This document shows positions 1 through 64,000 of a stretch of 64,000 bases of DNA, piece by piece. The DNA comes from an uncultured Hyphomonadaceae bacterium (GTDB lineage Bacteria; Pseudomonadota; Alphaproteobacteria; Caulobacterales; Maricaulaceae). The DNA lies in assembly GCA_913058335.1 (NCBI GenBank), contig CAJXPX010000006.1:1-64000 (forward strand), in the 5' to 3' direction. The notes under the pieces are model-generated. The model ran no database searches. It saw only the letters and a list, made by a program, of their open reading frames with translations, and was not told the DNA's origin. Every line of letters starts with the position of its first letter. The stretch's first letter is position 1. The position numbers were made by a program, and so were the translations under genes.

Positions 1-1
1 T

Positions 2-46
2 CCGGCCCGAACCAAAATTGCAAAGCCGAAGCACCGCTTCGACTAA
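2..46 (+). CDS. C-terminal tail of a gene cut by the window edge
   Basis: Frame 2 from the left edge is open for 14 codons and ends at a TAA (44-46). The codons favour G or C in the third position, as in the core genes further right, and the encoded tail is basic (Lys/Arg-rich). AT-rich DNA begins right after this stop. I infer this is the end of a core chromosomal gene at the island border; the family cannot be named from 14 residues. A second frame (1-189) is also open for 62 codons but has no start in view. Confidence 0.3.
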   Translation, partial: PARTKIAKPKHRFD

Positions 47-296
47 ACAACTTAATAAATATAAGGGCAAAATCGAAAGTGAGGATTAGAAAAGTGAGTT
101 TTGTTTGGAAACAGGGGATTGATAAAAATATATTGAGGAGCCATCCCCTTCAGCAGGATTTTCCTAACGGCTTACGACAATCAAAATAATAATCCAAAAT
201 GTCTAAATGCATAGCCTGAGGAAAACACCAAAATTGGTTTGAATATAGCAGGAAATTGATTGCATGCTGAAAAAAGCTTCGTAAGGTAGATTAGTA

Positions 297-1193
297 ATGA
301 CTGATGCTCTTTTCATAAATAAACCAATCGAAATTGCCACTAAATCGATCGAAGATGAATCTATAGATCTTGTCGTAACTTCGCCTCCTTATAATATTGG
401 TAAAGAGTATGAGAAAGAGCGGCGTCTATCCTTAGATGAGTATATAGACTGGCTGGAAGTTATTATTAAAGAGATCGAGCCAAAATTATCAAAATCTGGC
501 AGCATTGTTTGGCAAACTGGCAACCACGTATCAGATACCGAAATTTTTCCCTTGGACATTCTGACTTATCCAATATTTAAAAAACTTGGATTCAAGCTTA
601 GGAACAGAGTTATTTGGCAATTTAATTTTGGTTTGCACGCGCAAAAGCGGCTTTCTGGTCGATACGAAACAGCTTTGTGGTTCACACGCAGCGACGAATA
701 TACATTCAATCTGGATCCCATCCGAGTCCCTCAACTATATCCCGGAAAAAGAAAATCTAATGCTGATGGGGGCAAGTTATCTGGTAATCCGAAAGGGAAA
801 AACCCGAGTGACTTTTGGGAGTTTAGTGCTGAAGAGTTTTTTAGAAATGAACCTATTTGGAAAATACCAAACGTTAAGTCAAATCATGTGGAGAAAACTT
901 CACACCCTTGTCAGTTTCCTTTTGCGTTAGCCGAAAGATTTATACTGGCTTGCTCAAATCCGGGGGACACAATTTTAGATCCATTCCTAGGCTCCGGAAC
1001 AACTGTACTTGCGGCATATGCAAATGGTAGAAATTCAATAGGGGTCGACTTAGACAAGAATTACATAAAAATATCCAAAGCTCGTCTTGAAGAGTTGAAA
1101 AAAGGCACCCTAAGAATTCGACCTGGATACAAGAATGTTATTAAGCCAAATAAAAAACAGAAGGTTGCGAAAGTTCCGGACGAATGGCTATAG
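297..1193 (+). CDS. Site-specific DNA methyltransferase (beta-class, N4-cytosine or N6-adenine)
   Basis: This 298-residue protein should transfer a methyl group from S-adenosylmethionine to an exocyclic base nitrogen in DNA. The catalytic motif TSPPY is at residues 28-32. The SAM-binding motif DPFLGSGTT is near the C-terminus (228-236), preceded by the HPCQFP block usual in this family. The order catalytic motif first, SAM motif last defines the beta class. An S at the first position of the S/DPPY motif is commoner in m4C enzymes, but m6A cannot be excluded. The middle part (about 40-200) would hold the target-recognition region; the site is not predictable. The stop overlaps the start of the DGQHR gene by 10 bases, so the two are probably translated together. 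No separate restriction endonuclease gene lies next to it in view. Confidence 0.9.
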   Translation: MTDALFINKPIEIATKSIEDESIDLVVTSPPYNIGKEYEKERRLSLDEYIDWLEVIIKEIEPKLSKSGSIVWQTGNHVSDTEIFPLDILTYPIFKKLGFKLRNRVIWQFNFGLHAQKRLSGRYETALWFTRSDEYTFNLDPIRVPQLYPGKRKSNADGGKLSGNPKGKNPSDFWEFSAEEFFRNEPIWKIPNVKSNHVEKTSHPCQFPFALAERFILACSNPGDTILDPFLGSGTTVLAAYANGRNSIGVDLDKNYIKISKARLEELKKGTLRIRPGYKNVIKPNKKQKVAKVPDEWL

Positions 1194-2932
1194 CTAAAAA
1201 AAAGAAAAAACGCAGAAAGAAGCTGTCTAAAGCGGAGAAAGCTTTAGCTCGAATAAAAAGTTCACATACCCGTATGTTGCGTGGAAGCTTTCGCGATGCT
1301 GGATTCACTGAAATAACAGACTTAAGAGATTATGAGTTCACATTTGATGGGTTTACATCGGATACTGATGACGTTTTTTTATATGAAAACCTAATCGTAA
1401 TTGTCGAGAGAACAACCGCTGAAAAGCCTTCCGAACACTTTAAGAAGAAGCTGGCGCTTTATTTGAGAATCGAGAAAAAGTACGCACACTTCATTTCATA
1501 TTTACGATCTCTAGAAGAACTAGAAGACACTGATTTTGTAAAAAACTATGATGAAAATGAATGCATTGTAAAAATTGTCTATTGTAGTCGATATGAAATC
1601 GACGAAAAGCAAAAGAAGAAAAGCTCTGAAATAAAGTTTCTTGACTATTCAGTTCTTAGATATTTCTACGCAATTTCTCGAGCCATTAAACAGACTTCGT
1701 TACCAGAGTTTTTTCAGTTTTTAGGAGTTAATTCTATTAATGTAGGGAATGGGGGTCAAATCTCATCCTCTCACCCAAAAAGTGATCACGATTGTTTAAT
1801 ACTGTCGAATTCGAAAGCAAACCTACCAGCGGGTTTTAAAGTAATTAGTTTGTATATTGCTGCTGAGACTATTCTAAACTCTGTTTATGTATTAAGAAAA
1901 CAAGGCTGGTCAGCAGATATAAACGCCTATCAGAGAATGGTAGTCCCTAAAAAAATAAATGAGATTAGAAAATACATCGTACAAGACGGTCATGTTTTTA
2001 TGAACAATGTAATAATCACGTTACCCTCCGACACGAAAGTGCTGGAAAACAGCCCAAAGCAACCAGTGTCTTCTGTGTCAGGCCTGAAAACTGGATCGGT
2101 GTCCATTGGTCACGGCCCGAATACTATTGGGGTTGTAGATGGCCAACACAGAATTCTATCATTTTACGTCGGGGAACCTTCCGAGAAAGAAATGCAAACA
2201 CGACGAAAAAAACAAAACCTACTTGCAACGGCAATCATATTTCCAAAAACATATACTTCAGAACAGAGACAAGAATTTGAAGCTAAACTTTTCTTAGAGA
2301 TTAACACTAATCAGAAGCCACTACCACCGGCTCTGAGCCTATCTATAGAAACATTAGTGCAACCATTTTCAGATCATGCTATCGCTAGTAGGGTAATATC
2401 CGAGCTTGATAAATCAGGTGCACTACAAGGTGTCATTGAAAAATACTTTTTCGAAACTGAAAAACTGAAGCCGGCATCTATAGTGAAATTCCAACTAAGC
2501 CACTTAGTTAGAATACCTAAAGAAAAAAACACCAAAGGAGATAGAACAACAAACCTTTTCGATCACTGGGATGGCAGAGGGAAAAACGGATTGATAGGAA
2601 AAAAGGAATATCAAACTAATGACTATAAAAAGTTAGAGAAATATATTGAATATTGCACAACAGAAATTAACGCAATTCTCCTGGCCTTAAAAAAGAATTC
2701 TCCGAAAGGTACGTGGACTGCTGCTCGGTCTGTAGACGATAGAGTTTTAACGACACTAAATATCAACGCTATTTTGGCCTGTTTGAGAGAGCAGCTCAAA
2801 GAAGGCGAACCTCTTACCCATAAGGAGTATTTAGAGAAATTCAAGGACTTTAACTTTTCTTCTTACCAAAATTACAAATCCAGCCAATACAATAAGATGG
2901 GACAAAAGATTTATGCCGACTTATTTAAATAA
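1184..2932 (+). CDS. DGQHR-domain protein with a possible N-terminal nuclease-like domain
   Basis: This 582-residue protein starts with a Lys/Arg-rich stretch (5-14), followed by a domain of about 170 residues and then a DGQHR domain. The signature DGQHR is at 319-323, preceded by the QR...I pattern (about 250-262) seen in DndB-type, ParB-related proteins. DGQHR proteins are known from phosphorothioation (DndB) and 7-deazaguanine (DpdB) DNA-modification systems, where they act as regulators or nucleases. The N-terminal domain has acidic residues at 62-63, then a hydrophobic strand ending in E75-R-T. This is reminiscent of a PD-(D/E)xK nuclease core but lacks the usual Lys after the Glu, so nuclease activity is speculative. 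The 10-base overlap with the methyltransferase gene implies joint function. It could be a restriction partner or a regulator of the methyltransferase. Confidence 0.75.
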   Translation: MAIAKKKKKRRKKLSKAEKALARIKSSHTRMLRGSFRDAGFTEITDLRDYEFTFDGFTSDTDDVFLYENLIVIVERTTAEKPSEHFKKKLALYLRIEKKYAHFISYLRSLEELEDTDFVKNYDENECIVKIVYCSRYEIDEKQKKKSSEIKFLDYSVLRYFYAISRAIKQTSLPEFFQFLGVNSINVGNGGQISSSHPKSDHDCLILSNSKANLPAGFKVISLYIAAETILNSVYVLRKQGWSADINAYQRMVVPKKINEIRKYIVQDGHVFMNNVIITLPSDTKVLENSPKQPVSSVSGLKTGSVSIGHGPNTIGVVDGQHRILSFYVGEPSEKEMQTRRKKQNLLATAIIFPKTYTSEQRQEFEAKLFLEINTNQKPLPPALSLSIETLVQPFSDHAIASRVISELDKSGALQGVIEKYFFETEKLKPASIVKFQLSHLVRIPKEKNTKGDRTTNLFDHWDGRGKNGLIGKKEYQTNDYKKLEKYIEYCTTEINAILLALKKNSPKGTWTAARSVDDRVLTTLNINAILACLREQLKEGEPLTHKEYLEKFKDFNFSSYQNYKSSQYNKMGQKIYADLFK

Positions 2933-3059
2933 TTATAATCCTCAATTGTAATAATACAACTCACTAATACTTTAGGCCATTTAAATCATATATTAAAAAT
3001 TTGAACTGCTCTAAGAATACACTCGGCTGTCGTCTGGGATGGCACCGTAGCCACTCCCC

Positions 3060-3719
3060 CTACTCCCGCTGCAAAACCCCTTCCGTCACCGCGCTCCCGA
3101 CCTTCCCCGCCTTGAACCGCGCTTTCACATCGGCCTGATCATAGACCCCCTCGACCCAGTCCATGAAATCTGTCGGGGTGTGTTCATTATAGGTCAGATA
3201 CTCTTCAAAAAAGAAGTCGAGCATGCCTGTCTTGCCCTGTTTGATATGGCCGTATTTGACATCAAGCTGGTGGACGGCTTCGGCGATGGTGTCGCCCATG
3301 ACGAAGTGGCGGTAGAGGACGGCCATCATCCCCGCACGGTCAGCGCCGGATTTGCAGTGCATGAGGGCGGGGTATTCTATGCGCTTAAACAAATCGCGCG
3401 CGCCTTTGAGGCGGGTGACGCTATGGACGTCGCGGCTATACATTCGAAAATCGATGAAGCGAATGCCGTGTTTTTCGCAGGCTTCGCGTTCCAGCCAGTA
3501 AAAGCCTTTCGGGCTTTCCCCGCGTAGGTTGATGATGGTCTTTATCCCCATTTCGGCAAGTTTACCCACACGTTTGGCATTGGGCTGTACGGCGCGATAC
3601 ATATCGCCGCCAATATGATGGTGGTTATGAAGCCAGAGGCGCAGAAATCCGTGATCGCCCCAAAGGGCCTCGCGATTGGCGCGTTTTCTGTCAGCAGAGT
3701 TGTTGAGATTAAGCGCCAT
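3060..3719 (-). CDS. Dual-specificity/tyrosine phosphatase-like protein
   Basis: This 219-residue cytoplasmic protein (no signal peptide or membrane segment) carries the Cys-x5-Arg phosphatase loop HCKSGADR, with C122 as the expected nucleophile and R128 as the phosphate-binding Arg. A possible general-acid Asp lies upstream in the FIDFRMYSRD region (about 89-97). The family hydrolyses phosphate monoesters by a Cys-phosphate intermediate; substrates range from phosphoproteins to phosphoinositides and phosphatidylglycerophosphate. It is divergent from the lipid A operon, starting 53 bases from its first gene, so a lipid or envelope substrate is possible, but that is inference. It ends close to the right edge of the AT-rich island and has normal core composition. 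Confidence 0.75.
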   Translation of the reverse strand: MALNLNNSADRKRANREALWGDHGFLRLWLHNHHHIGGDMYRAVQPNAKRVGKLAEMGIKTIINLRGESPKGFYWLEREACEKHGIRFIDFRMYSRDVHSVTRLKGARDLFKRIEYPALMHCKSGADRAGMMAVLYRHFVMGDTIAEAVHQLDVKYGHIKQGKTGMLDFFFEEYLTYNEHTPTDFMDWVEGVYDQADVKARFKAGKVGSAVTEGVLQRE

Positions 3720-3772
3720 ATGACCTATGCCCGAAAGGAAGACTATAGCCGCACTTAACAGGAGGGATGCGC

Positions 3773-4513
3773 GTGTTCAAACGCTTGATGCGCTCATCAT
3801 GGATGGCGGCTGTCATTGCTTGGTTTTTGGGGGGGCTCGTCGCCGCCTATATGACTTTGGTGAAATATACCACGCGGTGGGAGGTCGAACACGCCAGCCG
3901 CGCCGCGCCGATCATTGCGGGCAGGGACGGCGTTATCGCGCTGACTTGGCATTCGCGGTTTTTAATGCTCACCTCGGCGTGGAAACGCTCTTACGCTTTG
4001 CCGCATGTGTTGATTTCGCGCTCCCGCGACGGGGCGATTGTGGCGTGGACGTGCCGCTTTCTGGGGCTGCGCTCTATCCGCGGCTCGACGAAAAAAGCGG
4101 GAAGTGACCGCGCGAAAGGCGGCGAAAAAGCAAGCCGGGATATTGTCGGCGCGATAGAGCGCGGCGGCTGTATCGTGATTACGCCGGACGGGCCGCGCGG
4201 GCCAAGGCAAAGGCTCGGCGACGGGCCGTTGCGTCTGGCCAAGATGACGGGGGCGCCGATATTGCCCTGTTTGTTCGCGGTGAAATCTCGCAAGCAATTT
4301 AACAGCTGGGACCGCTTTGTCCTGCCACTGCCGTTCGGGCGAGGCAAGATTATCTGGGGCACGCCTGTGCGCGTGGAGGCTGACGCTGATGACGCCAAGA
4401 TAGACGCGCTGCGGATGGCGATAGAAACAGAGATGAACGCCCTGCTCGCTCACGCTGATCGCGATTTCGGCCACGTCCCTGTGGAGCCTGCCCCCAAGAA
4501 ATCCGACCTATGA
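3773..4513 (+). CDS. DUF374 lysophospholipid acyltransferase-like protein
   Basis: This 246-residue protein has an N-terminal membrane anchor (about residues 10-28) and the DUF374 signature TWHSRFLM, whose His fits the acyltransferase HX4D/E-type active site, followed by the PDGPRGPR block. The family is related to LpxL/PlsC acyltransferases and is commonly linked to lipid A in alphaproteobacteria; the exact acceptor is not established. I place the start at the GTG at 3773: the Shine-Dalgarno AGGAGG (3760-3765) is 7 bases from it, but only 1 base from the in-frame ATG at 3767. The stop overlaps the waaA start by 4 bases (ATGA), so this is the first gene of the lipid A/Kdo operon. Confidence 0.85.
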   Translation: MFKRLMRSSWMAAVIAWFLGGLVAAYMTLVKYTTRWEVEHASRAAPIIAGRDGVIALTWHSRFLMLTSAWKRSYALPHVLISRSRDGAIVAWTCRFLGLRSIRGSTKKAGSDRAKGGEKASRDIVGAIERGGCIVITPDGPRGPRQRLGDGPLRLAKMTGAPILPCLFAVKSRKQFNSWDRFVLPLPFGRGKIIWGTPVRVEADADDAKIDALRMAIETEMNALLAHADRDFGHVPVEPAPKKSDL

Positions 4514-5757
4514 CCGCGTGGATTTATGGCTTATTGATGCGGGGGTTATCGCTGTTTCTGCCGCTTTGGCTGCGCCGCCGCGTTCGGGCGGGCAAAGAAG
4601 ATGCGCGGCGGCTGTCGGAACGCTATGGCCTGACCCAGCGCAAACGGCCCAAAGGGACGCTCATCTGGATGCACGGTGCGTCTGTCGGCGAAACGACGAT
4701 GATGATGCCATTGATTGCGCGCCTGCTTGAGACGCCGGGGCGGTCGGTTCTGGTGACGAGTGGAACGGTGACCTCGGCCGAGATAATGGCGAAAAAACTG
4801 CCGAAGCGCGCCTTTCATCAATACGCGCCGTTTGATGCACCGCAATATGTCGCGAGGTTTCTGAAACATTGGAAGCCGGATCTGGCCATTTGGGCGGAGT
4901 CGGAAATCTGGCCGACCCTCGTCTTGAAAACGGATAGAGCAGGTATTCCGATGGCGTTGGTAAACGCGCGGATGGGCACGCAATCAATTGAGGGCTGGGC
5001 AAGGCGGGAGGCTTTCGCAAAACAGGTCTTTAGCTGTTTTGACCGTGTTCTACCCGCTGATGAAAAAACCGCTATTGGACTCTCGCAATTTGTGGATACG
5101 CCTCTCACCTCGGTGGGCAATCTGAAATATGACGCGCCGACATTGACTTTCGACGCGGCGGAAAGAAAAAGCCTCAAAACCTCTCTAGGCGCCCGTCCCG
5201 TCTGGATTGCGGCGAGTGTCCACGCCGAAGAGATGGACGTTTTCATCAAGGCGCAGAAAGAGATTAAAGAGGAGGGCTTGCTCATTCTGGTCCCGCGTCA
5301 CCCGGGCGACGCCGCGTCGCGTATGCTCCTCGGCGGACATCCGACCCTGAAGTTTGCGCAGCGCTCCAAAGGTCAAAACCCCACCGCCAAAACGGATATT
5401 TACCTCTTTGATACGCTCGGCGAGATGGGACTGGCCTATTCTCTGGGTGATTTGGCGGTGGTCGGCGGGTCTTTTTCGCCAGAGCTGATGGGGCATAACC
5501 CGCTGGAGCCTGTGCGCCTGTCCGTGCCGACGCTGACCGGGCCGCATTTCAAAAGCTTCGCCGAAGTTTATGCGCCTTATATCGACTCCGGTGCGGTTAA
5601 AGTGGTTGAAGAAACAGACGACCTTGCCCAAATAGTCAGAACGATGATGACCGACCCAAAAACCTTGCCCGAAATGACGGATAAAGCGAGCGCGATTGCC
5701 GCCGAGATGTCCGGCAGCTTGGAAATTACGGTTCGCGCTCTGGAAGAGCTACTTTGA
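4510..5757 (+). CDS. waaA: 3-deoxy-D-manno-octulosonic acid (Kdo) transferase
   Basis: This 415-residue inner-membrane-anchored GT-B glycosyltransferase transfers Kdo from CMP-Kdo to the lipid A precursor. Recognisable family blocks are the N-terminal membrane helix (about 3-18), WMHGASVGE (around 50), the AESEIWPTL block (around 135) and the C-terminal GGSFSPELMGHNPLEP motif, which is highly conserved in WaaA. The length is normal. It starts inside the last codons of the acyltransferase gene and overlaps the lpxK start by one base (TGATG). Kdo supply fits kdsA, which lies 26 kb away in the same window. Whether it adds one or two Kdo residues cannot be told from sequence. Confidence 0.96.
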   Translation: MTAWIYGLLMRGLSLFLPLWLRRRVRAGKEDARRLSERYGLTQRKRPKGTLIWMHGASVGETTMMMPLIARLLETPGRSVLVTSGTVTSAEIMAKKLPKRAFHQYAPFDAPQYVARFLKHWKPDLAIWAESEIWPTLVLKTDRAGIPMALVNARMGTQSIEGWARREAFAKQVFSCFDRVLPADEKTAIGLSQFVDTPLTSVGNLKYDAPTLTFDAAERKSLKTSLGARPVWIAASVHAEEMDVFIKAQKEIKEEGLLILVPRHPGDAASRMLLGGHPTLKFAQRSKGQNPTAKTDIYLFDTLGEMGLAYSLGDLAVVGGSFSPELMGHNPLEPVRLSVPTLTGPHFKSFAEVYAPYIDSGAVKVVEETDDLAQIVRTMMTDPKTLPEMTDKASAIAAEMSGSLEITVRALEELL

Positions 5758-6752
5758 TGCGCCCGCCGGATTTCTGGAATCACCGCCATGGGAGAGACGC
5801 CGCTCCGATTATCCGCACGCTGTTGTCGCCCCTGTCTTGGTTCTATACTAAAGCCGTGCGACGGCGGTTTAAGACCACGCAGAGTTACGATGTCGGCATC
5901 CCGGTGATTTGTGTCGGCAATGCAACAATGGGCGGAACAGGAAAAACGCCCGTTGTGATATACCTTCTCCAGAGCCTTCGGCGGATGCGGCTCAATGCGG
6001 TGGGCCTGACTCGCGGATATGGCGGTCAGTTGAAAGGCCCTATTCCCGTTCATGAACGCCACACCTCGGCAGATGTCGGGGACGAACCTCTTTTGCTCGC
6101 CCGGCACGGCCCTGTTTGGGTGTCCGAAGGCCGTGATGATGGCGCCCGAGCCGCGCGAAGCCACGGCGCGCAATTAATTGTCATGGATGACGGGCATCAG
6201 AATCCACAGCTCACCAAGACATTGTCGCTCTTGGTTGTCGATGCCGAGGTCGGATTTGGCAATGGCTGCGTCTTCCCTGCCGGCCCCTTGCGCGAGCCGC
6301 TGAAAGACGCGCTTTCCCGCACAGACGCGGTTATCCTGATGAAGCCGACGCCGGATTATGAAATAGACGATCATCTGGCAGAACAGCTCGAAGGGCAAGT
6401 CGTGATACCCGCCTATCTCGCCGCGCAAAGCGAACCGCCTCGCGGCAAGCTTTATGCCTTTGCCGGAATAGGACGGCCCAATAAGTTTTTCGACGCGCTG
6501 CGCCGCCATGGCGGGGAAATTGTCGAGGAAGTGCCTTTTGCCGACCACCACCCTTATGACGACGCCGATATTGAAAGCCTGTTCCTGCTCGCCAGTGAAT
6601 ATGATGCGTCTCTGGTAACGACAGAGAAAGACCATGTCCGCCTGCCGCAAGGCTACCGCAAAGGCATTCATGCCTGGCCCGTGAAAGTGGTCTTTGAAGA
6701 CGAGCTTACCATTCGCCGACTACTCCATCCGATCATTCGGGCGGCGAGTTAG
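5757..6752 (+). CDS. lpxK: Tetraacyldisaccharide 4'-kinase
   Basis: LpxK phosphorylates the 4' position of the tetraacyldisaccharide 1-phosphate to give lipid IVA at the inner membrane. The protein of about 331 residues shows the early Walker A motif GGTGKTP (near residue 60), the DDGHQN block conserved in LpxK (about 142-147), and the TTEKDHVRLP motif near the C-terminus. The ATG at 5757 shares its A with the TGA stop of waaA; a TTG one codon upstream is possible but less likely. The stop TAG overlaps the GTG start of the next acyltransferase gene. This strict coupling suggests balanced production of consecutive lipid A enzymes. Confidence 0.96.
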   Translation: MRPPDFWNHRHGRDAAPIIRTLLSPLSWFYTKAVRRRFKTTQSYDVGIPVICVGNATMGGTGKTPVVIYLLQSLRRMRLNAVGLTRGYGGQLKGPIPVHERHTSADVGDEPLLLARHGPVWVSEGRDDGARAARSHGAQLIVMDDGHQNPQLTKTLSLLVVDAEVGFGNGCVFPAGPLREPLKDALSRTDAVILMKPTPDYEIDDHLAEQLEGQVVIPAYLAAQSEPPRGKLYAFAGIGRPNKFFDALRRHGGEIVEEVPFADHHPYDDADIESLFLLASEYDASLVTTEKDHVRLPQGYRKGIHAWPVKVVFEDELTIRRLLHPIIRAAS

Positions 6753-7654
6753 TGCAGGTTTCTTTTGGGCAAAAATTGGCCTGGCGCCTGGAAGCTTTCG
6801 CCTATGATGTGGTCAGCTTTGTTCTCAACCTGTTTCCTTTTTCTTGGATTTCGGCGACCGGCGGATGGATTGTCCGAAAAATCGGGCCGCTGACCTCAAA
6901 ACAAAAAATTGCCAAGACCGGACTTCAAATCGCTTTTCCGGATATGCCCGAAGCAGAGTTAAATAAACTACTCCAGGATCAATGGGACAATATCGGGCGT
7001 ACCTTTGCCGAATTCCCGCTCCTCCACCGTGTAAAAGCTTTTAAGGGATCGCGCGTGACGGTCGAAGGGTTAGATATATTCAAAGCCAATGCCCCGGCCA
7101 TAATCGTAACCGGGCATTTCGCGAATTGGGAAGTTATGGCCACTGTTCTGACGCAGTCGGGTCTACCCGTACGGATAACCTATCGTAAAATAAATAACCC
7201 GCATATTGACCGCCGGGTGCGGGAGAAACGCGAAGCCTACGGTACAAAGTTCCTTGTCCAGAAATCCACCCATAAAGGCGGGCGGGAATTATTTGAAGCA
7301 CTGAATAACGGCGAGAGCATTGCAATCCTGAACGACCAAAAATTCAACACAGGTTTGCCTATTCCCTTTTTCGGGACAGAGGCCATGACCGCCCAGGGGG
7401 CGACACGGCTCGCCCTTAAAACGGGACGCCCTCTCCTCCCTATGGCGATCACCCGCAATGGGTCGGATTTCACCGTCACTTTTTATTCGCCATTAGAGTT
7501 GACGAAGACCGGCGACAAAGACAATGATGTTAAAAATGGCGTGACAAACGTGACACAATTCATCGAAGATCGCATCCGGGAAAAACCCGCTCAGTGGTTT
7601 TGGGTACACAGACGGTGGCCTAAGAAACTTTATTGGCGAGATAAAGATGCGTAA
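6752..7654 (+). CDS. LpxL/HtrB-type lipid A acyltransferase
   Basis: This 300-residue lipid A biosynthesis acyltransferase has an N-terminal membrane helix (about residues 15-32) and the HX4E catalytic motif in GHFANWE (near residue 117). The LNDQKFNTG block and the C-terminal QWFWVHRRW motif are typical of LpxL/LpxM. It transfers a secondary acyl chain from acyl-ACP to Kdo-lipid A (family knowledge); chain length and position are unknown. The start is a GTG at 6752 overlapping the lpxK stop by one base. The end overlaps the GH9 gene by 8 bases, so the two are likely translationally coupled. Confidence 0.92.
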   Translation: MQVSFGQKLAWRLEAFAYDVVSFVLNLFPFSWISATGGWIVRKIGPLTSKQKIAKTGLQIAFPDMPEAELNKLLQDQWDNIGRTFAEFPLLHRVKAFKGSRVTVEGLDIFKANAPAIIVTGHFANWEVMATVLTQSGLPVRITYRKINNPHIDRRVREKREAYGTKFLVQKSTHKGGRELFEALNNGESIAILNDQKFNTGLPIPFFGTEAMTAQGATRLALKTGRPLLPMAITRNGSDFTVTFYSPLELTKTGDKDNDVKNGVTNVTQFIEDRIREKPAQWFWVHRRWPKKLYWRDKDA

Positions 7655-9503
7655 CTATTTAATTCCAGTTGCGGCATTTTTGGCGGCATGCGGCGCTGAC
7701 GCTCAAAGTCAAAATCAGGATCAAGCGCGTGAAAACTCTAAAATTTCGCCTTCAAGTGACGGCGTTGCCTTGTTTTCTGAGGCAAATCCGATTTATGTCA
7801 ATCAACACGGATTTTCGCCTGACAGCAACAAGCTCGCTTTTTTCCGGGGGAAATTAGACAGCCCTGCCTCTTGGTCGCTTCACAGCGAAAGCGGCGAGGT
7901 GGTTTTGGACGGAATAACTGAAACTGTCGGCTACTCCAAAACGGCGCAGCAACATCTCAACAAAATTGATTTCTCAAAGTTTAATAAGTTGGGCGAGGAT
8001 TATTATCTGACCGTCAACGGCGCCCAGAGCCCAAGCTTCGACATAACCAAAGACCTCTATAAATCTCTGAAATACGATGCGCTGGCCTATTTCTATCATG
8101 CCCGAGCAGGCATTCCGATTGAGACGCCTTATGTAAAAGTCGAACATGCCCGTCCTGCCGGACATACAAAAGAAATTGTCACCTGTTTTGAAGGTAAAGA
8201 CATGTGGGGAACGAATTGGCCCGGATGTGATTATGAATTGGATGTGACGGGCGGGTGGTATGATGCGGGCGATCACGGCAAATATGTCGTCAATGCCGGT
8301 ATTACCACTTGGACCCTTCTCAATGCCTATGAGCAATTCGGCGAAAGCTTCGCCGATGGAAAAGTCAATATTCCGGAAGCCGGAAACGGCGTGAACGACT
8401 TGCTGGACGAGGCGCGGTATAACATTGAATGGATGCTTTCCATGCAAGTGCCGGATGGCACAATGATGAAATTGCCTGTCGGAAAGCAGGATGAAGGCGA
8501 ACCGCTTAAACTGACCGAAGTCGATGCCTCCGGCATGGTGCATCACAAAGTCCATGGGGAGAACTGGACGGGCAATATTATGCCGCATGAGGATAAAGAA
8601 ACGCATTATCTCTATCCACCTAGTACGGGCGCGACATTGAACCTCGCGGCAATTGGAGCGCAATGCGCGCGGATTTGGGCAGAGATTGATCCTGCATTTT
8701 CGAAGAGGTGCGCTGCAGCCTCAGAAAAAGCAATGATGGGGGGAGAACTAAACTCTGATATTTATAGCTATAATAATTTTAACGGAGGCGGGCCTTATAG
8801 TGATATGAATTACGCTGATGAGACAATGTGGGCTATTGCCGAAAAATTTGCTACAAATTCAAAGTTAAAACGCATTGACCGCAATTTGACTCTCGCAAAG
8901 GAAGTTACCGGGTATGCCCAACCCAGCTTTAACAACACTTCAACATTAGGAGTGTTGTCGATTAGCCTTTTAGGAAAAAGCCAAACGTCAGAAATTAATT
9001 ATATTATTCGTGAAGCTGACACTTATCTCGCCGACACCGAAATAGAAAAACTTCACTTTCCCTATTATTCAGAAATCTATTATTGGGGTAGTAACTCCGC
9101 TCTGACAAATCGCGCTATTCTCCTCGGCACGGCCTTTCAATTGACAGGCGAGCGGAAATATCGCGACGGCGTCGTCGATTTGATGGATTATCTGCTCGGA
9201 CGAAACCCGACGGGCTATAGCTATATTACAGGCTATGGCGATAATCCTTTCAAGAACCCGCATCACCGTTTCTGGGCCAAATCTGAAATTTCAGACCGCC
9301 CCGACCCGCCCGCAGGCATTCTGTCTGGCGGTCCGAATAATGATAATATGAGCGACCCTGTAGCGGAAACTATTAAGGGGCGCTGCGCCCCGCAAACCTG
9401 TTATGTCGATAACCACGGTGCGTGGACATTGAACGAAGTCACAATTAATTGGAATGCGCCTTTATTCTGGATGGCAGCCTTTTTGGATGCGACGGAGCCA
9501 TAG
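7647..9503 (+). CDS. Glycoside hydrolase family 9 cellulase, lipoprotein
   Basis: This 618-residue protein has a lipoprotein signal (lipobox LAAC, Cys15) and an N-terminal immunoglobulin-like CelD_N domain beginning with YVNQHGFSP. A GH9 (alpha/alpha)6 catalytic domain follows. GGWYDAGDHGKY contains the catalytic base pair D206/D209. Further on come the GRNPTGYSYITG and NPHHR blocks and the C-terminal LNEVTINWN with the likely acid E597. It should hydrolyse beta-1,4-glucans or related polysaccharides at the cell surface or in the periplasm. The start lies 8 bases inside the preceding acyltransferase gene, an unusual place for a cellulase. The stretch 8740-9100 is more AT-rich than its surroundings. 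The type II secretion cluster in the window could export such enzymes, although a lipoprotein may simply stay membrane-anchored. Confidence 0.93.
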   Translation: MRNYLIPVAAFLAACGADAQSQNQDQARENSKISPSSDGVALFSEANPIYVNQHGFSPDSNKLAFFRGKLDSPASWSLHSESGEVVLDGITETVGYSKTAQQHLNKIDFSKFNKLGEDYYLTVNGAQSPSFDITKDLYKSLKYDALAYFYHARAGIPIETPYVKVEHARPAGHTKEIVTCFEGKDMWGTNWPGCDYELDVTGGWYDAGDHGKYVVNAGITTWTLLNAYEQFGESFADGKVNIPEAGNGVNDLLDEARYNIEWMLSMQVPDGTMMKLPVGKQDEGEPLKLTEVDASGMVHHKVHGENWTGNIMPHEDKETHYLYPPSTGATLNLAAIGAQCARIWAEIDPAFSKRCAAASEKAMMGGELNSDIYSYNNFNGGGPYSDMNYADETMWAIAEKFATNSKLKRIDRNLTLAKEVTGYAQPSFNNTSTLGVLSISLLGKSQTSEINYIIREADTYLADTEIEKLHFPYYSEIYYWGSNSALTNRAILLGTAFQLTGERKYRDGVVDLMDYLLGRNPTGYSYITGYGDNPFKNPHHRFWAKSEISDRPDPPAGILSGGPNNDNMSDPVAETIKGRCAPQTCYVDNHGAWTLNEVTINWNAPLFWMAAFLDATEP

Positions 9504-9602
9504 TCCGGTCAGCATTTTATCCGGGAAATGAAATGCAGGATTATGGCGAAGTTGCCCGGCGTTGGAGGCGACGGGTTTCATTCTCCCCCGTCATTACCCG
9601 GC

Positions 9603-9947
9603 TTAAGCGCTCTTCCGGCCTTTCGTGGCATCCCATTGATCAAATTCATGTGCGATGCAGCGTTCAATCAATTTCCGCCAGACCGGCTCAGCGATGTCGG
9701 CCGAGAGGCCCTGCTTTTTTGCCTCCCCTAACACTTTGGCGACAACATCTTCGATGCGCTCTTCGTCATAAACAGCATCACGCGTTTTCTTAATGCGCGC
9801 GGCGGCGTGCATATAGCCTTGGCGGATTACGAGAAGGCGCACCAATTCGCGGTCAAGACTATCGACACCTTTCCGGACATCCTTCATGGTCTGACATTCG
9901 TCAGGGAGCGGCGCGGCCGGATGGGGGTCGGATTTAATTGGCGACAT
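9603..9947 (-). CDS. Chorismate mutase (AroQ type)
   Basis: This small all-helical protein of 114 residues should convert chorismate to prephenate for phenylalanine and tyrosine synthesis. The AroQ pattern is visible: an early Arg (VRKGVDSLDRELVRLL), a middle Lys/Arg helix (AAARIKKTRDAVYDEERIE), and a C-terminal helix with WRKLIERCIAHE. I prefer the ATG at 9947 because the TTG two codons upstream directly abuts the stop of the peptidase gene. It is the last gene of the minus-strand run DUF2093, M23 peptidase, chorismate mutase. It is a stand-alone domain, not fused to prephenate dehydratase or dehydrogenase. Confidence 0.9.
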   Translation of the reverse strand: MSPIKSDPHPAAPLPDECQTMKDVRKGVDSLDRELVRLLVIRQGYMHAAARIKKTRDAVYDEERIEDVVAKVLGEAKKQGLSADIAEPVWRKLIERCIAHEFDQWDATKGRKSA

Positions 9948-9953
9948 GATCAA

Positions 9954-10796
9954 TTAGCTTTCTGAAGGCCATTCTGTGAGGAGTTCCGGATCAAGATTAC
10001 GGTTGCGCCATTTCAAACGCCAGCACAAATGCGGCCCGGTTGAGCGGCCCTTTGTCCCGACGGTCGCGACCTGTTCGCCTTGCTTCACATGTTGACCGTC
10101 CTCAACGACTATATCTTCCATATGGAGATAATAGCTTATGAGACCCTGACCATGATCAATGAGCAGGAGCGAGCCTTCGAAATACATATCTTCATCCGCC
10201 ATGGAGACAATGCCGTCTGCGGGCGCAACAATCGGCGTGCCTTTCGGCGCGGCGAGGTCCACGCCGTAATGCGGTTTTTTCGGCACGCCGTTCAAAATAC
10301 GCTGAGCGCCGAAATTTGTCGTTTTAATATAGTCCGCTTGAATTGGATAAATAAATCCGTCCTTAAAACCTATCTCTTCTTCGCGCGAGGCAAAGCCGAC
10401 TTTTTTACGGGCTGTGGCGGCGCGGATACGTTTTAATTCTTCTTCGCTATATTCATTAACCATATTGGACGGCAGGCCGTCGATTTTGGACGTGTCATAA
10501 TCGCGAGAGGGCAAATCAAAGCTCACCCGTTCACCTGCATACTCAACAAAATTATCGTTCTCGTCACGGTCAAAGCCAACAAAGAGAACGCCGTTCTCGT
10601 CGGCATTTTCAAAATAGAAATCGTCTTCCCCGCGCGCAATTTTAACTTTCGCATTCGGCTCCGTGCGGCAAACGATAAGCCCGCCTTGCTGGGCCATGCC
10701 TGAGCAGTCAATTGAAGGGGGGTGGGACAGTAAAGGTTCGGCAGAGGCGAGCGTAGCAAACGCCATCGCCAAAATTGTCAGGCCTATGCCCCGCAT
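9954..10796 (-). CDS. Exported M23 (LytM-like) metallopeptidase with a Cys at a zinc-ligand position
   Basis: This 280-residue protein has a signal peptide (residues 1-19, cut after LASA) and a C-terminal M23 domain, so it should act on peptidoglycan in the periplasm. The first zinc ligands are H176 and D180 (HYGVD). The final motif, usually GPHLHF with an HxH pair, reads GPHLCW: H256 is present but the second His, a zinc ligand in LytM, is Cys258. Cys can bind zinc, so it may still be an active enzyme, or it may be a degenerate activator of amidases like EnvC/NlpD. The start ATG overlaps the DUF2093 stop by one base (TAATG). Confidence 0.88.
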   Translation of the reverse strand: MRGIGLTILAMAFATLASAEPLLSHPPSIDCSGMAQQGGLIVCRTEPNAKVKIARGEDDFYFENADENGVLFVGFDRDENDNFVEYAGERVSFDLPSRDYDTSKIDGLPSNMVNEYSEEELKRIRAATARKKVGFASREEEIGFKDGFIYPIQADYIKTTNFGAQRILNGVPKKPHYGVDLAAPKGTPIVAPADGIVSMADEDMYFEGSLLLIDHGQGLISYYLHMEDIVVEDGQHVKQGEQVATVGTKGRSTGPHLCWRLKWRNRNLDPELLTEWPSES

Positions 10797-11005
10797 TACG
10801 CATTCGCCTTTTTATGGGCTTCGAGACTTGCGGCCGCGTCTTTATATGCCTCTTGGCGGTCATCATTCCAATAATGCAGGCGTTCCAGCGGAATTTTCTC
10901 GCCCGTAACCGCGCAGACGACAAAGGCCCCCGGCTTCATAATGGTGAAATCCGATGCGCCGTAATGGAGTTGCGCTTCGCCTTGATTTTGAAAAAAACTA
11001 TTCAT
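10796..11005 (-). CDS. DUF2093 family protein
   Basis: This 69-residue cytoplasmic protein matches the DUF2093 family of alphaproteobacteria: a central IMKPGAFVVCAVTGEKIPLE block followed by LHYWNDDRQEAY. Its function is unknown. It has no signal peptide or membrane segment; the single Cys in VVCAVTGEKI is conserved in my recollection of the family. It is encoded 48 bases downstream of xseA and overlaps the peptidase start by one base, so the three are probably co-transcribed. Confidence 0.8.
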   Translation of the reverse strand: MNSFFQNQGEAQLHYGASDFTIMKPGAFVVCAVTGEKIPLERLHYWNDDRQEAYKDAAASLEAHKKANA

Positions 11006-11053
11006 GAGGGCGCTATAACGGGTTGTGGCGCGAAAGCGAAGAGGGAATGGCGG

Positions 11054-12523
11054 TTAGAATAGGTCGCCTTGCGGGGTTTCGGGCTTGGAGACTTTCGTCT
11101 GTTTCGTCGGTTTTGCCTTTACAGTCGTTCCTCCCGCAATCACGGCGGCGCGCTTCCCGTCCGCAAAGGTGAGGCTCACGCCCTGCCCCGCGCTAACGCT
11201 GTCTTTGCTGCGGACCACATGACCATTATCATCCTGCACCAGCGCATAGCCGCGATCGAGCACGCCTTGATAGCTATAAGCATCAAGCAATTTCGCCGCG
11301 CGGTCGAGGCGGTTTGATTGTGTTTCCAATTGGCGTCTAATGGCTTGCTGGGCTGATTTTTCCATCCGAGAGACCGTTTCCCCCTGACGAATCAAGGTGT
11401 CTTTCGCTCGGCTATGGGTAAAACGCATAGCCGCCCGCAAGGCCTTGTCCTGCTGGTTCAGACGTTCCTGCGCCCGCAACAGAATTTGGCTCATGCTCGG
11501 CAGGCGCTGCAGAGCGAGGGCGTTTTTCTGTGGTTCATATAGGCGTTGTGGTGACGGCAAACGCGCCGCCGCCAGATCGAGCCTTTGCTGAGCGGGGGCG
11601 AGGACGGTATCCAAACGCGGCAAGCGGGCGGCACGTAATCTGTTTTCGCGTTCTGTCACCGAGCGCCGGAGGCCGCGGCCCAATCTCAACCCGTAATCGG
11701 CAAGCGTTTCCAGCCAGTCGGCCATAACCGGCACCGCGACTTCTGCCGCGCCTGTCGGGGTCGGGGCGCGGTAATCGGCAACATAGTCAATCAACGTCCA
11801 ATCGGTTTCATGGCCCACCGCCGAAATCAGCGGAATAGTCGAGGCCGCCGCAGCCCGCGCCACATTTTCTTCGTTAAAGCACCAAAGGTCTTCCATAGAG
11901 CCACCACCGCGGGCCACGATCAACACATCCGGTTTTGGAAAGCCCTCTGCGTGGTTGAAACCTGTCATAGCGGAGGCAATTTGCTCTGCAGCCTTGTCGC
12001 CCTGCACGAGAACAGGCCAGACGAGGACGTGGCTCGGGAAACGATCCGAGATACGGTGCAAAATATCGCGGATAACAGCGCCTGTTTGCGACGTGACAAC
12101 GCCGATGGTTTTCGGCATGAAGGGCAGCGGCACTTTGCGGCCCTGATCAAACAGGCCTTCTGCGGCGAGTGCTTTCTTGCGCTTTTCATAAAGCGCCATG
12201 AGCGCGCCGGCGCCCGCCAGCTCCATTTTATCAATGATGAGCTGATAATTCGATCGCCCCGGATAGGTCGAGAGCTTTCCTTCACAAACGACTTCCATGC
12301 CCTCTTCGGGCCGCATGGACAGACGCCCCATGACCCCTTTCCAGATGATAGAATTAATCACGGCCTTGTCGTCTTTAACGTCGAGATAGCAATGGCCAGA
12401 GCGCGCAATCGTCACGCGCCCAAGCTCTCCGCGCACGCGGACATGGCCATATTGCTCCTCAATGCTGCGCTTGAGCGAGAAGGCGAGTTCAGAGACTGTA
12501 AATTCAGGCGTATTGTCTGTCAT
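11054..12523 (-). CDS. xseA: Exodeoxyribonuclease VII large subunit
   Basis: XseA, with the small subunit XseB (not in view), degrades single-stranded DNA from both ends. The 489-residue protein has the N-terminal OB-fold (FTVSELAFSLKRSIEEQYG...VRGELG), the catalytic core with SQTGAVIRDILHR and ARGGGSMEDLW, and a long helical C-terminal region rich in Arg/Gln. The ATG at 12523 is chosen because the protein then begins in the conserved family way. The open frame continues upstream to 12649, but that part is encoded by the palindromic repeat element and is not protein-like. It is divergent from purD. Confidence 0.96.
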   Translation of the reverse strand: MTDNTPEFTVSELAFSLKRSIEEQYGHVRVRGELGRVTIARSGHCYLDVKDDKAVINSIIWKGVMGRLSMRPEEGMEVVCEGKLSTYPGRSNYQLIIDKMELAGAGALMALYEKRKKALAAEGLFDQGRKVPLPFMPKTIGVVTSQTGAVIRDILHRISDRFPSHVLVWPVLVQGDKAAEQIASAMTGFNHAEGFPKPDVLIVARGGGSMEDLWCFNEENVARAAAASTIPLISAVGHETDWTLIDYVADYRAPTPTGAAEVAVPVMADWLETLADYGLRLGRGLRRSVTERENRLRAARLPRLDTVLAPAQQRLDLAAARLPSPQRLYEPQKNALALQRLPSMSQILLRAQERLNQQDKALRAAMRFTHSRAKDTLIRQGETVSRMEKSAQQAIRRQLETQSNRLDRAAKLLDAYSYQGVLDRGYALVQDDNGHVVRSKDSVSAGQGVSLTFADGKRAAVIAGGTTVKAKPTKQTKVSKPETPQGDLF

Positions 12524-12560
12524 AATTTCGTTCTTATAACGAGTCTTCCACAAACAAAAC

Positions 12561-12677
12561 CTGTCATTCCGGAAGGCGCAGCCTATCCGGAAGGTCGAGA
12601 GGTTGTGAACCGCCGAAAGACGGGCTAGCAATCTTCCGACCTTCCGCATCTTTGTTTCACTTCGTGCGGAATGACAG
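12561..12677. repeat. 117-bp nested palindromic element between xseA and purD
   Basis: The element is bounded by perfect 11-base inverted repeats, CTGTCATTCCG (12561-12571) and CGGAATGACAG (12667-12677). Inside are perfect 10-base inverted repeats, CGGAAGGTCG (12588-12597) and CGACCTTCCG (12637-12646). It can fold into one long interrupted hairpin. TGTCATTCC-ended palindromes resemble the short interspersed palindromic elements found in many alphaproteobacteria. It carries no gene and lies between two divergent genes, so it may hold promoters or act at the RNA level. Confidence 0.75.
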
Positions 12678-12695
12678 TATTTTTAAGGTATGACT

Positions 12696-13964
12696 ATGAA
12701 TGTATTATTGATCGGATCCGGCGCGCGTGAACATGCTTTGGCCTGGAAACTGGCGCAAAGCCCGCTTGTGAGCGAACTGACCTGTGCGCCCGGTAATGCC
12801 GGCATCGCCGAAGTCGCCAATATTGTCGACATTTCGGCGGATGATGTGACGGGACTACTCGCGCTAATCCAGCGGGACGGATATGATTTCGTCGTCGTCG
12901 GCCCTGAGCAGCCTCTCGCCCTCGGCCTTGTCGATACCCTTCAGGAGCGCGGGGTTAAAGTCTTCGGCCCGACGCAAGCGGCGGCGCAGCTCGAATCCTC
13001 CAAATCCTTCACCAAGGAGTTCTGCAAACGCTATAATATTCCCACGGCGGACTACGGCGTCTTTACCGATCTAGAGAAAGCAAAAGCCTATCTTAAAAAC
13101 ATGTCCGCGCCTTATGTACTCAAAGCGGACGGGCTCGCTGCCGGTAAAGGCGTGGTTATTCCCGAAACCTTGCAAGAAGCGGAAGCCGAGCTGGAAGAGT
13201 TTTTCTCCGGCAAATTCGGCGAGGCCTCAACCAAGGTTGTCATCGAAGAGTTTATGACCGGGCAAGAGGCAAGTTTTTTTGCTATTTCCGACGGCAAAAA
13301 CGCCCTGCCCTTGATTGCGGCGCAAGATCACAAACGCGCTTTTGACGGCGACAAGGGTCCGAATACCGGCGGGATGGGCGCCTATTCCCCCGCCCCGGTC
13401 TTTGATGACGCGGCTCTGAAAACCGTGATGGAAAAAATTATCCAGCCCACCGTTCATGGCATGGCCAAGGACGGCAACCCCTTTGTCGGTGTGTTGTTTG
13501 CCGGATTGATGATGACGCCCGACGGACCGAAATTAATTGAATATAATGCCCGCTTCGGAGACCCGGAATGTCAGGTCATGATGCGCCGCTTACAAAGCGA
13601 TTTGATGGAAATATTTATCGCGGCGGAAAACGGCAGCTTGGACGGGTTGGAGTCGCCCGCCTGGTTTGACGAGCCCGTCGTCAATGTCGTCCTCGCGGCC
13701 AAAGGCTATCCGGGCAAATATAATAAAGGCACGCCGATTAATGGGCTGGAAGACGCCAATGAAACGGACGGCGTCGTCATCTTTCACGCCGGCACGAAAC
13801 GCGACGGCGCGCAGTTGCAAGCGGCAGGCGGACGCGTCCTCTCCGTCACAGCCCAGGCCCCGACGCTGAAAGACGCGGTGGATAAAGCCTATGACGTCAT
13901 TGATACGAAAATTGACTGGAAAGACGGCTTTTGCCGGAGGGATATCGCGTATCAGGCGTTGTAG
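12696..13964 (+). CDS. purD: Phosphoribosylamine-glycine ligase
   Basis: PurD joins phosphoribosylamine and glycine using ATP in purine synthesis. The 422-residue protein shows the N-terminal LLIGSGAREHALAW and VGPEQPL blocks, the ATP-grasp core (LKADGLAAGKGV; GPNTGGMGAYSP), and the metal-binding EYNARFGDPECQ motif. I choose the ATG at 12696: the AAGG at 12685-12688 is 7 bases from it and only 1 base from the in-frame ATG at 12690. It is divergent from xseA, with the palindromic element between. Confidence 0.96.
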   Translation: MNVLLIGSGAREHALAWKLAQSPLVSELTCAPGNAGIAEVANIVDISADDVTGLLALIQRDGYDFVVVGPEQPLALGLVDTLQERGVKVFGPTQAAAQLESSKSFTKEFCKRYNIPTADYGVFTDLEKAKAYLKNMSAPYVLKADGLAAGKGVVIPETLQEAEAELEEFFSGKFGEASTKVVIEEFMTGQEASFFAISDGKNALPLIAAQDHKRAFDGDKGPNTGGMGAYSPAPVFDDAALKTVMEKIIQPTVHGMAKDGNPFVGVLFAGLMMTPDGPKLIEYNARFGDPECQVMMRRLQSDLMEIFIAAENGSLDGLESPAWFDEPVVNVVLAAKGYPGKYNKGTPINGLEDANETDGVVIFHAGTKRDGAQLQAAGGRVLSVTAQAPTLKDAVDKAYDVIDTKIDWKDGFCRRDIAYQAL

Positions 13965-14267
13965 AGGGGCAGACACTTTTTTGCTTGGCAGAGAGAGTAA
14001 GACGTAGGCTATTATCCGCAATGGGGGGCCAAGCAGTCGTTAGCGCCGTCAGGTGTTTTGCTCGTTTCTTCTTAGATTCACATATATTATGGCAATCAGA
14101 TCGAAAATCTTATTTTTTTGGCAAATTTACAACCTTCCGTCCCTCACTTAGCGGTCTTGAAGCACTAAAAAGTCTATTATTCCGAAATATTCATCTCGTA
14201 TTCCTAATATGCCTGTTTATTCCTACGGCTAATAATTAGATTAGCTATATGCGTGAAGGAATTTAAA
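13965..14267. other. Intergenic stretch without a supported gene
   Basis: These 303 bases lie between purD and the XRE regulator and are moderately AT-rich. A 102-codon open frame (13931-14239) overlaps the end of purD and has no family-like features, so I reject it. The promoter of the regulator operon should be here, but no clear -35/-10 pair stands out. Confidence 0.5.
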
Positions 14268-14939
14268 ATGCGATTTGGTGATTATATTCGTGACGCCCGG
14301 CGCGACCTCAAATGGACGCAGCCTCAGGCCGCAAAAGAAATCGGTATTGAGCAATCCTACCTTTCAAAACTAGAGTCCGGCAAATCCTACCCATCAGAGG
14401 ACGTTTTCTCGTCTTTAGTCAAAGTCTATAAATTGGACCTGGCAGATCTGAAGAACAGATTATTTGCAGCTGATCTGGACCGTTTAAGAGAGATTAGCGA
14501 AATACGCTCTATTATTCTTCGCAACGAACAGGACGTCCGCAAAAAAGTTCAGGCTTGGTTGCTCATGGGGGTATTTGCTTTGGCTATGGGGGGCGCGTGT
14601 CTTGGTACAAGCTTCTTGGCTGAAGACCGGGAAGTCTCACTCTTCCAATATAAATCCGGCGGTCATGGAGAAGAAGACGAAGCTGCGAATAGCATCACTC
14701 AAAACTTGTCAGAAGTTCAGCAGGCATCAGCCGAAAGAGTTGAAGAACGATATCTAACTTTAGAGGAATATCGTGGGGTCGTTTTTTTTGAAAACCTACC
14801 CGAGGGAACTCGGACTTGGCGGTTCTTTGGCAGTACAGAAAATACAGTTCGGTCCCGACTTCGCTGGTTTATGATACCTGCAATCTCTCTGATTCTGGGC
14901 GGGCTCGGCTGCTTTTTTGTAAGTTACCGCTCATCATAA
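14268..14939 (+). CDS. Membrane-anchored XRE-family transcriptional regulator
   Basis: This 223-residue protein has an N-terminal Cro/C1-type helix-turn-helix (about residues 1-65: WTQPQAAKEIGIEQSYLSKLESG) and then two hydrophobic segments. One is after a short linker (about 100-120), the other at the extreme C-terminus. A segment of about 80 residues lies between them and is probably periplasmic. This suggests a one-component sensor that reads an envelope signal. The ATG at 14268 is preferred because GAAGGA (14255-14260) lies 7 bases upstream; a GTG at 14253 has no such site. It is followed after 47 bases by a serine-hydrolase lipoprotein gene in the same direction. What it senses is unknown. 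Confidence 0.8.
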   Translation: MRFGDYIRDARRDLKWTQPQAAKEIGIEQSYLSKLESGKSYPSEDVFSSLVKVYKLDLADLKNRLFAADLDRLREISEIRSIILRNEQDVRKKVQAWLLMGVFALAMGGACLGTSFLAEDREVSLFQYKSGGHGEEDEAANSITQNLSEVQQASAERVEERYLTLEEYRGVVFFENLPEGTRTWRFFGSTENTVRSRLRWFMIPAISLILGGLGCFFVSYRSS

Positions 14940-14986
14940 ATCACACATCATAATTCATCTTACAAATCTATCTTGAGGACTACATC

Positions 14987-16213
14987 ATGTCTAAGCAATT
15001 ATTTCTGAATTCAATATTATTGGCGGTATTTTCACTTGGTGGATGCAGTACTATATCTAATGCCGATCTTCTCAACGCCAACAGCAAACAAAGCGTGGCG
15101 ACCGACAAAGACAACAAAGACCTAAAGCCCTACCCCCTAGCTTATGCGAATAATTCGCCCTCGGTGGTGAAAAAGGTTGAGCAGTTTCGAGAGTTTCTAA
15201 AAGAATATCGCCAGGAAAATCTTGTCCTTAGTTTTTCTGTTGCAGTTCTAAAAGACGGTGAGGTTGTCATGCTCGAAAATATAGGGTGGCAGGATCATGA
15301 TGCAGAGGAGCCAACGACCGCACAAACTTCCTATCTTGTCGCATCAATTACCAAGACTTTCACGGCCGCAACTTTGCTCGCAATGGAGGCCGACGGTCAT
15401 ATCAATCTTGATGATGATTTTACGACGCTCAGTGATTGGGAAGGACGCTGCGAATGGCTTACGTCTGCCGGGATTATATTCGGCGGGGGCGTAATGGAAG
15501 ACGGCCGAGAAATTAAAGCCCCGCGATGTGAGGGGCCTATAAGCCTCCGGAATGTTCTACAAAATCGCGTGCAAGGGGAGCCAGGATCATCATTTTTTTA
15601 TAACCCCATTGTTTTCGGCCGCCTTTCAAATTGGGTCGAAGAAAACACAGATCGAACTTGGCGCGATTGGGTGCGAAGTTACGTCTTAGATCCTGCTGGT
15701 CTTGATAGAGTAGCTGCAGGGTGGCGAGATGCAGAAGGTGCCGAAGCCTTGACTCATCTCGCCCCCCCCTTCCGGCACGCTCCTGAAGACGCGGATGGAC
15801 TAGAACCGTCAATACTTCCTAATACCGAACTGAATGCCAGCTCCGGTATTATAGCCAATGTTTTGGACTTAGCCCAATATTCAAACGCTTTGGATGACGG
15901 AAAAATTCTATCTCCTGAATTACGCGAAACGATGTGGACACCTGAGGTCGATAAAGACGGTGCGCCAGCACCCTATGCTAAGGGGTGGTTTGTGCAGAAT
16001 TGGGAGGGTCACAGACTCGTTTGGCACAGTGGTTGGTGGCCGGACGCCTATGCCGGTATCTTTCTAAAAGCTCCTGAGGATGGTTGGACGCTGATTGCTC
16101 TCGGCAACACAGATGGAATTCGTCACGATATAGATACACTGACAAAAGCACAAATCGAGAAATCACCCTTGCCGTCAAAATTCCTCGACTTGTTTGTCAA
16201 AGATTCAAAATAA
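14987..16213 (+). CDS. Serine hydrolase (beta-lactamase class C-like) lipoprotein
   Basis: This 408-residue protein has a lipobox LGGC (Cys20) and a beta-lactamase/esterase fold. The catalytic S120-x-x-K123 tetrad (SITK) is clear, a Tyr-Asn element (FFYNP) is in the right place, and an HSG triad lies near the C-terminus (WHSGWW), in place of the KTG of true beta-lactamases. The HSG form is common in esterases and D-aminopeptidase-like members, so I do not call it an antibiotic-resistance enzyme. A good Shine-Dalgarno (TTGAGGAC) precedes the start. It probably forms an operon with the membrane-bound regulator upstream, which may control it in response to the envelope. Confidence 0.87.
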   Translation: MSKQLFLNSILLAVFSLGGCSTISNADLLNANSKQSVATDKDNKDLKPYPLAYANNSPSVVKKVEQFREFLKEYRQENLVLSFSVAVLKDGEVVMLENIGWQDHDAEEPTTAQTSYLVASITKTFTAATLLAMEADGHINLDDDFTTLSDWEGRCEWLTSAGIIFGGGVMEDGREIKAPRCEGPISLRNVLQNRVQGEPGSSFFYNPIVFGRLSNWVEENTDRTWRDWVRSYVLDPAGLDRVAAGWRDAEGAEALTHLAPPFRHAPEDADGLEPSILPNTELNASSGIIANVLDLAQYSNALDDGKILSPELRETMWTPEVDKDGAPAPYAKGWFVQNWEGHRLVWHSGWWPDAYAGIFLKAPEDGWTLIALGNTDGIRHDIDTLTKAQIEKSPLPSKFLDLFVKDSK

Positions 16214-16318
16214 AACTTCTCTACCTGTTTGAAATGTTCATCAGATTATCTAATCATTCGCACGCTTAGCAAAGAATTTTGGAACGTCCTCTCAGGGGAT
16301 AGCCCACACCCCTCTCAC

Positions 16319-16333
16319 GCGAAGTCCCTTCGC
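16319..16333. repeat. Short perfect inverted repeat
   Basis: GCGAAG (16319-16324) and CTTCGC (16328-16333) flank a 3-base loop, TCC. It lies 6 bases before the CtrA-type box. It could be a hairpin in the leader or a small operator; there is no T-run, so it is not a standard terminator. Confidence 0.35.
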
Positions 16334-16338
16334 AAAGG

Positions 16339-16353
16339 TTAAGGATGTGTTAA
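16339..16353. promoter_or_regulatory. CtrA-type box TTAA-N7-TTAA
   Basis: TTAA (16339-16342), seven bases, TTAA (16350-16353): a perfect match to the CtrA consensus. It sits only 9 bases before the ATG at 16363, overlapping the ribosome-binding region, so CtrA might repress here, or the gene's real start may be elsewhere. About one chance match is expected in 64 kb, so this one is tentative. Confidence 0.4.
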
Positions 16354-16362
16354 TGGTTAGGC

Positions 16363-16593
16363 ATGACCTATCGTACCTTACTAACTTCCGCTGCTGCCAT
16401 TTCCTTTCTTATCGGGGGGATTGGCGTCGCTTTTGATTCGTTTGCCCATGACGACCCGCAGGATAATTATCGGGATACCGCGCGGATTTCTTATGAAAAC
16501 GGCGTCAATGGCAGCCCGCTCATCGGTATCAAAGAATTGCTCGACGTTGATTTCGTCATGAAGGGCGGCGTCATTTACAAGAATAAAGAGTAA
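16363..16593 (+). CDS. Small exported protein resembling an amidohydrolase C-terminus
   Basis: This 76-residue protein has an N-terminal hydrophobic signal sequence (about 5-28). The last 20 or so residues (LLDVDFVMKGGVIYKNK) look like the C-terminal end of exported amidohydrolases, which typically finish with a VDFVMKDG-type strand. The whole catalytic barrel with its metal-binding His residues is absent. I infer a remnant made by internal deletion of such a gene, or a small protein that kept only the signal and tail. No good Shine-Dalgarno is visible, and a CtrA-type box occupies that position. Confidence 0.5.
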   Translation: MTYRTLLTSAAAISFLIGGIGVAFDSFAHDDPQDNYRDTARISYENGVNGSPLIGIKELLDVDFVMKGGVIYKNKE

Positions 16594-16663
16594 TTGCGGC
16601 TTAAATTACATATGTGACCGAATTTCGGCGGCGGTCTTGTTTTGAGTGTGTTAATTCCTCCTT

Positions 16664-17713
16664 ATGACACCACCTCTCACAGATGATAACCGCTACGCCG
16701 CCTTGAAGGATAAAGAGACGGCAAAGGGTTTGCCTTTTTTTCTCGGCGTCACCTCGACAGGTATTTTTTGCCGACCGGGCTGTCCGGCGCGTTTACCTTT
16801 GCGGAAGAACTGTTTGTTTTTTGACAAGGTGCAAGACGCGCTAACGGCCGGGCTCCGGCCTTGCAAACGATGTCATCCTCTGGGCGGTCAACACCGGCTA
16901 TTAGAAGCGCTCATGGCCGATATTTTGGAGGACCCGTCAAAGGATTGGTCGGAAACGGCTTTGCAAGCCAAAGGCTATTCCCCCACCACATTACGGCGGA
17001 CATTCAAAAATCATACAGGGTTTAGCTTGAGTGACTTTGTTCGCTGGGTACGTTTGGGACGCGGGGAAAAGTCTCTGCAAAAAGGAGGTAGCGTGATCAA
17101 CGCTCAATTAGACGCTGGCTTTGACAGCCCTTCCGGATTTCGCTCGGCCTATTCGGCCATGTTCGGACGCCCGCCCGCTAATACAAAGCCTTCCACAGCG
17201 GCACCGCTCTCCATCGCTTGGCACGAAACGCCTCTGGGACGCATGGTAAGTATCGCTGACGAAGTCTCTCTTTATATGCTGGAATTCACCAACCGCGTAA
17301 AAATGATCGGGCAAGTGAAACGCTTATACCGCTTACATAAACGCCCGATTGAAGCGGGGCGAACCGCCATTTCCGAACAAATCGAGTCGGAACTAAAGTC
17401 CTATTTCAATGGAGATTTAACGGCGTTCCAGACGCCACTCACCTTGACAGGCACGGATTTTCAGAAACAGACTTGGGCACAACTGCAAAAGATCCCCTAT
17501 GGCGAAACGCGGAGCTATGCGGATTTGGCGGTCGCCGTGGGGAATGAAAAAGCCGTCCGCGCCGTGGCGGGGTCGAACGCTAAAAACGGACTCGCTTTAA
17601 TTGTGCCGTGTCACCGCGTAATTGCCAAAGACGGCGGACTCGGCGGCTATGCCGGGGGGCTCGACCGGAAAATAGCTTTACTCGCTTTGGAAGGCGTCGA
17701 AATTAAAGCGTAA
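16664..17713 (+). CDS. ada: Bifunctional Ada: methylated-DNA protein-cysteine methyltransferase and activator
   Basis: Ada repairs alkylated DNA and switches on the adaptive response. The 349-residue protein has the N-terminal zinc domain with Cys36, Cys40, Cys67 and Cys70 (FCRPGC...CKRC), where the first Cys accepts methyl groups from phosphotriesters. An AraC-type DNA-binding domain follows (about 85-170). The C-terminal O6-methylguanine methyltransferase domain has the active-site PCHRV (Cys316). All three parts are complete and the length is normal. Its 3' end overlaps the convergent gspM by 11 bases. It presumably autoregulates its own promoter in 16594-16663; I could not identify an Ada box. 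Confidence 0.95.
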   Translation: MTPPLTDDNRYAALKDKETAKGLPFFLGVTSTGIFCRPGCPARLPLRKNCLFFDKVQDALTAGLRPCKRCHPLGGQHRLLEALMADILEDPSKDWSETALQAKGYSPTTLRRTFKNHTGFSLSDFVRWVRLGRGEKSLQKGGSVINAQLDAGFDSPSGFRSAYSAMFGRPPANTKPSTAAPLSIAWHETPLGRMVSIADEVSLYMLEFTNRVKMIGQVKRLYRLHKRPIEAGRTAISEQIESELKSYFNGDLTAFQTPLTLTGTDFQKQTWAQLQKIPYGETRSYADLAVAVGNEKAVRAVAGSNAKNGLALIVPCHRVIAKDGGLGGYAGGLDRKIALLALEGVEIKA

Positions 17714-18170
17714 AAGTAATTTGCGCCGATAGGTTTTGATTGACACTGGTTGAAATCGTCACACGGTTTAACACTGCGCCGTTTTTCACAATGACATCAT
17801 TTAAAAGGCCATACAGGGCCTGCGTGTCTTGAGTTTCAATCCAGACGGTCAGACTTTGATTGCCGTCCGGCTGAACGCGGGAGGGGTTGATACCCCGGGC
17901 CCGGGCGGTTTCAATAAAAACAGCCTGACTGAACGGACGCGTGACGGCCGCTCGCCCGTCTGGTGACAAGGTCGGTAGCGTTCGAGCGACGGTGGTATAA
18001 TCGCGTTCTGCGCGAAGCAGGTCGGCGCGCGCGTCACTTTGAGCAGAGAAAACAGGGTTTAATATAAACTGCCAAAAGATAACCAGAGCGATGAGCCCGC
18101 CCATAACCGCGAGCAAAACCTGCTCCCGTGGGTCTCTTTCCTGCCAATAGTTTTTGAGGTTTGAAAACAT
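17703..18170 (-). CDS. gspM: Type II secretion protein GspM
   Basis: This 155-residue bitopic inner-membrane protein has a short cytoplasmic N-terminus, one membrane helix (about 18-37) and a periplasmic ferredoxin-like domain. GspM forms the assembly platform with GspL, GspF and GspE. Family-level identity rests on topology, length and position as the last gene of the gspE-to-gspM operon; the sequence itself is weakly conserved. It overlaps the gspL stop by one base. Confidence 0.85.
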   Translation of the reverse strand: MFSNLKNYWQERDPREQVLLAVMGGLIALVIFWQFILNPVFSAQSDARADLLRAERDYTTVARTLPTLSPDGRAAVTRPFSQAVFIETARARGINPSRVQPDGNQSLTVWIETQDTQALYGLLNDVIVKNGAVLNRVTISTSVNQNLSAQITFTL

Positions 18171-19267
18171 TAGGACGACCCCGCCGCTTTCAAAACAGCC
18201 TCTCCGACAAAACGCCCGCTTTGTTCCCGTACGCCCCCAGGAGTGAAATTCCCTCCGGCGGCTTCCATTGCGAGCTTCACAGCCTCTGCCCGCTCGAAAC
18301 TCGGGTAGCTGAAACGAAGTTGTAATTCATTGCGGCTATCCTGAAAACTCAGGCGTTCAATCGAAACGTCGTCAAACTCGGCCAGAGCGCGAAAGGCAAT
18401 ATCGGATAGAGCCAAAAATTGCGTGGGCGCAACATTTCCGGAACGCGCCGACTGCGCTACGGCGCGGGCGGGATTGTCCGGCGCAGGTCGTCCGGTTTGC
18501 TCGGTATAAATCCGGGCTGTTTGCGCCTGAACATTTTCGGCTTGTTTGGAGATTGCGCGCGCTTCCAAAGATTCAAAAACTAAGACAGCTAGGCCCAGAC
18601 AGGCGGCCAGAGCTGCGATACGAAGACCTCTTTGAAGCGTCCCGCTAAGGGCAGATTTCGGCGCGAACTCACCCTGCATTAAATTATTTGCCCCTGACAA
18701 TCGGGCGCCAATCACTTCTAAAATCGTTGCCTGATCTACGGCTTTCACGGGGCCGTCATACCAGTCAATATCAAGCGAATGTCCGAGCGGGCCCGAATAG
18801 ACAACCCGGTCCGGTAAAGCCAAAGGACTCGCCTCTATGCCGGTCAGCCCGTCATAATCTGTCAGAACATACTGAACATTTAGCCCGTTTTCGCGGCCCC
18901 ACTCGTCAGCCTCTTTCATAAAGGCTTTTGAAATAATTGTGGCAAGACTAACCGGAGTGTCTTCTATCGTGACCTCGTCTTGCATTGCGACATGTAGCGT
19001 GTCGAACGGCATAGAGAGATTATCTTCGAGAGAAAAAAGAATGGCGTTTTCACGTTCCCGGCGGCGCATCTTGGGAATGTCATGCGTGAAAGTCTGAGTA
19101 TTCTGCCCGGGTAGAATAAGCGCAACCGGCAGGTTTCTAGAGGCCAAATCTCCCACCTCAGCAAGGGTCGTCTGCCCTGTTTCGGAAATCTTTCCATCCC
19201 GCCAGTGCCCCCAAACCAATGGCGCGGCCTCTGTGCTTGGCAGCAATAATATCAAGCCCTCGCGCAT
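18170..19267 (-). CDS. gspL: Type II secretion protein GspL
   Basis: GspL links the cytoplasmic ATPase GspE to the inner-membrane platform. The 365-residue protein has an actin-like cytoplasmic domain (about 1-210), a membrane helix (about 220-240: LRIAALAACLGLAVLVFES) and a periplasmic ferredoxin-like domain. The ATG at 19267 is chosen because it lies 2 bases after the gspK stop and gives the usual N-terminal strand; an upstream extension into gspK is not credible. Confidence 0.88.
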   Translation of the reverse strand: MREGLILLLPSTEAAPLVWGHWRDGKISETGQTTLAEVGDLASRNLPVALILPGQNTQTFTHDIPKMRRRERENAILFSLEDNLSMPFDTLHVAMQDEVTIEDTPVSLATIISKAFMKEADEWGRENGLNVQYVLTDYDGLTGIEASPLALPDRVVYSGPLGHSLDIDWYDGPVKAVDQATILEVIGARLSGANNLMQGEFAPKSALSGTLQRGLRIAALAACLGLAVLVFESLEARAISKQAENVQAQTARIYTEQTGRPAPDNPARAVAQSARSGNVAPTQFLALSDIAFRALAEFDDVSIERLSFQDSRNELQLRFSYPSFERAEAVKLAMEAAGGNFTPGGVREQSGRFVGEAVLKAAGSS

Positions 19268-19269
19268 GT

Positions 19270-20319
19270 TTATCGGCCTTCCGAAGCAGTCTTCGCGTCG
19301 ACGGGACGCAAATAAGGGCGGAAACTTTCGCGGCCCCAACCGCGATATGTCAGAATCGGTTGCCCGTTGTCTACCCCTGTAAAGTGAAAGCTACGCGATC
19401 TTTGAGCTTTTCGATAAGATAATTCCAGTTCCACCCAGAGAGATTGCGGCGTAAATATAAGAGAGGACTGGAGCAGACCCGCAATATCGGGCTCACCCTC
19501 CCGTTGCGGCAGATCTTGGAGCAAAGGATTTGCCAAAAACGTGTCCATCGCGCCGTAGCCACGCTCTGGGCGGTCGGCAATCAGTTGCTTGGCCAGCGAA
19601 AGATTATCGGCCCCGCCCATTATTCCAGCCAGTAGCGGGGCCTGCCAAGGCTCGGCCAAGTCAATATTAAACTTTGTTGCCACATATGGCTCTCCAACAC
19701 ATAGCCAAGGCCGAAGCGCTTTATAGAGCTCTGGGGTAACCCCTTGAACTGCGCGCACTTCCATAACAGAGGCAAAGGGCGAATTGGCCGGTAAGATGGG
19801 AGGGTCACGGCGCAAATAATCGCCGTCTTCGGCGCCGCCGGGTTCCGACTGACTATCTGCGTCCACCCAATCGGTGAGAGTAGCCCGCAATCCTTCGGCT
19901 TGATTAAGCGGCACACCAAGCGCGTCTAATGTGTTGACGAACTGCTTTCCAGCCGCTTCGTTAGCCTCACCTTGAGAGGTTGTGAGACTTCCCAAGTTAA
20001 AACAATGCGAGCCATCGCGCACCGTCATCTGCATGACACCGTTTTCGATAGGCAGAATAATTGGATTAATATTGGCGATCACCTGATTGCGGCCTTCTGC
20101 GGGAACAGATTGCAAACGCTGCCCCAATACATCTGCGACATAGTCTTCAGCTCCGCGAACATACCAATCGGCTTGGGCGTAATCCGAAACATTGGCAGTA
20201 CGTTTTATAGACAGCCTTACATCCTCCATGAGCGTCACGGTTAGCGCCGCCATAATCGCCATGATGAGCAAAGTCGCAATTAAAACTGCGCCGCGTTCTT
20301 TATCTGCCGGTCCCCTCAT
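19270..20319 (-). CDS. gspK: Type II secretion minor pseudopilin GspK
   Basis: GspK caps the pseudopilus tip together with GspI and GspJ. The 349-residue protein has a short leader ending in Gly10 (RG before AVLIATLLIM), then the hydrophobic pilin helix and a large globular domain. As in other GspK proteins, the Glu at +5 of the mature protein is missing. The large size compared with the other pseudopilins is normal for GspK. It overlaps gspJ by 4 bases. Confidence 0.92.
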   Translation of the reverse strand: MRGPADKERGAVLIATLLIMAIMAALTVTLMEDVRLSIKRTANVSDYAQADWYVRGAEDYVADVLGQRLQSVPAEGRNQVIANINPIILPIENGVMQMTVRDGSHCFNLGSLTTSQGEANEAAGKQFVNTLDALGVPLNQAEGLRATLTDWVDADSQSEPGGAEDGDYLRRDPPILPANSPFASVMEVRAVQGVTPELYKALRPWLCVGEPYVATKFNIDLAEPWQAPLLAGIMGGADNLSLAKQLIADRPERGYGAMDTFLANPLLQDLPQREGEPDIAGLLQSSLIFTPQSLWVELELSYRKAQRSRSFHFTGVDNGQPILTYRGWGRESFRPYLRPVDAKTASEGR

Positions 20320-20945
20320 CCGCGAAGCTCAAAAATATATTCGGACACATCATTATTTCGCTCCGTCAAAATAAAGCGAACCACCCCAGGCAAAGACGTG
20401 CTTGAACTGGTTCCGGGGCCATTGGTCTCCGCCTTAACGGGGATGGCCAATCGGGATATAGGAATAAGGTCTTCAGAGAGAAATTCGAGACGGGCAGATA
20501 ATAAATTATCAAATAAGACAATTTCGCGCGGTTCACTTGATATGTCAGGGTTGGCCGTCGGCCAGCTTTGCCGGATTAGTTTTTCGTTCTGGAAAATATA
20601 AGCCACCCGTTCGGCATCACCCCGTGATTCAAGTCCGCCAGGGTTTTCACGGCCCAGCCGCGTGAAATTAATTAAAGACTCGCCGTCTGTTGTTAAAACG
20701 TAAGGTTCAAAACTACCCAGAATATCGCGGCGGGCGCGCAGGGAGATACGTTCAAAATCGGTTCGCATAATCGAGCGGGACGCCTGTATCCGGTTTAGCT
20801 CTTCCATACCCTGATCAACCCGATCGCGCACAGCGATTGAGCTGCTCATAACGGTCATGGTTCCCGCGGAAATCAGCGAGAAGATAAATAAACTCACCAG
20901 CATTTCGATGAGCGTAAATCCCGCTTCATTATGTCGAGCCGTCAT
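20316..20945 (-). CDS. gspJ: Type II secretion minor pseudopilin GspJ
   Basis: This 209-residue protein has a type IV pilin-like leader, MTARHNEAG, cut before FTLIE, with Glu at +5 and a hydrophobic helix. GspJ joins GspI and GspK at the pseudopilus tip. Prepilin peptidase (GspO/PilD) is needed for processing but is not in the window. It overlaps gspK and gspI by 4 bases each. Confidence 0.92.
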   Translation of the reverse strand: MTARHNEAGFTLIEMLVSLFIFSLISAGTMTVMSSSIAVRDRVDQGMEELNRIQASRSIMRTDFERISLRARRDILGSFEPYVLTTDGESLINFTRLGRENPGGLESRGDAERVAYIFQNEKLIRQSWPTANPDISSEPREIVLFDNLLSARLEFLSEDLIPISRLAIPVKAETNGPGTSSSTSLPGVVRFILTERNNDVSEYIFELRG

Positions 20946-21328
20946 GACGTTTCCCCGGTCACGAAGGCACGGCGCTGTATTAGAATTTGATCTGTGCGCG
21001 GAGACGAGACGCTAACGATTAATTCAAAAAACTGCGGAACATCTGTTTCGACCCGCTCCACACGGAAATCAAATGCCCTGCCGCCGGAGAGTTCTTCGCC
21101 CTCTCGCGATTGGGCGAAAGGGTTTTCACTTTCCAATCGCGCTAAGGCGAGTTGATTATCAGCGACAATGGACGCATAAGTTTTTTCTTCAAGCTGATTG
21201 AACGTAGAAACTGTCTGAGTTCCCGCCCTTGTCAGACCTAAAATGGCTACAGCAAAAATTAGCAGGCTGACCAAGACCTCCACGAGCGTAAACCCGTCAT
21301 CGTGCTTTTTGGCAGAACGAACCTTCAT
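20942..21328 (-). CDS. gspI: Type II secretion minor pseudopilin GspI
   Basis: This 128-residue protein has a basic leader ending in Gly12 before FTLVEVLVSL, with Glu +5. The NQLALARLES segment after the helix is typical of GspI. It seeds the tip complex with GspJ and GspK. It overlaps both neighbours by 4 bases. Confidence 0.92.
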   Translation of the reverse strand: MKVRSAKKHDDGFTLVEVLVSLLIFAVAILGLTRAGTQTVSTFNQLEEKTYASIVADNQLALARLESENPFAQSREGEELSGGRAFDFRVERVETDVPQFFELIVSVSSPRTDQILIQRRAFVTGETS

Positions 21329-21786
21329 TCTGTTTTCACCAATACAACGCGGCCATCCCCCTCTGAACGGATTTCATACCGACCTTTACGACCAGACAAA
21401 TCGAGCACGAAAGGGGTATTTATACTCGTGGGCTCAAACAGAATTTGCGGCGTCAAGGTTTCAGGAAGTTTGAGCTTTTCCCCATTACGGGTGAACTCAG
21501 TTCTTATTTCATCCGACCAAATATTTCCCCCCGCCGGAATGAATTCTTCCCCGTCATAAGCAAAAAAGGAAAATTGTTTTTCCGTGAGGCCGAAGGCCCG
21601 CACTTCTCCGCTGATTAAACCTTCCTGCGCCATAGCATTCAGATCACGCGTTAGTCCCTCTGCTTGTATTTGCGCAGGGGATTTTGGATTTGGGATATTC
21701 ATAATGACCACCCCCGAAAGCAGACTGATCAAAACTAAAACGCAAAGCATTTCGATAAGTGTGAATCCGGCCTCAGAGTTTTTCAT
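21325..21786 (-). CDS. gspH: Type II secretion minor pseudopilin GspH
   Basis: This 153-residue protein has the short leader MKNSEAG before FTLIEMLCVL, Glu at +5, and a globular beta-rich domain. GspH connects the pseudopilus tip to the GspG fibre. A 48-base gap separates it from gspG; elsewhere in this operon the gaps are near zero. Confidence 0.9.
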   Translation of the reverse strand: MKNSEAGFTLIEMLCVLVLISLLSGVVIMNIPNPKSPAQIQAEGLTRDLNAMAQEGLISGEVRAFGLTEKQFSFFAYDGEEFIPAGGNIWSDEIRTEFTRNGEKLKLPETLTPQILFEPTSINTPFVLDLSGRKGRYEIRSEGDGRVVLVKTE

Positions 21787-21834
21787 CAGAGTTTGTTATC
21801 ACAGCTTTTCATTTGGACGTTCCAGCGGGCCCGC

Positions 21835-22323
21835 TTATTCGGACCAGTTGGTAATATCGGCAGCCGCGTCTTCCCCGCCGGGTTCTCCGTCAGAGCCGTA
21901 AGAGAAAATGTCCACGACACCGTTTTCGCCCGGATAGCGGTATTGATAGGCATTGCCCCAAGGATCATTCGGTAATGTGCGGATATATCCGCCTTGAGGG
22001 TAGAGAGCCTCGTCCACACCGGCGGGAGCTTCGGTCAGAGCCTCTAAGCCTGCAGATTGGTCGGGGTAATCATAAAAATCGAGATAATAACGGTCAAGGG
22101 ATTGCTGCAAAACCGCGATGTCCGCTTTGGCCTTTTTCGCTGAGGAGTCGCCAATCAAAGGTAGCACGTTCGCCACAACCACAGTGGTCAAAAGCCCGAT
22201 AATGACCAATGTTACCAAAACTTCAACGAGCGTAAATCCGGCCTCGTTATCGCGCTTTATCTCTTCCGGCTCCATTTGAGCCTGTTCAATGTTATTTTCG
22301 GTTTTCTGTTCAGTGTAAGCCAT
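21835..22323 (-). CDS. gspG: Type II secretion major pseudopilin GspG, with a long leader
   Basis: GspG polymerises into the pseudopilus. The 162-residue protein has the pilin motif G|FTLVEVLVTL with cleavage after Gly29, the family block DPWGNAYQYRYPGENG, and a C-terminal Asp/Gly-rich calcium-site loop (SYGSDGEPGG). The leader of 29 residues is much longer than the 5-10 usual in GspG. The start is nevertheless well supported: AGGAGG (22328-22333) overlaps the gspF stop and sits 4 bases before the ATG. An internal Met17 would give a 13-residue leader but has no comparable site that I noticed. Confidence 0.94.
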   Translation of the reverse strand: MAYTEQKTENNIEQAQMEPEEIKRDNEAGFTLVEVLVTLVIIGLLTTVVVANVLPLIGDSSAKKAKADIAVLQQSLDRYYLDFYDYPDQSAGLEALTEAPAGVDEALYPQGGYIRTLPNDPWGNAYQYRYPGENGVVDIFSYGSDGEPGGEDAAADITNWSE

Positions 22324-22331
22324 GTGGCCTC

Positions 22332-23552
22332 CTAAAGAATGAACTGATTAAGCGTGAGGATCGGTAGGAAGATAGCAGCAATGATCAACAACACGATGCC
22401 CGCCAAGAATATAATGATCAGCGGCTCCAGCAAAGTCAAAAACACAGACGTCCTCGCTTCGAACTCGCTTTCGAGATAATCAGCAGAGCGGGAAAACATT
22501 TGTCCCGCATCTCCGCTGGCTTCGCCCCCGGCCACCATTTGCGTCACGAGAGGCGGAAAAACTTTGGTTTTTTGCAAAGCCTGACTAAGGGCCGCGCCTT
22601 CGCGCACCCGGGTGGCCGCGCCGAGAACCGCCTCACGCATGACAGAGTTTTTCAACGTATGCCGCGAGGTTTCCAGCGCGTCGAGAGCGGGAGTTCCGGC
22701 GCTAATCAATCCGGCCATTGTGCGGGAAAATCGAGCCGCATTCAGATCGCGTATAATATTTCCGAGCAAAGGCGCTTTCAATCGAATGCCGTCCCACCAA
22801 TATTGAACCGCCGGGCGTTTCAGCAATAATCTGAAACTAATAAATAAAAGAACCACAAGGCCTAGCACCCACACTCCGTAAGATTTAAATGCGGCTGAAA
22901 ACCAGATGGTAAACCGGGTTAAGGGAGGCAGTTCTTGTCCAAAACTGTCAAATTGCGCTACGACTTTCGGTACGACAAAGATCATCAAAACCGCAATCAC
23001 CCCGATAGCAACGACAGATAAAACCATCGGATAGACGGTCGCGCCCAGTATTTTCCGGCGAATAGCTTGCGCGGCTTCTAAATCATCGGCTTGACGTTCC
23101 AACACTTGCGCCAAACGCCCTGAAGCCTCACCGGACGCAATCATCGCCACATATAGGTCATCAAAAGCTTGGGGTTGACTTTTCATCGCGTCCGACAGCT
23201 TCAAGCCTTCCATTACTTGACCGCGAATTGAGAGTAGAACGCCCCGCATGGGCGAGCGTTCAAATTGTAGCGCGATAACGCGAAGGGCGTCCTCGACCGG
23301 CGTGGCGGCATTGATTAAAATAGCGAGTTGGCGAGTGGCCCGCGTTAAATCTTTTAATTTAATCCGGCCCGATAAAAATGAATTAGACGCTTCTGATGTT
23401 TTGGCGGTTTTCTTTCGGCTTCTGTTTAAATCCACCGGAATAAGGGCCCGGGCACGCAACATGTCGCGGGCATCGCGCGAAGAACTCGCCATGAGCGTAC
23501 CGCGCTGTTTCGCGCCTTTGGCATCTATCGCGGCGTAATCAAATGCTTCCAT
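22332..23552 (-). CDS. gspF: Type II secretion inner-membrane platform protein GspF
   Basis: This 406-residue polytopic protein has two similar cytoplasmic helical domains (about 65-190 and 270-390) and three membrane helices near 170-190, 220-240 and the C-terminus. The GE(A)SG motif appears twice (ASGEASGRL and AGGEASGDA), as expected for the GspF/PilC duplication. It couples GspE ATP hydrolysis to pseudopilus assembly. A gap of 6 bases separates it from gspE. Confidence 0.95.
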   Translation of the reverse strand: MEAFDYAAIDAKGAKQRGTLMASSSRDARDMLRARALIPVDLNRSRKKTAKTSEASNSFLSGRIKLKDLTRATRQLAILINAATPVEDALRVIALQFERSPMRGVLLSIRGQVMEGLKLSDAMKSQPQAFDDLYVAMIASGEASGRLAQVLERQADDLEAAQAIRRKILGATVYPMVLSVVAIGVIAVLMIFVVPKVVAQFDSFGQELPPLTRFTIWFSAAFKSYGVWVLGLVVLLFISFRLLLKRPAVQYWWDGIRLKAPLLGNIIRDLNAARFSRTMAGLISAGTPALDALETSRHTLKNSVMREAVLGAATRVREGAALSQALQKTKVFPPLVTQMVAGGEASGDAGQMFSRSADYLESEFEARTSVFLTLLEPLIIIFLAGIVLLIIAAIFLPILTLNQFIL

Positions 23553-23558
23553 ACGGGT

Positions 23559-25052
23559 CTAAATGGCCTCTGCCGTACTGGATTTACAAACCCGAAGGAC
23601 TTCTTCCGGCGAGGTGAGCCCCGCGGAAACGGCTTGCGCGCCGCTTTGCAACAGAGTTTGGCGTTTTTGAAAGGCATGGCGAGTCATGTCGGCCTCTGAC
23701 GAGCCGTCATGGATCATAGCGCGAAGCGTATCATCCATCGTCACCATTTCGTATAAGCCGAGACGGCCGCGATAACCAATTTCCTGGCAATCAGCGCACC
23801 CTTTGGCGTGATGGAAAGTCGTCGGTTTATTTGGCAGCCCAAGCTCCGATAATTCCCTCTCACTCGCCTGATAGGGCGTTTTGCATGATGGGCAAAGTTC
23901 ACGCACCAGACGCTGCGCCACGAGAGCGGTGATGGTACTCGCTAAAAGGAACGGCTCCACCCCCATGTCGCGCAGACGCGCAATAGCCGCGACGGCGGAG
24001 TTTGTGTGGACGGTCGAAAGCACCAAATGGCCTGTCAGAGACGCTTGCACCGCTATTTCAGCGGTTTCGGGGTCGCGGATTTCGCCGACCATGACGACAT
24101 CCGGGTCTTGGCGAAGAATGGCACGGAGCCCGGCGGCAAAGCTCATCCCGACTTGGCTGTTCACCTGTGTTTGTCCGATTCCATCCAGCGCATATTCAAC
24201 CGGGTCTTCCACAGTAAGAACATTACGTGACCCGTCATTTAATTCTGACAGAGCCCCGTAAAGTGTGGTGGTCTTACCGGAACCCGTTGGCCCGGTCACA
24301 AGTACAATCCCGTTGGGGCGCGCGAGCGCAGATTTGAAAGCCACAAGCATCGGCGCGTCCATGCCTAGTTCTGTTAAAGCCAGGCGTGAACTGTCCTTTT
24401 CCAATATCCGCATGACAAGCCGTTCGCCATGCCGCGACGGCAGGGTTGAAACACGCACGTCAATCGCCCGCTGGCCGAGATTAAGGGAAAATCGGCCGTC
24501 TTGTGGAACACGTTTCTGGGCAATATCAAGCTGCGCCATAACTTTAACGCGGCTGACGAGAACTGGAGCGAGACGGGCCGGAAGGCTCAATTTCTCGCTT
24601 AGCGTTCCGTCTATTCTAAATCGGACGGACAGACGCTGTTCATAAGGCTCAATATGAATATCAGAAGCGCGCGAGCGAATGGCTTCCTGCAAAACCCCGT
24701 TAATCAACCGTATAACAGGCGCATCATCCGAATTGTCCAAAAGGTCCGACGTCTTAGGCAGGCCGTCGGCCAGAGCGTTCAAATCCTCGCCTGTCCCAAT
24801 GGCATCTTCGGAGGCGCTGGACAGATCATTTTGTGAATAGGTCTTGGAAAGTTCTGTTTCAAATAGCGCAGGCGTGATTTCCTGTTTTGGCAAAGCATGG
24901 CCCACTGCGCGGCGGGCTTCGAGCAACGCCGACAAATTGGCTTGCGGCCTATGGAGGAGAGTCAGCTCCCCTTCCGCATCCGAGACGATCAACACGCCCT
25001 GCGTTCGAGCAAAACTGTAATTGAGTTGAGGTGTGATGCGGGCCGGTTCCAT
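23559..25052 (-). CDS. gspE: Type II secretion ATPase GspE
   Basis: GspE is the cytoplasmic hexameric motor. The 497-residue protein shows Walker A GPTGSGKTT (254-262), the Asp box VEDPVEY (281-287), the Walker B/Glu region EIRDPETAE (from about 324), the His box (HLVLSTVHTN, about 342-351), and the zinc tetracysteine (CPSC at 387-390 and CADC about 25 residues later). It is the first gene of the minus-strand gsp operon. Upstream, 25053-25245 is an AT-rich divergent promoter region shared with the ABC transporter. Confidence 0.96.
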   Translation of the reverse strand: MEPARITPQLNYSFARTQGVLIVSDAEGELTLLHRPQANLSALLEARRAVGHALPKQEITPALFETELSKTYSQNDLSSASEDAIGTGEDLNALADGLPKTSDLLDNSDDAPVIRLINGVLQEAIRSRASDIHIEPYEQRLSVRFRIDGTLSEKLSLPARLAPVLVSRVKVMAQLDIAQKRVPQDGRFSLNLGQRAIDVRVSTLPSRHGERLVMRILEKDSSRLALTELGMDAPMLVAFKSALARPNGIVLVTGPTGSGKTTTLYGALSELNDGSRNVLTVEDPVEYALDGIGQTQVNSQVGMSFAAGLRAILRQDPDVVMVGEIRDPETAEIAVQASLTGHLVLSTVHTNSAVAAIARLRDMGVEPFLLASTITALVAQRLVRELCPSCKTPYQASERELSELGLPNKPTTFHHAKGCADCQEIGYRGRLGLYEMVTMDDTLRAMIHDGSSEADMTRHAFQKRQTLLQSGAQAVSAGLTSPEEVLRVCKSSTAEAI

Positions 25053-25149
25053 ATTATCTATTTATAGACACCGTTTTCGTGAAAAGCGATTTAAGTTTTC
25101 ATTATATTTTATCGTATTAAGGGGTTTCTATTCATTCACGCCACGCAAT

Positions 25150-25180
25150 TATACGTTTTACTCTTATCGATAAACGTATA
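25150..25180. promoter_or_regulatory. Nested palindromes in a divergent promoter region
   Basis: TATACGTTT (25150-25158) and AAACGTATA (25172-25180) form a perfect 9-base inverted repeat. Between them is the perfect 10-base palindrome TTATCGATAA (25164-25173). A related CGATAA half-site follows at about 25195-25200. This lies between gspE and the ABC transporter operon and looks like a repressor operator; the regulator is unknown. Confidence 0.45.
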
Positions 25181-25245
25181 TAATTGTTGTTATTCGATAA
25201 GAAGTCGCTACGCTGTTGAAAAATTGACTTTCGAAGGTATCCCCC

Positions 25246-26112
25246 ATGCTATCCATTCAAAATATCCATAAACGCTTTGGCGATGTTCATGCATTGAATA
25301 ATGTGAGCCTGGATCTGGAGCCGGGGTTGTTTGGCCTGCTGGGTCCTAACGGCGCGGGAAAGTCTACATTGATGCGTACACTGGCAACGCTGCAAAAACC
25401 TGATGAGGGGCAAATTTTCTTTCAGGGTCAGAATATTGCGACTCACCCCGACGCAATCCGCTCCCAGCTCGGCTATTTGCCGCAAGATTTTGGTGTTTAC
25501 CCCCGCATGAGCGCTCTGGCACTTCTTGATCACATAGCCATCCTTAAAGGAGTGATAAATAAAAGCGAGCGGGAAGACCAAATCATGGCTTTGCTAGAAA
25601 AGGTCAATCTTATCACTCACCGCACTGCTGCAGTCGCAACTTATTCCGGCGGAATGCGTCAGCGTTTTGGTGTTGCGCAAGCCTTGCTCGGAAATCCAAA
25701 AATCCTGATCGTGGACGAACCGACAGCCGGGCTCGACCCGTTTGAACGTCAGCGCTTTCTTGACCTCCTATCCGAATTTGGCCGCGAAAAAATCATTTTA
25801 CTCTCCACCCATATTGTAGAAGACGTGCGGGATCTTTGTCCAGACATGGCGATTATGGGCAATGGACAAATTGTTGTACGCGGCGCGCCGGAAGCCCTCA
25901 TTGACAATATCCGCAGCCATGTTTGGCGCAAAACTGTTGACCGGGACGACCTACCCGCAATAAAAGAAAACTATAACTTCCTTTCCAGCCGCCATTTAAA
26001 AGGGGGTATTCAAGCGTCTGTTTTGGCCAATGCGTCTCCGGGGGAAGGGTTCGAGCAAAAAGAGGAAACCCTGGAAGATGCTTATTTCGCGCATTTAAAC
26101 GGTCTGGTTTAG
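25246..26112 (+). CDS. ABC transporter ATP-binding protein
   Basis: This 288-residue ATPase has Walker A GPNGAGKST (about 34-42), a Q-loop (YLPQDFG), the signature YSGGMRQR, Walker B ILIVDEP with the catalytic Glu, and the switch His (STHIVED). It powers the membrane protein encoded 9 bases downstream, with which it forms an operon. The substrate is unknown; pairs of this type are often annotated as ABC-2 exporters. The Shine-Dalgarno GAAGG lies 8 bases before the ATG. Confidence 0.95.
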   Translation: MLSIQNIHKRFGDVHALNNVSLDLEPGLFGLLGPNGAGKSTLMRTLATLQKPDEGQIFFQGQNIATHPDAIRSQLGYLPQDFGVYPRMSALALLDHIAILKGVINKSEREDQIMALLEKVNLITHRTAAVATYSGGMRQRFGVAQALLGNPKILIVDEPTAGLDPFERQRFLDLLSEFGREKIILLSTHIVEDVRDLCPDMAIMGNGQIVVRGAPEALIDNIRSHVWRKTVDRDDLPAIKENYNFLSSRHLKGGIQASVLANASPGEGFEQKEETLEDAYFAHLNGLV

Positions 26113-26121
26113 GGGCGGCTA

Positions 26122-29100
26122 ATGTTTAATCGTCTCTTGAAATTTGAAATGAGCTTTCAGGCTCGCCAAATCGGCTTCTGGGTCGTTATTCTGGTTATGC
26201 TCGCTTATGGCATTTTTGTTGCCGTTGCGCCTGATCTGTTCGGCTCCGGCCTCAGCGGCAGCAAAATAAAAGCGAATGGCGCACAGATGGTCGCGGGCGG
26301 TATTGCCAATGCCTATCTCCCCGTCATTTTCTTTGGCGGAATCTTTGTCGTCACAGGTATTCTTCGCGACAAAACCTCTAATATGACTGAGATTATCCAC
26401 GCCACCCCTATCTCGACCTTCGACATGACAGCGGCGCGGATGACCGGGGTTTTCCTAGTTATTTTCCTAAGCTTTTTTGTCTTTTTACTGGCACAGTTCT
26501 TGGGAACTTTCAGCCCTTCATTGGACAAGCTCACCCTCGGACCGATACGCCCGCTTTATTATCTTCACCCCCTTCTTCTTTTCACGCTCGTGAACGCGCT
26601 TTTCGTTACGGCTTTTTTCACTCTGATTGCCGGATTGACGCAGAATCGTATGCTCGTTCTGGTTAGCGCAATTGGATTATTTTTCTTTTCCATCATGTCT
26701 GGAGTCGTCATGGAGCTGGATATACCGAAATGGGCTCAGGCTTTGGTCGATCCGTTTGGCGCGATTGCTTATGCGCTGGATACGGAATTCTGGTCTCCGG
26801 AAGATCGAAATACACGGCTCACACCAATCTATGGATATCTGGGTCTCAACCGCCTCGTCTGGGGCGCGATTTCGATAGGCGTTCTGACGCTTGTCTTTAC
26901 ACGTTTCAAACGAGGGCTTGTTACAGGCAAAACCAAATTACGGGGCGGCGTTTTACAGGCCAAAGACATCCCGGCTTACAAAAGCGCGCAGCCTCGCTTC
27001 GGTTTAGTGGCAGATATCGCCGCGCTGTGGACGCGTACAAAATTTGAATATCTGAGCACGGTGCGTTCTGTTCCATTTATTATACTCGCCAGTCTCGCTA
27101 TGGCTCTGTTCGCTTTCCTAATTATTGTGACAGTCTTCTTTTCCCCGCAAAAACTCGTGCCCACCAGCCTGTTCATGGTCAGTATCGGATTTGCCAGTTT
27201 CCTTATCCCGGTCCTTTTAATTATCGCCTTCTTCTCGGCGGAGATGGTTTTCCGCGATAGAGGCGCAAAATTCATAGGACTTCTGGATTCCACGAAAGTC
27301 CGTAACTGGTCACTTTTAGTAGCAAAATGGCTGGCCTTGTCAGCTGTGCTCGCAACCCTTTGTGTCTTGGTTATGATTGTGGGCATGGCAATACAGATTG
27401 TAGCAGGCGGGCCTCCTGTCAACTTTGCACTTTATCTAAAATTCACTTTCTTAAATGCCTTCCCGAATTATTTAGCCTTCGCCTTTCTTGGGTTATTTGT
27501 TCAGGCCTTTGTCCCGAATAGAATTGTCGGCATGTTGGTGGCCGCAGGCGCAATGGCGTTTGTCGCGCTGGTGATTTCAAACCTGCCATTCTATCACCCT
27601 CTCATGGGCTTTAGCGGAACAAGCCCGGGACAGGTCTCTGAAATTTCGCCGTATAATAGCTGGGTTTATTTCCGGTGGTTTAATTTCTATTGGGGCGCGC
27701 TTTGTGTCCTGTTCGCCGTGTTCAGCACTTGGCTGTGGCGTCGAGGGTTTCAGATATCACTGATGCGGCGCTTCAAAGAAATGAAGACAAACATTACGCC
27801 AGCCTCCGGCGTGGTAGCCGCTCTCGCGCTCACCGCCTTTATTGGCAGCGGCATTTATATTTATCAAGCCTATGACAAGGTCGATTGGACTAATCAAAAG
27901 ACGCAGGAAAAGCTTCAAGTTAAAGGTGAAAAGTTGCTCGCGACGGAGCGGGACGCTCCGCACCCCCATGTCCGCAGCGTTAGTATCAACGCCGAAATCT
28001 TTCCGGAAAAACAGGAAGCCATCATAAAAGGCGCCATGATATTTGAAAATGCGTCTGGCGTTCCGATCTCTGAAATTTATGTCAATCCCGCCAGTAGCCA
28101 CGAAGAAGATGTGAAACAATTCGATCTGAAAGGTGCCGTTGAAGTCACTGAAGGCAAAAACGCGGAAGGCGATTCAATCGACGAAATCAACGATCTTGGC
28201 ATTCGGGTCTTCCGGTTTGAGCCTGCGCTTGAACCTGGCGACAAGACCGAGCTTGATTTCGAGACGTTTTTCCACGCCCCGCGGCTGGCCGATAGAAGCG
28301 TCATTTCCAAAGATGGGACGTTCCTTAATAATTATGGCGGGTTCGGGGCCAGCTCCCGCGTGATACCGACAATGGGCGTGCCAGATATTCGCATCCGCAA
28401 TTCCAAAACTCGTCGCAAATATGATTTGCCCGAACTGGAGAAACTCCCTGATCCGGATGCGCCGGATGCCGGAAAAGTAAATCTTTTTGGCACGTTAACG
28501 GGGCCAGCAGACTACATTGATTTTGAAGGTACGGTCTGCACCGCGGCCAATCAAATTCCGATTGCACCCGGTGACCTCATTACGGAATCTGTGGACGGCG
28601 ATCGTCGTTGCCGAACATATCGTTCCGATACGCCTATCAGTAACTTCTTCTCTATCTTGTCCGGTGATTACGCCGTGACTGAGGATAGCTGGACATCGCC
28701 AACAGGAAAAACAATTCCGATCCGCGTATATCACGCCGAAAACCACAACTATTCTGTTCAGAATATGATTGACGCGGCTAAATTTGGCCTGACTCATTAC
28801 TCCGAAAACTTTGGGCCTTACCAATATAATTACTTCCGCATCATGGAAGTTCCTTTCATTGGGTTTGCGCAGGCCTTTGCCGGAACCATTCCCTACGCTG
28901 AACAAGGTTTCATTATGGATAGCGGCGAAGCAGGGGATATAAAAACACTTGATAACGCCTCAATGACCACAATGCATGAGCTGGGCCATCAGTGGTTTGC
29001 CCACCAAATTGTCCCCGGCCTATCTCGCGGCTTTAATGTTTTGTCGGAAGGACTAACGTCCTACGCGACGATGGACGCCTATGAAGCCTTGTACGGATTT

Positions 29101-29802
29101 GACAAAGCGCTTTACGCTTTGGAAAATTCAACTATCGCGCAAATGCAGGCCCTGTCTTTTATTGACCGTGAAAAAGAAGTCCCACTCGCCATGGCCGGAG
29201 AACAGCAATATCTGGTTTACAATAAAGCTGACTGGGTGCTGTGGGGGTTGAAGCATTATATAGGGCCTGAGAATATGCGGCTCGCTATGCGCAACCTCAT
29301 AAATGAATTCGGCTCAAACGGCCCGCCTTATCCCACTACGAAAGATGTGACCGACGCGCTGCGCGAAGTTGCCGGACCCGACTTTGACCAACTGATCACG
29401 GATCAGTGGGATCGTATTGTCTGGTGGGACATGCAATTTGGAGAGGCAGATCCAAGGGTCAGTAAGCTCCCCAATGGCCGCTTCCGCGTAAGCTTTCCCC
29501 TTGTGATAGATAAAAAAATCCAGACGGAGGAGATGGAAACCGCCGAGAGTTTTGCCGATATTGAAGGTGAAAGCCTGAATGAATGGGTGGAAATCGGCTT
29601 TTATGAGGAAGAGCCAAAGCGGCTCTGGAGTGCTTGGTCAGATTTGAAGCGGGTTCGCGTCACCGAAGATGAAAGCGAGATAAGCTTTGAACTGGATAGC
29701 CTTCCCGCCTTTATATCTATAGACCCCCGCCGCCTCCTCATGGAACGCAATGTGCAGGATAATGTGACGCCGATATCTTCTAAATTGGCCTCTACCGACT
29801 AA
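26122..29802 (+). CDS. ABC-2 permease fused to an M1-family aminopeptidase
   Basis: This 1226-residue inner-membrane protein has an N-terminal part (about 1-580) with a dozen or so hydrophobic helices in two permease-like halves, and then a large soluble domain. The soluble part has the M1 zinc signature HELGH (952-956) with the third ligand Glu976 in LSEG, and AFAGTIPYAEQ in the place of the exopeptidase GxMEN-like motif. The spacing is HExxH-x19-E, the form I recall for this fused subfamily. The fusion suggests that transport and cleavage of a peptide or protein are coupled, with the peptidase outside the cytoplasm, but substrate and direction are unknown. Its ATPase partner lies just upstream, and a strong terminator follows. 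Confidence 0.92.
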   Translation: MFNRLLKFEMSFQARQIGFWVVILVMLAYGIFVAVAPDLFGSGLSGSKIKANGAQMVAGGIANAYLPVIFFGGIFVVTGILRDKTSNMTEIIHATPISTFDMTAARMTGVFLVIFLSFFVFLLAQFLGTFSPSLDKLTLGPIRPLYYLHPLLLFTLVNALFVTAFFTLIAGLTQNRMLVLVSAIGLFFFSIMSGVVMELDIPKWAQALVDPFGAIAYALDTEFWSPEDRNTRLTPIYGYLGLNRLVWGAISIGVLTLVFTRFKRGLVTGKTKLRGGVLQAKDIPAYKSAQPRFGLVADIAALWTRTKFEYLSTVRSVPFIILASLAMALFAFLIIVTVFFSPQKLVPTSLFMVSIGFASFLIPVLLIIAFFSAEMVFRDRGAKFIGLLDSTKVRNWSLLVAKWLALSAVLATLCVLVMIVGMAIQIVAGGPPVNFALYLKFTFLNAFPNYLAFAFLGLFVQAFVPNRIVGMLVAAGAMAFVALVISNLPFYHPLMGFSGTSPGQVSEISPYNSWVYFRWFNFYWGALCVLFAVFSTWLWRRGFQISLMRRFKEMKTNITPASGVVAALALTAFIGSGIYIYQAYDKVDWTNQKTQEKLQVKGEKLLATERDAPHPHVRSVSINAEIFPEKQEAIIKGAMIFENASGVPISEIYVNPASSHEEDVKQFDLKGAVEVTEGKNAEGDSIDEINDLGIRVFRFEPALEPGDKTELDFETFFHAPRLADRSVISKDGTFLNNYGGFGASSRVIPTMGVPDIRIRNSKTRRKYDLPELEKLPDPDAPDAGKVNLFGTLTGPADYIDFEGTVCTAANQIPIAPGDLITESVDGDRRCRTYRSDTPISNFFSILSGDYAVTEDSWTSPTGKTIPIRVYHAENHNYSVQNMIDAAKFGLTHYSENFGPYQYNYFRIMEVPFIGFAQAFAGTIPYAEQGFIMDSGEAGDIKTLDNASMTTMHELGHQWFAHQIVPGLSRGFNVLSEGLTSYATMDAYEALYGFDKALYALENSTIAQMQALSFIDREKEVPLAMAGEQQYLVYNKADWVLWGLKHYIGPENMRLAMRNLINEFGSNGPPYPTTKDVTDALREVAGPDFDQLITDQWDRIVWWDMQFGEADPRVSKLPNGRFRVSFPLVIDKKIQTEEMETAESFADIEGESLNEWVEIGFYEEEPKRLWSAWSDLKRVRVTEDESEISFELDSLPAFISIDPRRLLMERNVQDNVTPISSKLASTD

Positions 29803-29851
29803 AAATGGGCGTTACGCCTATATTTATCCCGAGATATTTTAAACACTTGGA

Positions 29852-29883
29852 GGAGCAAGCCTAGCTTGCTCCTTTTTCTTTTG
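29852..29883 (+). terminator. Rho-independent terminator after the ABC/M1 operon
   Basis: GGAGCAAGC (29852-29860), loop CTA, GCTTGCTCC (29864-29872), then TTTTTCTTTTG. A perfect 9-base stem and U-rich tail separate the ABC operon from efp. Confidence 0.9.
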
Positions 29884-29930
29884 CCTGATAAGTCACGCGG
29901 GTCATCGTCTAGCGAAAGAAAGAGCACCTC

Positions 29931-30494
29931 ATGAAAATGAACGGGAATGAAATCCGTCAGGGTAATATTATCAAACATCAGGATTCTCTTTGGATTGCAG
30001 TCAAATGTAATGCGGTGAAGCCCGGTAAAGGCGGCGCCTTTAATCAGGTCGAGCTTAAAAATATTCTGGACGGCCGGAAATTAAATGAACGTTTCCGCGC
30101 CGCCGAAACCGTGGAAAAAGTTCGTTTGGATCAAAAACCACACACTTATCTATTCGCGGAAGACGATATGCTCGTTTTCATGAATTCCGAAAATTACGAA
30201 CAAATCCGTTTGCAATCCGAATTCGTTGGTGACTCCGCTGCTTATCTGTCGGACAGTATGGAAGTCGAAGTCGAATTTTACGAAGACCGCCCTATTAGCA
30301 TTGCCCTGCCCACTCAAGTCGTCTTGGAAGTCGCGGAAACGGAGCCTGTCGTTAAAGGTCAGACAGCCGCCAATTCATTCAAGCCAGCTATTCTATCCAA
30401 TGGCGTCCGCACAGCGGTTCCGCCGTTCGTCGGAGAAGGCGAACGCCTCATTATCAATACCGAAGACGGGTCCTACGTGAAACGCGCGGATTAA
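29931..30494 (+). CDS. efp: Translation elongation factor P
   Basis: EF-P relieves ribosome stalling at proline runs. The 187-residue protein has the three beta-barrel domains of the family, with the domain I loop KPGKGGAF carrying the modifiable Lys33 (Lys34 in E. coli numbering). Lys in PGKGG suggests the beta-lysylation type (EpmA/EpmB), whose genes are not in view. The ATG at 29931 or the ATG two codons later could be used. Confidence 0.97.
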
Positions 30495-30517
30495 ATCATA
30501 CTCTGCCGGGCATCCTC

Positions 30518-30538
30518 CGTTCTGAAAAACTCAGAACG
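30518..30538. other. Hairpin between efp and suhB
   Basis: CGTTCTGA (30518-30525) and TCAGAACG (30531-30538) form a perfect 8-base stem with loop AAAAC. No T-run follows, so it may be an mRNA-stabilising or attenuating hairpin rather than a terminator. Confidence 0.5.
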
Positions 30539-30576
30539 CAACTCGGCACAATATTTATATATTTACGGAGAGCCCA

Positions 30577-31395
30577 ATGGCGAACCTTTCTGCCATAATG
30601 ACCGTGATGCAAATGGCGGCGCGTAAAGCGTCGCGCGGTTTAATACGCGATTTCAACGAAGTCGAACATTTGCAGGTCGCCCGTAAGGGGCCTGCAGATT
30701 TTGTTTCGCGCGCCGATAAGAAAGCCGAAGAGGTCATCGTCGAAAACTTGCAAAGGGACCGTCCCGGTTACGGCTTTCTTCTCGAAGAAGGCGACGAAAT
30801 TGTCGGCTCTGACAAGACTCATAGATTTATCGTGGATCCTCTGGATGGTACGACAAATTACCTCCACGGCATTCCGCATTTCGCCATCTCTATTGCGCTA
30901 GAACGCGAAATTGACGGTGAGCCGCGCGAAATCGTCGCCGGACTAATCTACAATCCTATTACGGACGAGATGTTCTTTGCCGAAAAAGGCAAAGGCGCCT
31001 TCGTCAATGACGGCACACGCGGCGGGGCAGATCGCCGCCTGCGGCCTTCACAGCGTGATATTTTTCAAGACTCGCTCTTTTCGACCGGCATTCCATTTCT
31101 GGGACGTCCGGGCCATGCCAAGTTTCTGAAAGAACTTCATCAGGTTATGGGCCATAGCGCCGGCGTAAGGCGTATGGGCTCTGCCGCGCTTGATCTCGCT
31201 TGGACTGCCGCGGGCCGTTATGATGGTTTCTGGGAACGCGGCCTTGCCCCTTGGGACATCGCTGCAGGCGTCCTCATCGCGCGAGAAGCCGGATGCGAAG
31301 TCGAAAGCCTCTCTGGGGGGAACGTCGTTGAGACTGGCGATATTATCTGTGCAAATGCAGCGCTGATGGCGCCTTTAAAAGAGCGGGTGAAATAA
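30577..31395 (+). CDS. suhB: Inositol monophosphatase family protein (SuhB-like)
   Basis: This 272-residue Mg-dependent phosphatase has the metal-binding motifs (LEEGDE; VDPLDGTTNYLHG) and the C-terminal WERGLAPWDIAAG block of the inositol monophosphatase family. SuhB proteins dephosphorylate inositol-1-phosphate and, in E. coli, also act in rRNA antitermination. It ends 9 bases before kdsA, suggesting co-transcription. Confidence 0.93.
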   Translation: MANLSAIMTVMQMAARKASRGLIRDFNEVEHLQVARKGPADFVSRADKKAEEVIVENLQRDRPGYGFLLEEGDEIVGSDKTHRFIVDPLDGTTNYLHGIPHFAISIALEREIDGEPREIVAGLIYNPITDEMFFAEKGKGAFVNDGTRGGADRRLRPSQRDIFQDSLFSTGIPFLGRPGHAKFLKELHQVMGHSAGVRRMGSAALDLAWTAAGRYDGFWERGLAPWDIAAGVLIAREAGCEVESLSGGNVVETGDIICANAALMAPLKERVK

Positions 31396-31404
31396 AGCCC
31401 CGTT

Positions 31405-32256
31405 ATGCCGAACGTCTCTCTTAAATTCTCGGATTGGTCTATCGGCTCCGGCCTTCCGCTCGCCGTGATTGCCGGCTGCAATGTGCTGGAAAGCCTTGAA
31501 GAAGCGCTCACTATTGGGCGGGAACTAAAATCAGTATGTAACAATTTAGGCCTGCCTTACGTCTTCAAAGCAAGTTTTGATAAAGCCAACCGCTCTTCAA
31601 TCACCTCTTTTCGCGGGCCGGGCTTGGAAAAAGGGCTGGAAATGCTCTCAACTATCAAGGCCGAACTGGACGTGCCAATCTGCACGGATGTACATGAAGC
31701 TGATCAGGCCCTCTCCGTGGCGTCAGTAGCGGATATTATTCAAGTTCCGGCCTTTCTCTGTCGCCAGACAGACCTCGTGACAGCTATGGCAGAGGCCGCA
31801 AAGCAAACCGGTAGTGTCCTTCATGTGAAAAAGGCCCAGTTCCTTGCTCCTTGGGACAGCAAAAACATTATCTCGAAAATTCGGGAGACCCATGACGCGG
31901 ACGCAATTATTATGTGTGAGCGCGGCGTCAGTTTTGGCTATAACAATCTAATTGTTGATCCACTTGCCATCCCTGAAATGCAAAAACTCGGCGTGCCGGT
32001 CACGATTGATGCTACGCATGCTGTACAGCTCCCCGGCGCCGATCCACGCACCGGCGGCGCCTCAACAGGCGGACGGCGTGACGGCGTGGCAATCATAGCA
32101 AAATCTGCGGTGGCCGCAGGTGCAGACGGCGTCTTTCTTGAATTCCATACGGATCCAGACGCAGCTCTGTGCGACGCACCGAGCTGCTTACCGATATCAG
32201 AAGCTCGCCCGCTTTTAGCCCGGTTAAAAGCGTTTCGGGATATCGTGAACGGCTAA
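31405..32256 (+). CDS. kdsA: 3-deoxy-8-phosphooctulonate synthase (KDO-8-P synthase)
   Basis: KdsA condenses phosphoenolpyruvate and arabinose-5-phosphate to KDO-8-phosphate, the route to the sugar that WaaA attaches to lipid A. The 283-residue protein has the FKASFDKANRSS and DVHEADQA blocks and the GGRRDGV loop. Asn26 in GCNVLES occupies the position that is Cys in metal-dependent enzymes, so this should be the metal-independent class, as in E. coli (Asn26). Confidence 0.96.
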   Translation: MPNVSLKFSDWSIGSGLPLAVIAGCNVLESLEEALTIGRELKSVCNNLGLPYVFKASFDKANRSSITSFRGPGLEKGLEMLSTIKAELDVPICTDVHEADQALSVASVADIIQVPAFLCRQTDLVTAMAEAAKQTGSVLHVKKAQFLAPWDSKNIISKIRETHDADAIIMCERGVSFGYNNLIVDPLAIPEMQKLGVPVTIDATHAVQLPGADPRTGGASTGGRRDGVAIIAKSAVAAGADGVFLEFHTDPDAALCDAPSCLPISEARPLLARLKAFRDIVNG

Positions 32257-32257
32257 C

Positions 32258-32286
32258 TTGACGAAAAGCAGCGTCTCGCCTATATC
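32258..32286 (+). promoter_or_regulatory. Predicted sigma70-type promoter of rpmE
   Basis: TTGACG (32258-32263), exactly 17 bases, TATATC (32281-32286), just after the kdsA stop. The leader to the ATG at 32349 is about 55 bases and includes a possible GC-rich hairpin (around 32290-32310). Confidence 0.65.
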
Positions 32287-32348
32287 GCGCCCTCCGAGCG
32301 GGGGACCCAATAACGCAATCCCGTGACCAGAGGCCAAGGAGCCAGACA

Positions 32349-32570
32349 ATGAAAAAAGATACTCATCCAGATTATCATTCGATTACCGTCAAAATGGTTG
32401 ACGGATCAACTTACGAAACACGCTCTACTTGGGGCAAAGAAGGCGACGTTCTCGCGCTGGATATCGATTCCAAGACGCACCCTGCCTGGACTGGCGGAGA
32501 TGCGAAACTTATGGATCGCGGCGGACGCGTTTCCCGCTTCAAAGATAAATTTGCAGGCTTTGGCGTCTAA
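32349..32570 (+). CDS. rpmE: 50S ribosomal protein L31 (Cys-free form)
   Basis: This 73-residue protein matches L31: KKDTHPDYH at the start, [11 protein letters not shown], and SKTHPAWTG near the middle. It has no cysteine at all, so it is the zinc-free form. AAGGAG (32335-32340) is 8 bases before the ATG. It has its own promoter and terminator. Confidence 0.96.
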
Positions 32571-32592
32571 GCCAAACCCTAGACCGAATACG

Positions 32593-32622
32593 AAAAAGGC
32601 TCCTCTTGGGAGCCTTTTTTAT
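32593..32622 (+). terminator. Rho-independent terminator of rpmE
   Basis: AAAAAGGCTCC (32593-32603), a short loop, then GGAGCC (32609-32614) and TTTTTTATT. The A-run on the left arm also makes it work in the other direction for the convergent rcdA-like gene. Confidence 0.88.
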
Positions 32623-32639
32623 TGCTATCAGATATAGGC

Positions 32640-33218
32640 CTAGCCGTTTGGCCCAAAGGCCGCTTCCAGACGGCTGATTTGATCGGCAACCGTATTGCCT
32701 TGTTGCGCTGCGATCGTCCCGTAAAGCGAACGATCAAGTCGCGTTATCCGCTCATACAGCGCTTCTGATCTCGCAAGTAAGTCAAGAAGCCGCGCCGGAA
32801 GCGTATAGGATGCCTTGGCGATCTCAGAAAAACTTATTTCTTCTTCTGATTTCGTTTCCGGTACGAGACGGTATTTTTCCGCCCGGGCCTCGCTCAATTC
32901 CATTTCGTCTTCTTTCAAGGCTCTCTGGACAAGCAACCAGCTAGCGACCTGCATCAACCGAGTCGTCAACCGCATGGACTGACTCGCATAGGTCAGAGCG
33001 TCATCCCGCTCTAGTTTTTTGGAATCATGTCGCCCCGGCCCATCAAGATAGGCGGCAGTTTCTTCAACCATATCCATCCCTTCGCGGAAGGTTTTGGCGA
33101 AGAGTTCAGATCGTGTAAACTCCATTAGGCGCGCCTCCGCCTGCGGGGTGAGCGTATCCGGCAAAATAGCCTGATCGCTTGATATTTTAGATATGTCTTG
33201 GGGCTGTCCGGCGGTCAT
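32640..33218 (-). CDS. rcdA: DUF1465 protein, RcdA-like protease adaptor of the CtrA pathway
   Basis: This 192-residue helical cytoplasmic protein has the DUF1465 signature (FTRSELFAKTFREGMDMVEETAAYLDG, shown here by its first residues at about 33-45). To my knowledge Caulobacter RcdA, which helps ClpXP degrade CtrA, is a member of this family. I choose the ATG at 33218 because it gives the usual short N-terminus; the open frame begins 19 codons earlier. The convergent rpmE terminator lies just after its 3' end. RcdA function is inferred from family membership and from the presence of other CtrA-network genes here. Confidence 0.75.
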   Translation of the reverse strand: MTAGQPQDISKISSDQAILPDTLTPQAEARLMEFTRSELFAKTFREGMDMVEETAAYLDGPGRHDSKKLERDDALTYASQSMRLTTRLMQVASWLLVQRALKEDEMELSEARAEKYRLVPETKSEEEISFSEIAKASYTLPARLLDLLARSEALYERITRLDRSLYGTIAAQQGNTVADQISRLEAAFGPNG

Positions 33219-33328
33219 AGAATCTCTTTTTTCAGCACAAGGTGTAAGCTTTGAGATTAAGTTTGCAAGCCCCACGCCAAAGCGGGTTGCCTACCGGAAG
33301 AAATGTAATGAACCAGTCATCATTGAAG

Positions 33329-33520
33329 TCAGGATTTTGGCCCGAACAGCGTATCTGCGGCGCTACGCTCACTTTGTTTTTTCTCCAGCTCTTTGCTAAC
33401 CCGCTTTATTTCAGCCTCCAGCGCCCCAATTCTGCCCTTCAACTCGTCCCTTGAAAGGCCGTAAAGATCTTCTCCAATTGTGATTGTACCGATTTGGCGC
33501 AGTGCCTCATTCTCATCCAT
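33329..33520 (-). CDS. DUF1192 family protein
   Basis: This 63-residue protein contains IGEDLYGLSRDELKGRI, then a coiled coil (about 28-52), and matches the alphaproteobacterial DUF1192 family of unknown function, often found next to DUF1465 genes. The ATG at 33520 gives the family-like N-terminus; an upstream ATG at 33550 is possible. It lies 110 bases upstream of the rcdA-like gene on the same strand. Confidence 0.75.
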   Translation of the reverse strand: MDENEALRQIGTITIGEDLYGLSRDELKGRIGALEAEIKRVSKELEKKQSERSAADTLFGPKS

Positions 33521-33617
33521 GGCAGTCCCGACTTTCCTAATGACTTGCATTTTAACCGTAATAGCCTATGTAAAGGGGTGTTCGAAAGCGGGAAAAGTCC
33601 AAAATCGAACGAAACGA

Positions 33618-33639
33618 CCCCGCCGAGCGGGGTTTTTTT
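33618..33639 (+). terminator. Orphan terminator-like hairpin upstream of trcR
   Basis: CCCCGC (33618-33623), loop CGA, GCGGGG (33627-33632), then seven Ts. It is a textbook intrinsic terminator on the plus strand, yet no plus-strand gene precedes it. It lies 27 bases before the trcR start, so it may attenuate trcR or end a small RNA. Confidence 0.75.
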
Positions 33640-33666
33640 AATGGCTGTTTTCAAACGAGGCTCGTT

Positions 33667-34326
33667 ATGACACAAATTTTAATGCCTAAAGCAACCGCCG
33701 TCTGGCTAATCGACAATACGGGTTTGACCTTCAAACAGATAAGCGAGTTTTGCAAACTTCATATTCTTGAAGTCGAAGGCATAGCCGATGGGGATGTGGC
33801 CGCCGGTATTCGCGGCGCCGACCCAATTGCCAACGGGCAAATTAATCGCGAGGAAATTGAGAAAGCCGAAAAAGATTCTGATTACCAGATGAAGCCGAAC
33901 AAATTCGACTCGGATGAATTGCAGCCGACCAAGAAGAAAAAAGGCCCGCGCTATACGCCGCTTTCGCGCCGTCAGGACCGCCCGGACGCCATTGCCTGGC
34001 TCGTGCGTTATCATCCCGAAGTTTCCGACGCGCAAATTTCCAAGCTCATTGGCACAACCAAGCCAACGATTAAATCCATTCGTGATCGGTCGCATTGGAA
34101 GATCAATACGATTAACCCGACAGATCCGGTTTCACTCGGGCTTTGCAGCCAGATTGACCTTGACGCGATTGTCAAAAAAGCGGCTGAGAAAAAGGCCAAG
34201 GAAGACGCCGCAAATGCGGAAGAAGGCGGAGAAACTTTAAGCCCTGTCGAGCCGGCGCCGCTTCCAAGTGAGAAGCCGAAAGTCGAGCACACGCTTGAAA
34301 GCCTTTTCAAGCCGTCTGAAAATTAA
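33667..34326 (+). CDS. trcR: DUF1013 cell-cycle transcriptional regulator TrcR
   Basis: This 219-residue protein matches DUF1013/TrcR throughout: LMPKATAVWLIDNTGLTFKQIS at the start (first Trp near residue 11), the acidic middle, and the HTH-like DAIAWLVRYHPEVSDAQISK segment (about 107-127) followed by GTTKPTIKSIRDRSHW. The last 60 residues are low-complexity (Ala/Glu/Pro). TrcR is annotated as a cell-cycle regulator in alphaproteobacteria. A terminator follows immediately. Confidence 0.88.
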   Translation: MTQILMPKATAVWLIDNTGLTFKQISEFCKLHILEVEGIADGDVAAGIRGADPIANGQINREEIEKAEKDSDYQMKPNKFDSDELQPTKKKKGPRYTPLSRRQDRPDAIAWLVRYHPEVSDAQISKLIGTTKPTIKSIRDRSHWKINTINPTDPVSLGLCSQIDLDAIVKKAAEKKAKEDAANAEEGGETLSPVEPAPLPSEKPKVEHTLESLFKPSEN

Positions 34327-34350
34327 GTTCTATTTTCCAGAAGCGATCCA

Positions 34351-34377
34351 AGCCCGGTTTAAGCCGGGCTTTTTTTA
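34351..34377 (+). terminator. Rho-independent terminator of trcR
   Basis: AGCCCGG (34351-34357), loop TTTAAG, CCGGGCT (34364-34370), then a run of Ts. It overlaps the end of the convergent manC gene (stop at 34359-34361). Confidence 0.9.
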
Positions 34378-35408
34378 TGAATATCTGCAATCTTTTTAAC
34401 GTCTTGAGACGCATCGAGATTTAGCACCAGAACGCGGCCTTGATCGACAATAACCCCGACATTGTCGAGTCCGACAATATTGACTTGCGGACCGTCCGAT
34501 ACAACAAGACAATCTATCGAATTAAGTAATTCAGCCGTTTCCGGATGGCTGGGCAGCTCCAGTTTCGTTCGGACGTCAAAAAGGGATCGGTAGCTCCCCA
34601 AATCGCTCCAGCCGATATTACACGGTACCACCGCCGCTTTGTCGGTGCGTTCCATAACTGCGTAGTCGATTGAGGTAGAGGGGGAATGTTCGAACGCCTC
34701 TTCATCCAAAGCTATTAAGTCGCGGGTTTTTACAGCTTTTGCATAGGCCTCTTTAACAGCTTCCAGAATTTTTGGCTCGAAACGCGCCATCTCCTGAATA
34801 AACTTGTCTGCTGAGAAGAGGAAAATGCCTGAATTCCAATCAAATTCCCCGCTATCACAATACTGGATGGCCGTTTCCTCGTCCGGCTTTTCCTTGAAAG
34901 CCTCGACCTTGAAGACACCTTCGGAAATACTTTCCGAGCGTTTTATATAACCATAGCCCGTTTCGGGACTCTCGGGGTAAATACCGAAGGTAACAATATA
35001 TCCATTTTGGGCGGCCTCGCTCGCTTTCTCGACGGCTTTATGAAACGCTCCAGGAAATGTAATGACATGGTCCGCAGGCGCCAGGAGGAGTAAATCATCT
35101 TCCGGGCTTTGCTCCCGCACATAGAGCGCAGCGGCAACTGCGGCGGCGGCCGTATTTCGGCGGCAGGGTTCTCCGAGAATGATGTGGTTTGTATCCGCCA
35201 ACTGGGTCCGGATCAGATCCGCCTGAGAGGTTCCGGCTAGTAAAACCATTTTGGGATCGAATAAATCCGCTTTTAGCCGGGTCACAGTCTCTTCAAGCAT
35301 TGTGTGCTCACCAATGAGCGGTAGAAATTGTTTCGGAGTCTGACTGTTTGACATCGGCCAGAGCCGACTTCCCGCGCCGCCCGACATGATAACTGGTGTA
35401 ATCGTCAT
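34359..35408 (-). CDS. manC: Mannose-1-phosphate guanylyltransferase
   Basis: This enzyme makes GDP-mannose from mannose-1-phosphate and GTP. The 349-residue protein has the nucleotide-binding MSGGAGSRLWPMS (8-20), PKQFLPL, and the FKEKPDE sugar-phosphate motif; GWSDLGSY is also typical. It has only the transferase domain, without the C-terminal isomerase half of bifunctional ManC/AlgA, so mannose-6-phosphate isomerase must be elsewhere. It supplies Gmd and Fcl encoded on the other strand; the intergenic gap of 164 bases should hold both promoters. Confidence 0.94.
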   Translation of the reverse strand: MTITPVIMSGGAGSRLWPMSNSQTPKQFLPLIGEHTMLEETVTRLKADLFDPKMVLLAGTSQADLIRTQLADTNHIILGEPCRRNTAAAAVAAALYVREQSPEDDLLLLAPADHVITFPGAFHKAVEKASEAAQNGYIVTFGIYPESPETGYGYIKRSESISEGVFKVEAFKEKPDEETAIQYCDSGEFDWNSGIFLFSADKFIQEMARFEPKILEAVKEAYAKAVKTRDLIALDEEAFEHSPSTSIDYAVMERTDKAAVVPCNIGWSDLGSYRSLFDVRTKLELPSHPETAELLNSIDCLVVSDGPQVNIVGLDNVGVIVDQGRVLVLNLDASQDVKKIADIHKKSPA

Positions 35409-35572
35409 AAAGATGAATTTTCCCGGTTGTATCCAATTTTGGTTTCCACTTCTGCTTAGTTAGGCCATATTGTAGAGGCAAGGTAAAAGGAAACTTGCAA
35501 TAAATTTACCCGCATATTACAGGCGTTGCCCGGTATTTTATGGCATTGAAACGCCAGAAAAGAAGTTTACAG

Positions 35573-36640
35573 ATGACAAAAACAGCCTTGATTTCTGGCG
35601 TAACAGGACAAGACGGGGCCTATCTGGCCGAACTGTTGCTCGGCAAAGGTTATATTGTCCACGGCATCAAAAGGCGCTCTTCTTCCTTCAATACCTCTCG
35701 CATCGACCACCTCTATGTTGACCCTCACAACCCGGAGGCCCGGTTCTTTCTACATTATGGAGATTTGACAGATTCGACGAATATCATTCGGATTGTCCAA
35801 GAGACGAAGCCAGATGAAATTTATAATCTAGGCGCCCAATCACATGTTCAGGTAAGTTTTGAAACGCCTGAATATACAGCAAATTCGGACGCGATTGGCG
35901 TTTTGCGTCTCCTTGAGGCCATCCGCATTCTTGGGATGGAAAAAACAACCCGCTTTTATCAAGCATCAACGTCGGAGCTTTTCGGTAAAGTTGCGGAGAC
36001 CCCTCAGAATGAACACACGCCCTTTTATCCGCGTAGCCCTTACGCTGCGGCGAAGCTCTACGCCCATTGGATTACCGTAAATTACCGAGAAGCTTACGGA
36101 ATTCATGCCTCAAACGGTATTTTGTTCAATCATGAGAGCCCGCGTCGCGGCGAAACTTTTGTAACACGTAAAATCACACGCGCTGTAGCTGCCATTCATC
36201 ACGACATTCAAGACGTCATCTATCTCGGCAATTTGGACTCTAAGCGCGATTGGGGACACGCCCGCGATTATGTCGAAGGTATGTGGCGCATGCTGCAACA
36301 AGACGAAGCAGATGATTACGTTCTTGGAACGGGAGAAACCCATTCGGTTAGGGAATTTGTCGAGCTGGCCTTTGCTCATACGGGCGTAAAAATAAAGTGG
36401 GAGGGCGAAGGCATTCATGAAGTCGGGAAAGACACTAAAACTGGAGTCGTTTTGGTTCGGATTGACGCGCGTTATTTTCGTCCTACGGAAGTTGACCTCC
36501 TGTTATCAGACCCGACGAAAGCCAAAGAGAAATTAGGGTGGACCTTTACAACGAATTTTAAAGAATTGGTTTCGGAAATGATGGAGAGCGATTTGAAACT
36601 CTTACAATCCGAAAAAGATCGAAAACAGCGACATGACTAA
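35573..36640 (+). CDS. gmd: GDP-mannose 4,6-dehydratase
   Basis: Gmd converts GDP-mannose to GDP-4-keto-6-deoxymannose. The 355-residue short-chain dehydrogenase-type protein has the NADP-binding [15 protein letters not shown], the HGIKRRSS loop typical of Gmd, the STSELFGK block, and the catalytic YxxxK (YAAAK). The ATG at 35573 gives the usual N-terminus. Its 3' end overlaps fcl by 8 bases. Confidence 0.96.
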
Positions 36641-37598
36641 TTCCCTACCCTATTCTTTGGCTGGCAAGCGCGTCTGGATCTGTGGGCATAAGGGTATGGT
36701 CGGCTCGGCGATAGTCCGTCGATTGGAAAAAGAGAGTGATGTCGATATTTTGACGACAGATCATTCTGAAGTCGATTTGGTAAATCAGGGCGCCGTTGAA
36801 ACCTGGCTTAGCCAAAACAAGCCGGATGCTATTTTTTTGGCCGCCGCAAAAGTTGGCGGCATTCACGCCAACAACACTTATCCAGCAGATTTCATTTATT
36901 TAAATACGATGATTGCGGCCAATGTCATTCACGCGGCCTATAAGAATAAAGTTGAAAAACTTCTTTTTCTCGGCTCTTCCTGCATTTATCCGAAAATGGC
37001 GCCCCAGCCCATTCGGGAAGACGCACTTATGACAGGCCCGTTAGAGCCCACAAATCAATGGTACGCTATTGCTAAGATTTCCGGCATCATGATGGCGCAG
37101 GCTTATCGGTCCCAATATGGCTGTGATTTCATATCCGCTATGCCAACCAATCTTTATGGCCCAAACGATAATTATCACTTGGAAAATTCTCACGTTATTC
37201 CAGCCATTATTCAGAAAGTTCATAAAGCTAAAGTGAATAATGACCCCACGATAGAAATCTGGGGAACCGGTAAAGTTTATCGCGAATTCATGCATGCCGA
37301 TGACTGCGCGGATGGTCTTGTGTTCCTGATGAAAAACTATTCCCAGCCTGAACATATCAATTTAGGAGCCGGCAGGGAGGTGACAATCTTGGGCCTTACT
37401 AAAACCATAATGAAGATTATTGGATATGAGGGCAAAATCGTCCATGACCTCTCTCGGCCGGATGGGCCGCCCAAGAAAATGATGGATAATTCACAGCTCT
37501 CGGCCTTAGGGTGGGCGCCTAATTATAAATTGGAAAGCGGGCTACGTCATGCTTATCAATGGTTTCTTGAGAATGAGATCAATCTCAGAGCGTCCTGA
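36633..37598 (+). CDS. fcl: GDP-L-fucose synthase
   Basis: Fcl (WcaG) epimerises and reduces the Gmd product to GDP-L-fucose. The 321-residue protein has the [10 protein letters not shown] nucleotide-binding loop, [10 protein letters not shown], and the catalytic YAIAK. With manC and gmd it completes the GDP-fucose route from mannose-1-phosphate. It ends 15 bases from the convergent rfbD. Confidence 0.96.
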
Positions 37599-37613
37599 TT
37601 GCCCAATGCGGCC

Positions 37614-38507
37614 TCATTCGCTGAAATATTCCAGAACCGCAAGTCTCACTCCTTCCCGCCAGTCCGGAAGAGCTGCGGAAATCTTCTCCTCATAATCGCT
37701 TATATCTAAGACTGAATAAGCCGGGCGCTTTGCAGGCGTCGGATAATCCTTACTTAAAATAGGTTCGACGACTGGGACTTGCGGGAGAAATCGGCGCGCA
37801 TTTTCAAAAATAAATTCAGCAAATCCTGACCACGTTGTAGGGTCTCCGGAGTCAGTAACATGGAACAGTCTTGGCTCCATAGGCCCGCCCTTTTGTAAGG
37901 CGGTCAGGGTCGCAAGGCAGGCCCTTGCCAAATGCAGAGCAAAGGTCGGACGGCCGATTTGATCTGATACCACGCGGACTGTATCTTTGCTTTTGGCCAA
38001 GTTTAACATAGTGGTCAGAAAATTCTTTCCCGTGCCATCATATAGCCATGACGTGCGAAGTATGGCGGCATTTGCCCGCGAAGACAGCACAGCTAACTCC
38101 CCAACTTTTTTACTGCGCCCATAGGCGTTCACGGGCGATGTGGTGTCGCCGGGGTGATAAGGCGAAGAGCCTTGTCCGTCGAAAACATAGTCTGTCGATA
38201 CATGCACAAAGGGAATATCTGTTTCGGCGCAAAACCGGGCAATAATACCGGGCGCTATTCCATTCACAGTCTGAGCCGTTTCTTCGTGTGTTTCGGCCCC
38301 ATCCACATCGGTATAGGCGGCGGCAAGGATAATGCCTCCGAGGTCATCATAGGCCATAAGCTTTTTTCGCAACGCCTGAGAAGACGCCGAAAGATTTAAG
38401 GCGCCTCGGCCTGCAAATAAAAGAGGCAGATCTTGCCCGCGGCCCTCTTTTTTCAAAGCCCGCGCCAGCTGGCCCGTTTCACCAATAACAAGAATGTTCT
38501 GAGTCAT
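37614..38507 (-). CDS. rfbD: dTDP-4-dehydrorhamnose reductase
   Basis: RfbD does the last step to dTDP-L-rhamnose. The 297-residue protein has the N-terminal VIGETGQLARAL loop, STDYVFDG, and YGRSKKVGE with the catalytic Tyr/Lys. I prefer the ATG at 38507 because AAAGGCG lies about 6 bases before it; the open frame starts 5 codons earlier. It is downstream of rfbC in the same direction with a gap of 33 bases. Confidence 0.94.
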   Translation of the reverse strand: MTQNILVIGETGQLARALKKEGRGQDLPLLFAGRGALNLSASSQALRKKLMAYDDLGGIILAAAYTDVDGAETHEETAQTVNGIAPGIIARFCAETDIPFVHVSTDYVFDGQGSSPYHPGDTTSPVNAYGRSKKVGELAVLSSRANAAILRTSWLYDGTGKNFLTTMLNLAKSKDTVRVVSDQIGRPTFALHLARACLATLTALQKGGPMEPRLFHVTDSGDPTTWSGFAEFIFENARRFLPQVPVVEPILSKDYPTPAKRPAYSVLDISDYEEKISAALPDWREGVRLAVLEYFSE

Positions 38508-38540
38508 AAGCGCCTTTGGCACGGAGAGAAGGGCCTTTTT

Positions 38541-39113
38541 CTAATTTTTATCATCAAAATGAAAGCCGCTTCTAAAATTTTTAAAGCCCCCTGCCCTTAG
38601 ATCAGATTCTGAAAGAACTGCGTCATCTTTCGAAATGCCCCATTCTAGGCCAAGGTCCGGATCAGCCCAATGGACTGAGAGGGCTGAAGCCGGATGATAG
38701 GGGGCTGTTGTTTTATATTGAACGCAGCTTCCTGCCTCCAAAGTAACAAATCCATGAAGGAACCCTGGGGGAACCCAAATTTGTTTATGATTTTCAGCTG
38801 AAAGCTCGACATTTTCGCTTTTACCATAAGTGGGTGAGCCTTCCCTGACATCGACTGCGAAGTCCATAATCTTTCCTGCAGAACATCGTACGAGCTTACC
38901 TTGTGCATAGGGAGGGGATTGTAGATGCAGCCCTCTTACCGTCGCTATCTGGGCAGAGTAGGACTCATTATCTTGTACAAATACAGCGTCCAAACCGGCT
39001 TCTCGCAGTAATGTCTCTGCATTATAGCTTTCCATGAAATAGCCCCGGTTATCTTCAAACCGTTTAGGCTGGAATAAGAGGAGCCCGGATAGGGATAAGG
39101 TCTCTACGTTCAT
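38541..39113 (-). CDS. rfbC: dTDP-4-dehydrorhamnose 3,5-epimerase
   Basis: This 190-residue cupin enzyme has FEDNRGYFMESYN, FVQDNESYS, the RGLHLQ active-site His block, and the WVPPGFLHGFVTL motif. It epimerises the RfbB product before RfbD reduces it. rfbC-rfbD run opposite to rfbA-rfbB, so the rhamnose route here is divergent. The gap 39114-39331 holds the promoters. Confidence 0.95.
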   Translation of the reverse strand: MNVETLSLSGLLLFQPKRFEDNRGYFMESYNAETLLREAGLDAVFVQDNESYSAQIATVRGLHLQSPPYAQGKLVRCSAGKIMDFAVDVREGSPTYGKSENVELSAENHKQIWVPPGFLHGFVTLEAGSCVQYKTTAPYHPASALSVHWADPDLGLEWGISKDDAVLSESDLRAGGFKNFRSGFHFDDKN

Positions 39114-39331
39114 ATATAAAATCTATTCGCTTAACATTTTTAAAGTCGCGCTAATCCAGTCGCGTCTTTAATTCAAGTTACACATAAAACCGCGTGGTTA
39201 CAGTACAGGATTTGGAGGAGCAATTTCTGATTGCGAAGAATCAAGGCTTTAAACAAGGGCAGGAACGTTTTAGGTCTTGTCAGAGTAAAGATCGCAATCT
39301 TGAGCCAATTTTTTATAAAACGGATTACATC

Positions 39332-40207
39332 ATGAAAGGTATTGTACTGGCTGGCGGCAATGGGACGCGGTTATATCCTATGACGGCGGCGACGTCGAAA
39401 CAGTTGCTTCCGATTTACGATAAGCCGATGATTTATTACCCCCTGAGTGTTTTAATGTTGGCGGGCATACAGGATATTCTGATTATAACCACGCCTCATG
39501 ACCAAGAACAGTTCCAGCGCCTGCTCGGCGACGGATCACGTTTTGGCGTCAATCTTACCTATAAGATTCAAAATCATCCCAACGGTCTGGCTGAAGCCTT
39601 CATCTTGGGCGAGAGTTTTATTGGCGACGACAATGTCGCGCTCGTTCTCGGCGACAATTTATTTTACGGTCAGGGCTTCGTAAAGCTTTTGATGAAGACT
39701 GTTAAATCTATCGAAAAAAACGGAGGCGCAACGATTTTTGGTTATATGGTCAAAGAACCAGAGCGTTTTGGTATTGTTGAGTTTGATGAGGATAAAACCG
39801 TTCTTTCTATCGAAGAAAAACCTGAAATTCCGAAAAGCGCCTATGCCGTAACTGGCCTATATTTTTATGATAATCGCGTTGTAGATCTCGCCAAAAAAGT
39901 GAAACCCTCAGAGCGAGGCGAACTCGAAATAACTAGCTTGAATAATGCTTATTTGGAGCTTGGAGACCTGTCTGCCGAAGTGTTGGGAAGAGGTTTTGCT
40001 TGGCTTGATTCCGGCACCCATGAAAGTCTGTTAGAGGCCTCTCAATTTATTGAAGCGATTGAAAGACGCCAAGGCCTGAAAGTCGCCTGTTTGGAGGAAA
40101 TAGGTTTATATAAGGGCTGGCTTAAGAAAGCAGAACTCGCCAAAAACATATCCGGGAATAAGGGTAGCAGCTATATCCGATATCTCGAAAGACTGGTTCA
40201 GGATTAA
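39332..40207 (+). CDS. rfbA: Glucose-1-phosphate thymidylyltransferase
   Basis: RfbA makes dTDP-glucose. The 291-residue protein starts with the canonical [18 protein letters not shown] and has the LGDNLFYGQ and [10 protein letters not shown] blocks, plus the C-terminal helical region. The frame is open for 46 more codons upstream, but the family start is the ATG at 39332, so I exclude the extension. rfbB follows 50 bases later. Confidence 0.96.
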
Positions 40208-40257
40208 GTTTTAACCGGGACTCGAAGATATTGAGTGGAATAGGATAGTTTAAGAAC

Positions 40258-41292
40258 GTGAAAATTTTAGTCACAGGCGGCGCTGGCTTTATCGGATCAG
40301 CGCTCATCCGGTTCTTGTTAAACGAAACGGATCACGAAGTCGTAAATATCGATAAGTTAACCTATGCCGGAAGCCTTAAAAATATCTCAGCCATCTCCGG
40401 GTCTGATCGATATAGATTCTACAAAAACGATATTTGCGACGCCGACGCTATGGCGCGGATCTTTGCAGACGTCGCCCCAGACCATGTTTTCCATCTGGCC
40501 GCTGAAAGTCATGTGGATCGGTCCATTAACGGCCCGGCGGCCTTTATTGAGACCAATATCCTTGGAACCTACACTTTGTTGGAAGCCGCGCGGCAGTATT
40601 ATGAAAAACTACCGATGGAGCGCCGGGCTGATTTTCGCTTTCACCACGTATCAACAGATGAAGTTTTTGGGGATTTGGAAAAAGGGGGGTTTTTCACCGA
40701 AACAACACCTTATGCGCCCAGTTCGCCCTATTCAGCCAGCAAAGCCGCCTCGGACCACCTCGTCCGGGCCTGGCACCGCACTTACGACCTGCCCGTCCTA
40801 TTGACAAATTGTTCTAATAATTACGGCCCTTATCAATATCCGGAAAAGTTGATCCCCGTGACGATATTAAAGGCTTTGGCCGGCAAGCCGCTTCCGGTTT
40901 ACGGCAATGGGCAGCAAATACGCGATTGGCTATATGTAGATGATCATGTGAAAGCCCTTTACCGCGTTGCCAAAGAGGGGGTTCTGGGTGAGACTTATAA
41001 TATTGGCGGGTTTAACGAACACACCAACCTTTCGGTTGTCGAGGAGATTTGCGAGTTTTTAGAAGAGCTCGCCCCTCACGATGGTAGCAATTTTAAAGCC
41101 TATAAAGATTTGATTTCTTTTGTGACCGACCGGCCCGGCCATGATCTTCGCTACGCGATAGACGCGACGAAAATTAAAAATACTCTTGGCTGGACCCCCG
41201 AAGAATCCTTTTCATCAGGTCTAAAAAAAACAGTAATGTGGTATCTGGAAAATCAAGCTTGGTGCAAAAGCGTTGAGGAGAGAGAAGATTAA
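40258..41292 (+). CDS. rfbB: dTDP-glucose 4,6-dehydratase
   Basis: RfbB converts dTDP-glucose to dTDP-4-keto-6-deoxyglucose. The 344-residue protein starts at a GTG and shows [31 protein letters not shown] and the catalytic YSASK. All four rhamnose genes are thus present within 3.7 kb. Confidence 0.96.
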
Positions 41293-41388
41293 TTAGGTTG
41301 AAGACTAATCTTTCAGCCTTAATCATCCCAATGTTTCGTTCCGCATGCCGCTTATCAATAGCCTTAAACCTGTATTCACCCAATAAAA

Positions 41389-41411
41389 AAGCCGCCCTAA
41401 ACGAACGGCTT
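41389..41411 (-). terminator. Terminator of sciP
   Basis: Read on the minus strand, AAGCCG (41411-41406) and CGGCTT (41394-41389) flank an 11-base loop, followed by TTTTATTG. It lies 24 bases after the sciP stop and may also serve rfbB from the other side. Confidence 0.75.
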
Positions 41412-41434
41412 CCTTATATATTTATTACGGCCCA

Positions 41435-41707
41435 TTACCGATATTGCTGAACCCGCGTTGTCCGAAGCCCCGCAATGCCGTGGCTTTCAATCGATCTTTG
41501 CCAAGCCATGAATTCTTCACTGGAGAGGCCGTAGCGTTCGCAGGCCCCATCCAAAGTTAAAAGCCCCCCGCGCACGGCGGCAACGACTTCGGCTTTCCGG
41601 CGGATAACCCAACGCACCGTATCCGGTTTCGGCAAATCTGCCATGGTTAGCGGCGTCCCCTCGGGCCCGATAACAACATTCTCTCTTTTCACACGACGGT
41701 CAGTCAT
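41435..41707 (-). CDS. sciP: CtrA inhibitor SciP (DUF1153)
   Basis: This 90-residue protein matches SciP along its whole length: VIGPEGTPLTMADLP near the N-terminus, VRWVIRRKAEVVAAVRGGLLT, and the HTH-like LDGACERYGLSSEEFMAWQ. In Caulobacter SciP represses CtrA-activated genes, and sciP is itself activated by CtrA. A perfect CtrA box 49-63 bases upstream of the start here fits that loop. It is monocistronic with its own terminator. Confidence 0.94.
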   Translation of the reverse strand: MTDRRVKRENVVIGPEGTPLTMADLPKPDTVRWVIRRKAEVVAAVRGGLLTLDGACERYGLSSEEFMAWQRSIESHGIAGLRTTRVQQYR

Positions 41708-41755
41708 TGGCTGCCTTTTTTATTTTTCTATGTAAAAATATATAGATATGGGAGG

Positions 41756-41770
41756 TTAAAGAGAGTTTAA
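41756..41770 (-). promoter_or_regulatory. CtrA box TTAA-N7-TTAA upstream of sciP
   Basis: TTAA (41756-41759), seven bases, TTAA (41767-41770), a perfect match to the CtrA consensus, in the expected place for a sciP promoter. AT-rich sequence resembling a -10 element lies between it and the start codon. Confidence 0.8.
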
Positions 41771-41980
41771 ACAAACCTCAAAAAAGTGAACAATATCAGT
41801 TGTTTACTAAGGTTAACGGAATCACGATTACGGTTAAGAAAGGTTTACAGAATTTCCAACGTGTTGATTCATAAAGGAGATTCCTGCGCCCCTGTCTGTG
41901 ACTCTGTATCGACTTGGAACGATTCCGCGCTTATAGGGGCGTCGAAAAATTTACAAATTAACCTTAACTTTTAAGCCGGA

Positions 41981-43168
41981 GTGGCCCAAATCCCTCAAGA
42001 GACCCGACATAAAGCCCAGACAAAACCTGACCCAAGCGTAAATTCGTTGGGATTTGCCAAGCCGGAGTCAGAGACCCGCGTAGTTGTCGCCATGAGCGGC
42101 GGCGTGGATAGTTCTGTCTGCGCCGCGCTTTTGTCACGTGAGGGATATGACGTGATAGGTGTCACTTTGCAGCTATATGATCACGGCGCCGCCATCCAAA
42201 AGGCCAAAGCCTGTTGCGCGGGACAGGATATTTACGACGCGCAGCGCGTCGCAGAAAATATGGGCTTCCCTCATTATGTGCTCGATTATGAAAGCAATTT
42301 CAAAGAAAGTGTAATCGAAGACTTCGCCGATACCTACCTTCAGGGCGCGACCCCTATCCCCTGTGTGCGTTGCAACCAAACTGTGAAATTTCGGGATCTC
42401 TTACAAGTTGCCAAAGATCTCGATGCGGATTGTATGGCCACGGGTCATTATATACGCCGTATTGATGGTCCGGACGGGCCGGAGCTTCACCGTGCTTTCG
42501 ACGGCGGGAAAGATCAAAGTTATTTCCTGTTCGCGACCACTCGCGATCAACTGGACTTTTTACGTTTTCCACTGGGTCATTTGGACAAAAGTGAAACGCG
42601 GCGCCTGGCGACAGAAATGGGTCTGAATGTTGCGTCCAAGCCGGATAGTCAGGATATATGCTTTGTCCCGACCGGAAAATACACAGATGTGATTGAAAAG
42701 CTTCGACCTCATGCGGCGACGCCGGGTAATATCGTTCATCTGGACGGACGGGTGTTGGGACAGCATCGCGGTGTCATGTATTACACGATCGGACAAAGGC
42801 GCGGCTTAGGCTTAGGGGATGATACTGGAACAGACCCCCTTTTTGTCATTCGAATAGATGCTGATAAAGGCGAAGTCATCGTCGGTCCGAGAAAAGAACT
42901 GGAAAGATCCAAACTTTGGCTGACCGATATTAACTGGATTGGGGAAGGCGAGTTTGGCCCGGAACTTGATGGCCTGCCCATCAAAGTAAAGGTCAGATCG
43001 ACCCGTCCCCCAACGCCGGCGCATCTGCGCTTGTCGAATGACCGTATCATTGTGGAATTGGATGAGCCGGATTTGGGATTGTCCCCTGGTCAGGCCTGTG
43101 TTTTTTACGCTCATGACGCCGCCGCCGCGCGCACTTTGGGCGGTGGGTGGATTACACGCACGGAATAG
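41981..43168 (+). CDS. mnmA: tRNA-specific 2-thiouridylase
   Basis: MnmA puts sulfur on U34 of the Lys, Glu and Gln tRNAs. The 395-residue protein has the PP-loop MSGGVDSS (38-45), the CVRCN and DICFVP cysteines that carry and release sulfur, the KDQSYFL block, and a C-terminal beta-barrel. The start is a GTG at 41981 with only a weak Shine-Dalgarno; the N-terminal 30 or so residues before the PP-loop are longer than in E. coli. The 273 bases upstream hold the sciP promoter and no other gene I can support. Confidence 0.95.
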
Positions 43169-43217
43169 TCTAGGCTCTGTGGTGTTGAAGGGATTAACAC
43201 CAACCAGGAGTCACTCC

Positions 43218-43421
43218 ATGGCTATTATGAAATCCGTCGAAATTATGAGCGAAAGCCCTAAATCTTTCGAAGACGCTATCCAGATTGCAGTCACACGCAC
43301 CTCTAAAACGGTCAGCAACATTAAATCCGCATATGTTCGAGATCAAACGACGACGATCAAAGACAATAAAATTGATTTATATCGTGTGACACTGAAAATC
43401 ACATTTGAAGTCGGCGCTTAA
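43218..43421 (+). CDS. Dodecin family flavin-binding protein
   Basis: This 67-residue protein matches dodecin: KSVEIMSESPKSFEDAI, the AVTRTSKTV helix, and the YRVTLKITFEV strand. Dodecins form 12-subunit shells that store flavin. The Trp that stacks on flavin in archaeal and bacterial dodecins (in a LWVKEQ-like strand) is here Tyr39 (AYVRDQ), so binding may differ. AGGAG (43206-43210) is 7 bases before the ATG; the longer open frame upstream overlaps mnmA and is not real. Confidence 0.88.
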   Translation: MAIMKSVEIMSESPKSFEDAIQIAVTRTSKTVSNIKSAYVRDQTTTIKDNKIDLYRVTLKITFEVGA

Positions 43422-43432
43422 CCGTCTTCGCG

Positions 43433-43454
43433 GGCGGGCGTTTACTCGCCCGCC
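43433..43454. terminator. GC-rich hairpin after the dodecin gene
   Basis: GGCGGGCG (43433-43440), loop TTTACT, CGCCCGCC (43447-43454). A perfect 8-base stem, but with no clear T-run; probably a terminator or 3' stabiliser. Confidence 0.65.
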
Positions 43455-43548
43455 TTCACATTATTAATCCTCTTGAACGTTCACCTCCTTGAAATATTTC
43501 AGGGCTGCGCTATCTTTGTAATGATAGATTATAACGCCGGAGCAGATA

Positions 43549-43731
43549 ATGATTTCAGGACTTTCAGATACGGCGGCTATTCTTATTGTGGTCGCCCTCA
43601 TCGCTATATTTATTGCGCTTTGGATGTTTAGCAGCCGCCAGAAGCGAAAATACGATGAAGCCCAACGGGCAAGGAAGCGCGAGATTGCCGCGCTGAAAGC
43701 CAAAGCTGCTAAAAAGAATACTCCGTCTTAA
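43549..43731 (+). CDS. Small single-pass membrane protein
   Basis: This 60-residue protein has one hydrophobic helix (about 9-27) followed by a strongly basic, helical tail (Lys/Arg/Ala-rich, about 29-60). GGAG lies about 7 bases before the ATG. I do not recognise the family. It sits between the dodecin and thiolase genes; the basic tail should face the cytoplasm. Confidence 0.6.
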   Translation: MISGLSDTAAILIVVALIAIFIALWMFSSRQKRKYDEAQRARKREIAALKAKAAKKNTPS

Positions 43732-43776
43732 AAACCGTTTAGGACAATGCAAAAAGGTACCGGTCTGACCATCCTA

Positions 43777-43788
43777 TTAACCGGTTAA
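43777..43788. promoter_or_regulatory. Palindrome TTAACCGGTTAA upstream of the thiolase gene
   Basis: A perfect 12-base palindrome 38 bases before the thiolase start codon, a plausible operator site. The regulator is unknown. Confidence 0.4.
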
Positions 43789-43825
43789 ACAACATACCCC
43801 TATTTAAAAACTTGAGAGATATTTT

Positions 43826-45010
43826 ATGAGCCAGTCCGATCCCGTTGTTATTGTTGGTATAGCCCGCACGCCTATGGGTGCGTTCCAAGGCGCATTTTCC
43901 AATGTGGATGCTCCAACTCTTGGCGCGACAGCTATTGCTGCCGCCATAAAAGAAGCTGGCGTTGACGCCAGTAATGTCGAGCAAACCATTATGGGCTGCG
44001 TACTCCCTGCGGGTCAGGGACAGGCCCCGGCCCGGCAAGCCGCTATAAAAGCAGGCCTCGGAGAGCATTGCGAAGCCACGACTGTCAATAAAATGTGCGG
44101 CTCCGGCATGCAGGCGGCCATTATGGCGCATGACGCCATTAAAGCTGGCTCTATAGGCATTGCTGTGGCCGGCGGAATGGAAAATATGACCAATGCCCCT
44201 TACCTCCTCCCGAAAGCGCGTGGCGGGATGCGTATGGGCGATCAAAAAGTTGTCGACTCTATGATGTTTGATGGCCTGACGGACGCTTATAAAGGCGGCG
44301 CTATGGGCGTGTTCGCAGATATGATTGCCAAAGAGTACCAATTCACCCGTGAGCAACAGGATGCCTACGCGATTGAATCCGTCAGCCGGGCTCAAAAAGC
44401 GCAGGAAAGTGGACGCTTTGATCGTGAAATCGCACCTGTGACAGTGAAAGGCCGTAAAGGCGATACCATCATTGAGGCAGATGAAGGCCCAAAAAATGCC
44501 CGTCCCGAAAAAATTCCAGACTTGCGGCCTGTCTTTACAGAAGACGGCACCGTTACGGCGGCCAATGCCAGTTCAATCAATGACGGCGCAGCCGCTATGG
44601 TTTTGATGCGCAAATCACAAGCGGAGAAAGGCGGACACAAGGTCCTTGCCGAAATCGTGAGCCATGCCGCCCACGCGCACAAACCTGATTACTTCACGAC
44701 TGCCCCGGTCCACGCCATGAAAAAGGCGCTCGATAAGGCGGGTTGGAAGGCCGAAGATGTTGATCTCTGGGAAATCAACGAAGCCTTTGCTGTCGTCCCG
44801 ATGATTGCCATGCAGGAGTTTGGCCTCGATCATGATAAGGTAAATGTGAATGGCGGCGGTTGTGTTCTGGGCCATCCAATAGGCGCGTCAGGCGCGCGCA
44901 TCATGGCAACGCTTATAGCCGAAATGGAAAAACGCGACTCCAAAACAGGTGTGGCCTCGCTTTGTATCGGCGGCGGTGAAGCCACGGCGGTGTGCCTGAA
45001 GCGGGATTAA
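43826..45010 (+). CDS. Acetyl-CoA acetyltransferase (thiolase)
   Basis: This 394-residue thiolase has nucleophile Cys91 (NKMCGSGMQA), the NEAFA motif, GHPIGASGARI with the catalytic His, and the C-terminal CIGGGEA Cys (about 380). This is the pattern of biosynthetic or short-chain degradative thiolases (AtoB/PhaA type). No phaB, phaC or fad genes lie next to it, so its pathway (polyhydroxybutyrate, fatty acid or amino acid breakdown) is open. Confidence 0.95.
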   Translation: MSQSDPVVIVGIARTPMGAFQGAFSNVDAPTLGATAIAAAIKEAGVDASNVEQTIMGCVLPAGQGQAPARQAAIKAGLGEHCEATTVNKMCGSGMQAAIMAHDAIKAGSIGIAVAGGMENMTNAPYLLPKARGGMRMGDQKVVDSMMFDGLTDAYKGGAMGVFADMIAKEYQFTREQQDAYAIESVSRAQKAQESGRFDREIAPVTVKGRKGDTIIEADEGPKNARPEKIPDLRPVFTEDGTVTAANASSINDGAAAMVLMRKSQAEKGGHKVLAEIVSHAAHAHKPDYFTTAPVHAMKKALDKAGWKAEDVDLWEINEAFAVVPMIAMQEFGLDHDKVNVNGGGCVLGHPIGASGARIMATLIAEMEKRDSKTGVASLCIGGGEATAVCLKRD

Positions 45011-45030
45011 TTCATTAAGAAACCCTGCAT

Positions 45031-45090
45031 AGCTTCAGTTGTGGAGGGTAACTTTAGTTGAAGCTAAAATTTGGTTCTGGATTTTAGCTT
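45031..45090. terminator. Mutually exclusive hairpins between convergent genes
   Basis: AAGCTAAAAT (45061-45070) and ATTTTAGCTT (45081-45090) form a perfect 10-base stem. AGCTTCA (45031-45037) can instead pair with TGAAGCT (45059-45065), sharing AAGCT with the first stem. The region lies between the thiolase and the convergent hydrolase gene and probably ends both transcripts, though neither strand has a clean U-run. Confidence 0.5.
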
Positions 45091-45970
45091 ACCCCAAAGC
45101 CCGATCAAACAGAGCCAATTTCCGCGCCCAAGCCTTATCTGCCTTCGCCTCATTATAAACGGCTGAATCCGGCGGGCACCATCCGTGTTGCGTGCCTTCA
45201 TAGACTTCGATTTCAGCCGGAAGGTCTGCCTTTGCGAATGCGTCTTTCAATGTTTCCTTCGCGGCAGGGTCGCGTTCGTCATCATTTTCAGCAATGGCAA
45301 TAAGATATTGTGCGTTCATTTGCGCAACAAGCAAGTGAGGACTGTCTTCGGCGTCCGTCGCTAATCCGCCCCCATGGAAAGAGGCTCCCGCGCCAATACG
45401 GCTTGGCAATTCAGCCGCCGTTATCATTGTCATAGGGCCGCCCATGCAATAGCCTGTCGTCCCTATTTTTTTATTCGTATCGACGGCGGATTGCGCGTCA
45501 AGCCACCCGACAAAAGCGCGGGCATCAATGCGGTTTGTCTCTTGTGTCAAATTGCGGGCATAAGGCCGGATTTTTTCACGTACAGCCGGGTCGCTAAAGT
45601 TTTGGCCTAGTTCAACCAATGGCGCTTGAACTTCGCGGTAATACGGATTTACAACCAAAGCTGCATAGCCGTCACCTGCCAAGCGCTTGGCCATCATCTT
45701 AAACGCAGGGCGAAGGCCAACAATATCCGGCCAAATCAGAACCGCCGCGCTGGCTTTCCCCTCTGGGAATGCAAAATAGGCGTCCGCAACGCCGTCAGGC
45801 GTTTCAATCTTAACATCTTCTTCAACGATACCCTCAGCGGTTTCGCCCGGGGCGCAGCCGGCAAAGGCAAGAGAAATAGCGGCTCCGCCCGCTATGAGGT
45901 TGAAATCGCGGCGGGTTAAATGCTTTTCGTAAAAGCCCTGATTTTCCATTTCAGTAATTTCATCGCACAT
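45089..45970 (-). CDS. Dienelactone hydrolase family protein with Tat/lipoprotein-like leader
   Basis: This 293-residue alpha/beta hydrolase has the Cys nucleophile in GYCMGG, an Asp in ENDDERD, and a His in TQHGWC, the dienelactone hydrolase triad. The N-terminus has a twin-arginine pattern (TRRDFNL, Arg20-Arg21), a hydrophobic stretch, and a lipobox-like FAGC (Cys39), so export by Tat and perhaps lipidation are likely. I choose the ATG at 45970, which gives the MCDE start I associate with this subgroup. Natural substrates are not known. Confidence 0.85.
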   Translation of the reverse strand: MCDEITEMENQGFYEKHLTRRDFNLIAGGAAISLAFAGCAPGETAEGIVEEDVKIETPDGVADAYFAFPEGKASAAVLIWPDIVGLRPAFKMMAKRLAGDGYAALVVNPYYREVQAPLVELGQNFSDPAVREKIRPYARNLTQETNRIDARAFVGWLDAQSAVDTNKKIGTTGYCMGGPMTMITAAELPSRIGAGASFHGGGLATDAEDSPHLLVAQMNAQYLIAIAENDDERDPAAKETLKDAFAKADLPAEIEVYEGTQHGWCPPDSAVYNEAKADKAWARKLALFDRALG

Positions 45971-46051
45971 AATCTCGTCCTCTTTGCCTAAGTCCACGGT
46001 GTGAAGGTTAGGCTAAGTTAGGACACTGCGCAATTAAAACAGGAGTAAGCT

Positions 46052-47716
46052 TTAATGCCCTCCGCCAAAGGCGCCTGTTTTGACGTCATAATTTGTCGCC
46101 ACTTGATATTCCGGGTCATCATCTGAATCGATCATCAGCTGCCCCGCCTTGTTAAGTAGTGCATGGCAGTCCCGGGTAAGATGGCGGAGCCGCAAAGTTT
46201 TGCCGACGGATTCATATTTACCTGCCAGATTTTCAATTGCCTGCAAGGCGGACTGATCGACAACTCGGGATTTATCAAAATCAACAATCACAAGTTTTGG
46301 ATCTTCTGTCGGTTCAAATAATTCACTAAATCCTTCGACAGATCCGAAAAATAAGGGACCGACAATTTTATAGACCTTCTGACCCTCGGACTCTTCTATA
46401 TCAGCGTCAATTCGTCGGGCATTATTCCAAGCATAGGTCAGAGCCGAAATAATAACCCCGACAACAACAGCCACAGCGAGATCATGCCATACTGTGACTA
46501 GCGTCACAGTCACGATAACCAAGGCGTCCATAACGGGAATACGGCGCATAATTGTCAGTGACTGCCAAGCAAATGTGCCAATCACCACCATGAACATGAC
46601 ACCTACCAATGCGGCAAGTGGAATTTGCTCAATGACGGAGGAGCCAAACAGGATAAAGACTAAAAGAAAAAGCGCAGCCGCAATCCCGGAAAGCCGCGTG
46701 CGGGCGCCGGATTTCATATTAATCATGGACTGACCGATCATCGCGCATCCGCCCATACCGCCGAAAAATCCAGTCACCGTATTCGCAACACCTTGCGCGA
46801 GGCATTCCTGAGACGCCCCGCCGCGTTCCTCTTTTATCTCGCCGACTAGGTTTAAAGTCAGAAGGCTTTCAATCAAACCAATCGCGCCCAAAACAAGCGC
46901 ATAAGGAAAAATAATCTCAAATGTTTCCAGCGTGAGCGGCACTTGAGGAATATGTAGTGGAGGCAGTCCGCCTTTAATCGTGCTGAGGTCGCCGACATTT
47001 GGCACAGGTATGTTCAAGGCAATCACCAAAATGGAGACAATACCAATACCCGCCAATGGAGCCGGAATAATCTTCGTAACTTTGGGCGTTGCCCATATCA
47101 AAGCCATAGTCAGCGCAACCAGCCCTAACATAAGCCAGAGCGTCACGCCGGACATCCATGTACCGTAAAGCATGTTAAACGGTCCGTGATGCTCTCCCGC
47201 TGGGGCTGGTGCTGTTTGAAACTGTGTCATTTGAGCGAGGAAAATCACGATAGCCAAGCCGTTCACAAACCCCAGCATGACAGGATGCGGCACAAGACGG
47301 ATAAATTTTCCAAGTTTGAAAATACCGGCTCCAATTTGAAAGAGGCCCATGAGCACAACTGTCGCGAAAAGATATTCTACGCCGTGCTGCGCCACCAGAG
47401 CGACCATGACCACGGCTAAAGCACCCGTAGCGCCAGAAATCATACCAGGGCGACCCCCAATACAGGCCGTAATCAGCCCCACGATAAACGCTGCATAAAG
47501 GCCCACGAGCGGTTCTACCCCAGCGACGAAGGCAAAGGCTACAGCTTCGGGAACCAATGCCAGAGCCACAGTTAGCCCCGCCAAAAGTTCTATTTTTATA
47601 CGATTAGGGGTAAAGGTGAGAGGGCCCGACCGGCGCCGGGCGGGAACACTGATTTTGTCGGCGAATGTCGAAAGGCTGGATCGTATCATCACATGTCTCG
47701 GGATAACTGTCTTCAT
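46052..47716 (-). CDS. SulP family anion transporter with STAS domain
   Basis: This 554-residue protein has 10-12 membrane helices (about 45-430) and a C-terminal cytoplasmic STAS domain (about 445-540; DKSRVVDQSALQAIENLA). The conserved GGMGGCAMIGQS block is in the middle. SulP proteins carry sulfate, bicarbonate or other anions; the substrate is not predictable, although bicarbonate (BicA-like) or sulfate is usual in marine bacteria. The start could also be the Met nine codons downstream; neither has a clear Shine-Dalgarno. Confidence 0.9.
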   Translation of the reverse strand: MKTVIPRHVMIRSSLSTFADKISVPARRRSGPLTFTPNRIKIELLAGLTVALALVPEAVAFAFVAGVEPLVGLYAAFIVGLITACIGGRPGMISGATGALAVVMVALVAQHGVEYLFATVVLMGLFQIGAGIFKLGKFIRLVPHPVMLGFVNGLAIVIFLAQMTQFQTAPAPAGEHHGPFNMLYGTWMSGVTLWLMLGLVALTMALIWATPKVTKIIPAPLAGIGIVSILVIALNIPVPNVGDLSTIKGGLPPLHIPQVPLTLETFEIIFPYALVLGAIGLIESLLTLNLVGEIKEERGGASQECLAQGVANTVTGFFGGMGGCAMIGQSMINMKSGARTRLSGIAAALFLLVFILFGSSVIEQIPLAALVGVMFMVVIGTFAWQSLTIMRRIPVMDALVIVTVTLVTVWHDLAVAVVVGVIISALTYAWNNARRIDADIEESEGQKVYKIVGPLFFGSVEGFSELFEPTEDPKLVIVDFDKSRVVDQSALQAIENLAGKYESVGKTLRLRHLTRDCHALLNKAGQLMIDSDDDPEYQVATNYDVKTGAFGGGH

Positions 47717-47864
47717 TAAGTCGCGCGGCGGTTAGCCTGATTACTCCTGACACGCAAGCATTCGGGCCTAAATTACGCAGACTTTGCGCCAGCGAATGAA
47801 ATTTGCTGTTTTTATACCGTCCCTGAGCGTCTATGTTTTTCCCAAATTTTAGTAAGGATGTTTT

Positions 47865-50057
47865 ATGCGCCGTTCCCTTTTTCTAGTATCTAGCCTTGCC
47901 GTTTTGGCTGTTGCTGCCTGTTCAGAACCTTCCGAGCCAGCGCCTGCTGAAAGCACGGAAGCAAGGTCCACCTCGGCGTCATCCCCTGAAACAACAGAAT
48001 CGACTGAAACTCGAGAGAATATTTTATTGGCAAAATGGGATGGTCCTTATGGCGGCGTTCCGCCTTTTGATGAAATGAATCTGGAAGATCTTAAACCCGC
48101 CCTTGAAGTGGCCATGGCAGAAAAGCTCGAAGAAATAGACGACATTACTGAAAACCCGGACGCCCCGACATTTGAGAACACGATTGTAGCTCTAGAGCGT
48201 ACGGGTGAAAAATGGGACCGTGTCTCAGTTATGCGCGGCATCTGGGCTTCTAACATTTCCAGTCCCGAATTCAGAGAGATACAGTCTGAAATGTCACCAA
48301 AGATTTCAGCATTTCAGTCCAAAATAACTCAAAACCAAGCTCTCTTTGTTCGCATCAAAACGGTTTATGAAAGTGAAGAAGTCGAAACCTTACGGGACGA
48401 TCAAAAACGTGTTCTGAATTTGACCTATGACCGATTTGCCCGGAACGGGGCGACTCTGAATGAAGAGGACAAAGCGCGTTACGCCGAAATCAATCAGGAA
48501 TTAGCAACCCTCTATACAAATTTCGCCAATAACGTCTTGGCGGACGAGGAAAACTATGTCCTGTATCTTACTGAAGACCAATTAGGGGGACTACCGCAAT
48601 CCTCTATTGATGCCGCTGCCGGGGCCGCGGCAGAGCGCGGGGAAGACGGTAAATTTGCCGTCACCAATACGCGCTCTTCTATGTCCCCGTTTTTGACATA
48701 CTCCACAAAGCGGGACCTTCGCGAGAAGGTCTGGCGGACCTATTATAACCGAGGAGACAATGGGGACGAGTTTGATAACAACGCCATTATCGCAGAGATT
48801 TTAAAATTACGAGATGAGCGGGTCGAATTGCTTGGGTATGACAATTACGCGCAATGGCGTCTTGAAAACCGTATGGCGAAAACGCCCCAGCAAGCCTTAG
48901 ACCTGATGGAAGCTGTTTGGCCCTCCGCTATTGCCCGCGCCAAAGAAGAAGTTGCGGATATGCAGGCGCTGGCGGACTCCGAAGGAGCTGATATTACGAT
49001 TGAGCCTTGGGATTATCGCTTCTACGCCGAGAAAGTGCGTAAAGATAAATATGATCTCGATTCTGATGAGGTGAAACAATATCTGCAACTTGATAAGCTC
49101 CGCGAAGGCATGTTTTATGTGGCCGGGGAGTTATTTAATTTCAACTTCAAGCGCGTTCCCTCCGGCATGGTTCCTGTTTTTCATCCGGACGTAAAAGTCT
49201 GGGACGTCACAGACAAAACCACAGGCGACCATATCGGGCTTTGGTATCTTGATCCGTTCGCACGAACAGGAAAGCGCTCCGGCGCATGGGCCACGACATA
49301 TCGGAGCCATACGACGTTTGAGGGGCAGAAAACTGTTCTCGCTTCCAATAATTCGAACTTTGTCAAAGGTGCAGCGGGCAAGCCCGTTCTCGTCTCTTGG
49401 GATGATGCCACAACATTTTTCCATGAGTTTGGTCACGCTTTGCACGGTCTGTCTTCAAATGTGGCTTATCCCACCTTAAATGGCGGCGTCCGGGATTATA
49501 CCGAATTTCAGTCCCAACTTTTAGAACGCTGGGTTTCAACGGATGAAGTGGTCAATGATTACCTCGTCCATCACGAAACCGGCGAACCTATGCCCGCTGA
49601 ACTGCGCCAGAAGATCAAAGATGCCGCCACCTTTAATCAAGGATTTGCCACGACCGAATATCTTGCCTCAGCCTTGGTGGACATGCGCTACCACACAACA
49701 GATCCTGAAGGCATTGACCCGGATGCCTTTGAAAAGAAGACGCTTGACGATCTCGGCATGCCGTCGGAAATTGTTATGCGTCACCGTTCTCCGCATTTCG
49801 GACATATCTTTTCGGGCGAAGGGTATTCCGCAGGCTATTACGGATATATGTGGGCGGATGTTCTAACCTCTGATGCGGCAGAAGCCTTTAAAGAAAGCCC
49901 CGGCGGATTTTATGACGAAGCCGTGTCAGAGAAACTGGTTAAGTACTTGTTTGCCCCGCGCAACTCTGTTGATCCGGCCGAAGCTTATCGCCAGTTCCGT
50001 GGTCGTGACGCGGAAATAGACGCCCTTATGCGTGATCGGGGTTTCACGGAAGAATAA
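47865..50057 (+). CDS. M3 family metallopeptidase (peptidyl-dipeptidase-like), lipoprotein
   Basis: This 730-residue protein has a lipoprotein signal (lipobox VAAC, Cys19), a low-complexity Ser/Thr/Glu/Pro linker (20-50), and a full M3 domain with HEFGH (520-524). It resembles Dcp, which cuts dipeptides from peptide C-termini, but is exported and lipid-anchored, so it probably processes peptides in the periplasm. A bidirectional terminator follows. Confidence 0.94.
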   Translation: MRRSLFLVSSLAVLAVAACSEPSEPAPAESTEARSTSASSPETTESTETRENILLAKWDGPYGGVPPFDEMNLEDLKPALEVAMAEKLEEIDDITENPDAPTFENTIVALERTGEKWDRVSVMRGIWASNISSPEFREIQSEMSPKISAFQSKITQNQALFVRIKTVYESEEVETLRDDQKRVLNLTYDRFARNGATLNEEDKARYAEINQELATLYTNFANNVLADEENYVLYLTEDQLGGLPQSSIDAAAGAAAERGEDGKFAVTNTRSSMSPFLTYSTKRDLREKVWRTYYNRGDNGDEFDNNAIIAEILKLRDERVELLGYDNYAQWRLENRMAKTPQQALDLMEAVWPSAIARAKEEVADMQALADSEGADITIEPWDYRFYAEKVRKDKYDLDSDEVKQYLQLDKLREGMFYVAGELFNFNFKRVPSGMVPVFHPDVKVWDVTDKTTGDHIGLWYLDPFARTGKRSGAWATTYRSHTTFEGQKTVLASNNSNFVKGAAGKPVLVSWDDATTFFHEFGHALHGLSSNVAYPTLNGGVRDYTEFQSQLLERWVSTDEVVNDYLVHHETGEPMPAELRQKIKDAATFNQGFATTEYLASALVDMRYHTTDPEGIDPDAFEKKTLDDLGMPSEIVMRHRSPHFGHIFSGEGYSAGYYGYMWADVLTSDAAEAFKESPGGFYDEAVSEKLVKYLFAPRNSVDPAEAYRQFRGRDAEIDALMRDRGFTEE

Positions 50058-50071
50058 TCAAACGGTTCAAT

Positions 50072-50102
50072 AAAAAACCCCGCCTCAAAGCGGGGTTTTT
50101 TA
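50072..50102. terminator. Bidirectional terminator between the M3 peptidase gene and petC
   Basis: AAAAAACCCCGC, loop CTCAAA, GCGGGG (50090-50095), TTTTTTA. The A-run on one arm and the T-run on the other let it end transcripts from both convergent genes. Confidence 0.9.
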
Positions 50103-50127
50103 TTATTTTGAAGCTGATGACTAGAGC

Positions 50128-50991
50128 CTAATGCTCCACATTACGCCAGACGCGCTTATAGGTCAGCCATAACAGTATAGAGAGAATAACGAGATAGATC
50201 ATCGTCATCGCGCCTGTGGACTTACGCTGTTCCATTTTCGGATCAGACGACCAAGCGAGAAACTCCGTTACATCTGCCGCCATTTGTTCGACGGTGGCTT
50301 CGGGCGCAGCTATTTCAACACTATTGCCTTCTTCGTCTTCAGTAACGATTGGGGCGTATTCAATAAGACCATCGCTCAGGGGGTTTGCCATGGCGATTTT
50401 ACCGCCGTCCATCACAGGGTTATAGTGGAGGCCCGTGGTCAGTTCGACATCGGCGGGCTTCGGCGTGTCATATGCTGTTAGAAGATTATAAACATAATCG
50501 GCACCGCCATTACGCGCGGCAACAATAACGGAAAGGTCAGGAGGCAAGGCTCCACCATTTGAGGCACGAGCTGCCGCCTCATTCGGAAAAATTGGCGGGA
50601 AATTATCTGAAGTCGTTCCGGGACGATCCGTGACGTCCCCCGTTTCAGAATCAATGTCCTCAACAAACCAATCAGACGCGAAATTCTTTACATAAGGATT
50701 ATCATTCGGATTTGGATAATCTTCAAGATAGAAAGGCGCGCCCTTATCTCCCAAATGGCGAAAGGAGAGGTGCTTGAGCTGATGGCAACTCGCGCAGACT
50801 TCGCGGTAAACCTGATAGCCGCGCTGCATAGCTTCGCGATCATATGTCCCGAAGGGGCCGTTAAAGTGCCAGTGCTTATGCACCATTTTGTAATCGCCGG
50901 TTCCGCCGCCTGCGGCAAAAGCTGCGCCCGTCGCTATAACGGCCAATGCGCCGCCGGCAACAAGAAAGGATTTTAGAAGTTTGGAAGCCAT
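50128..50991 (-). CDS. petC: Cytochrome c1 of the bc1 complex
   Basis: This 287-residue protein has a signal peptide (about 1-26), the haem-binding CASCH (66-70), a periplasmic domain, and a C-terminal membrane anchor (about 262-280). The Met ligand region should be in PVMDGGKIAMANPL. It is the last gene of petA-petB-petC and passes electrons from the Rieske centre to soluble cytochrome c. It is separate from cytochrome b, as in Rhodobacter, and not fused as in Bradyrhizobium FbcH. Confidence 0.95.
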   Translation of the reverse strand: MASKLLKSFLVAGGALAVIATGAAFAAGGGTGDYKMVHKHWHFNGPFGTYDREAMQRGYQVYREVCASCHQLKHLSFRHLGDKGAPFYLEDYPNPNDNPYVKNFASDWFVEDIDSETGDVTDRPGTTSDNFPPIFPNEAAARASNGGALPPDLSVIVAARNGGADYVYNLLTAYDTPKPADVELTTGLHYNPVMDGGKIAMANPLSDGLIEYAPIVTEDEEGNSVEIAAPEATVEQMAADVTEFLAWSSDPKMEQRKSTGAMTMIYLVILSILLWLTYKRVWRNVEH

Positions 50992-51065
50992 GTTCTAGCC
51001 CGTATATTTTCTGTCTTTAAGGGTCCGCGCGGAAATCCGCGCGGCTTGTATTTCACGTTTCGAGT

Positions 51066-52349
51066 TTATTCTGCCGCTGCCTGAGCGCCGCCGCGAGACT
51101 GATCCCCTAAAACAGCTTTCGTTATAGAGTCAGGTCTGGCCAGAGGTTTTTCAACCAAGCCCAGAACAGGCAGGATAATCAAGAAGTAAGCAAAATAGTA
51201 AATCGTCGCAATCTGGGAAAGGCGGTAAAATGTGATGCCTGTGTCTCCCAACGGTATAGCGATGTTATCCGGCGTTCCTGCACCGCACCAGCCAAGGATA
51301 AAGCAGAAAACGAGGAAAATGAAGAAGAACCAGCGTGCAACGGGGCGGAAACGAAGAGATTTAACTTTTGACGTATCCAGCCAAGGCAAGACGAACAACA
51401 CGACAATCGCACTAATCATCAATAAAATTCCGGCCAACTTATCCGGCACAGCTCGAAGGATCGCGTAAAATGGTAAGAAATACCATTCTGGCACGATGTG
51501 TGGAGGTGTTTTCAAGGCGTCCGCCTCAATATAGTTGTCCGCATGGCCGAGGGCGTCCGGCTGATAGAAAAGGAAGAAGGCAAAAATCAACAGAAAGACC
51601 GCAACCGCAAACCCGTCTTTGACCGTGTAAAACGGGTGGAAAGACAAAGTATCGGATTTGGTTTTCGCGCTTACACCGATCGGATTGTTCTGTCCGACAT
51701 GATGCAGAGCCCAAACATGTAGCCCTACCAAAGCCGCAATAACGAATGGTAATAGATAATGAAGCGCGAAGAAACGGTTCAGCGTGGCGTTATCCACGGC
51801 ATATCCACCCAAGAGCCATTGCTGTAAGCTTTCGCCGACAACCGGCACAGCGCCGAAGAAGCCTGTAATCACAGTCGCGCCCCAGAAGGACATTTGTCCC
51901 CAAGGCAAGGTATAGCCGAGGAAGGCCGTTGCCATCATGATAAGGTAAATCACACAGCCGATAATCCAGAGCAGCTCACGCGGGGCTTTGTATGACCCAT
52001 AATAAAGCCCCCGAAACATATGCATATAAACCGCCAAGAAAAACATCGAGGCTCCAACGGCGTGCATAGGCTGTAAGAGCCAACCGAAAGGCACATCGCG
52101 GCGAATACGCTGAACAGACTCAAATGCGCCGTCAACATTCGGCACATAATGCATAGCCAAAATAATGCCGGTAATGATTTGGGTCACGAGGCAAAGCGTT
52201 AGAATTCCGCCAAATGTGTACCAGTAATTCAAATTGCGCGGAGATGGGAACGTCATAAAATCCGCGCCCACACGAATAATGGGCAGACGACGATCTATCC
52301 ATTTCGTCGCGCCATATTTGGGTTCGTAAGTAGAAGGATGTCCTGACAT
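51066..52349 (-). CDS. petB: Cytochrome b of the bc1 complex
   Basis: This 427-residue protein has eight or so membrane helices and the haem-ligating His pairs (in AMHYVPN...PMHAVGAS and RFFALHYLLPF...GLHVWALHHVG). The Qo-site PEWY motif is visible in HIVPEWYFLPF. It oxidises ubiquinol in the inner membrane. Only one base separates it from petA. Confidence 0.97.
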   Translation of the reverse strand: MSGHPSTYEPKYGATKWIDRRLPIIRVGADFMTFPSPRNLNYWYTFGGILTLCLVTQIITGIILAMHYVPNVDGAFESVQRIRRDVPFGWLLQPMHAVGASMFFLAVYMHMFRGLYYGSYKAPRELLWIIGCVIYLIMMATAFLGYTLPWGQMSFWGATVITGFFGAVPVVGESLQQWLLGGYAVDNATLNRFFALHYLLPFVIAALVGLHVWALHHVGQNNPIGVSAKTKSDTLSFHPFYTVKDGFAVAVFLLIFAFFLFYQPDALGHADNYIEADALKTPPHIVPEWYFLPFYAILRAVPDKLAGILLMISAIVVLFVLPWLDTSKVKSLRFRPVARWFFFIFLVFCFILGWCGAGTPDNIAIPLGDTGITFYRLSQIATIYYFAYFLIILPVLGLVEKPLARPDSITKAVLGDQSRGGAQAAAE

Positions 52350-52350
52350 A

Positions 52351-52902
52351 TTAACCTACCTTGATCACTGTGTCGGAAACGAATGTATAAGGGGGGATGA
52401 CCATATTGGACGGAGCCGGTCCCTTACGAATACGTCCGGACGTATCATAATGAGAGCCATGACATGGGCAGTACCAACCGTCAAAGTCTCCAGCTTCGCC
52501 GACCGGAACACATCCGAAATGGGTGCAAACGCCAACCATCACTAAAAAGGCCCGCTCCAGATTACCTTCCGGATTAGGAATAAGGCGCTCATCATCCGTT
52601 TGGGGGTCACGTAGCGAACTTACATCCACGGATTCGGCTTCGGATATTTCTTTTTCAGTTCTATGACGCACAAAAACGGGCTTGCCGCGCCAAAGAGTTT
52701 TAAGCTGTTGGCCTTCTGCGATCTTGGAAAGATCGATCTCAATGGAACCTGCCGCCAGTGTATCGGCGGCCTTGCCCATTTGGGCAACCAAGGGCCACGC
52801 GATAGAAGCGGCCCCGGCTGCGGCTACGGCGCCCGTCGCGATAAAAATAAAATCGCGCTTATCGCCATCAATGTTTTCGTCTGTTTTCACGGTATCGGAC
52901 AT
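52351..52902 (-). CDS. petA: Rieske iron-sulfur subunit of the bc1 complex
   Basis: This 183-residue protein has an N-terminal Tat-type signal anchor and the two [2Fe-2S] boxes CTHFGC (126-131) and CPCHGSH (145-151), each giving one Cys and one His ligand. The Tat motif reads DKRDF, i.e. Lys-Arg instead of the usual twin Arg, a variant still accepted by the Tat machinery in known cases. It is the first gene of petABC; its promoter is in the 141-base gap shared with trmL. Confidence 0.95.
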   Translation of the reverse strand: MSDTVKTDENIDGDKRDFIFIATGAVAAAGAASIAWPLVAQMGKAADTLAAGSIEIDLSKIAEGQQLKTLWRGKPVFVRHRTEKEISEAESVDVSSLRDPQTDDERLIPNPEGNLERAFLVMVGVCTHFGCVPVGEAGDFDGWYCPCHGSHYDTSGRIRKGPAPSNMVIPPYTFVSDTVIKVG

Positions 52903-53043
52903 GGTCTGTCCACTCCTGCGGTCAATTTAATGTATTTGGGCGGGTGTCTAACCTTATATATCTTGTAATGCCACAGATTATTCGCGGCAAGACGCCGCAA
53001 TTCACAGATTTATTGCAGTTTTATTTCGTGTAAGAGGCTGAAT

Positions 53044-53496
53044 ATGGCTCAAAAACTCTCTGTTACCCTGTTTCAACCCGATATTGCTGCCAATTTGGGA
53101 GCGGTCATGAGGCTCTGTTCCGGATTCGATGTTCCTCTCTCTGTCATAGAGCCTTGCGGCTTTCCTTTATCAGAAAAAGCTCTTAGGCGCGCGGCTATGG
53201 ACTATGAGCCTCCGGGCGGATTGCAACGCGTTACTAGTTGGACGGACTTCGAACCAAAGAATCGGATTATCCTGCTAACAACCAAAGGCGCGACTAATTT
53301 GCCCGATTTCCAGTTCGAATCAGGGGATACTTTACTATTCGGCCGCGAGAGCGCGGGCGTGCCGGAGGAAGTTCACGCCCAAGCCGATGCCCGCGTGATT
53401 ATTCCCATTGCCCCAAACGCTCGGTCATTCAACCTCGCCACCAGTGTCGCCGTGACGCTTTATGAAGCCTTGCGGCAAACAGCTAGCTTGCCGTAA
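53044..53496 (+). CDS. trmL: tRNA (cytidine(34)-2'-O)-methyltransferase
   Basis: TrmL methylates the wobble ribose of Leu tRNAs. The 150-residue SPOUT protein has the N-terminal LFQPDIAANLGAVMRLC block, the FGRESAGVPEE motif, and the C-terminal trefoil-knot segment IPIAPNARSFNLATSVAVTLYEALRQ (here by its first residues at about 120). Its length is normal. hemF follows 9 bases later. Confidence 0.93.
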   Translation: MAQKLSVTLFQPDIAANLGAVMRLCSGFDVPLSVIEPCGFPLSEKALRRAAMDYEPPGGLQRVTSWTDFEPKNRIILLTTKGATNLPDFQFESGDTLLFGRESAGVPEEVHAQADARVIIPIAPNARSFNLATSVAVTLYEALRQTASLP

Positions 53497-53505
53497 GGGG
53501 CCGTT

Positions 53506-54375
53506 ATGACAGACTTTGAGCCCCGCAAAACCCGCGCCGCAGATTGGTTTAAATCCTTGCGTGATGAAATTTGTTCCGAATTTGAAAAGCTAGAGCGAGA
53601 AGCGCCTGCCGATCTTTACCCCGGAGAGCCCGGCTCATTCGTCTATGAAGATTGGAAACGCAAGTTTGAGAATGGCGGGGGGGGAACCGGCGGTATGTTA
53701 CGAGGCCGTCTGTTCGAGAAATGCGGTGTTCATATTTCTGTGGTACAGGGAGAATTTACCCCCGAAATGGCCGCCCGCACACCCGGAGCAGATAAAGATC
53801 CTCGGTTTTGGGCGGCGGGGGTTTCGCTCATTGCTCATATGAAAAACCCGCATATCCCGGCCGTTCACATGAACACACGCTATATCGTGACAACTGAAGA
53901 CTGGTTTGGCGGCGGTGGAGACCTGACCCCCACTCAAGCCAAAGACAGGCACCCCGACGCGCCGGATGCACTTGCTTTTCACGCGGGGATGAAAGCCGCT
54001 TGCGACTCACATGATGTGGCTGATTATAAGCGGTATCGTGATTGGTGTGATGAATATTTCCACCTTCACCATCGAGACGAGCCGCGCGGAACAGGGGGTA
54101 TTTTCTATGACCGACATAATAGTGGTGATTTCGAATCTGATTTTGCGTTCACGCAGGATGTCGGTCGGCACTTCCTCAAAACCTACGCCGCTATTGTGCG
54201 CCGCCGAATGGGCGAACCGTGGACAGAGGACGACCGCGAAGAACAGCTCATTACGCGGGGCCGATATGTCGAGTTCAACCTTCTCTGGGATCGCGGCACG
54301 ACTTTTGGCCTAAAAACCGGCGGCAATGTGAAGACAATCCTCAGCTCCATGCCGCCTGTCGTGAAGTGGCCTTAA
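53506..54375 (+). CDS. hemF: Oxygen-dependent coproporphyrinogen III oxidase
   Basis: HemF converts coproporphyrinogen III to protoporphyrinogen IX using O2, in haem synthesis. The 289-residue protein has the VHMNTRYIVT block, WFGGGGDLTP, FHLHHRDEPRGTGGIFYD (first His near 188) and EFNLLWDRGTTFGLKTGGN near the C-terminus. It is next to the bc1 genes, which need haem, and points to aerobic growth. Confidence 0.96.
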   Translation: MTDFEPRKTRAADWFKSLRDEICSEFEKLEREAPADLYPGEPGSFVYEDWKRKFENGGGGTGGMLRGRLFEKCGVHISVVQGEFTPEMAARTPGADKDPRFWAAGVSLIAHMKNPHIPAVHMNTRYIVTTEDWFGGGGDLTPTQAKDRHPDAPDALAFHAGMKAACDSHDVADYKRYRDWCDEYFHLHHRDEPRGTGGIFYDRHNSGDFESDFAFTQDVGRHFLKTYAAIVRRRMGEPWTEDDREEQLITRGRYVEFNLLWDRGTTFGLKTGGNVKTILSSMPPVVKWP

Positions 54376-54379
54376 AATT

Positions 54380-54973
54380 ATGAAAGAGGTTCTTTTGTTC
54401 GATTTAGGCGGCGTTATCGTGCCTTGGGTCGGAATTGAAAGCTTAATGGATCGCCGTGGCGCTAGCCGCGAAACTATTGTCGGTCTCTTCGCTCAATCTG
54501 ACACCTTCAACGCCTATGAAACAGGTCAATGTGATGACCTGACTTTTACCCGCGAAATGGTTGATCTATTCGATATGGATATGTCTCCCAAAGCGTTTGC
54601 CGCGCTCTGGAATAGCTGGGTCCAACCGCCCTTTCCATATACTTTAGAGGCCTTAAAAAGGCTAAAACAGGATTATACGTTAGCCTGCCTGTCTAACACG
54701 AATGCCCTGCATTGGGCGCATTTGAACAAAATGATCCGACTAGAGAATGTTTTCGATTATTGCTTTGCGTCTCATATTATAGGCGTGGCAAAACCCGCGC
54801 CAGACAGCTTTCAAATTCCGCTTGAACAGATGGGCATCCCGGCAAGGGACGTTCTCTACTTCGATGACACAATGCTAAATGTCGAGGCCGCTCGTATGCA
54901 AGGGTTTGAAACCTACCACGTTGATCGGCGCCAAGGCGTTCTGCCGGTTTTGAAATTCCTCAAACTTATCTGA
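54380..54973 (+). CDS. HAD-family phosphatase (YihX-like)
   Basis: This 197-residue haloacid dehalogenase-type hydrolase has motif I FDLGGV (nucleophile Asp7), LSNTN (motif II), a Lys in GVAKPAPDSF (motif III), and YFDDTMLNVEAA (motif IV). The Gly at Asp+2 is the DxG form seen in YihX and epoxide-hydrolase-like members. The substrate is likely a sugar phosphate or similar but is not predictable. It starts 4 bases after hemF. Confidence 0.88.
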   Translation: MKEVLLFDLGGVIVPWVGIESLMDRRGASRETIVGLFAQSDTFNAYETGQCDDLTFTREMVDLFDMDMSPKAFAALWNSWVQPPFPYTLEALKRLKQDYTLACLSNTNALHWAHLNKMIRLENVFDYCFASHIIGVAKPAPDSFQIPLEQMGIPARDVLYFDDTMLNVEAARMQGFETYHVDRRQGVLPVLKFLKLI

Positions 54974-54975
54974 AT

Positions 54976-55734
54976 CTAGACGGGCGTCGACAGCGTTAGC
55001 GCTTTCACTACCATCCAAATCGCCATCCCCATCATGGCTAAATTCTCCGACAGAGACACAAACCCGAGAGGGACTTGGCTATCTCCGCCCGCGCAAGCGC
55101 ATTTCAACTCGCGTTTGTCGATGTAAACAGCCTTGAAAACCGACCAGGCGCCGACAAGTCCTATAAAAAAGGCAAAGGGCGCGGCGATCAGGCCGAATAT
55201 ACCACCCGCCAGCATTAAAATACCGGCCCCCGCTTCCGCAAAAGGATAGAAAAAGGCGTAAGGCACATATTTTCGCGCCATAACATCATATCCCAGAAAC
55301 ATAGTTGAAAAGCTTTGGAGGTCTTGAAGCTTCTGAATCGCCAGAACACACATACTGATAGAGATAAAAAACTCGATCAGGCGGATCAAAGAAAAAGGAC
55401 GTCCATTCCCAACGTAAAGCGCCGCCGCCATGAGGGCTGCCATAATGAAAATAGCCAATATAGGACGATAGCTCGACTCTTGATCTTCGCGCACATGCAG
55501 ACCGAAATGCCGGCGTAAATCCGTATAACCGCCAATCCGCTTGCCTTCGATAAAAGTTTGAGGAGTCGTTTCAACGCCCTCTTTCTCTTTATAGGCATCC
55601 GTCTCCTCTCGGGTCGTGAGATGATGGTCCTCGACCTCAAACCCTTTTCGACGCAATAAATCTTTCGATTTAAGTCCGAAAGGACAGAGATGCACCGGCT
55701 CGGTCATTCGGTAAAGAACAGCTTTCTTACTCAT
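54976..55734 (-). CDS. Glutaredoxin domain fused to a MauE/DoxX-type membrane domain
   Basis: This 252-residue protein has an N-terminal glutaredoxin fold (about 1-78) with the single active Cys17 in CPFG, a cis-Pro loop (TTPQTF) and GGYTDL. Four membrane helices follow (about 90-245), in the MauE/DoxX redox-associated family, with a KCACAGG motif between helices 3 and 4. MauE-type proteins pass reducing or oxidising equivalents across the membrane. It lies 36 bases downstream of csoR on the same strand, so it is likely metal-controlled. The single-Cys CPFG motif is the monothiol type. Confidence 0.88.
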   Translation of the reverse strand: MSKKAVLYRMTEPVHLCPFGLKSKDLLRRKGFEVEDHHLTTREETDAYKEKEGVETTPQTFIEGKRIGGYTDLRRHFGLHVREDQESSYRPILAIFIMAALMAAALYVGNGRPFSLIRLIEFFISISMCVLAIQKLQDLQSFSTMFLGYDVMARKYVPYAFFYPFAEAGAGILMLAGGIFGLIAAPFAFFIGLVGAWSVFKAVYIDKRELKCACAGGDSQVPLGFVSLSENLAMMGMAIWMVVKALTLSTPV

Positions 55735-55770
55735 TGATCTACACTCCTATTCAATATGCAATTTGACAAT

Positions 55771-56058
55771 TTAACGTTTTGAGAGAAGGTCAACTAACTC
55801 GGCGACCTTTTCTTCGCGCGCGGTCACGTCTCCGCTTTTGATTGCGTCGGTCAGGCAGTGGTCAATATGGTCCTTGAGGAGTTCGCCTTCCACTCTCTGA
55901 ATAGCTGAAATTACCGCCTTTGTCTGGATCAGAATATCTATGCAATAACGATCTTCATCGATCATTTTTTGCAAACCCCGAACTTGGCCCTCAATCCGTG
56001 ACAGGCGCTTACGGCACCCCTGACGTCTTTCGGATCTTGATTTATGACAATTTTCCAT
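55771..56058 (-). CDS. CsoR/FrmR-family metal-sensing repressor
   Basis: This 95-residue all-helical repressor has Cys39, His64 and Cys68 with the C-x24-H-x3-C spacing of copper-sensing CsoR, and the RIEGQVRGLQKMI helix typical of the family. It has extra Cys/His residues at the N-terminus (MENCHK; Cys15). It is divergent from the metal-handling genes across 58 bases that include a CsoR-type operator, so it should repress both directions until metal (probably Cu(I)) binds. Confidence 0.9.
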   Translation of the reverse strand: MENCHKSRSERRQGCRKRLSRIEGQVRGLQKMIDEDRYCIDILIQTKAVISAIQRVEGELLKDHIDHCLTDAIKSGDVTAREEKVAELVDLLSKR

Positions 56059-56100
56059 GAGACGGCCTTATGAATTTACCATTTGATTTTTAAAAGATAG

Positions 56101-56119
56101 CATACCATAGGGGGGTATG
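56101..56119. promoter_or_regulatory. CsoR-type operator overlapping a start codon
   Basis: CATACC (56101-56106), a 7-base G-rich spacer, GGTATG (56114-56119): a perfect inverted repeat with a G-tract, the form known for CsoR/RcnR-like sites. It covers the ATG at 56117 of the divergent gene, so bound repressor would block both promoter clearance and translation start. Confidence 0.75.
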
Positions 56120-56782
56120 TCTAATGTTAGTCTGAAATTCTTTGGAGCTCTCTCGCTATGCTTTTCGGCGGCATCTTTTGCCGAAGCCCGGCCCGTGTCC
56201 TACCCGGATGCTTGGACGTTAATGATAAAAAATGATGCCGATCAAAACAGCCTTCACGCGCATTATACATTAGACACAAAACACAGCATCGGATTGAAGC
56301 TCCGCTATGACCGGGATCGTGATTTTATTTTTACAGGATTACAGGCAAACCGGCTTCTAAAGCGCTGGAATGAGCGTGAGAGCCAAGCCAATCTTTATGG
56401 CCGCGTAGCTCTGGGCGTGGTCAAAGATGAAAAGCCCTCGTCAGTCGCCCTAAAATCAGACGAAGCCCTCATGATAGGCATTTCTGGCGACTGGGAAACT
56501 CGCCGCTACTTTGTCTCCGCTACGGCAGAACATTGGGACAATGGAAGGTTTGACGAATATTCCAGCTATCACGGCCGACTCGGTATAGCGCCCTATGTTG
56601 CGAATACGGGCGCGCTTCACACATGGATAATGGTTGAGGGCCATCACCGTCCAGAAAGCCGCCGCAATGAAAACAAGTTAGGGGCGACCGCCCTTTTACG
56701 GTTTTTTAAAGGCCCAAGCCTGCTTGAAGTCGGGGTCGATGACCAAGGCGAACCCCTAATGAACTACATTCACCGTTTTTAA
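56117..56782 (+). CDS. Exported, outer-membrane-like protein of a CsoR-controlled operon
   Basis: This 221-residue protein has a signal peptide (about 1-24, cut near FAEA) and a mature part with alternating beta-strand-like segments ending in Phe (IHRF), which suits an outer-membrane beta-barrel. I do not recognise a named family. The ATG lies inside the CsoR-type operator with the G-tract only one base away, so translation may be leaderless or start unusually. It leads the operon with a MerP-like and a MerT-like gene. Confidence 0.65.
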   Translation: MSNVSLKFFGALSLCFSAASFAEARPVSYPDAWTLMIKNDADQNSLHAHYTLDTKHSIGLKLRYDRDRDFIFTGLQANRLLKRWNERESQANLYGRVALGVVKDEKPSSVALKSDEALMIGISGDWETRRYFVSATAEHWDNGRFDEYSSYHGRLGIAPYVANTGALHTWIMVEGHHRPESRRNENKLGATALLRFFKGPSLLEVGVDDQGEPLMNYIHRF

Positions 56783-56792
56783 GGAGATGAAA

Positions 56793-57146
56793 ATGAGACT
56801 AACATCACTAATGCTAACCGCGACGCTGGTTTTATCGGCCCCCATCGCGTCCCACGCACAAGACAAACTCGAGCCGGCTATCATAATGCAGACAGCAGAT
56901 GCCAAAGTCGGATTAAATGGATTGGTCTGTGATTTTTGCTCCATTGCTTTGAATAAAACCTTCAAGAAAAATGAGACTGTTGCGGCAACACATGTCGACC
57001 TGGATACTAAAGAGCTGTCTATTCTTTTCAAGGAAGGCCAAGCCCTCGATGACGAAACCATCACTGAACTCGTGAAAAAGGCGGGATACAGCGTAACAGA
57101 AATTTCCCGTAAAACAGTGAGCAAAACAAACTCCAAAGAAGAGTAA
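56793..57146 (+). CDS. Exported heavy-metal-associated (MerP-like) protein
   Basis: This 117-residue protein has a signal peptide (about 1-22) and one HMA-like domain with the metal-binding CDFC (46-49) in GLVCDFCS. A Lys-rich tail follows. It should carry a soft metal ion (Cu+ or Hg2+) in the periplasm. The ATG at 56793 is preferred: AAGGAG (56781-56786) is 6 bases before it but abuts the ATG at 56787. The next gene begins 2 bases after its stop. Confidence 0.85.
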   Translation: MRLTSLMLTATLVLSAPIASHAQDKLEPAIIMQTADAKVGLNGLVCDFCSIALNKTFKKNETVAATHVDLDTKELSILFKEGQALDDETITELVKKAGYSVTEISRKTVSKTNSKEE

Positions 57147-57148
57147 TC

Positions 57149-57538
57149 ATGAGCCGTTTCAATTTAGCAACCCGGGAAACGGCTGCACCCGCAATAGCGT
57201 TGCTGACCAGCTTATCAACGCTGATTTGTTGCACCCTCCCAGCAGTGATGATTACACTCGGTATGGGCGCGGCACTCTCGTCGCTTACCTCAAATATCCC
57301 CCAGCTTATCTGGCTGTCGGCACATAAACCTCTGGTTTTTGGGGGGAGCTTTGTATTGCTTTGCACGGCTTGGGGAGTGCGTTACCTGACGCGTAACATG
57401 CCCTGCCCTGCGGATCCCGCGCAGGCTAAGCTTTGTAGCCGGCTCAGACGTGTTGGTGGATGGATTCTCTACATTGGCTTTGGCGTTTGGGGGATCGGCG
57501 CCTTCTCAGCTTTTGTCCTGCCTAAACTTTTGGTTTAA
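57149..57538 (+). CDS. MerT-like membrane transport protein
   Basis: This 129-residue protein has three hydrophobic helices (about 12-48, 60-78, 102-125). The first contains the vicinal Cys27-Cys28 pair (LICCTLP) and a loop has two more cysteines (Cys86, Cys96), the pattern of the mercuric transporter MerT. With the MerP-like gene upstream it looks like a metal-uptake or relay pair. No merA reductase or merR is present and the regulator is CsoR-type, so copper is at least as likely as mercury. Confidence 0.75.
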   Translation: MSRFNLATRETAAPAIALLTSLSTLICCTLPAVMITLGMGAALSSLTSNIPQLIWLSAHKPLVFGGSFVLLCTAWGVRYLTRNMPCPADPAQAKLCSRLRRVGGWILYIGFGVWGIGAFSAFVLPKLLV

Positions 57539-57564
57539 AAGGCCTTCAGTCAAAATTGATATGG

Positions 57565-57579
57565 CAAACAGCCTGTTTG
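57565..57579. promoter_or_regulatory. Inverted repeat upstream of the TPR gene
   Basis: CAAACAG (57565-57571), one base, CTGTTTG (57573-57579): a perfect 7-base inverted repeat ending 14 bases before the TPR start codon. A possible operator. Confidence 0.35.
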
Positions 57580-57593
57580 TGATATAAACAAAT

Positions 57594-58154
57594 ATGTTAA
57601 AAGCTCTTATCGCCTTCTGCATGTTAAGTTTGCCTCTCGGGGCAAATGCGCAGGTCGTCGTTCTGGGCTCTAGTGACGCGCAAGCGTGTTATGTAATGGC
57701 CCGAGACGGCAATCCCGGTAGCGCGGCGGCGATACGGACTTGCCGCTCAGCTCTGGACCTCAGCCTTTCACCCGAGGACTTAACCGCGACCCATGTCAAT
57801 ATCGGTATCCTTTACATGAGGGCGGGAGACTATAGGAAAAGCCGGGCACATTACGAAACAGCGATTGCCTCTTCGCCGGCCCTTCCCGAAGCTTATATCA
57901 ATTACGGAGCCGCCCTAATTTATATAGAGGAATACAGCCAAGCGATTAACGCGCTGAGTACAGCCATTGACTTGGGCAAGACGAAAGCCTTCGAAAAAAT
58001 GCCGGAAGCCCTGTTTAATAGAGCCCTCGCTTATGACCGGGAGCAAAACTACAAAGCCGCTTATCTCGACTTGCGGCGCGCTTTGACTCTGCGGCCGGAC
58101 TGGCCTCCAGCCTTGGCAGCGGTCAGACGATATAATGTAAAGACTCCCTTTTGA
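57594..58154 (+). CDS. Exported TPR-repeat protein
   Basis: This 186-residue protein has a signal peptide (about 1-19, cut after ANAQ) and at least three tetratricopeptide repeats (about 60-175: YMRAGDYRKSRAHYETAI, YIEEYSQAINALSTAI, YDREQNYKAAYLDLRRAL). A likely disulfide pair (Cys32, Cys49) precedes them. TPRs mediate protein contacts; the partner is unknown. It stands alone between the metal operon and fabA. Confidence 0.8.
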   Translation: MLKALIAFCMLSLPLGANAQVVVLGSSDAQACYVMARDGNPGSAAAIRTCRSALDLSLSPEDLTATHVNIGILYMRAGDYRKSRAHYETAIASSPALPEAYINYGAALIYIEEYSQAINALSTAIDLGKTKAFEKMPEALFNRALAYDREQNYKAAYLDLRRALTLRPDWPPALAAVRRYNVKTPF

Positions 58155-58251
58155 TATGCAGGCTTTTTTATCCTCAGGCGGCTTTCCTCTTGAGTTTGGG
58201 ACAAGGCTCTTTATCAAGGACGTCTATTCGATATATGAGCTTTGAATTTTT

Positions 58252-58773
58252 ATGAACCTTATACAGCCCTCCTATAATTACGATGAGCTGATCATCAGCG
58301 GCGAAAAAAGCCTGTTTGGTCCCGGCAATGCAAAATTGCCTTTGCCGCCCATGCTGATGCTCGACCGTATTACGCATATCGATGATAAGAGCGGAGAATA
58401 TGGCAAAGGTCATATTGTGGCAGAGCTGGACGTGAACCCTGATCTTTGGTTTTTTGAATGTCATTTCCGCGACGATCCCGTCATGCCAGGCTGTCTTGGA
58501 CTAGACGCGATGTGGCAACTTGTTGGCTTTTGGCTTGGCTGGACCGGTTCACCAGGGCGCGGCCGGGCTCTTGGCGTCGGTGAGGTAAAGTTCTCAGGGC
58601 AAGTGACTCCGGATGTCAAAAAAGTCCGGTACGAGATTGACTTAAAACGCGTTATCAGGCGCAAACTCGTTCTCGGCATAGCGGAAGGCCGCATGTATGC
58701 CGATGATGTTGAAATTTATAAAGCGAATGACCTGCGGGTCGGCTTATTTGTACCTCAAGAGGGAGAAGCTTAA
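58252..58773 (+). CDS. fabA: 3-hydroxydecanoyl-ACP dehydratase/isomerase
   Basis: FabA dehydrates 3-hydroxydecanoyl-ACP and isomerises the product, starting unsaturated fatty acid synthesis. The 173-residue hot-dog-fold protein has [10 protein letters not shown], the catalytic His in [22 protein letters not shown] (first residues near 68), and VKFSGQVTP. Its last base is shared with the fabB start (TAATG), so the two are coupled. Confidence 0.96.
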
Positions 58774-59987
58774 TGCGTCGTGTGGTTGTCACCGGATTGG
58801 GAATTGTCTCCTGCATCGGCAATGATGCGGATAGTGTCGCTGAAAGTCTGAAAAACGGTAAATGCGGCATCACCAAAGATGAAAAAATGGTGGAGCTTGG
58901 CTTTCGTAGTCAAATTTCGGGGCGTCCTGATCTCGACCCAAAAGATTACGTGAATAAACGCTCTATGCGCTTCATGGCAGATGCCGCCGGCTGGAGTGCC
59001 GTCGCTATGGATCAGGCGATTGCGGACGCCGGTCTGGACGAATCCGTTATTTCCAATGAGCGTACCGGCATTATCGCTGGCTCTGGCGGCCCATCTGCTA
59101 TCGAGATTGTGCGCGCGGCCGATATTACCCGGAAAAACAATTCGCCTAAGCGCATTGGACCTTTTGCTGTACCGAAAGCGATGTCTTCCACAGTCTCTGC
59201 GACCTTGGCCACGCATTTTAAAATTCTTGGTGTAAACTACTCAATCACCTCTGCCTGCACGACCTCACTACATTGTATCGGTGCCGCCGCCGAGCAAATC
59301 CAATGGGGCAAGCAGGACGTTATGTTCGCCGGAGGCGGCGAAGAAATTGAATGGGCGATGAGCTCGCTCTTTGATGCCATGGGCGCCATGAGCAGTAAAT
59401 ATAATGACACGCCCGAACTCGCTTCCCGGGCCTTTGATCAAGAGCGTGACGGCTTTGTTATTGCTGGCGGCGCAGGGATGTTGGTTCTTGAAGAATACGA
59501 ACATGCCAAAGCCCGCGGCGCGAAGATTTATGCCGAAATTACAGGATACGCCGCTACGTCTGACGGCCACGATATGGTCGCGCCGAGCGGCGAAGGGGCC
59601 GAGCGCGCAATGCGCATGGCGCTCAAAGACGCCGAGCTTGAGACCGTTGATTACATTAACCCTCATGCCACGTCGACACCCGTAGGAGATATAGCCGAAA
59701 GCGCCGCGATTAACCGGGTTTTCGGAGATAAAGGCCCCTATGTATCCGCCACGAAATGCCTGACGGGACACAGCCTGGGGGCGGCAGGCGTACAGGAAGC
59801 CATTTACACATTGCTGATGATGGAGCGCGGCTTTGTCGCCCCTAGCATCAATATTTTTGATCTAGACCCTGAAATTGCGACAATTAACATTGCGCGGGAA
59901 ATGGTGGAAACCGACATTAAAACAGCTATGTCAAACAGTTTCGGTTTTGGCGGCACAAATGGAAGCGTGATTTTCTCCAAGCTCTAA
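58773..59987 (+). CDS. fabB: 3-oxoacyl-ACP synthase I
   Basis: FabB elongates the unsaturated intermediate made by FabA. The 404-residue condensing enzyme has nucleophile Cys162 (SITSACTTS) and the two catalytic histidines in [11 protein letters not shown] and [12 protein letters not shown]. Together fabA-fabB mean that this organism makes unsaturated fatty acids anaerobically, without a desaturase. Confidence 0.96.
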
Positions 59988-59988
59988 T

Positions 59989-60010
59989 AAAGCCTAAAGG
60001 CAGGCTTTTT
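59989..60010 (+). terminator. Terminator of fabAB
   Basis: AAAGCCT (59989-59995), loop AAAGGC, AGGCTTT (60002-60008) and further Ts, starting just after the fabB stop. Confidence 0.8.
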
Positions 60011-60099
60011 ATCAAAGAGACCTGCCCAAAAGCCTTTTTATGTTGGCACTAAATCAAATCTGCTGCGTATGACCTTCTAATACGTATGAAGGAAACATC

Positions 60100-60897
60100 A
60101 TGAAATTTTTGTCCCTTATTTTGGGAACGACGGCACTTTGGAGTGTCGCCACATTCGCGGAAGCACAAACCAGCATTTTTGATATTCCACCTGACAAAGC
60201 CGAGAGCTCTGCTTCTCTGGGTGTGGCAGCTGTGAGTCTGGATAGTTATACTGGCAGTGATGAAACAGACTTACTTGTCCTGCCTTATGTCAATGCAACT
60301 TATAAAGGGCGCGTGTTCATAAATCCGGCTCTTGGGGCGGGGATATATGCAATCAATAATGACAAGTTCCGCTTGGGCGCCGCCGCGAATGTAGCTTTCG
60401 GCCGGGACGGCGAAGATACACCTTTTGTCGGTACGAGTTATGAGGAAGAATTCGACGTTAAAACAGGGGCAAGCGGCAAAGTTTTTGCAAGGGCTTACCT
60501 TCCTTTCGCAGCATTTGATGTTGTAGGGACCATCCCTGTTGGCGGAGACCAAGAGGGGGCGAAACTCGACACCTTGTTAACAACTCAGGTCAAACCGATT
60601 AAAAATCTTACCCTTACTCCGGGTGTGCGAGCGACTTTTAATACTGGAGATTGGTTGGATACGAATTACGGAATTAATGCGCGACAGGCTGCGGCGTCAG
60701 GCCTAGCCCCCATAAGTTATGATGATGGACTTTCCACGCTCGGTGCGCATGTCGCCGGCTATTACAAATTGGGCGATAATTACGAAATTGTTGGCGTCGT
60801 TAATCACAGCTGGCTTGTTGGAGACATCAAAGACAGTCCATTAACACCCCAGAACACCGGACTGACCGTGGCGCTTGGTATTGCCCGAAAATTCTAA
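60100..60897 (+). CDS. MipA/OmpV family outer-membrane protein
   Basis: This 265-residue protein has a signal peptide (about 1-22, cut after AEAQ) and the beta-barrel profile of MipA/OmpV proteins, ending in Phe (ARKF). MipA in E. coli is a scaffold for peptidoglycan enzymes; others are porin-like. AAGGAAAC precedes the ATG. It lies between fabB and fabI, where a fatty acid gene would be expected. Confidence 0.85.
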   Translation: MKFLSLILGTTALWSVATFAEAQTSIFDIPPDKAESSASLGVAAVSLDSYTGSDETDLLVLPYVNATYKGRVFINPALGAGIYAINNDKFRLGAAANVAFGRDGEDTPFVGTSYEEEFDVKTGASGKVFARAYLPFAAFDVVGTIPVGGDQEGAKLDTLLTTQVKPIKNLTLTPGVRATFNTGDWLDTNYGINARQAAASGLAPISYDDGLSTLGAHVAGYYKLGDNYEIVGVVNHSWLVGDIKDSPLTPQNTGLTVALGIARKF

Positions 60898-61030
60898 TCT
60901 TCCAAATCGGTAGAGTTGCAGTGACTATTCCGCGCCCGAAGTCAATATCTTCCGGCCGGGGCACTGAGCGGAAAAGATTTGACTGAAACGTCACTGCGCA
61001 TCCCTTCTATTATACCATATTTGTGTTCGC

Positions 61031-61052
61031 CTACCCTACAAATGTAGGATAG
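61031..61052. promoter_or_regulatory. 22-bp near-perfect palindrome between convergent mipA and luxR-type genes
   Basis: The core CCTACA-AA-TGTAGG (61035-61048) is perfect and extends to CTA/TAG at the outer ends, with mismatches only at one flanking pair and the centre. The two-base loop makes it a poor hairpin, and no T-run follows. It resembles a dimeric-regulator site of lux-box size, but it lies downstream of both neighbouring genes. Confidence 0.5.
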
Positions 61053-61092
61053 AAACCTATTGTCTTCACTGAGCCGTATCAGGACCTTTAAA

Positions 61093-61896
61093 TCAAGGTA
61101 ATATCAAACCGAGGCGTATGGCACGCGTCACCGTATGTGTCCGGTTTGAGGTCGCCATGCGTTTAGATAAGTCCTTCAAATAGTCGCGAATGGAATATTC
61201 CGAAATCTGTAAGATTTTTCCAATTTCCCAATTCGTTTTTCCCTGCGCAACTAAAGTCAGGACCTCCCGCTCCCGTTCGCTCAAAGCAATCTGGCCGAGC
61301 GATTCAGGTATTTCCGTCAGGCGGTACATGACATCAAAAACTTGCCGAACGAGCGTTTCCAAACTTACCATATCTGTCAGTTCAAGTTCAAATTCCTTTT
61401 CTCGCCCCATGGACATGAGCCCCGGCGCTGTTCGATCTTGCATAATCGGAAAACATATACCGTAATTTAGTCCAGCCGCTTTCGTCCCCTCTACGTGGAC
61501 TTTCTGTTCTTCGGACAGATTTTGCCACGCCTCCCGCCAGCGAAACGGGACGGAGACACGGAAACCATGTAAGACGAGCGGACTCTTCGTGATTAAATCG
61601 CCCGTCTTCACCAACTTGTTTATCCACTCATCCCCCCCTTTGGAGAGGTGAAATTGACGTGGAACATTTTCGGGCGATCGCGAGCCCGCACGTGCGGGTA
61701 ATAACCGTCCCATTGATATAAAATCAAACCTATAGGGGTCAATCGCAGTGCAATATTGATCAAAGGCTTCTTGCGCTGTCTGAGCCTTATCAATTTTGCC
61801 CATCCAATGAACCAATTCAGATGGATTTAATAAAGGCGTTACTGTAGATTTTGCAGCTAACTCTGATCTCGACTTATACGGTATTGTCTGCCCCAC
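61093..61896 (-). CDS. LuxR-family regulator with autoinducer-binding-like domain (LuxR solo)
   Basis: This 267-residue protein has an N-terminal domain (about 30-190) that resembles the acyl-homoserine-lactone-binding domain, and a C-terminal LuxR helix-turn-helix (about 204-267: LSEREREVLTLVAQGKTNWEIG). The DPYRFDF and GLNYGICFPI segments fit the ligand-pocket framework, but I cannot place all invariant Trp/Tyr/Asp positions with certainty. No luxI synthase is in the window, so it is a solo here. It is divergent from fabI, whose product feeds the acyl-ACP pool used for acyl-homoserine lactones. Confidence 0.85.
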   Translation of the reverse strand: MGQTIPYKSRSELAAKSTVTPLLNPSELVHWMGKIDKAQTAQEAFDQYCTAIDPYRFDFISMGRLLPARAGSRSPENVPRQFHLSKGGDEWINKLVKTGDLITKSPLVLHGFRVSVPFRWREAWQNLSEEQKVHVEGTKAAGLNYGICFPIMQDRTAPGLMSMGREKEFELELTDMVSLETLVRQVFDVMYRLTEIPESLGQIALSEREREVLTLVAQGKTNWEIGKILQISEYSIRDYLKDLSKRMATSNRTHTVTRAIRLGLILP

Positions 61897-62091
61897 TTAT
61901 CCTCCCTTATTTCGCGAATCTAAAAAAGATATTCTCCGTTAGATTGTATGCCATTCTTTTATGTGGGCGACACCTATTTTTATTTGCTGAATTACATATA
62001 TGCATTCCATCCCTTATTCGGGCGATTTGACTATGGTGAAATGGTGTTGAATCCCATATAAACAAATCAAATCTAACGAACAGGACGATCC

Positions 62092-62937
62092 ATGACCGAT
62101 ATGACCGAAGCGCTCGAAGGCTTTCCAAAAGGCGACCTGATGAAAGGCAAAAAGGGCCTTATCATGGGCGTGGCGAATAAGAACTCCATTGCTTGGGCAA
62201 TTGCCCGCCAGCTCGCGGCGCAAGGCGCAGAGATCGCCTTTACTTATCAGGGCGATGCGCTACTTCGCCGGGTCAAACCTTTGGCTGAGAGCATCGGTTC
62301 TGACACGCTCTGCGAATGTGACGTGACCGATGACGCCACCATGGACAGCACTTTTGCGATGCTGAAACAAAAATTCGGCAAAATCGACTTCCTCGTTCAC
62401 GCCATTGCCTTTGCAGGCAAAGACCAGCTCGCCGGATCCTTTGTAGATAATACCACACGCGAAGGCTTTAAATCGGCTCTCGACATTTCAGCATACTCCT
62501 TTGTCGATGCGGCGCGGCGCGCTTCTGAAATGATGAATGATGGCGGCTCCATGGTGACGCTGACTTATCTGGGCTCAGAGCGCGTTATCCCGAATTATAA
62601 TGTGATGGGCGTTGCCAAAGCGGCTCTTGAAGCCTCCACTCGCTATATCGCCGCTGACCTGGGTCCGCGCGGCATTCGCGTCAATGCCATTTCCGCGGGT
62701 CCGATCAAGACGCTCGCCGCCGCCGGTATTGGTTCCGGCCGCCACATGTTCCGCTTCAACAAAGCCGCCTCCGCGTTGCAAGATCACACCGATCCGGCGG
62801 GGGTTGCCGGCGCCGCGCTTTACCTCCTCTCTGATTTGGGCCTTTCCTGCACAGGCGAGACGCACCATGTTGACGGCGGTTTCCACGCAATCGGGATGCC
62901 GCAGGAAGAGCCGTTGAAAGCGAGCTTGGCGGAGTGA
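62092..62937 (+). CDS. fabI: Enoyl-ACP reductase (NADH)
   Basis: FabI does the last reduction in each fatty acid elongation cycle and is the target of triclosan-type inhibitors. The 281-residue short-chain dehydrogenase-like protein has GLIMGVANKNSIAWAIA, the catalytic Tyr-x6-Lys in YNVMGVAKA, and the RVNAISAGPIKTLAA block. It follows fabAB in the usual alphaproteobacterial order but with mipA and a luxR-type gene in between. A hairpin follows the stop. Confidence 0.96.
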   Translation: MTDMTEALEGFPKGDLMKGKKGLIMGVANKNSIAWAIARQLAAQGAEIAFTYQGDALLRRVKPLAESIGSDTLCECDVTDDATMDSTFAMLKQKFGKIDFLVHAIAFAGKDQLAGSFVDNTTREGFKSALDISAYSFVDAARRASEMMNDGGSMVTLTYLGSERVIPNYNVMGVAKAALEASTRYIAADLGPRGIRVNAISAGPIKTLAAAGIGSGRHMFRFNKAASALQDHTDPAGVAGAALYLLSDLGLSCTGETHHVDGGFHAIGMPQEEPLKASLAE

Positions 62938-62968
62938 ACAAAAATCAATCAAGTGAATTGATTTTTGT
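62938..62968 (+). terminator. Hairpin after fabI
   Basis: ACAAAAATCAAT (62938-62949), loop CAAGTGA, ATTGATTTTTGT (62957-62968): a perfect 12-base stem with A- and T-runs in its arms, starting right at the fabI stop. Probably a bidirectional terminator, also serving the convergent ribD-like gene. Confidence 0.75.
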
Positions 62969-63084
62969 AAACTGAAGCGTGCGGCGTAAGACGCGCTCAT
63001 TACAGTTACTTTTTCAAATAGTTACTTTCTTAACTCGAAACTCAACCGGTTTCGGCGCTTTAGTTAAATTGATTGACTCTCAAT

Positions 63085-63519
63085 TTAAGACGCGACCCGC
63101 GCGAAGAAATCTGCATTTATCTCGAACGCCTCTTCCGCGCCGATGCCGATTTGTACATCTATGCCCGCCTCTTGCAAAAGCGCCGCGCCGCGCCAGTGGA
63201 CGCGAGGGTCGGGGTCTATGACCGCTATATGGCAGGCCGCGATGCCTGCCTCTATCAAGGCATTGGCGCAAGGCGCGGTTTGACCGTAATGTGAGCAGGG
63301 CTCCAGCGTGACATAAGCGGCAGCGCCTCGCGCTTCTGACCCGGCGCTCATCAGAGCGATGGTTTCAGCGTGAGGACGGCCTCCATCTGCTGTCGCTCCG
63401 CGGCCGATAACTTCTCCGTTTTTGACGAGCACGCATCCAACAGCCGGATTTTCGGCGGTGCGCCCTTTTTGCGCGAGAGCAAGGGAAAGGGCCAAAGCCA
63501 TATAATCTTTATCACTCAT
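63085..63519 (-). CDS. RibD-type pyrimidine deaminase domain, without the reductase domain
   Basis: This 144-residue protein has the zinc-binding deaminase motifs HAE (in PHAETIAL) and PCSHYGQTAPC, and the conserved NPAVGCVLV block of RibD. It should deaminate the diaminopyrimidine intermediate of riboflavin synthesis. Full RibD has about 360 residues with a C-terminal reductase; here the frame stops just after FFARVAS, at the domain border, and no reductase remnant is seen in 62938-63084. It may be a truncated pseudogene or a free-standing deaminase with its reductase encoded elsewhere. Confidence 0.8.
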   Translation of the reverse strand: MSDKDYMALALSLALAQKGRTAENPAVGCVLVKNGEVIGRGATADGGRPHAETIALMSAGSEARGAAAYVTLEPCSHYGQTAPCANALIEAGIAACHIAVIDPDPRVHWRGAALLQEAGIDVQIGIGAEEAFEINADFFARVAS

Positions 63520-64000
63520 AAGCCTTTATTCCGTTTTTGCAGCGCGAAGGGAAGGGAGATTTGGATATGGGTTATTGCCGCCGGACTCTCTTGTCCATCC
63601 GTTCCGCCCTCTCGGGCATCCAATTTGCTCATCGCACCTATCGTTTTGCGTCTTTTCCAAGCTCTGCGGCAGGTAAGGAAGCTTTCGCTTTTCCGTATTA
63701 CTTGGAATTTCAGCGGGTTGTCAGTCTGTTTCTTTTTTACCTTTCGAATAAAAATGGGGGCTGTCCACACAGCGCAGAGCCGCAGGGAGTACCTGTAAAA
63801 TAATAATTTCGCGGCCCTGACATTACCTGTCGCCAGACTCCGTGGCGGTGAATGACACTACTTTCGACCCTCTTTCTGCCAGGATTATTTACACCTCACC
63901 CGGCAGGGGCTTGTCCGAACCGCGTCCGGCGCCGGAGCCGTTTACCCCCGCCCGCCTTCTTCGGCACTCACCGTCCCACCTCATACAGACCAGCCAACGA
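63520..64000. other. Right-end region with no convincing gene but strong hairpins
   Basis: No open frame here looks like a known protein. The frame from the ATG at 63852 stays open to the window end, and a minus-strand frame ending near 63890 is open to the edge; neither has family features. Structure is clear, however: CGCCA/TGGCG stem (about 63828-63845) inside longer matching arms, a CTGCC/GGCAG stem (about 63876-63905), and the perfect palindrome TCCGGCGCCGGA (63925-63936). I checked for RNase P RNA, tmRNA, SRP RNA and FMN riboswitch landmarks and saw none. Confidence 0.4.

Follow-up and report, generated by a model that had tools for sequence, protein, structure and literature searches.

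Among Type II restriction–modification systems, BglII cuts AGATCT and BstYI cuts RGATCY. GmrSD-type enzymes are, to our knowledge, known without a methyltransferase (MTase) partner. GmrSD cuts glucosylated hmC DNA, and the motifs listed for GmrS are QR, DGQQR (in place of DGQHR), and FxxxN (PMC4619093). SspE and DndI are described as having an NTPase activity that is enhanced by the phosphorothioate (PT) mark (PMC11662687), and two comparative genomics papers on PT and BREX systems treat DndB and DpdB as NTPases, regulators, or possible nucleases. Here, a pair of genes was analyzed that lies at the start of a 64,000-nucleotide stretch of DNA from an uncultured Hyphomonadaceae bacterium (the whole stretch is referred to below as the window; its first base is base 1 of the contig). 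The pair is probably a two-gene restriction–modification-like defense system, in which a protein combining a PD-(D/E)XK-like domain with a DGQHR core would serve as the restriction subunit.

The first gene of the pair encodes a member of PF01555 (N6_N4_Mtase, E 6.4e-57), the PDB sequence relatives of which include the RsrI and MboIIA methylases. Its motif IV (TSPPYN, residues 28–33) precedes motif I (DPFLGSGTT, residues 228–236), and because motif IV ahead of motif I defines the beta order, the original prediction of a beta-class enzyme is borne out; the SPPY motif presumably points to N4-cytosine. The second ORF scored above the curated cut-offs of both DGQHR families (TIGR03187, 75.5 bits against 58.85; PF14072, 32.5 bits against 29.1) and is the sole PF14072 match in the genome. 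The overlap claimed between the MTase gene and that of the 582-residue DGQHR protein was found as predicted (Table 1). It had also been predicted that no ordinary restriction enzyme stands beside the MTase and that dnd genes are missing; the gene after the pair (3060–3719) is phosphatase-like, and a search of the whole genome for dndC, which would have tied the pair to Dnd systems, returned nothing. The full DpdB model NF041060 scored 39.8 bits (cut-off 300), which does not place the protein in a Dpd system.

Table 1. Position of the gene pair and of its domains in the window
Feature	Coordinates	Strand	Basis
Beta-class DNA methyltransferase (N6-adenine or N4-cytosine; TSPPYN motif)	297–1193	+	PF01555, 298 aa
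PD-(D/E)XK-like + DGQHR protein, proposed restriction subunit	1184–2932	+	582 aa; TIGR03187, PF14072
N-terminal domain, residues 1–198, PD-(D/E)XK-like	1184–1777	+	Conserved residues + AlphaFold2 model
DGQHR/DndB-like ParB/Srx-type core: QR 250–251, DGQHR 319–323, FxxxN 370–374	1853–2791	+	Motifs
MTase/DGQHR gene overlap, 10 bases	1184–1193	+	ORF coordinates

Relatives of the pair were gathered via the DGQHR protein alone. Three of 72,556 plasmid records (one by its N-terminal domain only) and 1 of 50,697 phage records matched, 5 loci were found on viral contigs, and a genome search with one genome per species gave 90 relatives, of which 80 loci were kept; a single-protein scan of viral contigs found nothing. 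The 88 loci compared are the window, L004, L005, L007, L009, L010, L011, L013, and L014–L093, with L012 (protein identical to that of L007), L006 (N-terminal domain only), and L003 (distant) excluded. They are not all independent, because the L016 protein is identical to that of L009 and those of L027 and L037 share 90% identity. The 80 loci from genomes come from hosts in 10 named bacterial and archaeal phyla: 39 Pseudomonadota, 28 Bacteroidota, 4 Planctomycetota, 2 Thermodesulfobacteriota, 1 each in Nitrospirota, Fidelibacterota, two candidate phyla, and two archaeal phyla, and 1 unplaced. The family proper is sporadic, with 289 genomes of the class yielding only the source genome itself and a distant match in G143.

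Using an HMM built from the MTase of the window, an MTase was found no more than 100 bp from the DGQHR gene at 82 of the 88 loci (81 of 87 without L016), lying upstream on the same strand in 76, downstream and convergent in 5, and downstream on the same strand in 1. These 82 include L023, with its MTase in two frames, and L051, with a partial MTase in frame with an AAA_14 domain. At L039, L075, L078, and L090 an MTase lies within 2.6 kb, at L073 MTase fragments lie within 0.6 kb, and L079 is the sole locus with no MTase in the fetched DNA (13.3 kb). Across 1,088 kb of locus DNA, 8 MTase matches were more than 100 bp off, 7 of them in L023, L039, L073, L075, L078, and L090. The association of the two genes is not due to chance. 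Separation of the homologues elsewhere had been set beforehand as the finding that would tell against the original prediction; the observed neighborhood instead supports a compact restriction–modification module, and the Type II arrangement, an MTase linked to a nuclease gene, is present to the same extent, with the partner itself a predicted nuclease.

This linkage belongs to the architecture seen in the window and not to DGQHR proteins generally, as judged from a control set. TIGR03187 matches occurred in 17 of the 289 class genomes (source genome included), and 16 DGQHR proteins outside the family of the window, from 13 genomes (L124–L137), were used as controls; G004, G046, and G277, with matches below the cut-off, were left out. 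Only 1 of the 16 had a directly adjacent MTase (L127, a 798-aa protein with a D12-type MTase, by MTase HMM and motif), and two more had one about 0.9 and 1.2 kb away. The 798-aa family also led to rejection of a rule that every nuclease-fused DGQHR protein pairs with an MTase, because the D12-type MTase is present in L127 and none is annotated beside 2 plasmid relatives (of 5 long matches).

Broken genes were found at a few loci. The DGQHR gene is broken beside its MTase at L064, L076, and L092 (where the frame stops 114 bp before the contig end), both genes are broken at L073, and the DGQHR gene of L079 is without the last 109 of 562 model positions. The reverse case is L023, in which an intact DGQHR gene adjoins the MTase in two frames. 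Few as the cases are, this pattern is in keeping with a nuclease that depends on its MTase. A search for a conserved third gene covered 140 of the 146 nearest ORFs of at least 100 aa, in 85 of the 88 loci, and showed none among the matches listed (25 of 133 families, and likewise with PADLOC), a listing in which isolated instances may have gone unnoticed. Phage_integrase was the most frequent Pfam family, with 4 of the 140 ORFs.

By sequence and model, the DGQHR protein begins with a PD-(D/E)XK-like domain, continues with a DGQHR core of the ParB/sulfiredoxin type, and ends in a helical C terminus. The whole protein was modeled by AlphaFold2 with a mean pLDDT of 91 and a pTM of 0.87 from 79 aligned sequences (the 88 loci minus L004, L005, L007, L023, L064, L073, L076, L079, and L092). 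The QR, DGQHR (D319–R323), and FxxxN motifs of the core are each invariant in these 79. The best PDB match of the whole model was a ParB-N domain, a weak one (E 3.8e-2). Matches to DndB/DpdB-type models span only the core, from residue 219 on, and leave the N-terminal domain outside; the DUF262 and DUF1524 HNH families were not listed at E ≤ 1, which sets the protein apart from GmrSD, SspE, and DndI.

The first ~200 residues, which carry no annotation, look like a PD-(D/E)XK nuclease in the predicted structure. Residues 1–198 were modeled with a pLDDT of 93 (73 sequences) as a helix, four strands, helices, a strand, a short helix, a strand, and a long helix, an order that fits the alpha-beta-beta-beta-alpha-beta core of PD-(D/E)XK nucleases. 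D62, N69, E75, and H85 are present in all 79 sequences and T77 and K89 in 78; conservation of D62 and N69 is partly ascertained, because one of the two patterns used to search for relatives spanned D62–N69, and that of E75, T77, H85, and K89 is unaffected. By sequence order, D62, E75, and K89 would fit the active-site positions of PD-(D/E)XK nucleases with a displaced lysine. In the model, K89 lies on the helix that follows an E-x-T motif, which departs from the canonical E-x-K. A Foldseek search of the PDB with this domain returned 442 matches at E ≤ 10 and none at E ≤ 0.001 (best 1.6e-3). The best 50 of the 442 are nearly all nucleases, which we take to be of the PD-(D/E)XK type (R2, Bax1, Cdn1/Can2, cap-snatching endonucleases, MspJI, and N.BspD6I); among viral proteins, the top match (9e-4) carries a PD-(D/E)XK annotation. 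Sequence profiles of the domain gave no convincing Pfam family and no convincing PDB sequence match; the assignment therefore depends on the model and the motif.

A second line of evidence comes from the neighbors of related MTases. Searching plasmids in reverse, with the MTase as query, gave 12 records at E ≤ 1e-50, and among the 10 inspected the partner was a DGQHR protein in 2, a BglII-family enzyme in 4, and not recognized or not visible in 4. BglII-family scores were 63.6 bits for the Acinetobacter, 112.3 for the Sphingobium, and 66.8 for the Spirosoma plasmid, with the Paracoccus partner (25.2 bits) slightly below the cut-off of 26. The MTases that precede these enzymes in Acinetobacter, Sphingobium, and Spirosoma are 52–55% identical to that of the window, and the Spirosoma MTase is 72–73% identical to those of L080 and L011, each followed by a DGQHR protein. 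Among 398 genomes of the phylum, the MTase search found 3 besides the source genome: L121, adjoining a DGQHR protein; L122, adjoining a BglII-like ORF (25.2 bits) in nearly the same pair as on the Paracoccus plasmid; and L123, with neither partner. In an MTase tree of 52 rows, the window falls in a clade of 24 (support 100/99, starred), all of which adjoin a DGQHR protein, and the neighboring clade (83/88, not starred) holds 5 MTases partnered with BglII-family enzymes, 5 with DGQHR proteins, and 1 with an unknown partner; the two kinds of partner change 3 times on this tree. Judged from these gene neighborhoods, the slot after the MTase is a restriction-enzyme slot.

The exchange is not a clean one everywhere. 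An enzyme of the BamHI family stands between the MTase and the DGQHR gene at L075 (100.1 bits) and L078 (104.1 bits), and the Spirosoma plasmid carries, besides its MTase and BglII-family enzyme, a 197-aa ORF of the N-terminal domain that crosses the end of the record; at these loci the DGQHR protein could be an additional component. It was also considered that BglII-family enzymes always accompany the MTase clade of the window. This was rejected, because a DPPW-type MTase adjoins them in 7 of 9 loci; of the other two, L146 (the same place as L122) has the clade of the window, and L143, a short locus, shows no MTase.

The target of the window MTase may resemble the sites of the BglII/BstYI family. 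Counts in the window were 32 for RGATCY (59.4 ± 8.0 expected), 8 for AGATCT (12.5 ± 3.3), and 67 for YGATCR (83.2 ± 9.2). Site avoidance was rejected as a hint of specificity, because RGATCY is avoided no less in stretches of five congeners (75.5 kb), where it makes up 28 of 304 NGATCN sites, compared with 32 of 212 for the window; a close homologue of either protein was not found in these congeners, so that avoidance says nothing about the system.

The MTases themselves have been exchanged across the DGQHR tree. The 87 MTases, one per locus (none at L079), fall into four groups: 42 of the SPPYFDM kind (about 420 aa), 38 of the SPPYN kind, including that of the window (about 310 aa), 4 DPPF (that of L073 a fragment), and 3 DPPY. 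At least 13 changes of MTase group, against 30.9 with shuffled labels, were counted on a quickly built DGQHR tree with 81 rows (the 88 minus L016, L037, L064, L073, L076, L079, and L092). This clustering suggests that the genes are largely co-inherited, though repeatedly exchanged. DGQHR proteins that are 57–63% identical pair with MTases of different groups, with L082/L084, L063/L067, and L039/L065 at 63%; L090 (at most 68% identical to group-B rows) was kept out of these examples, its MTase being 775 bp off and on the other strand. No swappable recognition block was found in the DGQHR protein: bins of 30 residues differed by 0.00 to −0.05 between 202 swapped and 436 same-type pairs, in which mean identities differ by 0.02 anyway, and the comparison is a weak one if different MTase groups share a target. 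That closely related nucleases go with unrelated MTases slightly favors, as a hint from sequence comparison, reading of the methyl mark by the nuclease (or of an MTase–DNA complex) over a private target-recognition domain.

In the window, the pair looks like an accessory insertion. GC content is 37.5% at 1–2950 and 50.8% across the remaining window, as expected for an insertion, and the phosphatase gene and the next three flanking genes (presumably acyltransferase-like, waaA, and lpxK, as labeled by eye) are syntenic in the five congeners fetched, in whose corresponding stretches neither gene of the pair was matched. No close homologue of the DGQHR protein was found in 11 sampled congeners, one of which (G662) has a distant match (E 2.1e-7, in a 768-aa frame), and none of 19 sampled relatives has a close MTase (E ≤ 1e-30). 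A search for repeats flanking the pair found no convincing ones. With members on plasmids, a phage, and viral contigs, low GC content, and congeners without a close homologue, the pair is mobile and sporadic. Both frames of the window's own pair are open. Its DGQHR row sits on one of the tree's two longest branches (length 1.62; median 0.36). In its MTase, a gap of 4 residues precedes motif IV, where relatives carry a G-D stretch (the exact G-D is absent from 12 of 37 readable group members, including the window); this copy may therefore be drifting or weakened.

In the restriction–modification reading favored here, the MTase would mark its target site in the host genome, and DNA without the mark would be cut or nicked by the DGQHR protein, the putative restriction subunit. 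The ParB-type core may bind or hydrolyze NTP and so gate the nuclease, by analogy with the DUF262 core of SspE, DndI, and GmrSD, for which such a role has been either suggested or demonstrated. Self recognition, the least certain step, might consist in reading either the methyl mark or an MTase–DNA complex. The original prediction allowed the DGQHR protein either to cut or to regulate. Cutting is now favored over regulation, because the PD-(D/E)XK-like N-terminal domain keeps its acidic and lysine positions and because, beside related MTases, a BglII-family endonuclease fills this slot. A more specific version can be offered tentatively, that of a methylation-gated, NTP-dependent nuclease without a target-recognition domain, the DGQHR core of which senses the mark of the neighboring MTase. 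If true, one nuclease family would serve unrelated methylases, making it a base-methylation counterpart of PT-sensing SspE and DndI.

It is unlikely, given the shared slot, that the pair acts as a guard with a suicide effector, in which the methyl mark or the MTase silences the nuclease until a phage that blocks or destroys the MTase releases it and the cell dies. The change in NTPase activity of SspE and DndI, both ParB-type NTPase-nucleases, with the PT mark (PMC11662687) would suit such a mechanism, as would the pairing of 57–63% identical DGQHR proteins with different MTase groups and the lack of a local drop in identity in the 202 swapped pairs, as would be expected if the nuclease could do without its own target-recognition domain. 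BglII-family enzymes beside related MTases fit instead site-by-site restriction of the sites of the MTase. Very unlikely is a DndB-like regulator of the MTase gene within an orphan modification system; DndB, the core of which is related to that of the window protein, is described as an ATP-dependent negative regulator (PMC10853773), but acidic and lysine positions of the N-terminal domain kept in 78–79 of 79 sequences across phyla would be unexpected for a mere regulator. Least probable is a modification-dependent (Type IV-like) nuclease against differently modified phage DNA with a protective or incidental MTase, for which the three motifs shared with GmrS (DGQQR for DGQHR) and the cutting of modified DNA by GmrSD speak (PMC4619093), and against which stand the 82 of 88 loci with an MTase within 100 bp and the single locus, L079, without any in the fetched DNA.

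The pair looks like a compact self/non-self DNA defense system not yet described. Two plasmid homologues are annotated merely as "DGQHR domain-containing protein"; NCBIfam (June 2026) and PADLOC-DB hold no model of the pair and gave only DGQHR matches and weak or below-cut-off DpdB and Dnd-associated ones, and no description of it was found in the accessible text of the open-access literature (subscription papers, preprint servers, and REBASE being outside this search). If the restriction–modification reading is true, the pair joins methyl-based restriction–modification with the ParB-type NTPase-nucleases of phosphorothioate-sensing and Type IV defense, offers a mechanistic reading for proteins known only by their DGQHR domain, and implies that restriction enzymes of a new architecture occur in Pseudomonadota, Bacteroidota, archaea, and other phyla. 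It also opens to direct testing the question of whether base methylation is read by ParB-type cores.

Compared with known systems, the pair is like BglII/BstYI Type II systems in having a related MTase (52–55% identity, neighboring clade) followed directly by a nuclease gene, here a putative one, whereas its predicted nuclease has no PF09195 match, is about three times longer, and carries a ParB/Srx-type DGQHR core. With SspABCD–SspE and DndI it shares a ParB-type NTPase-like core that is fused to a nuclease domain, in this case a putative one, and that goes with a DNA-modification module. SspE and DndI combine DUF262 with a C-terminal HNH domain, DGQQR, and phosphorothioation, whereas the window protein has an N-terminal PD-(D/E)XK-like domain and DGQHR and goes with base methylation by a single modification gene. 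GmrSD has the QR, DGQ(H/Q)R, and FxxxN motifs in common with the window protein and differs in its HNH nuclease. DndB and DpdB share the DGQHR core (PF14072, with the NF041060 score below cut-off given above), but their partners are PT or deazaguanine enzymes, whereas the partner of the window protein is an MTase.

A variant of the methyltransferase–DGQHR pair was also seen among the collected loci. At L039 the pair is expanded to four genes, of which the one encoding a 300-residue protein gave no Pfam match. The lone ORF for the N-domain (residues 1–198 of the window's DGQHR protein, predicted to be PD-(D/E)XK-like) at L006 sits where the plasmid record ends, possibly as a result of an assembly cut. 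The resistance call made by PLSDB for the DGQHR gene of L005, predicted as the efflux gene "lmrP", looks false.

A separate DGQHR family of 798 residues was found at L127 and in two plasmid relatives (L169 and L170), with weak matches to a Card1-like endonuclease ahead of the core and to HEPN/Abi after it. A D12 methyltransferase adjoins the gene in L127; no annotated methyltransferase adjoins it in L169 or L170.

BstYI-type sites (RGATCY) are fewer than expected in the window (32 observed versus 59 expected). This scarcity seems to be a lineage trait, because stretches from five congeners are at least as poor in the site. Elsewhere in the window, a 618-residue protein, judged by eye to be GH9-type endoglucanase-like, adjoins the lpxK region.

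Coordinates of the loci and genes discussed
Locus	Position	Content
L039	2423-7728	methyltransferase, HATPase_c_3 protein, 300-residue protein, DGQHR protein
L006 (NZ_CP056033.1)	8389-10487	Spirosoma plasmid: methyltransferase, BglII-family enzyme, lone N-domain ORF
L005	9884-11710	DGQHR gene
L127	7852-11054	798-residue DGQHR family
Window	7647-9503	618-residue protein
L122	1470-7070	window-group methyltransferase, other recurring genes
L163	2024-5765	as L122
L123	1211-6352	as L122

At L122, L163 and L123, the recurring neighbours of the window-group ("SPPYN" and kin) methyltransferases encode proteins of 633–636 and 276–278 residues, the latter being NOV_C in L123. Together with the methyltransferase, these genes perhaps constitute a further multi-gene defence system.
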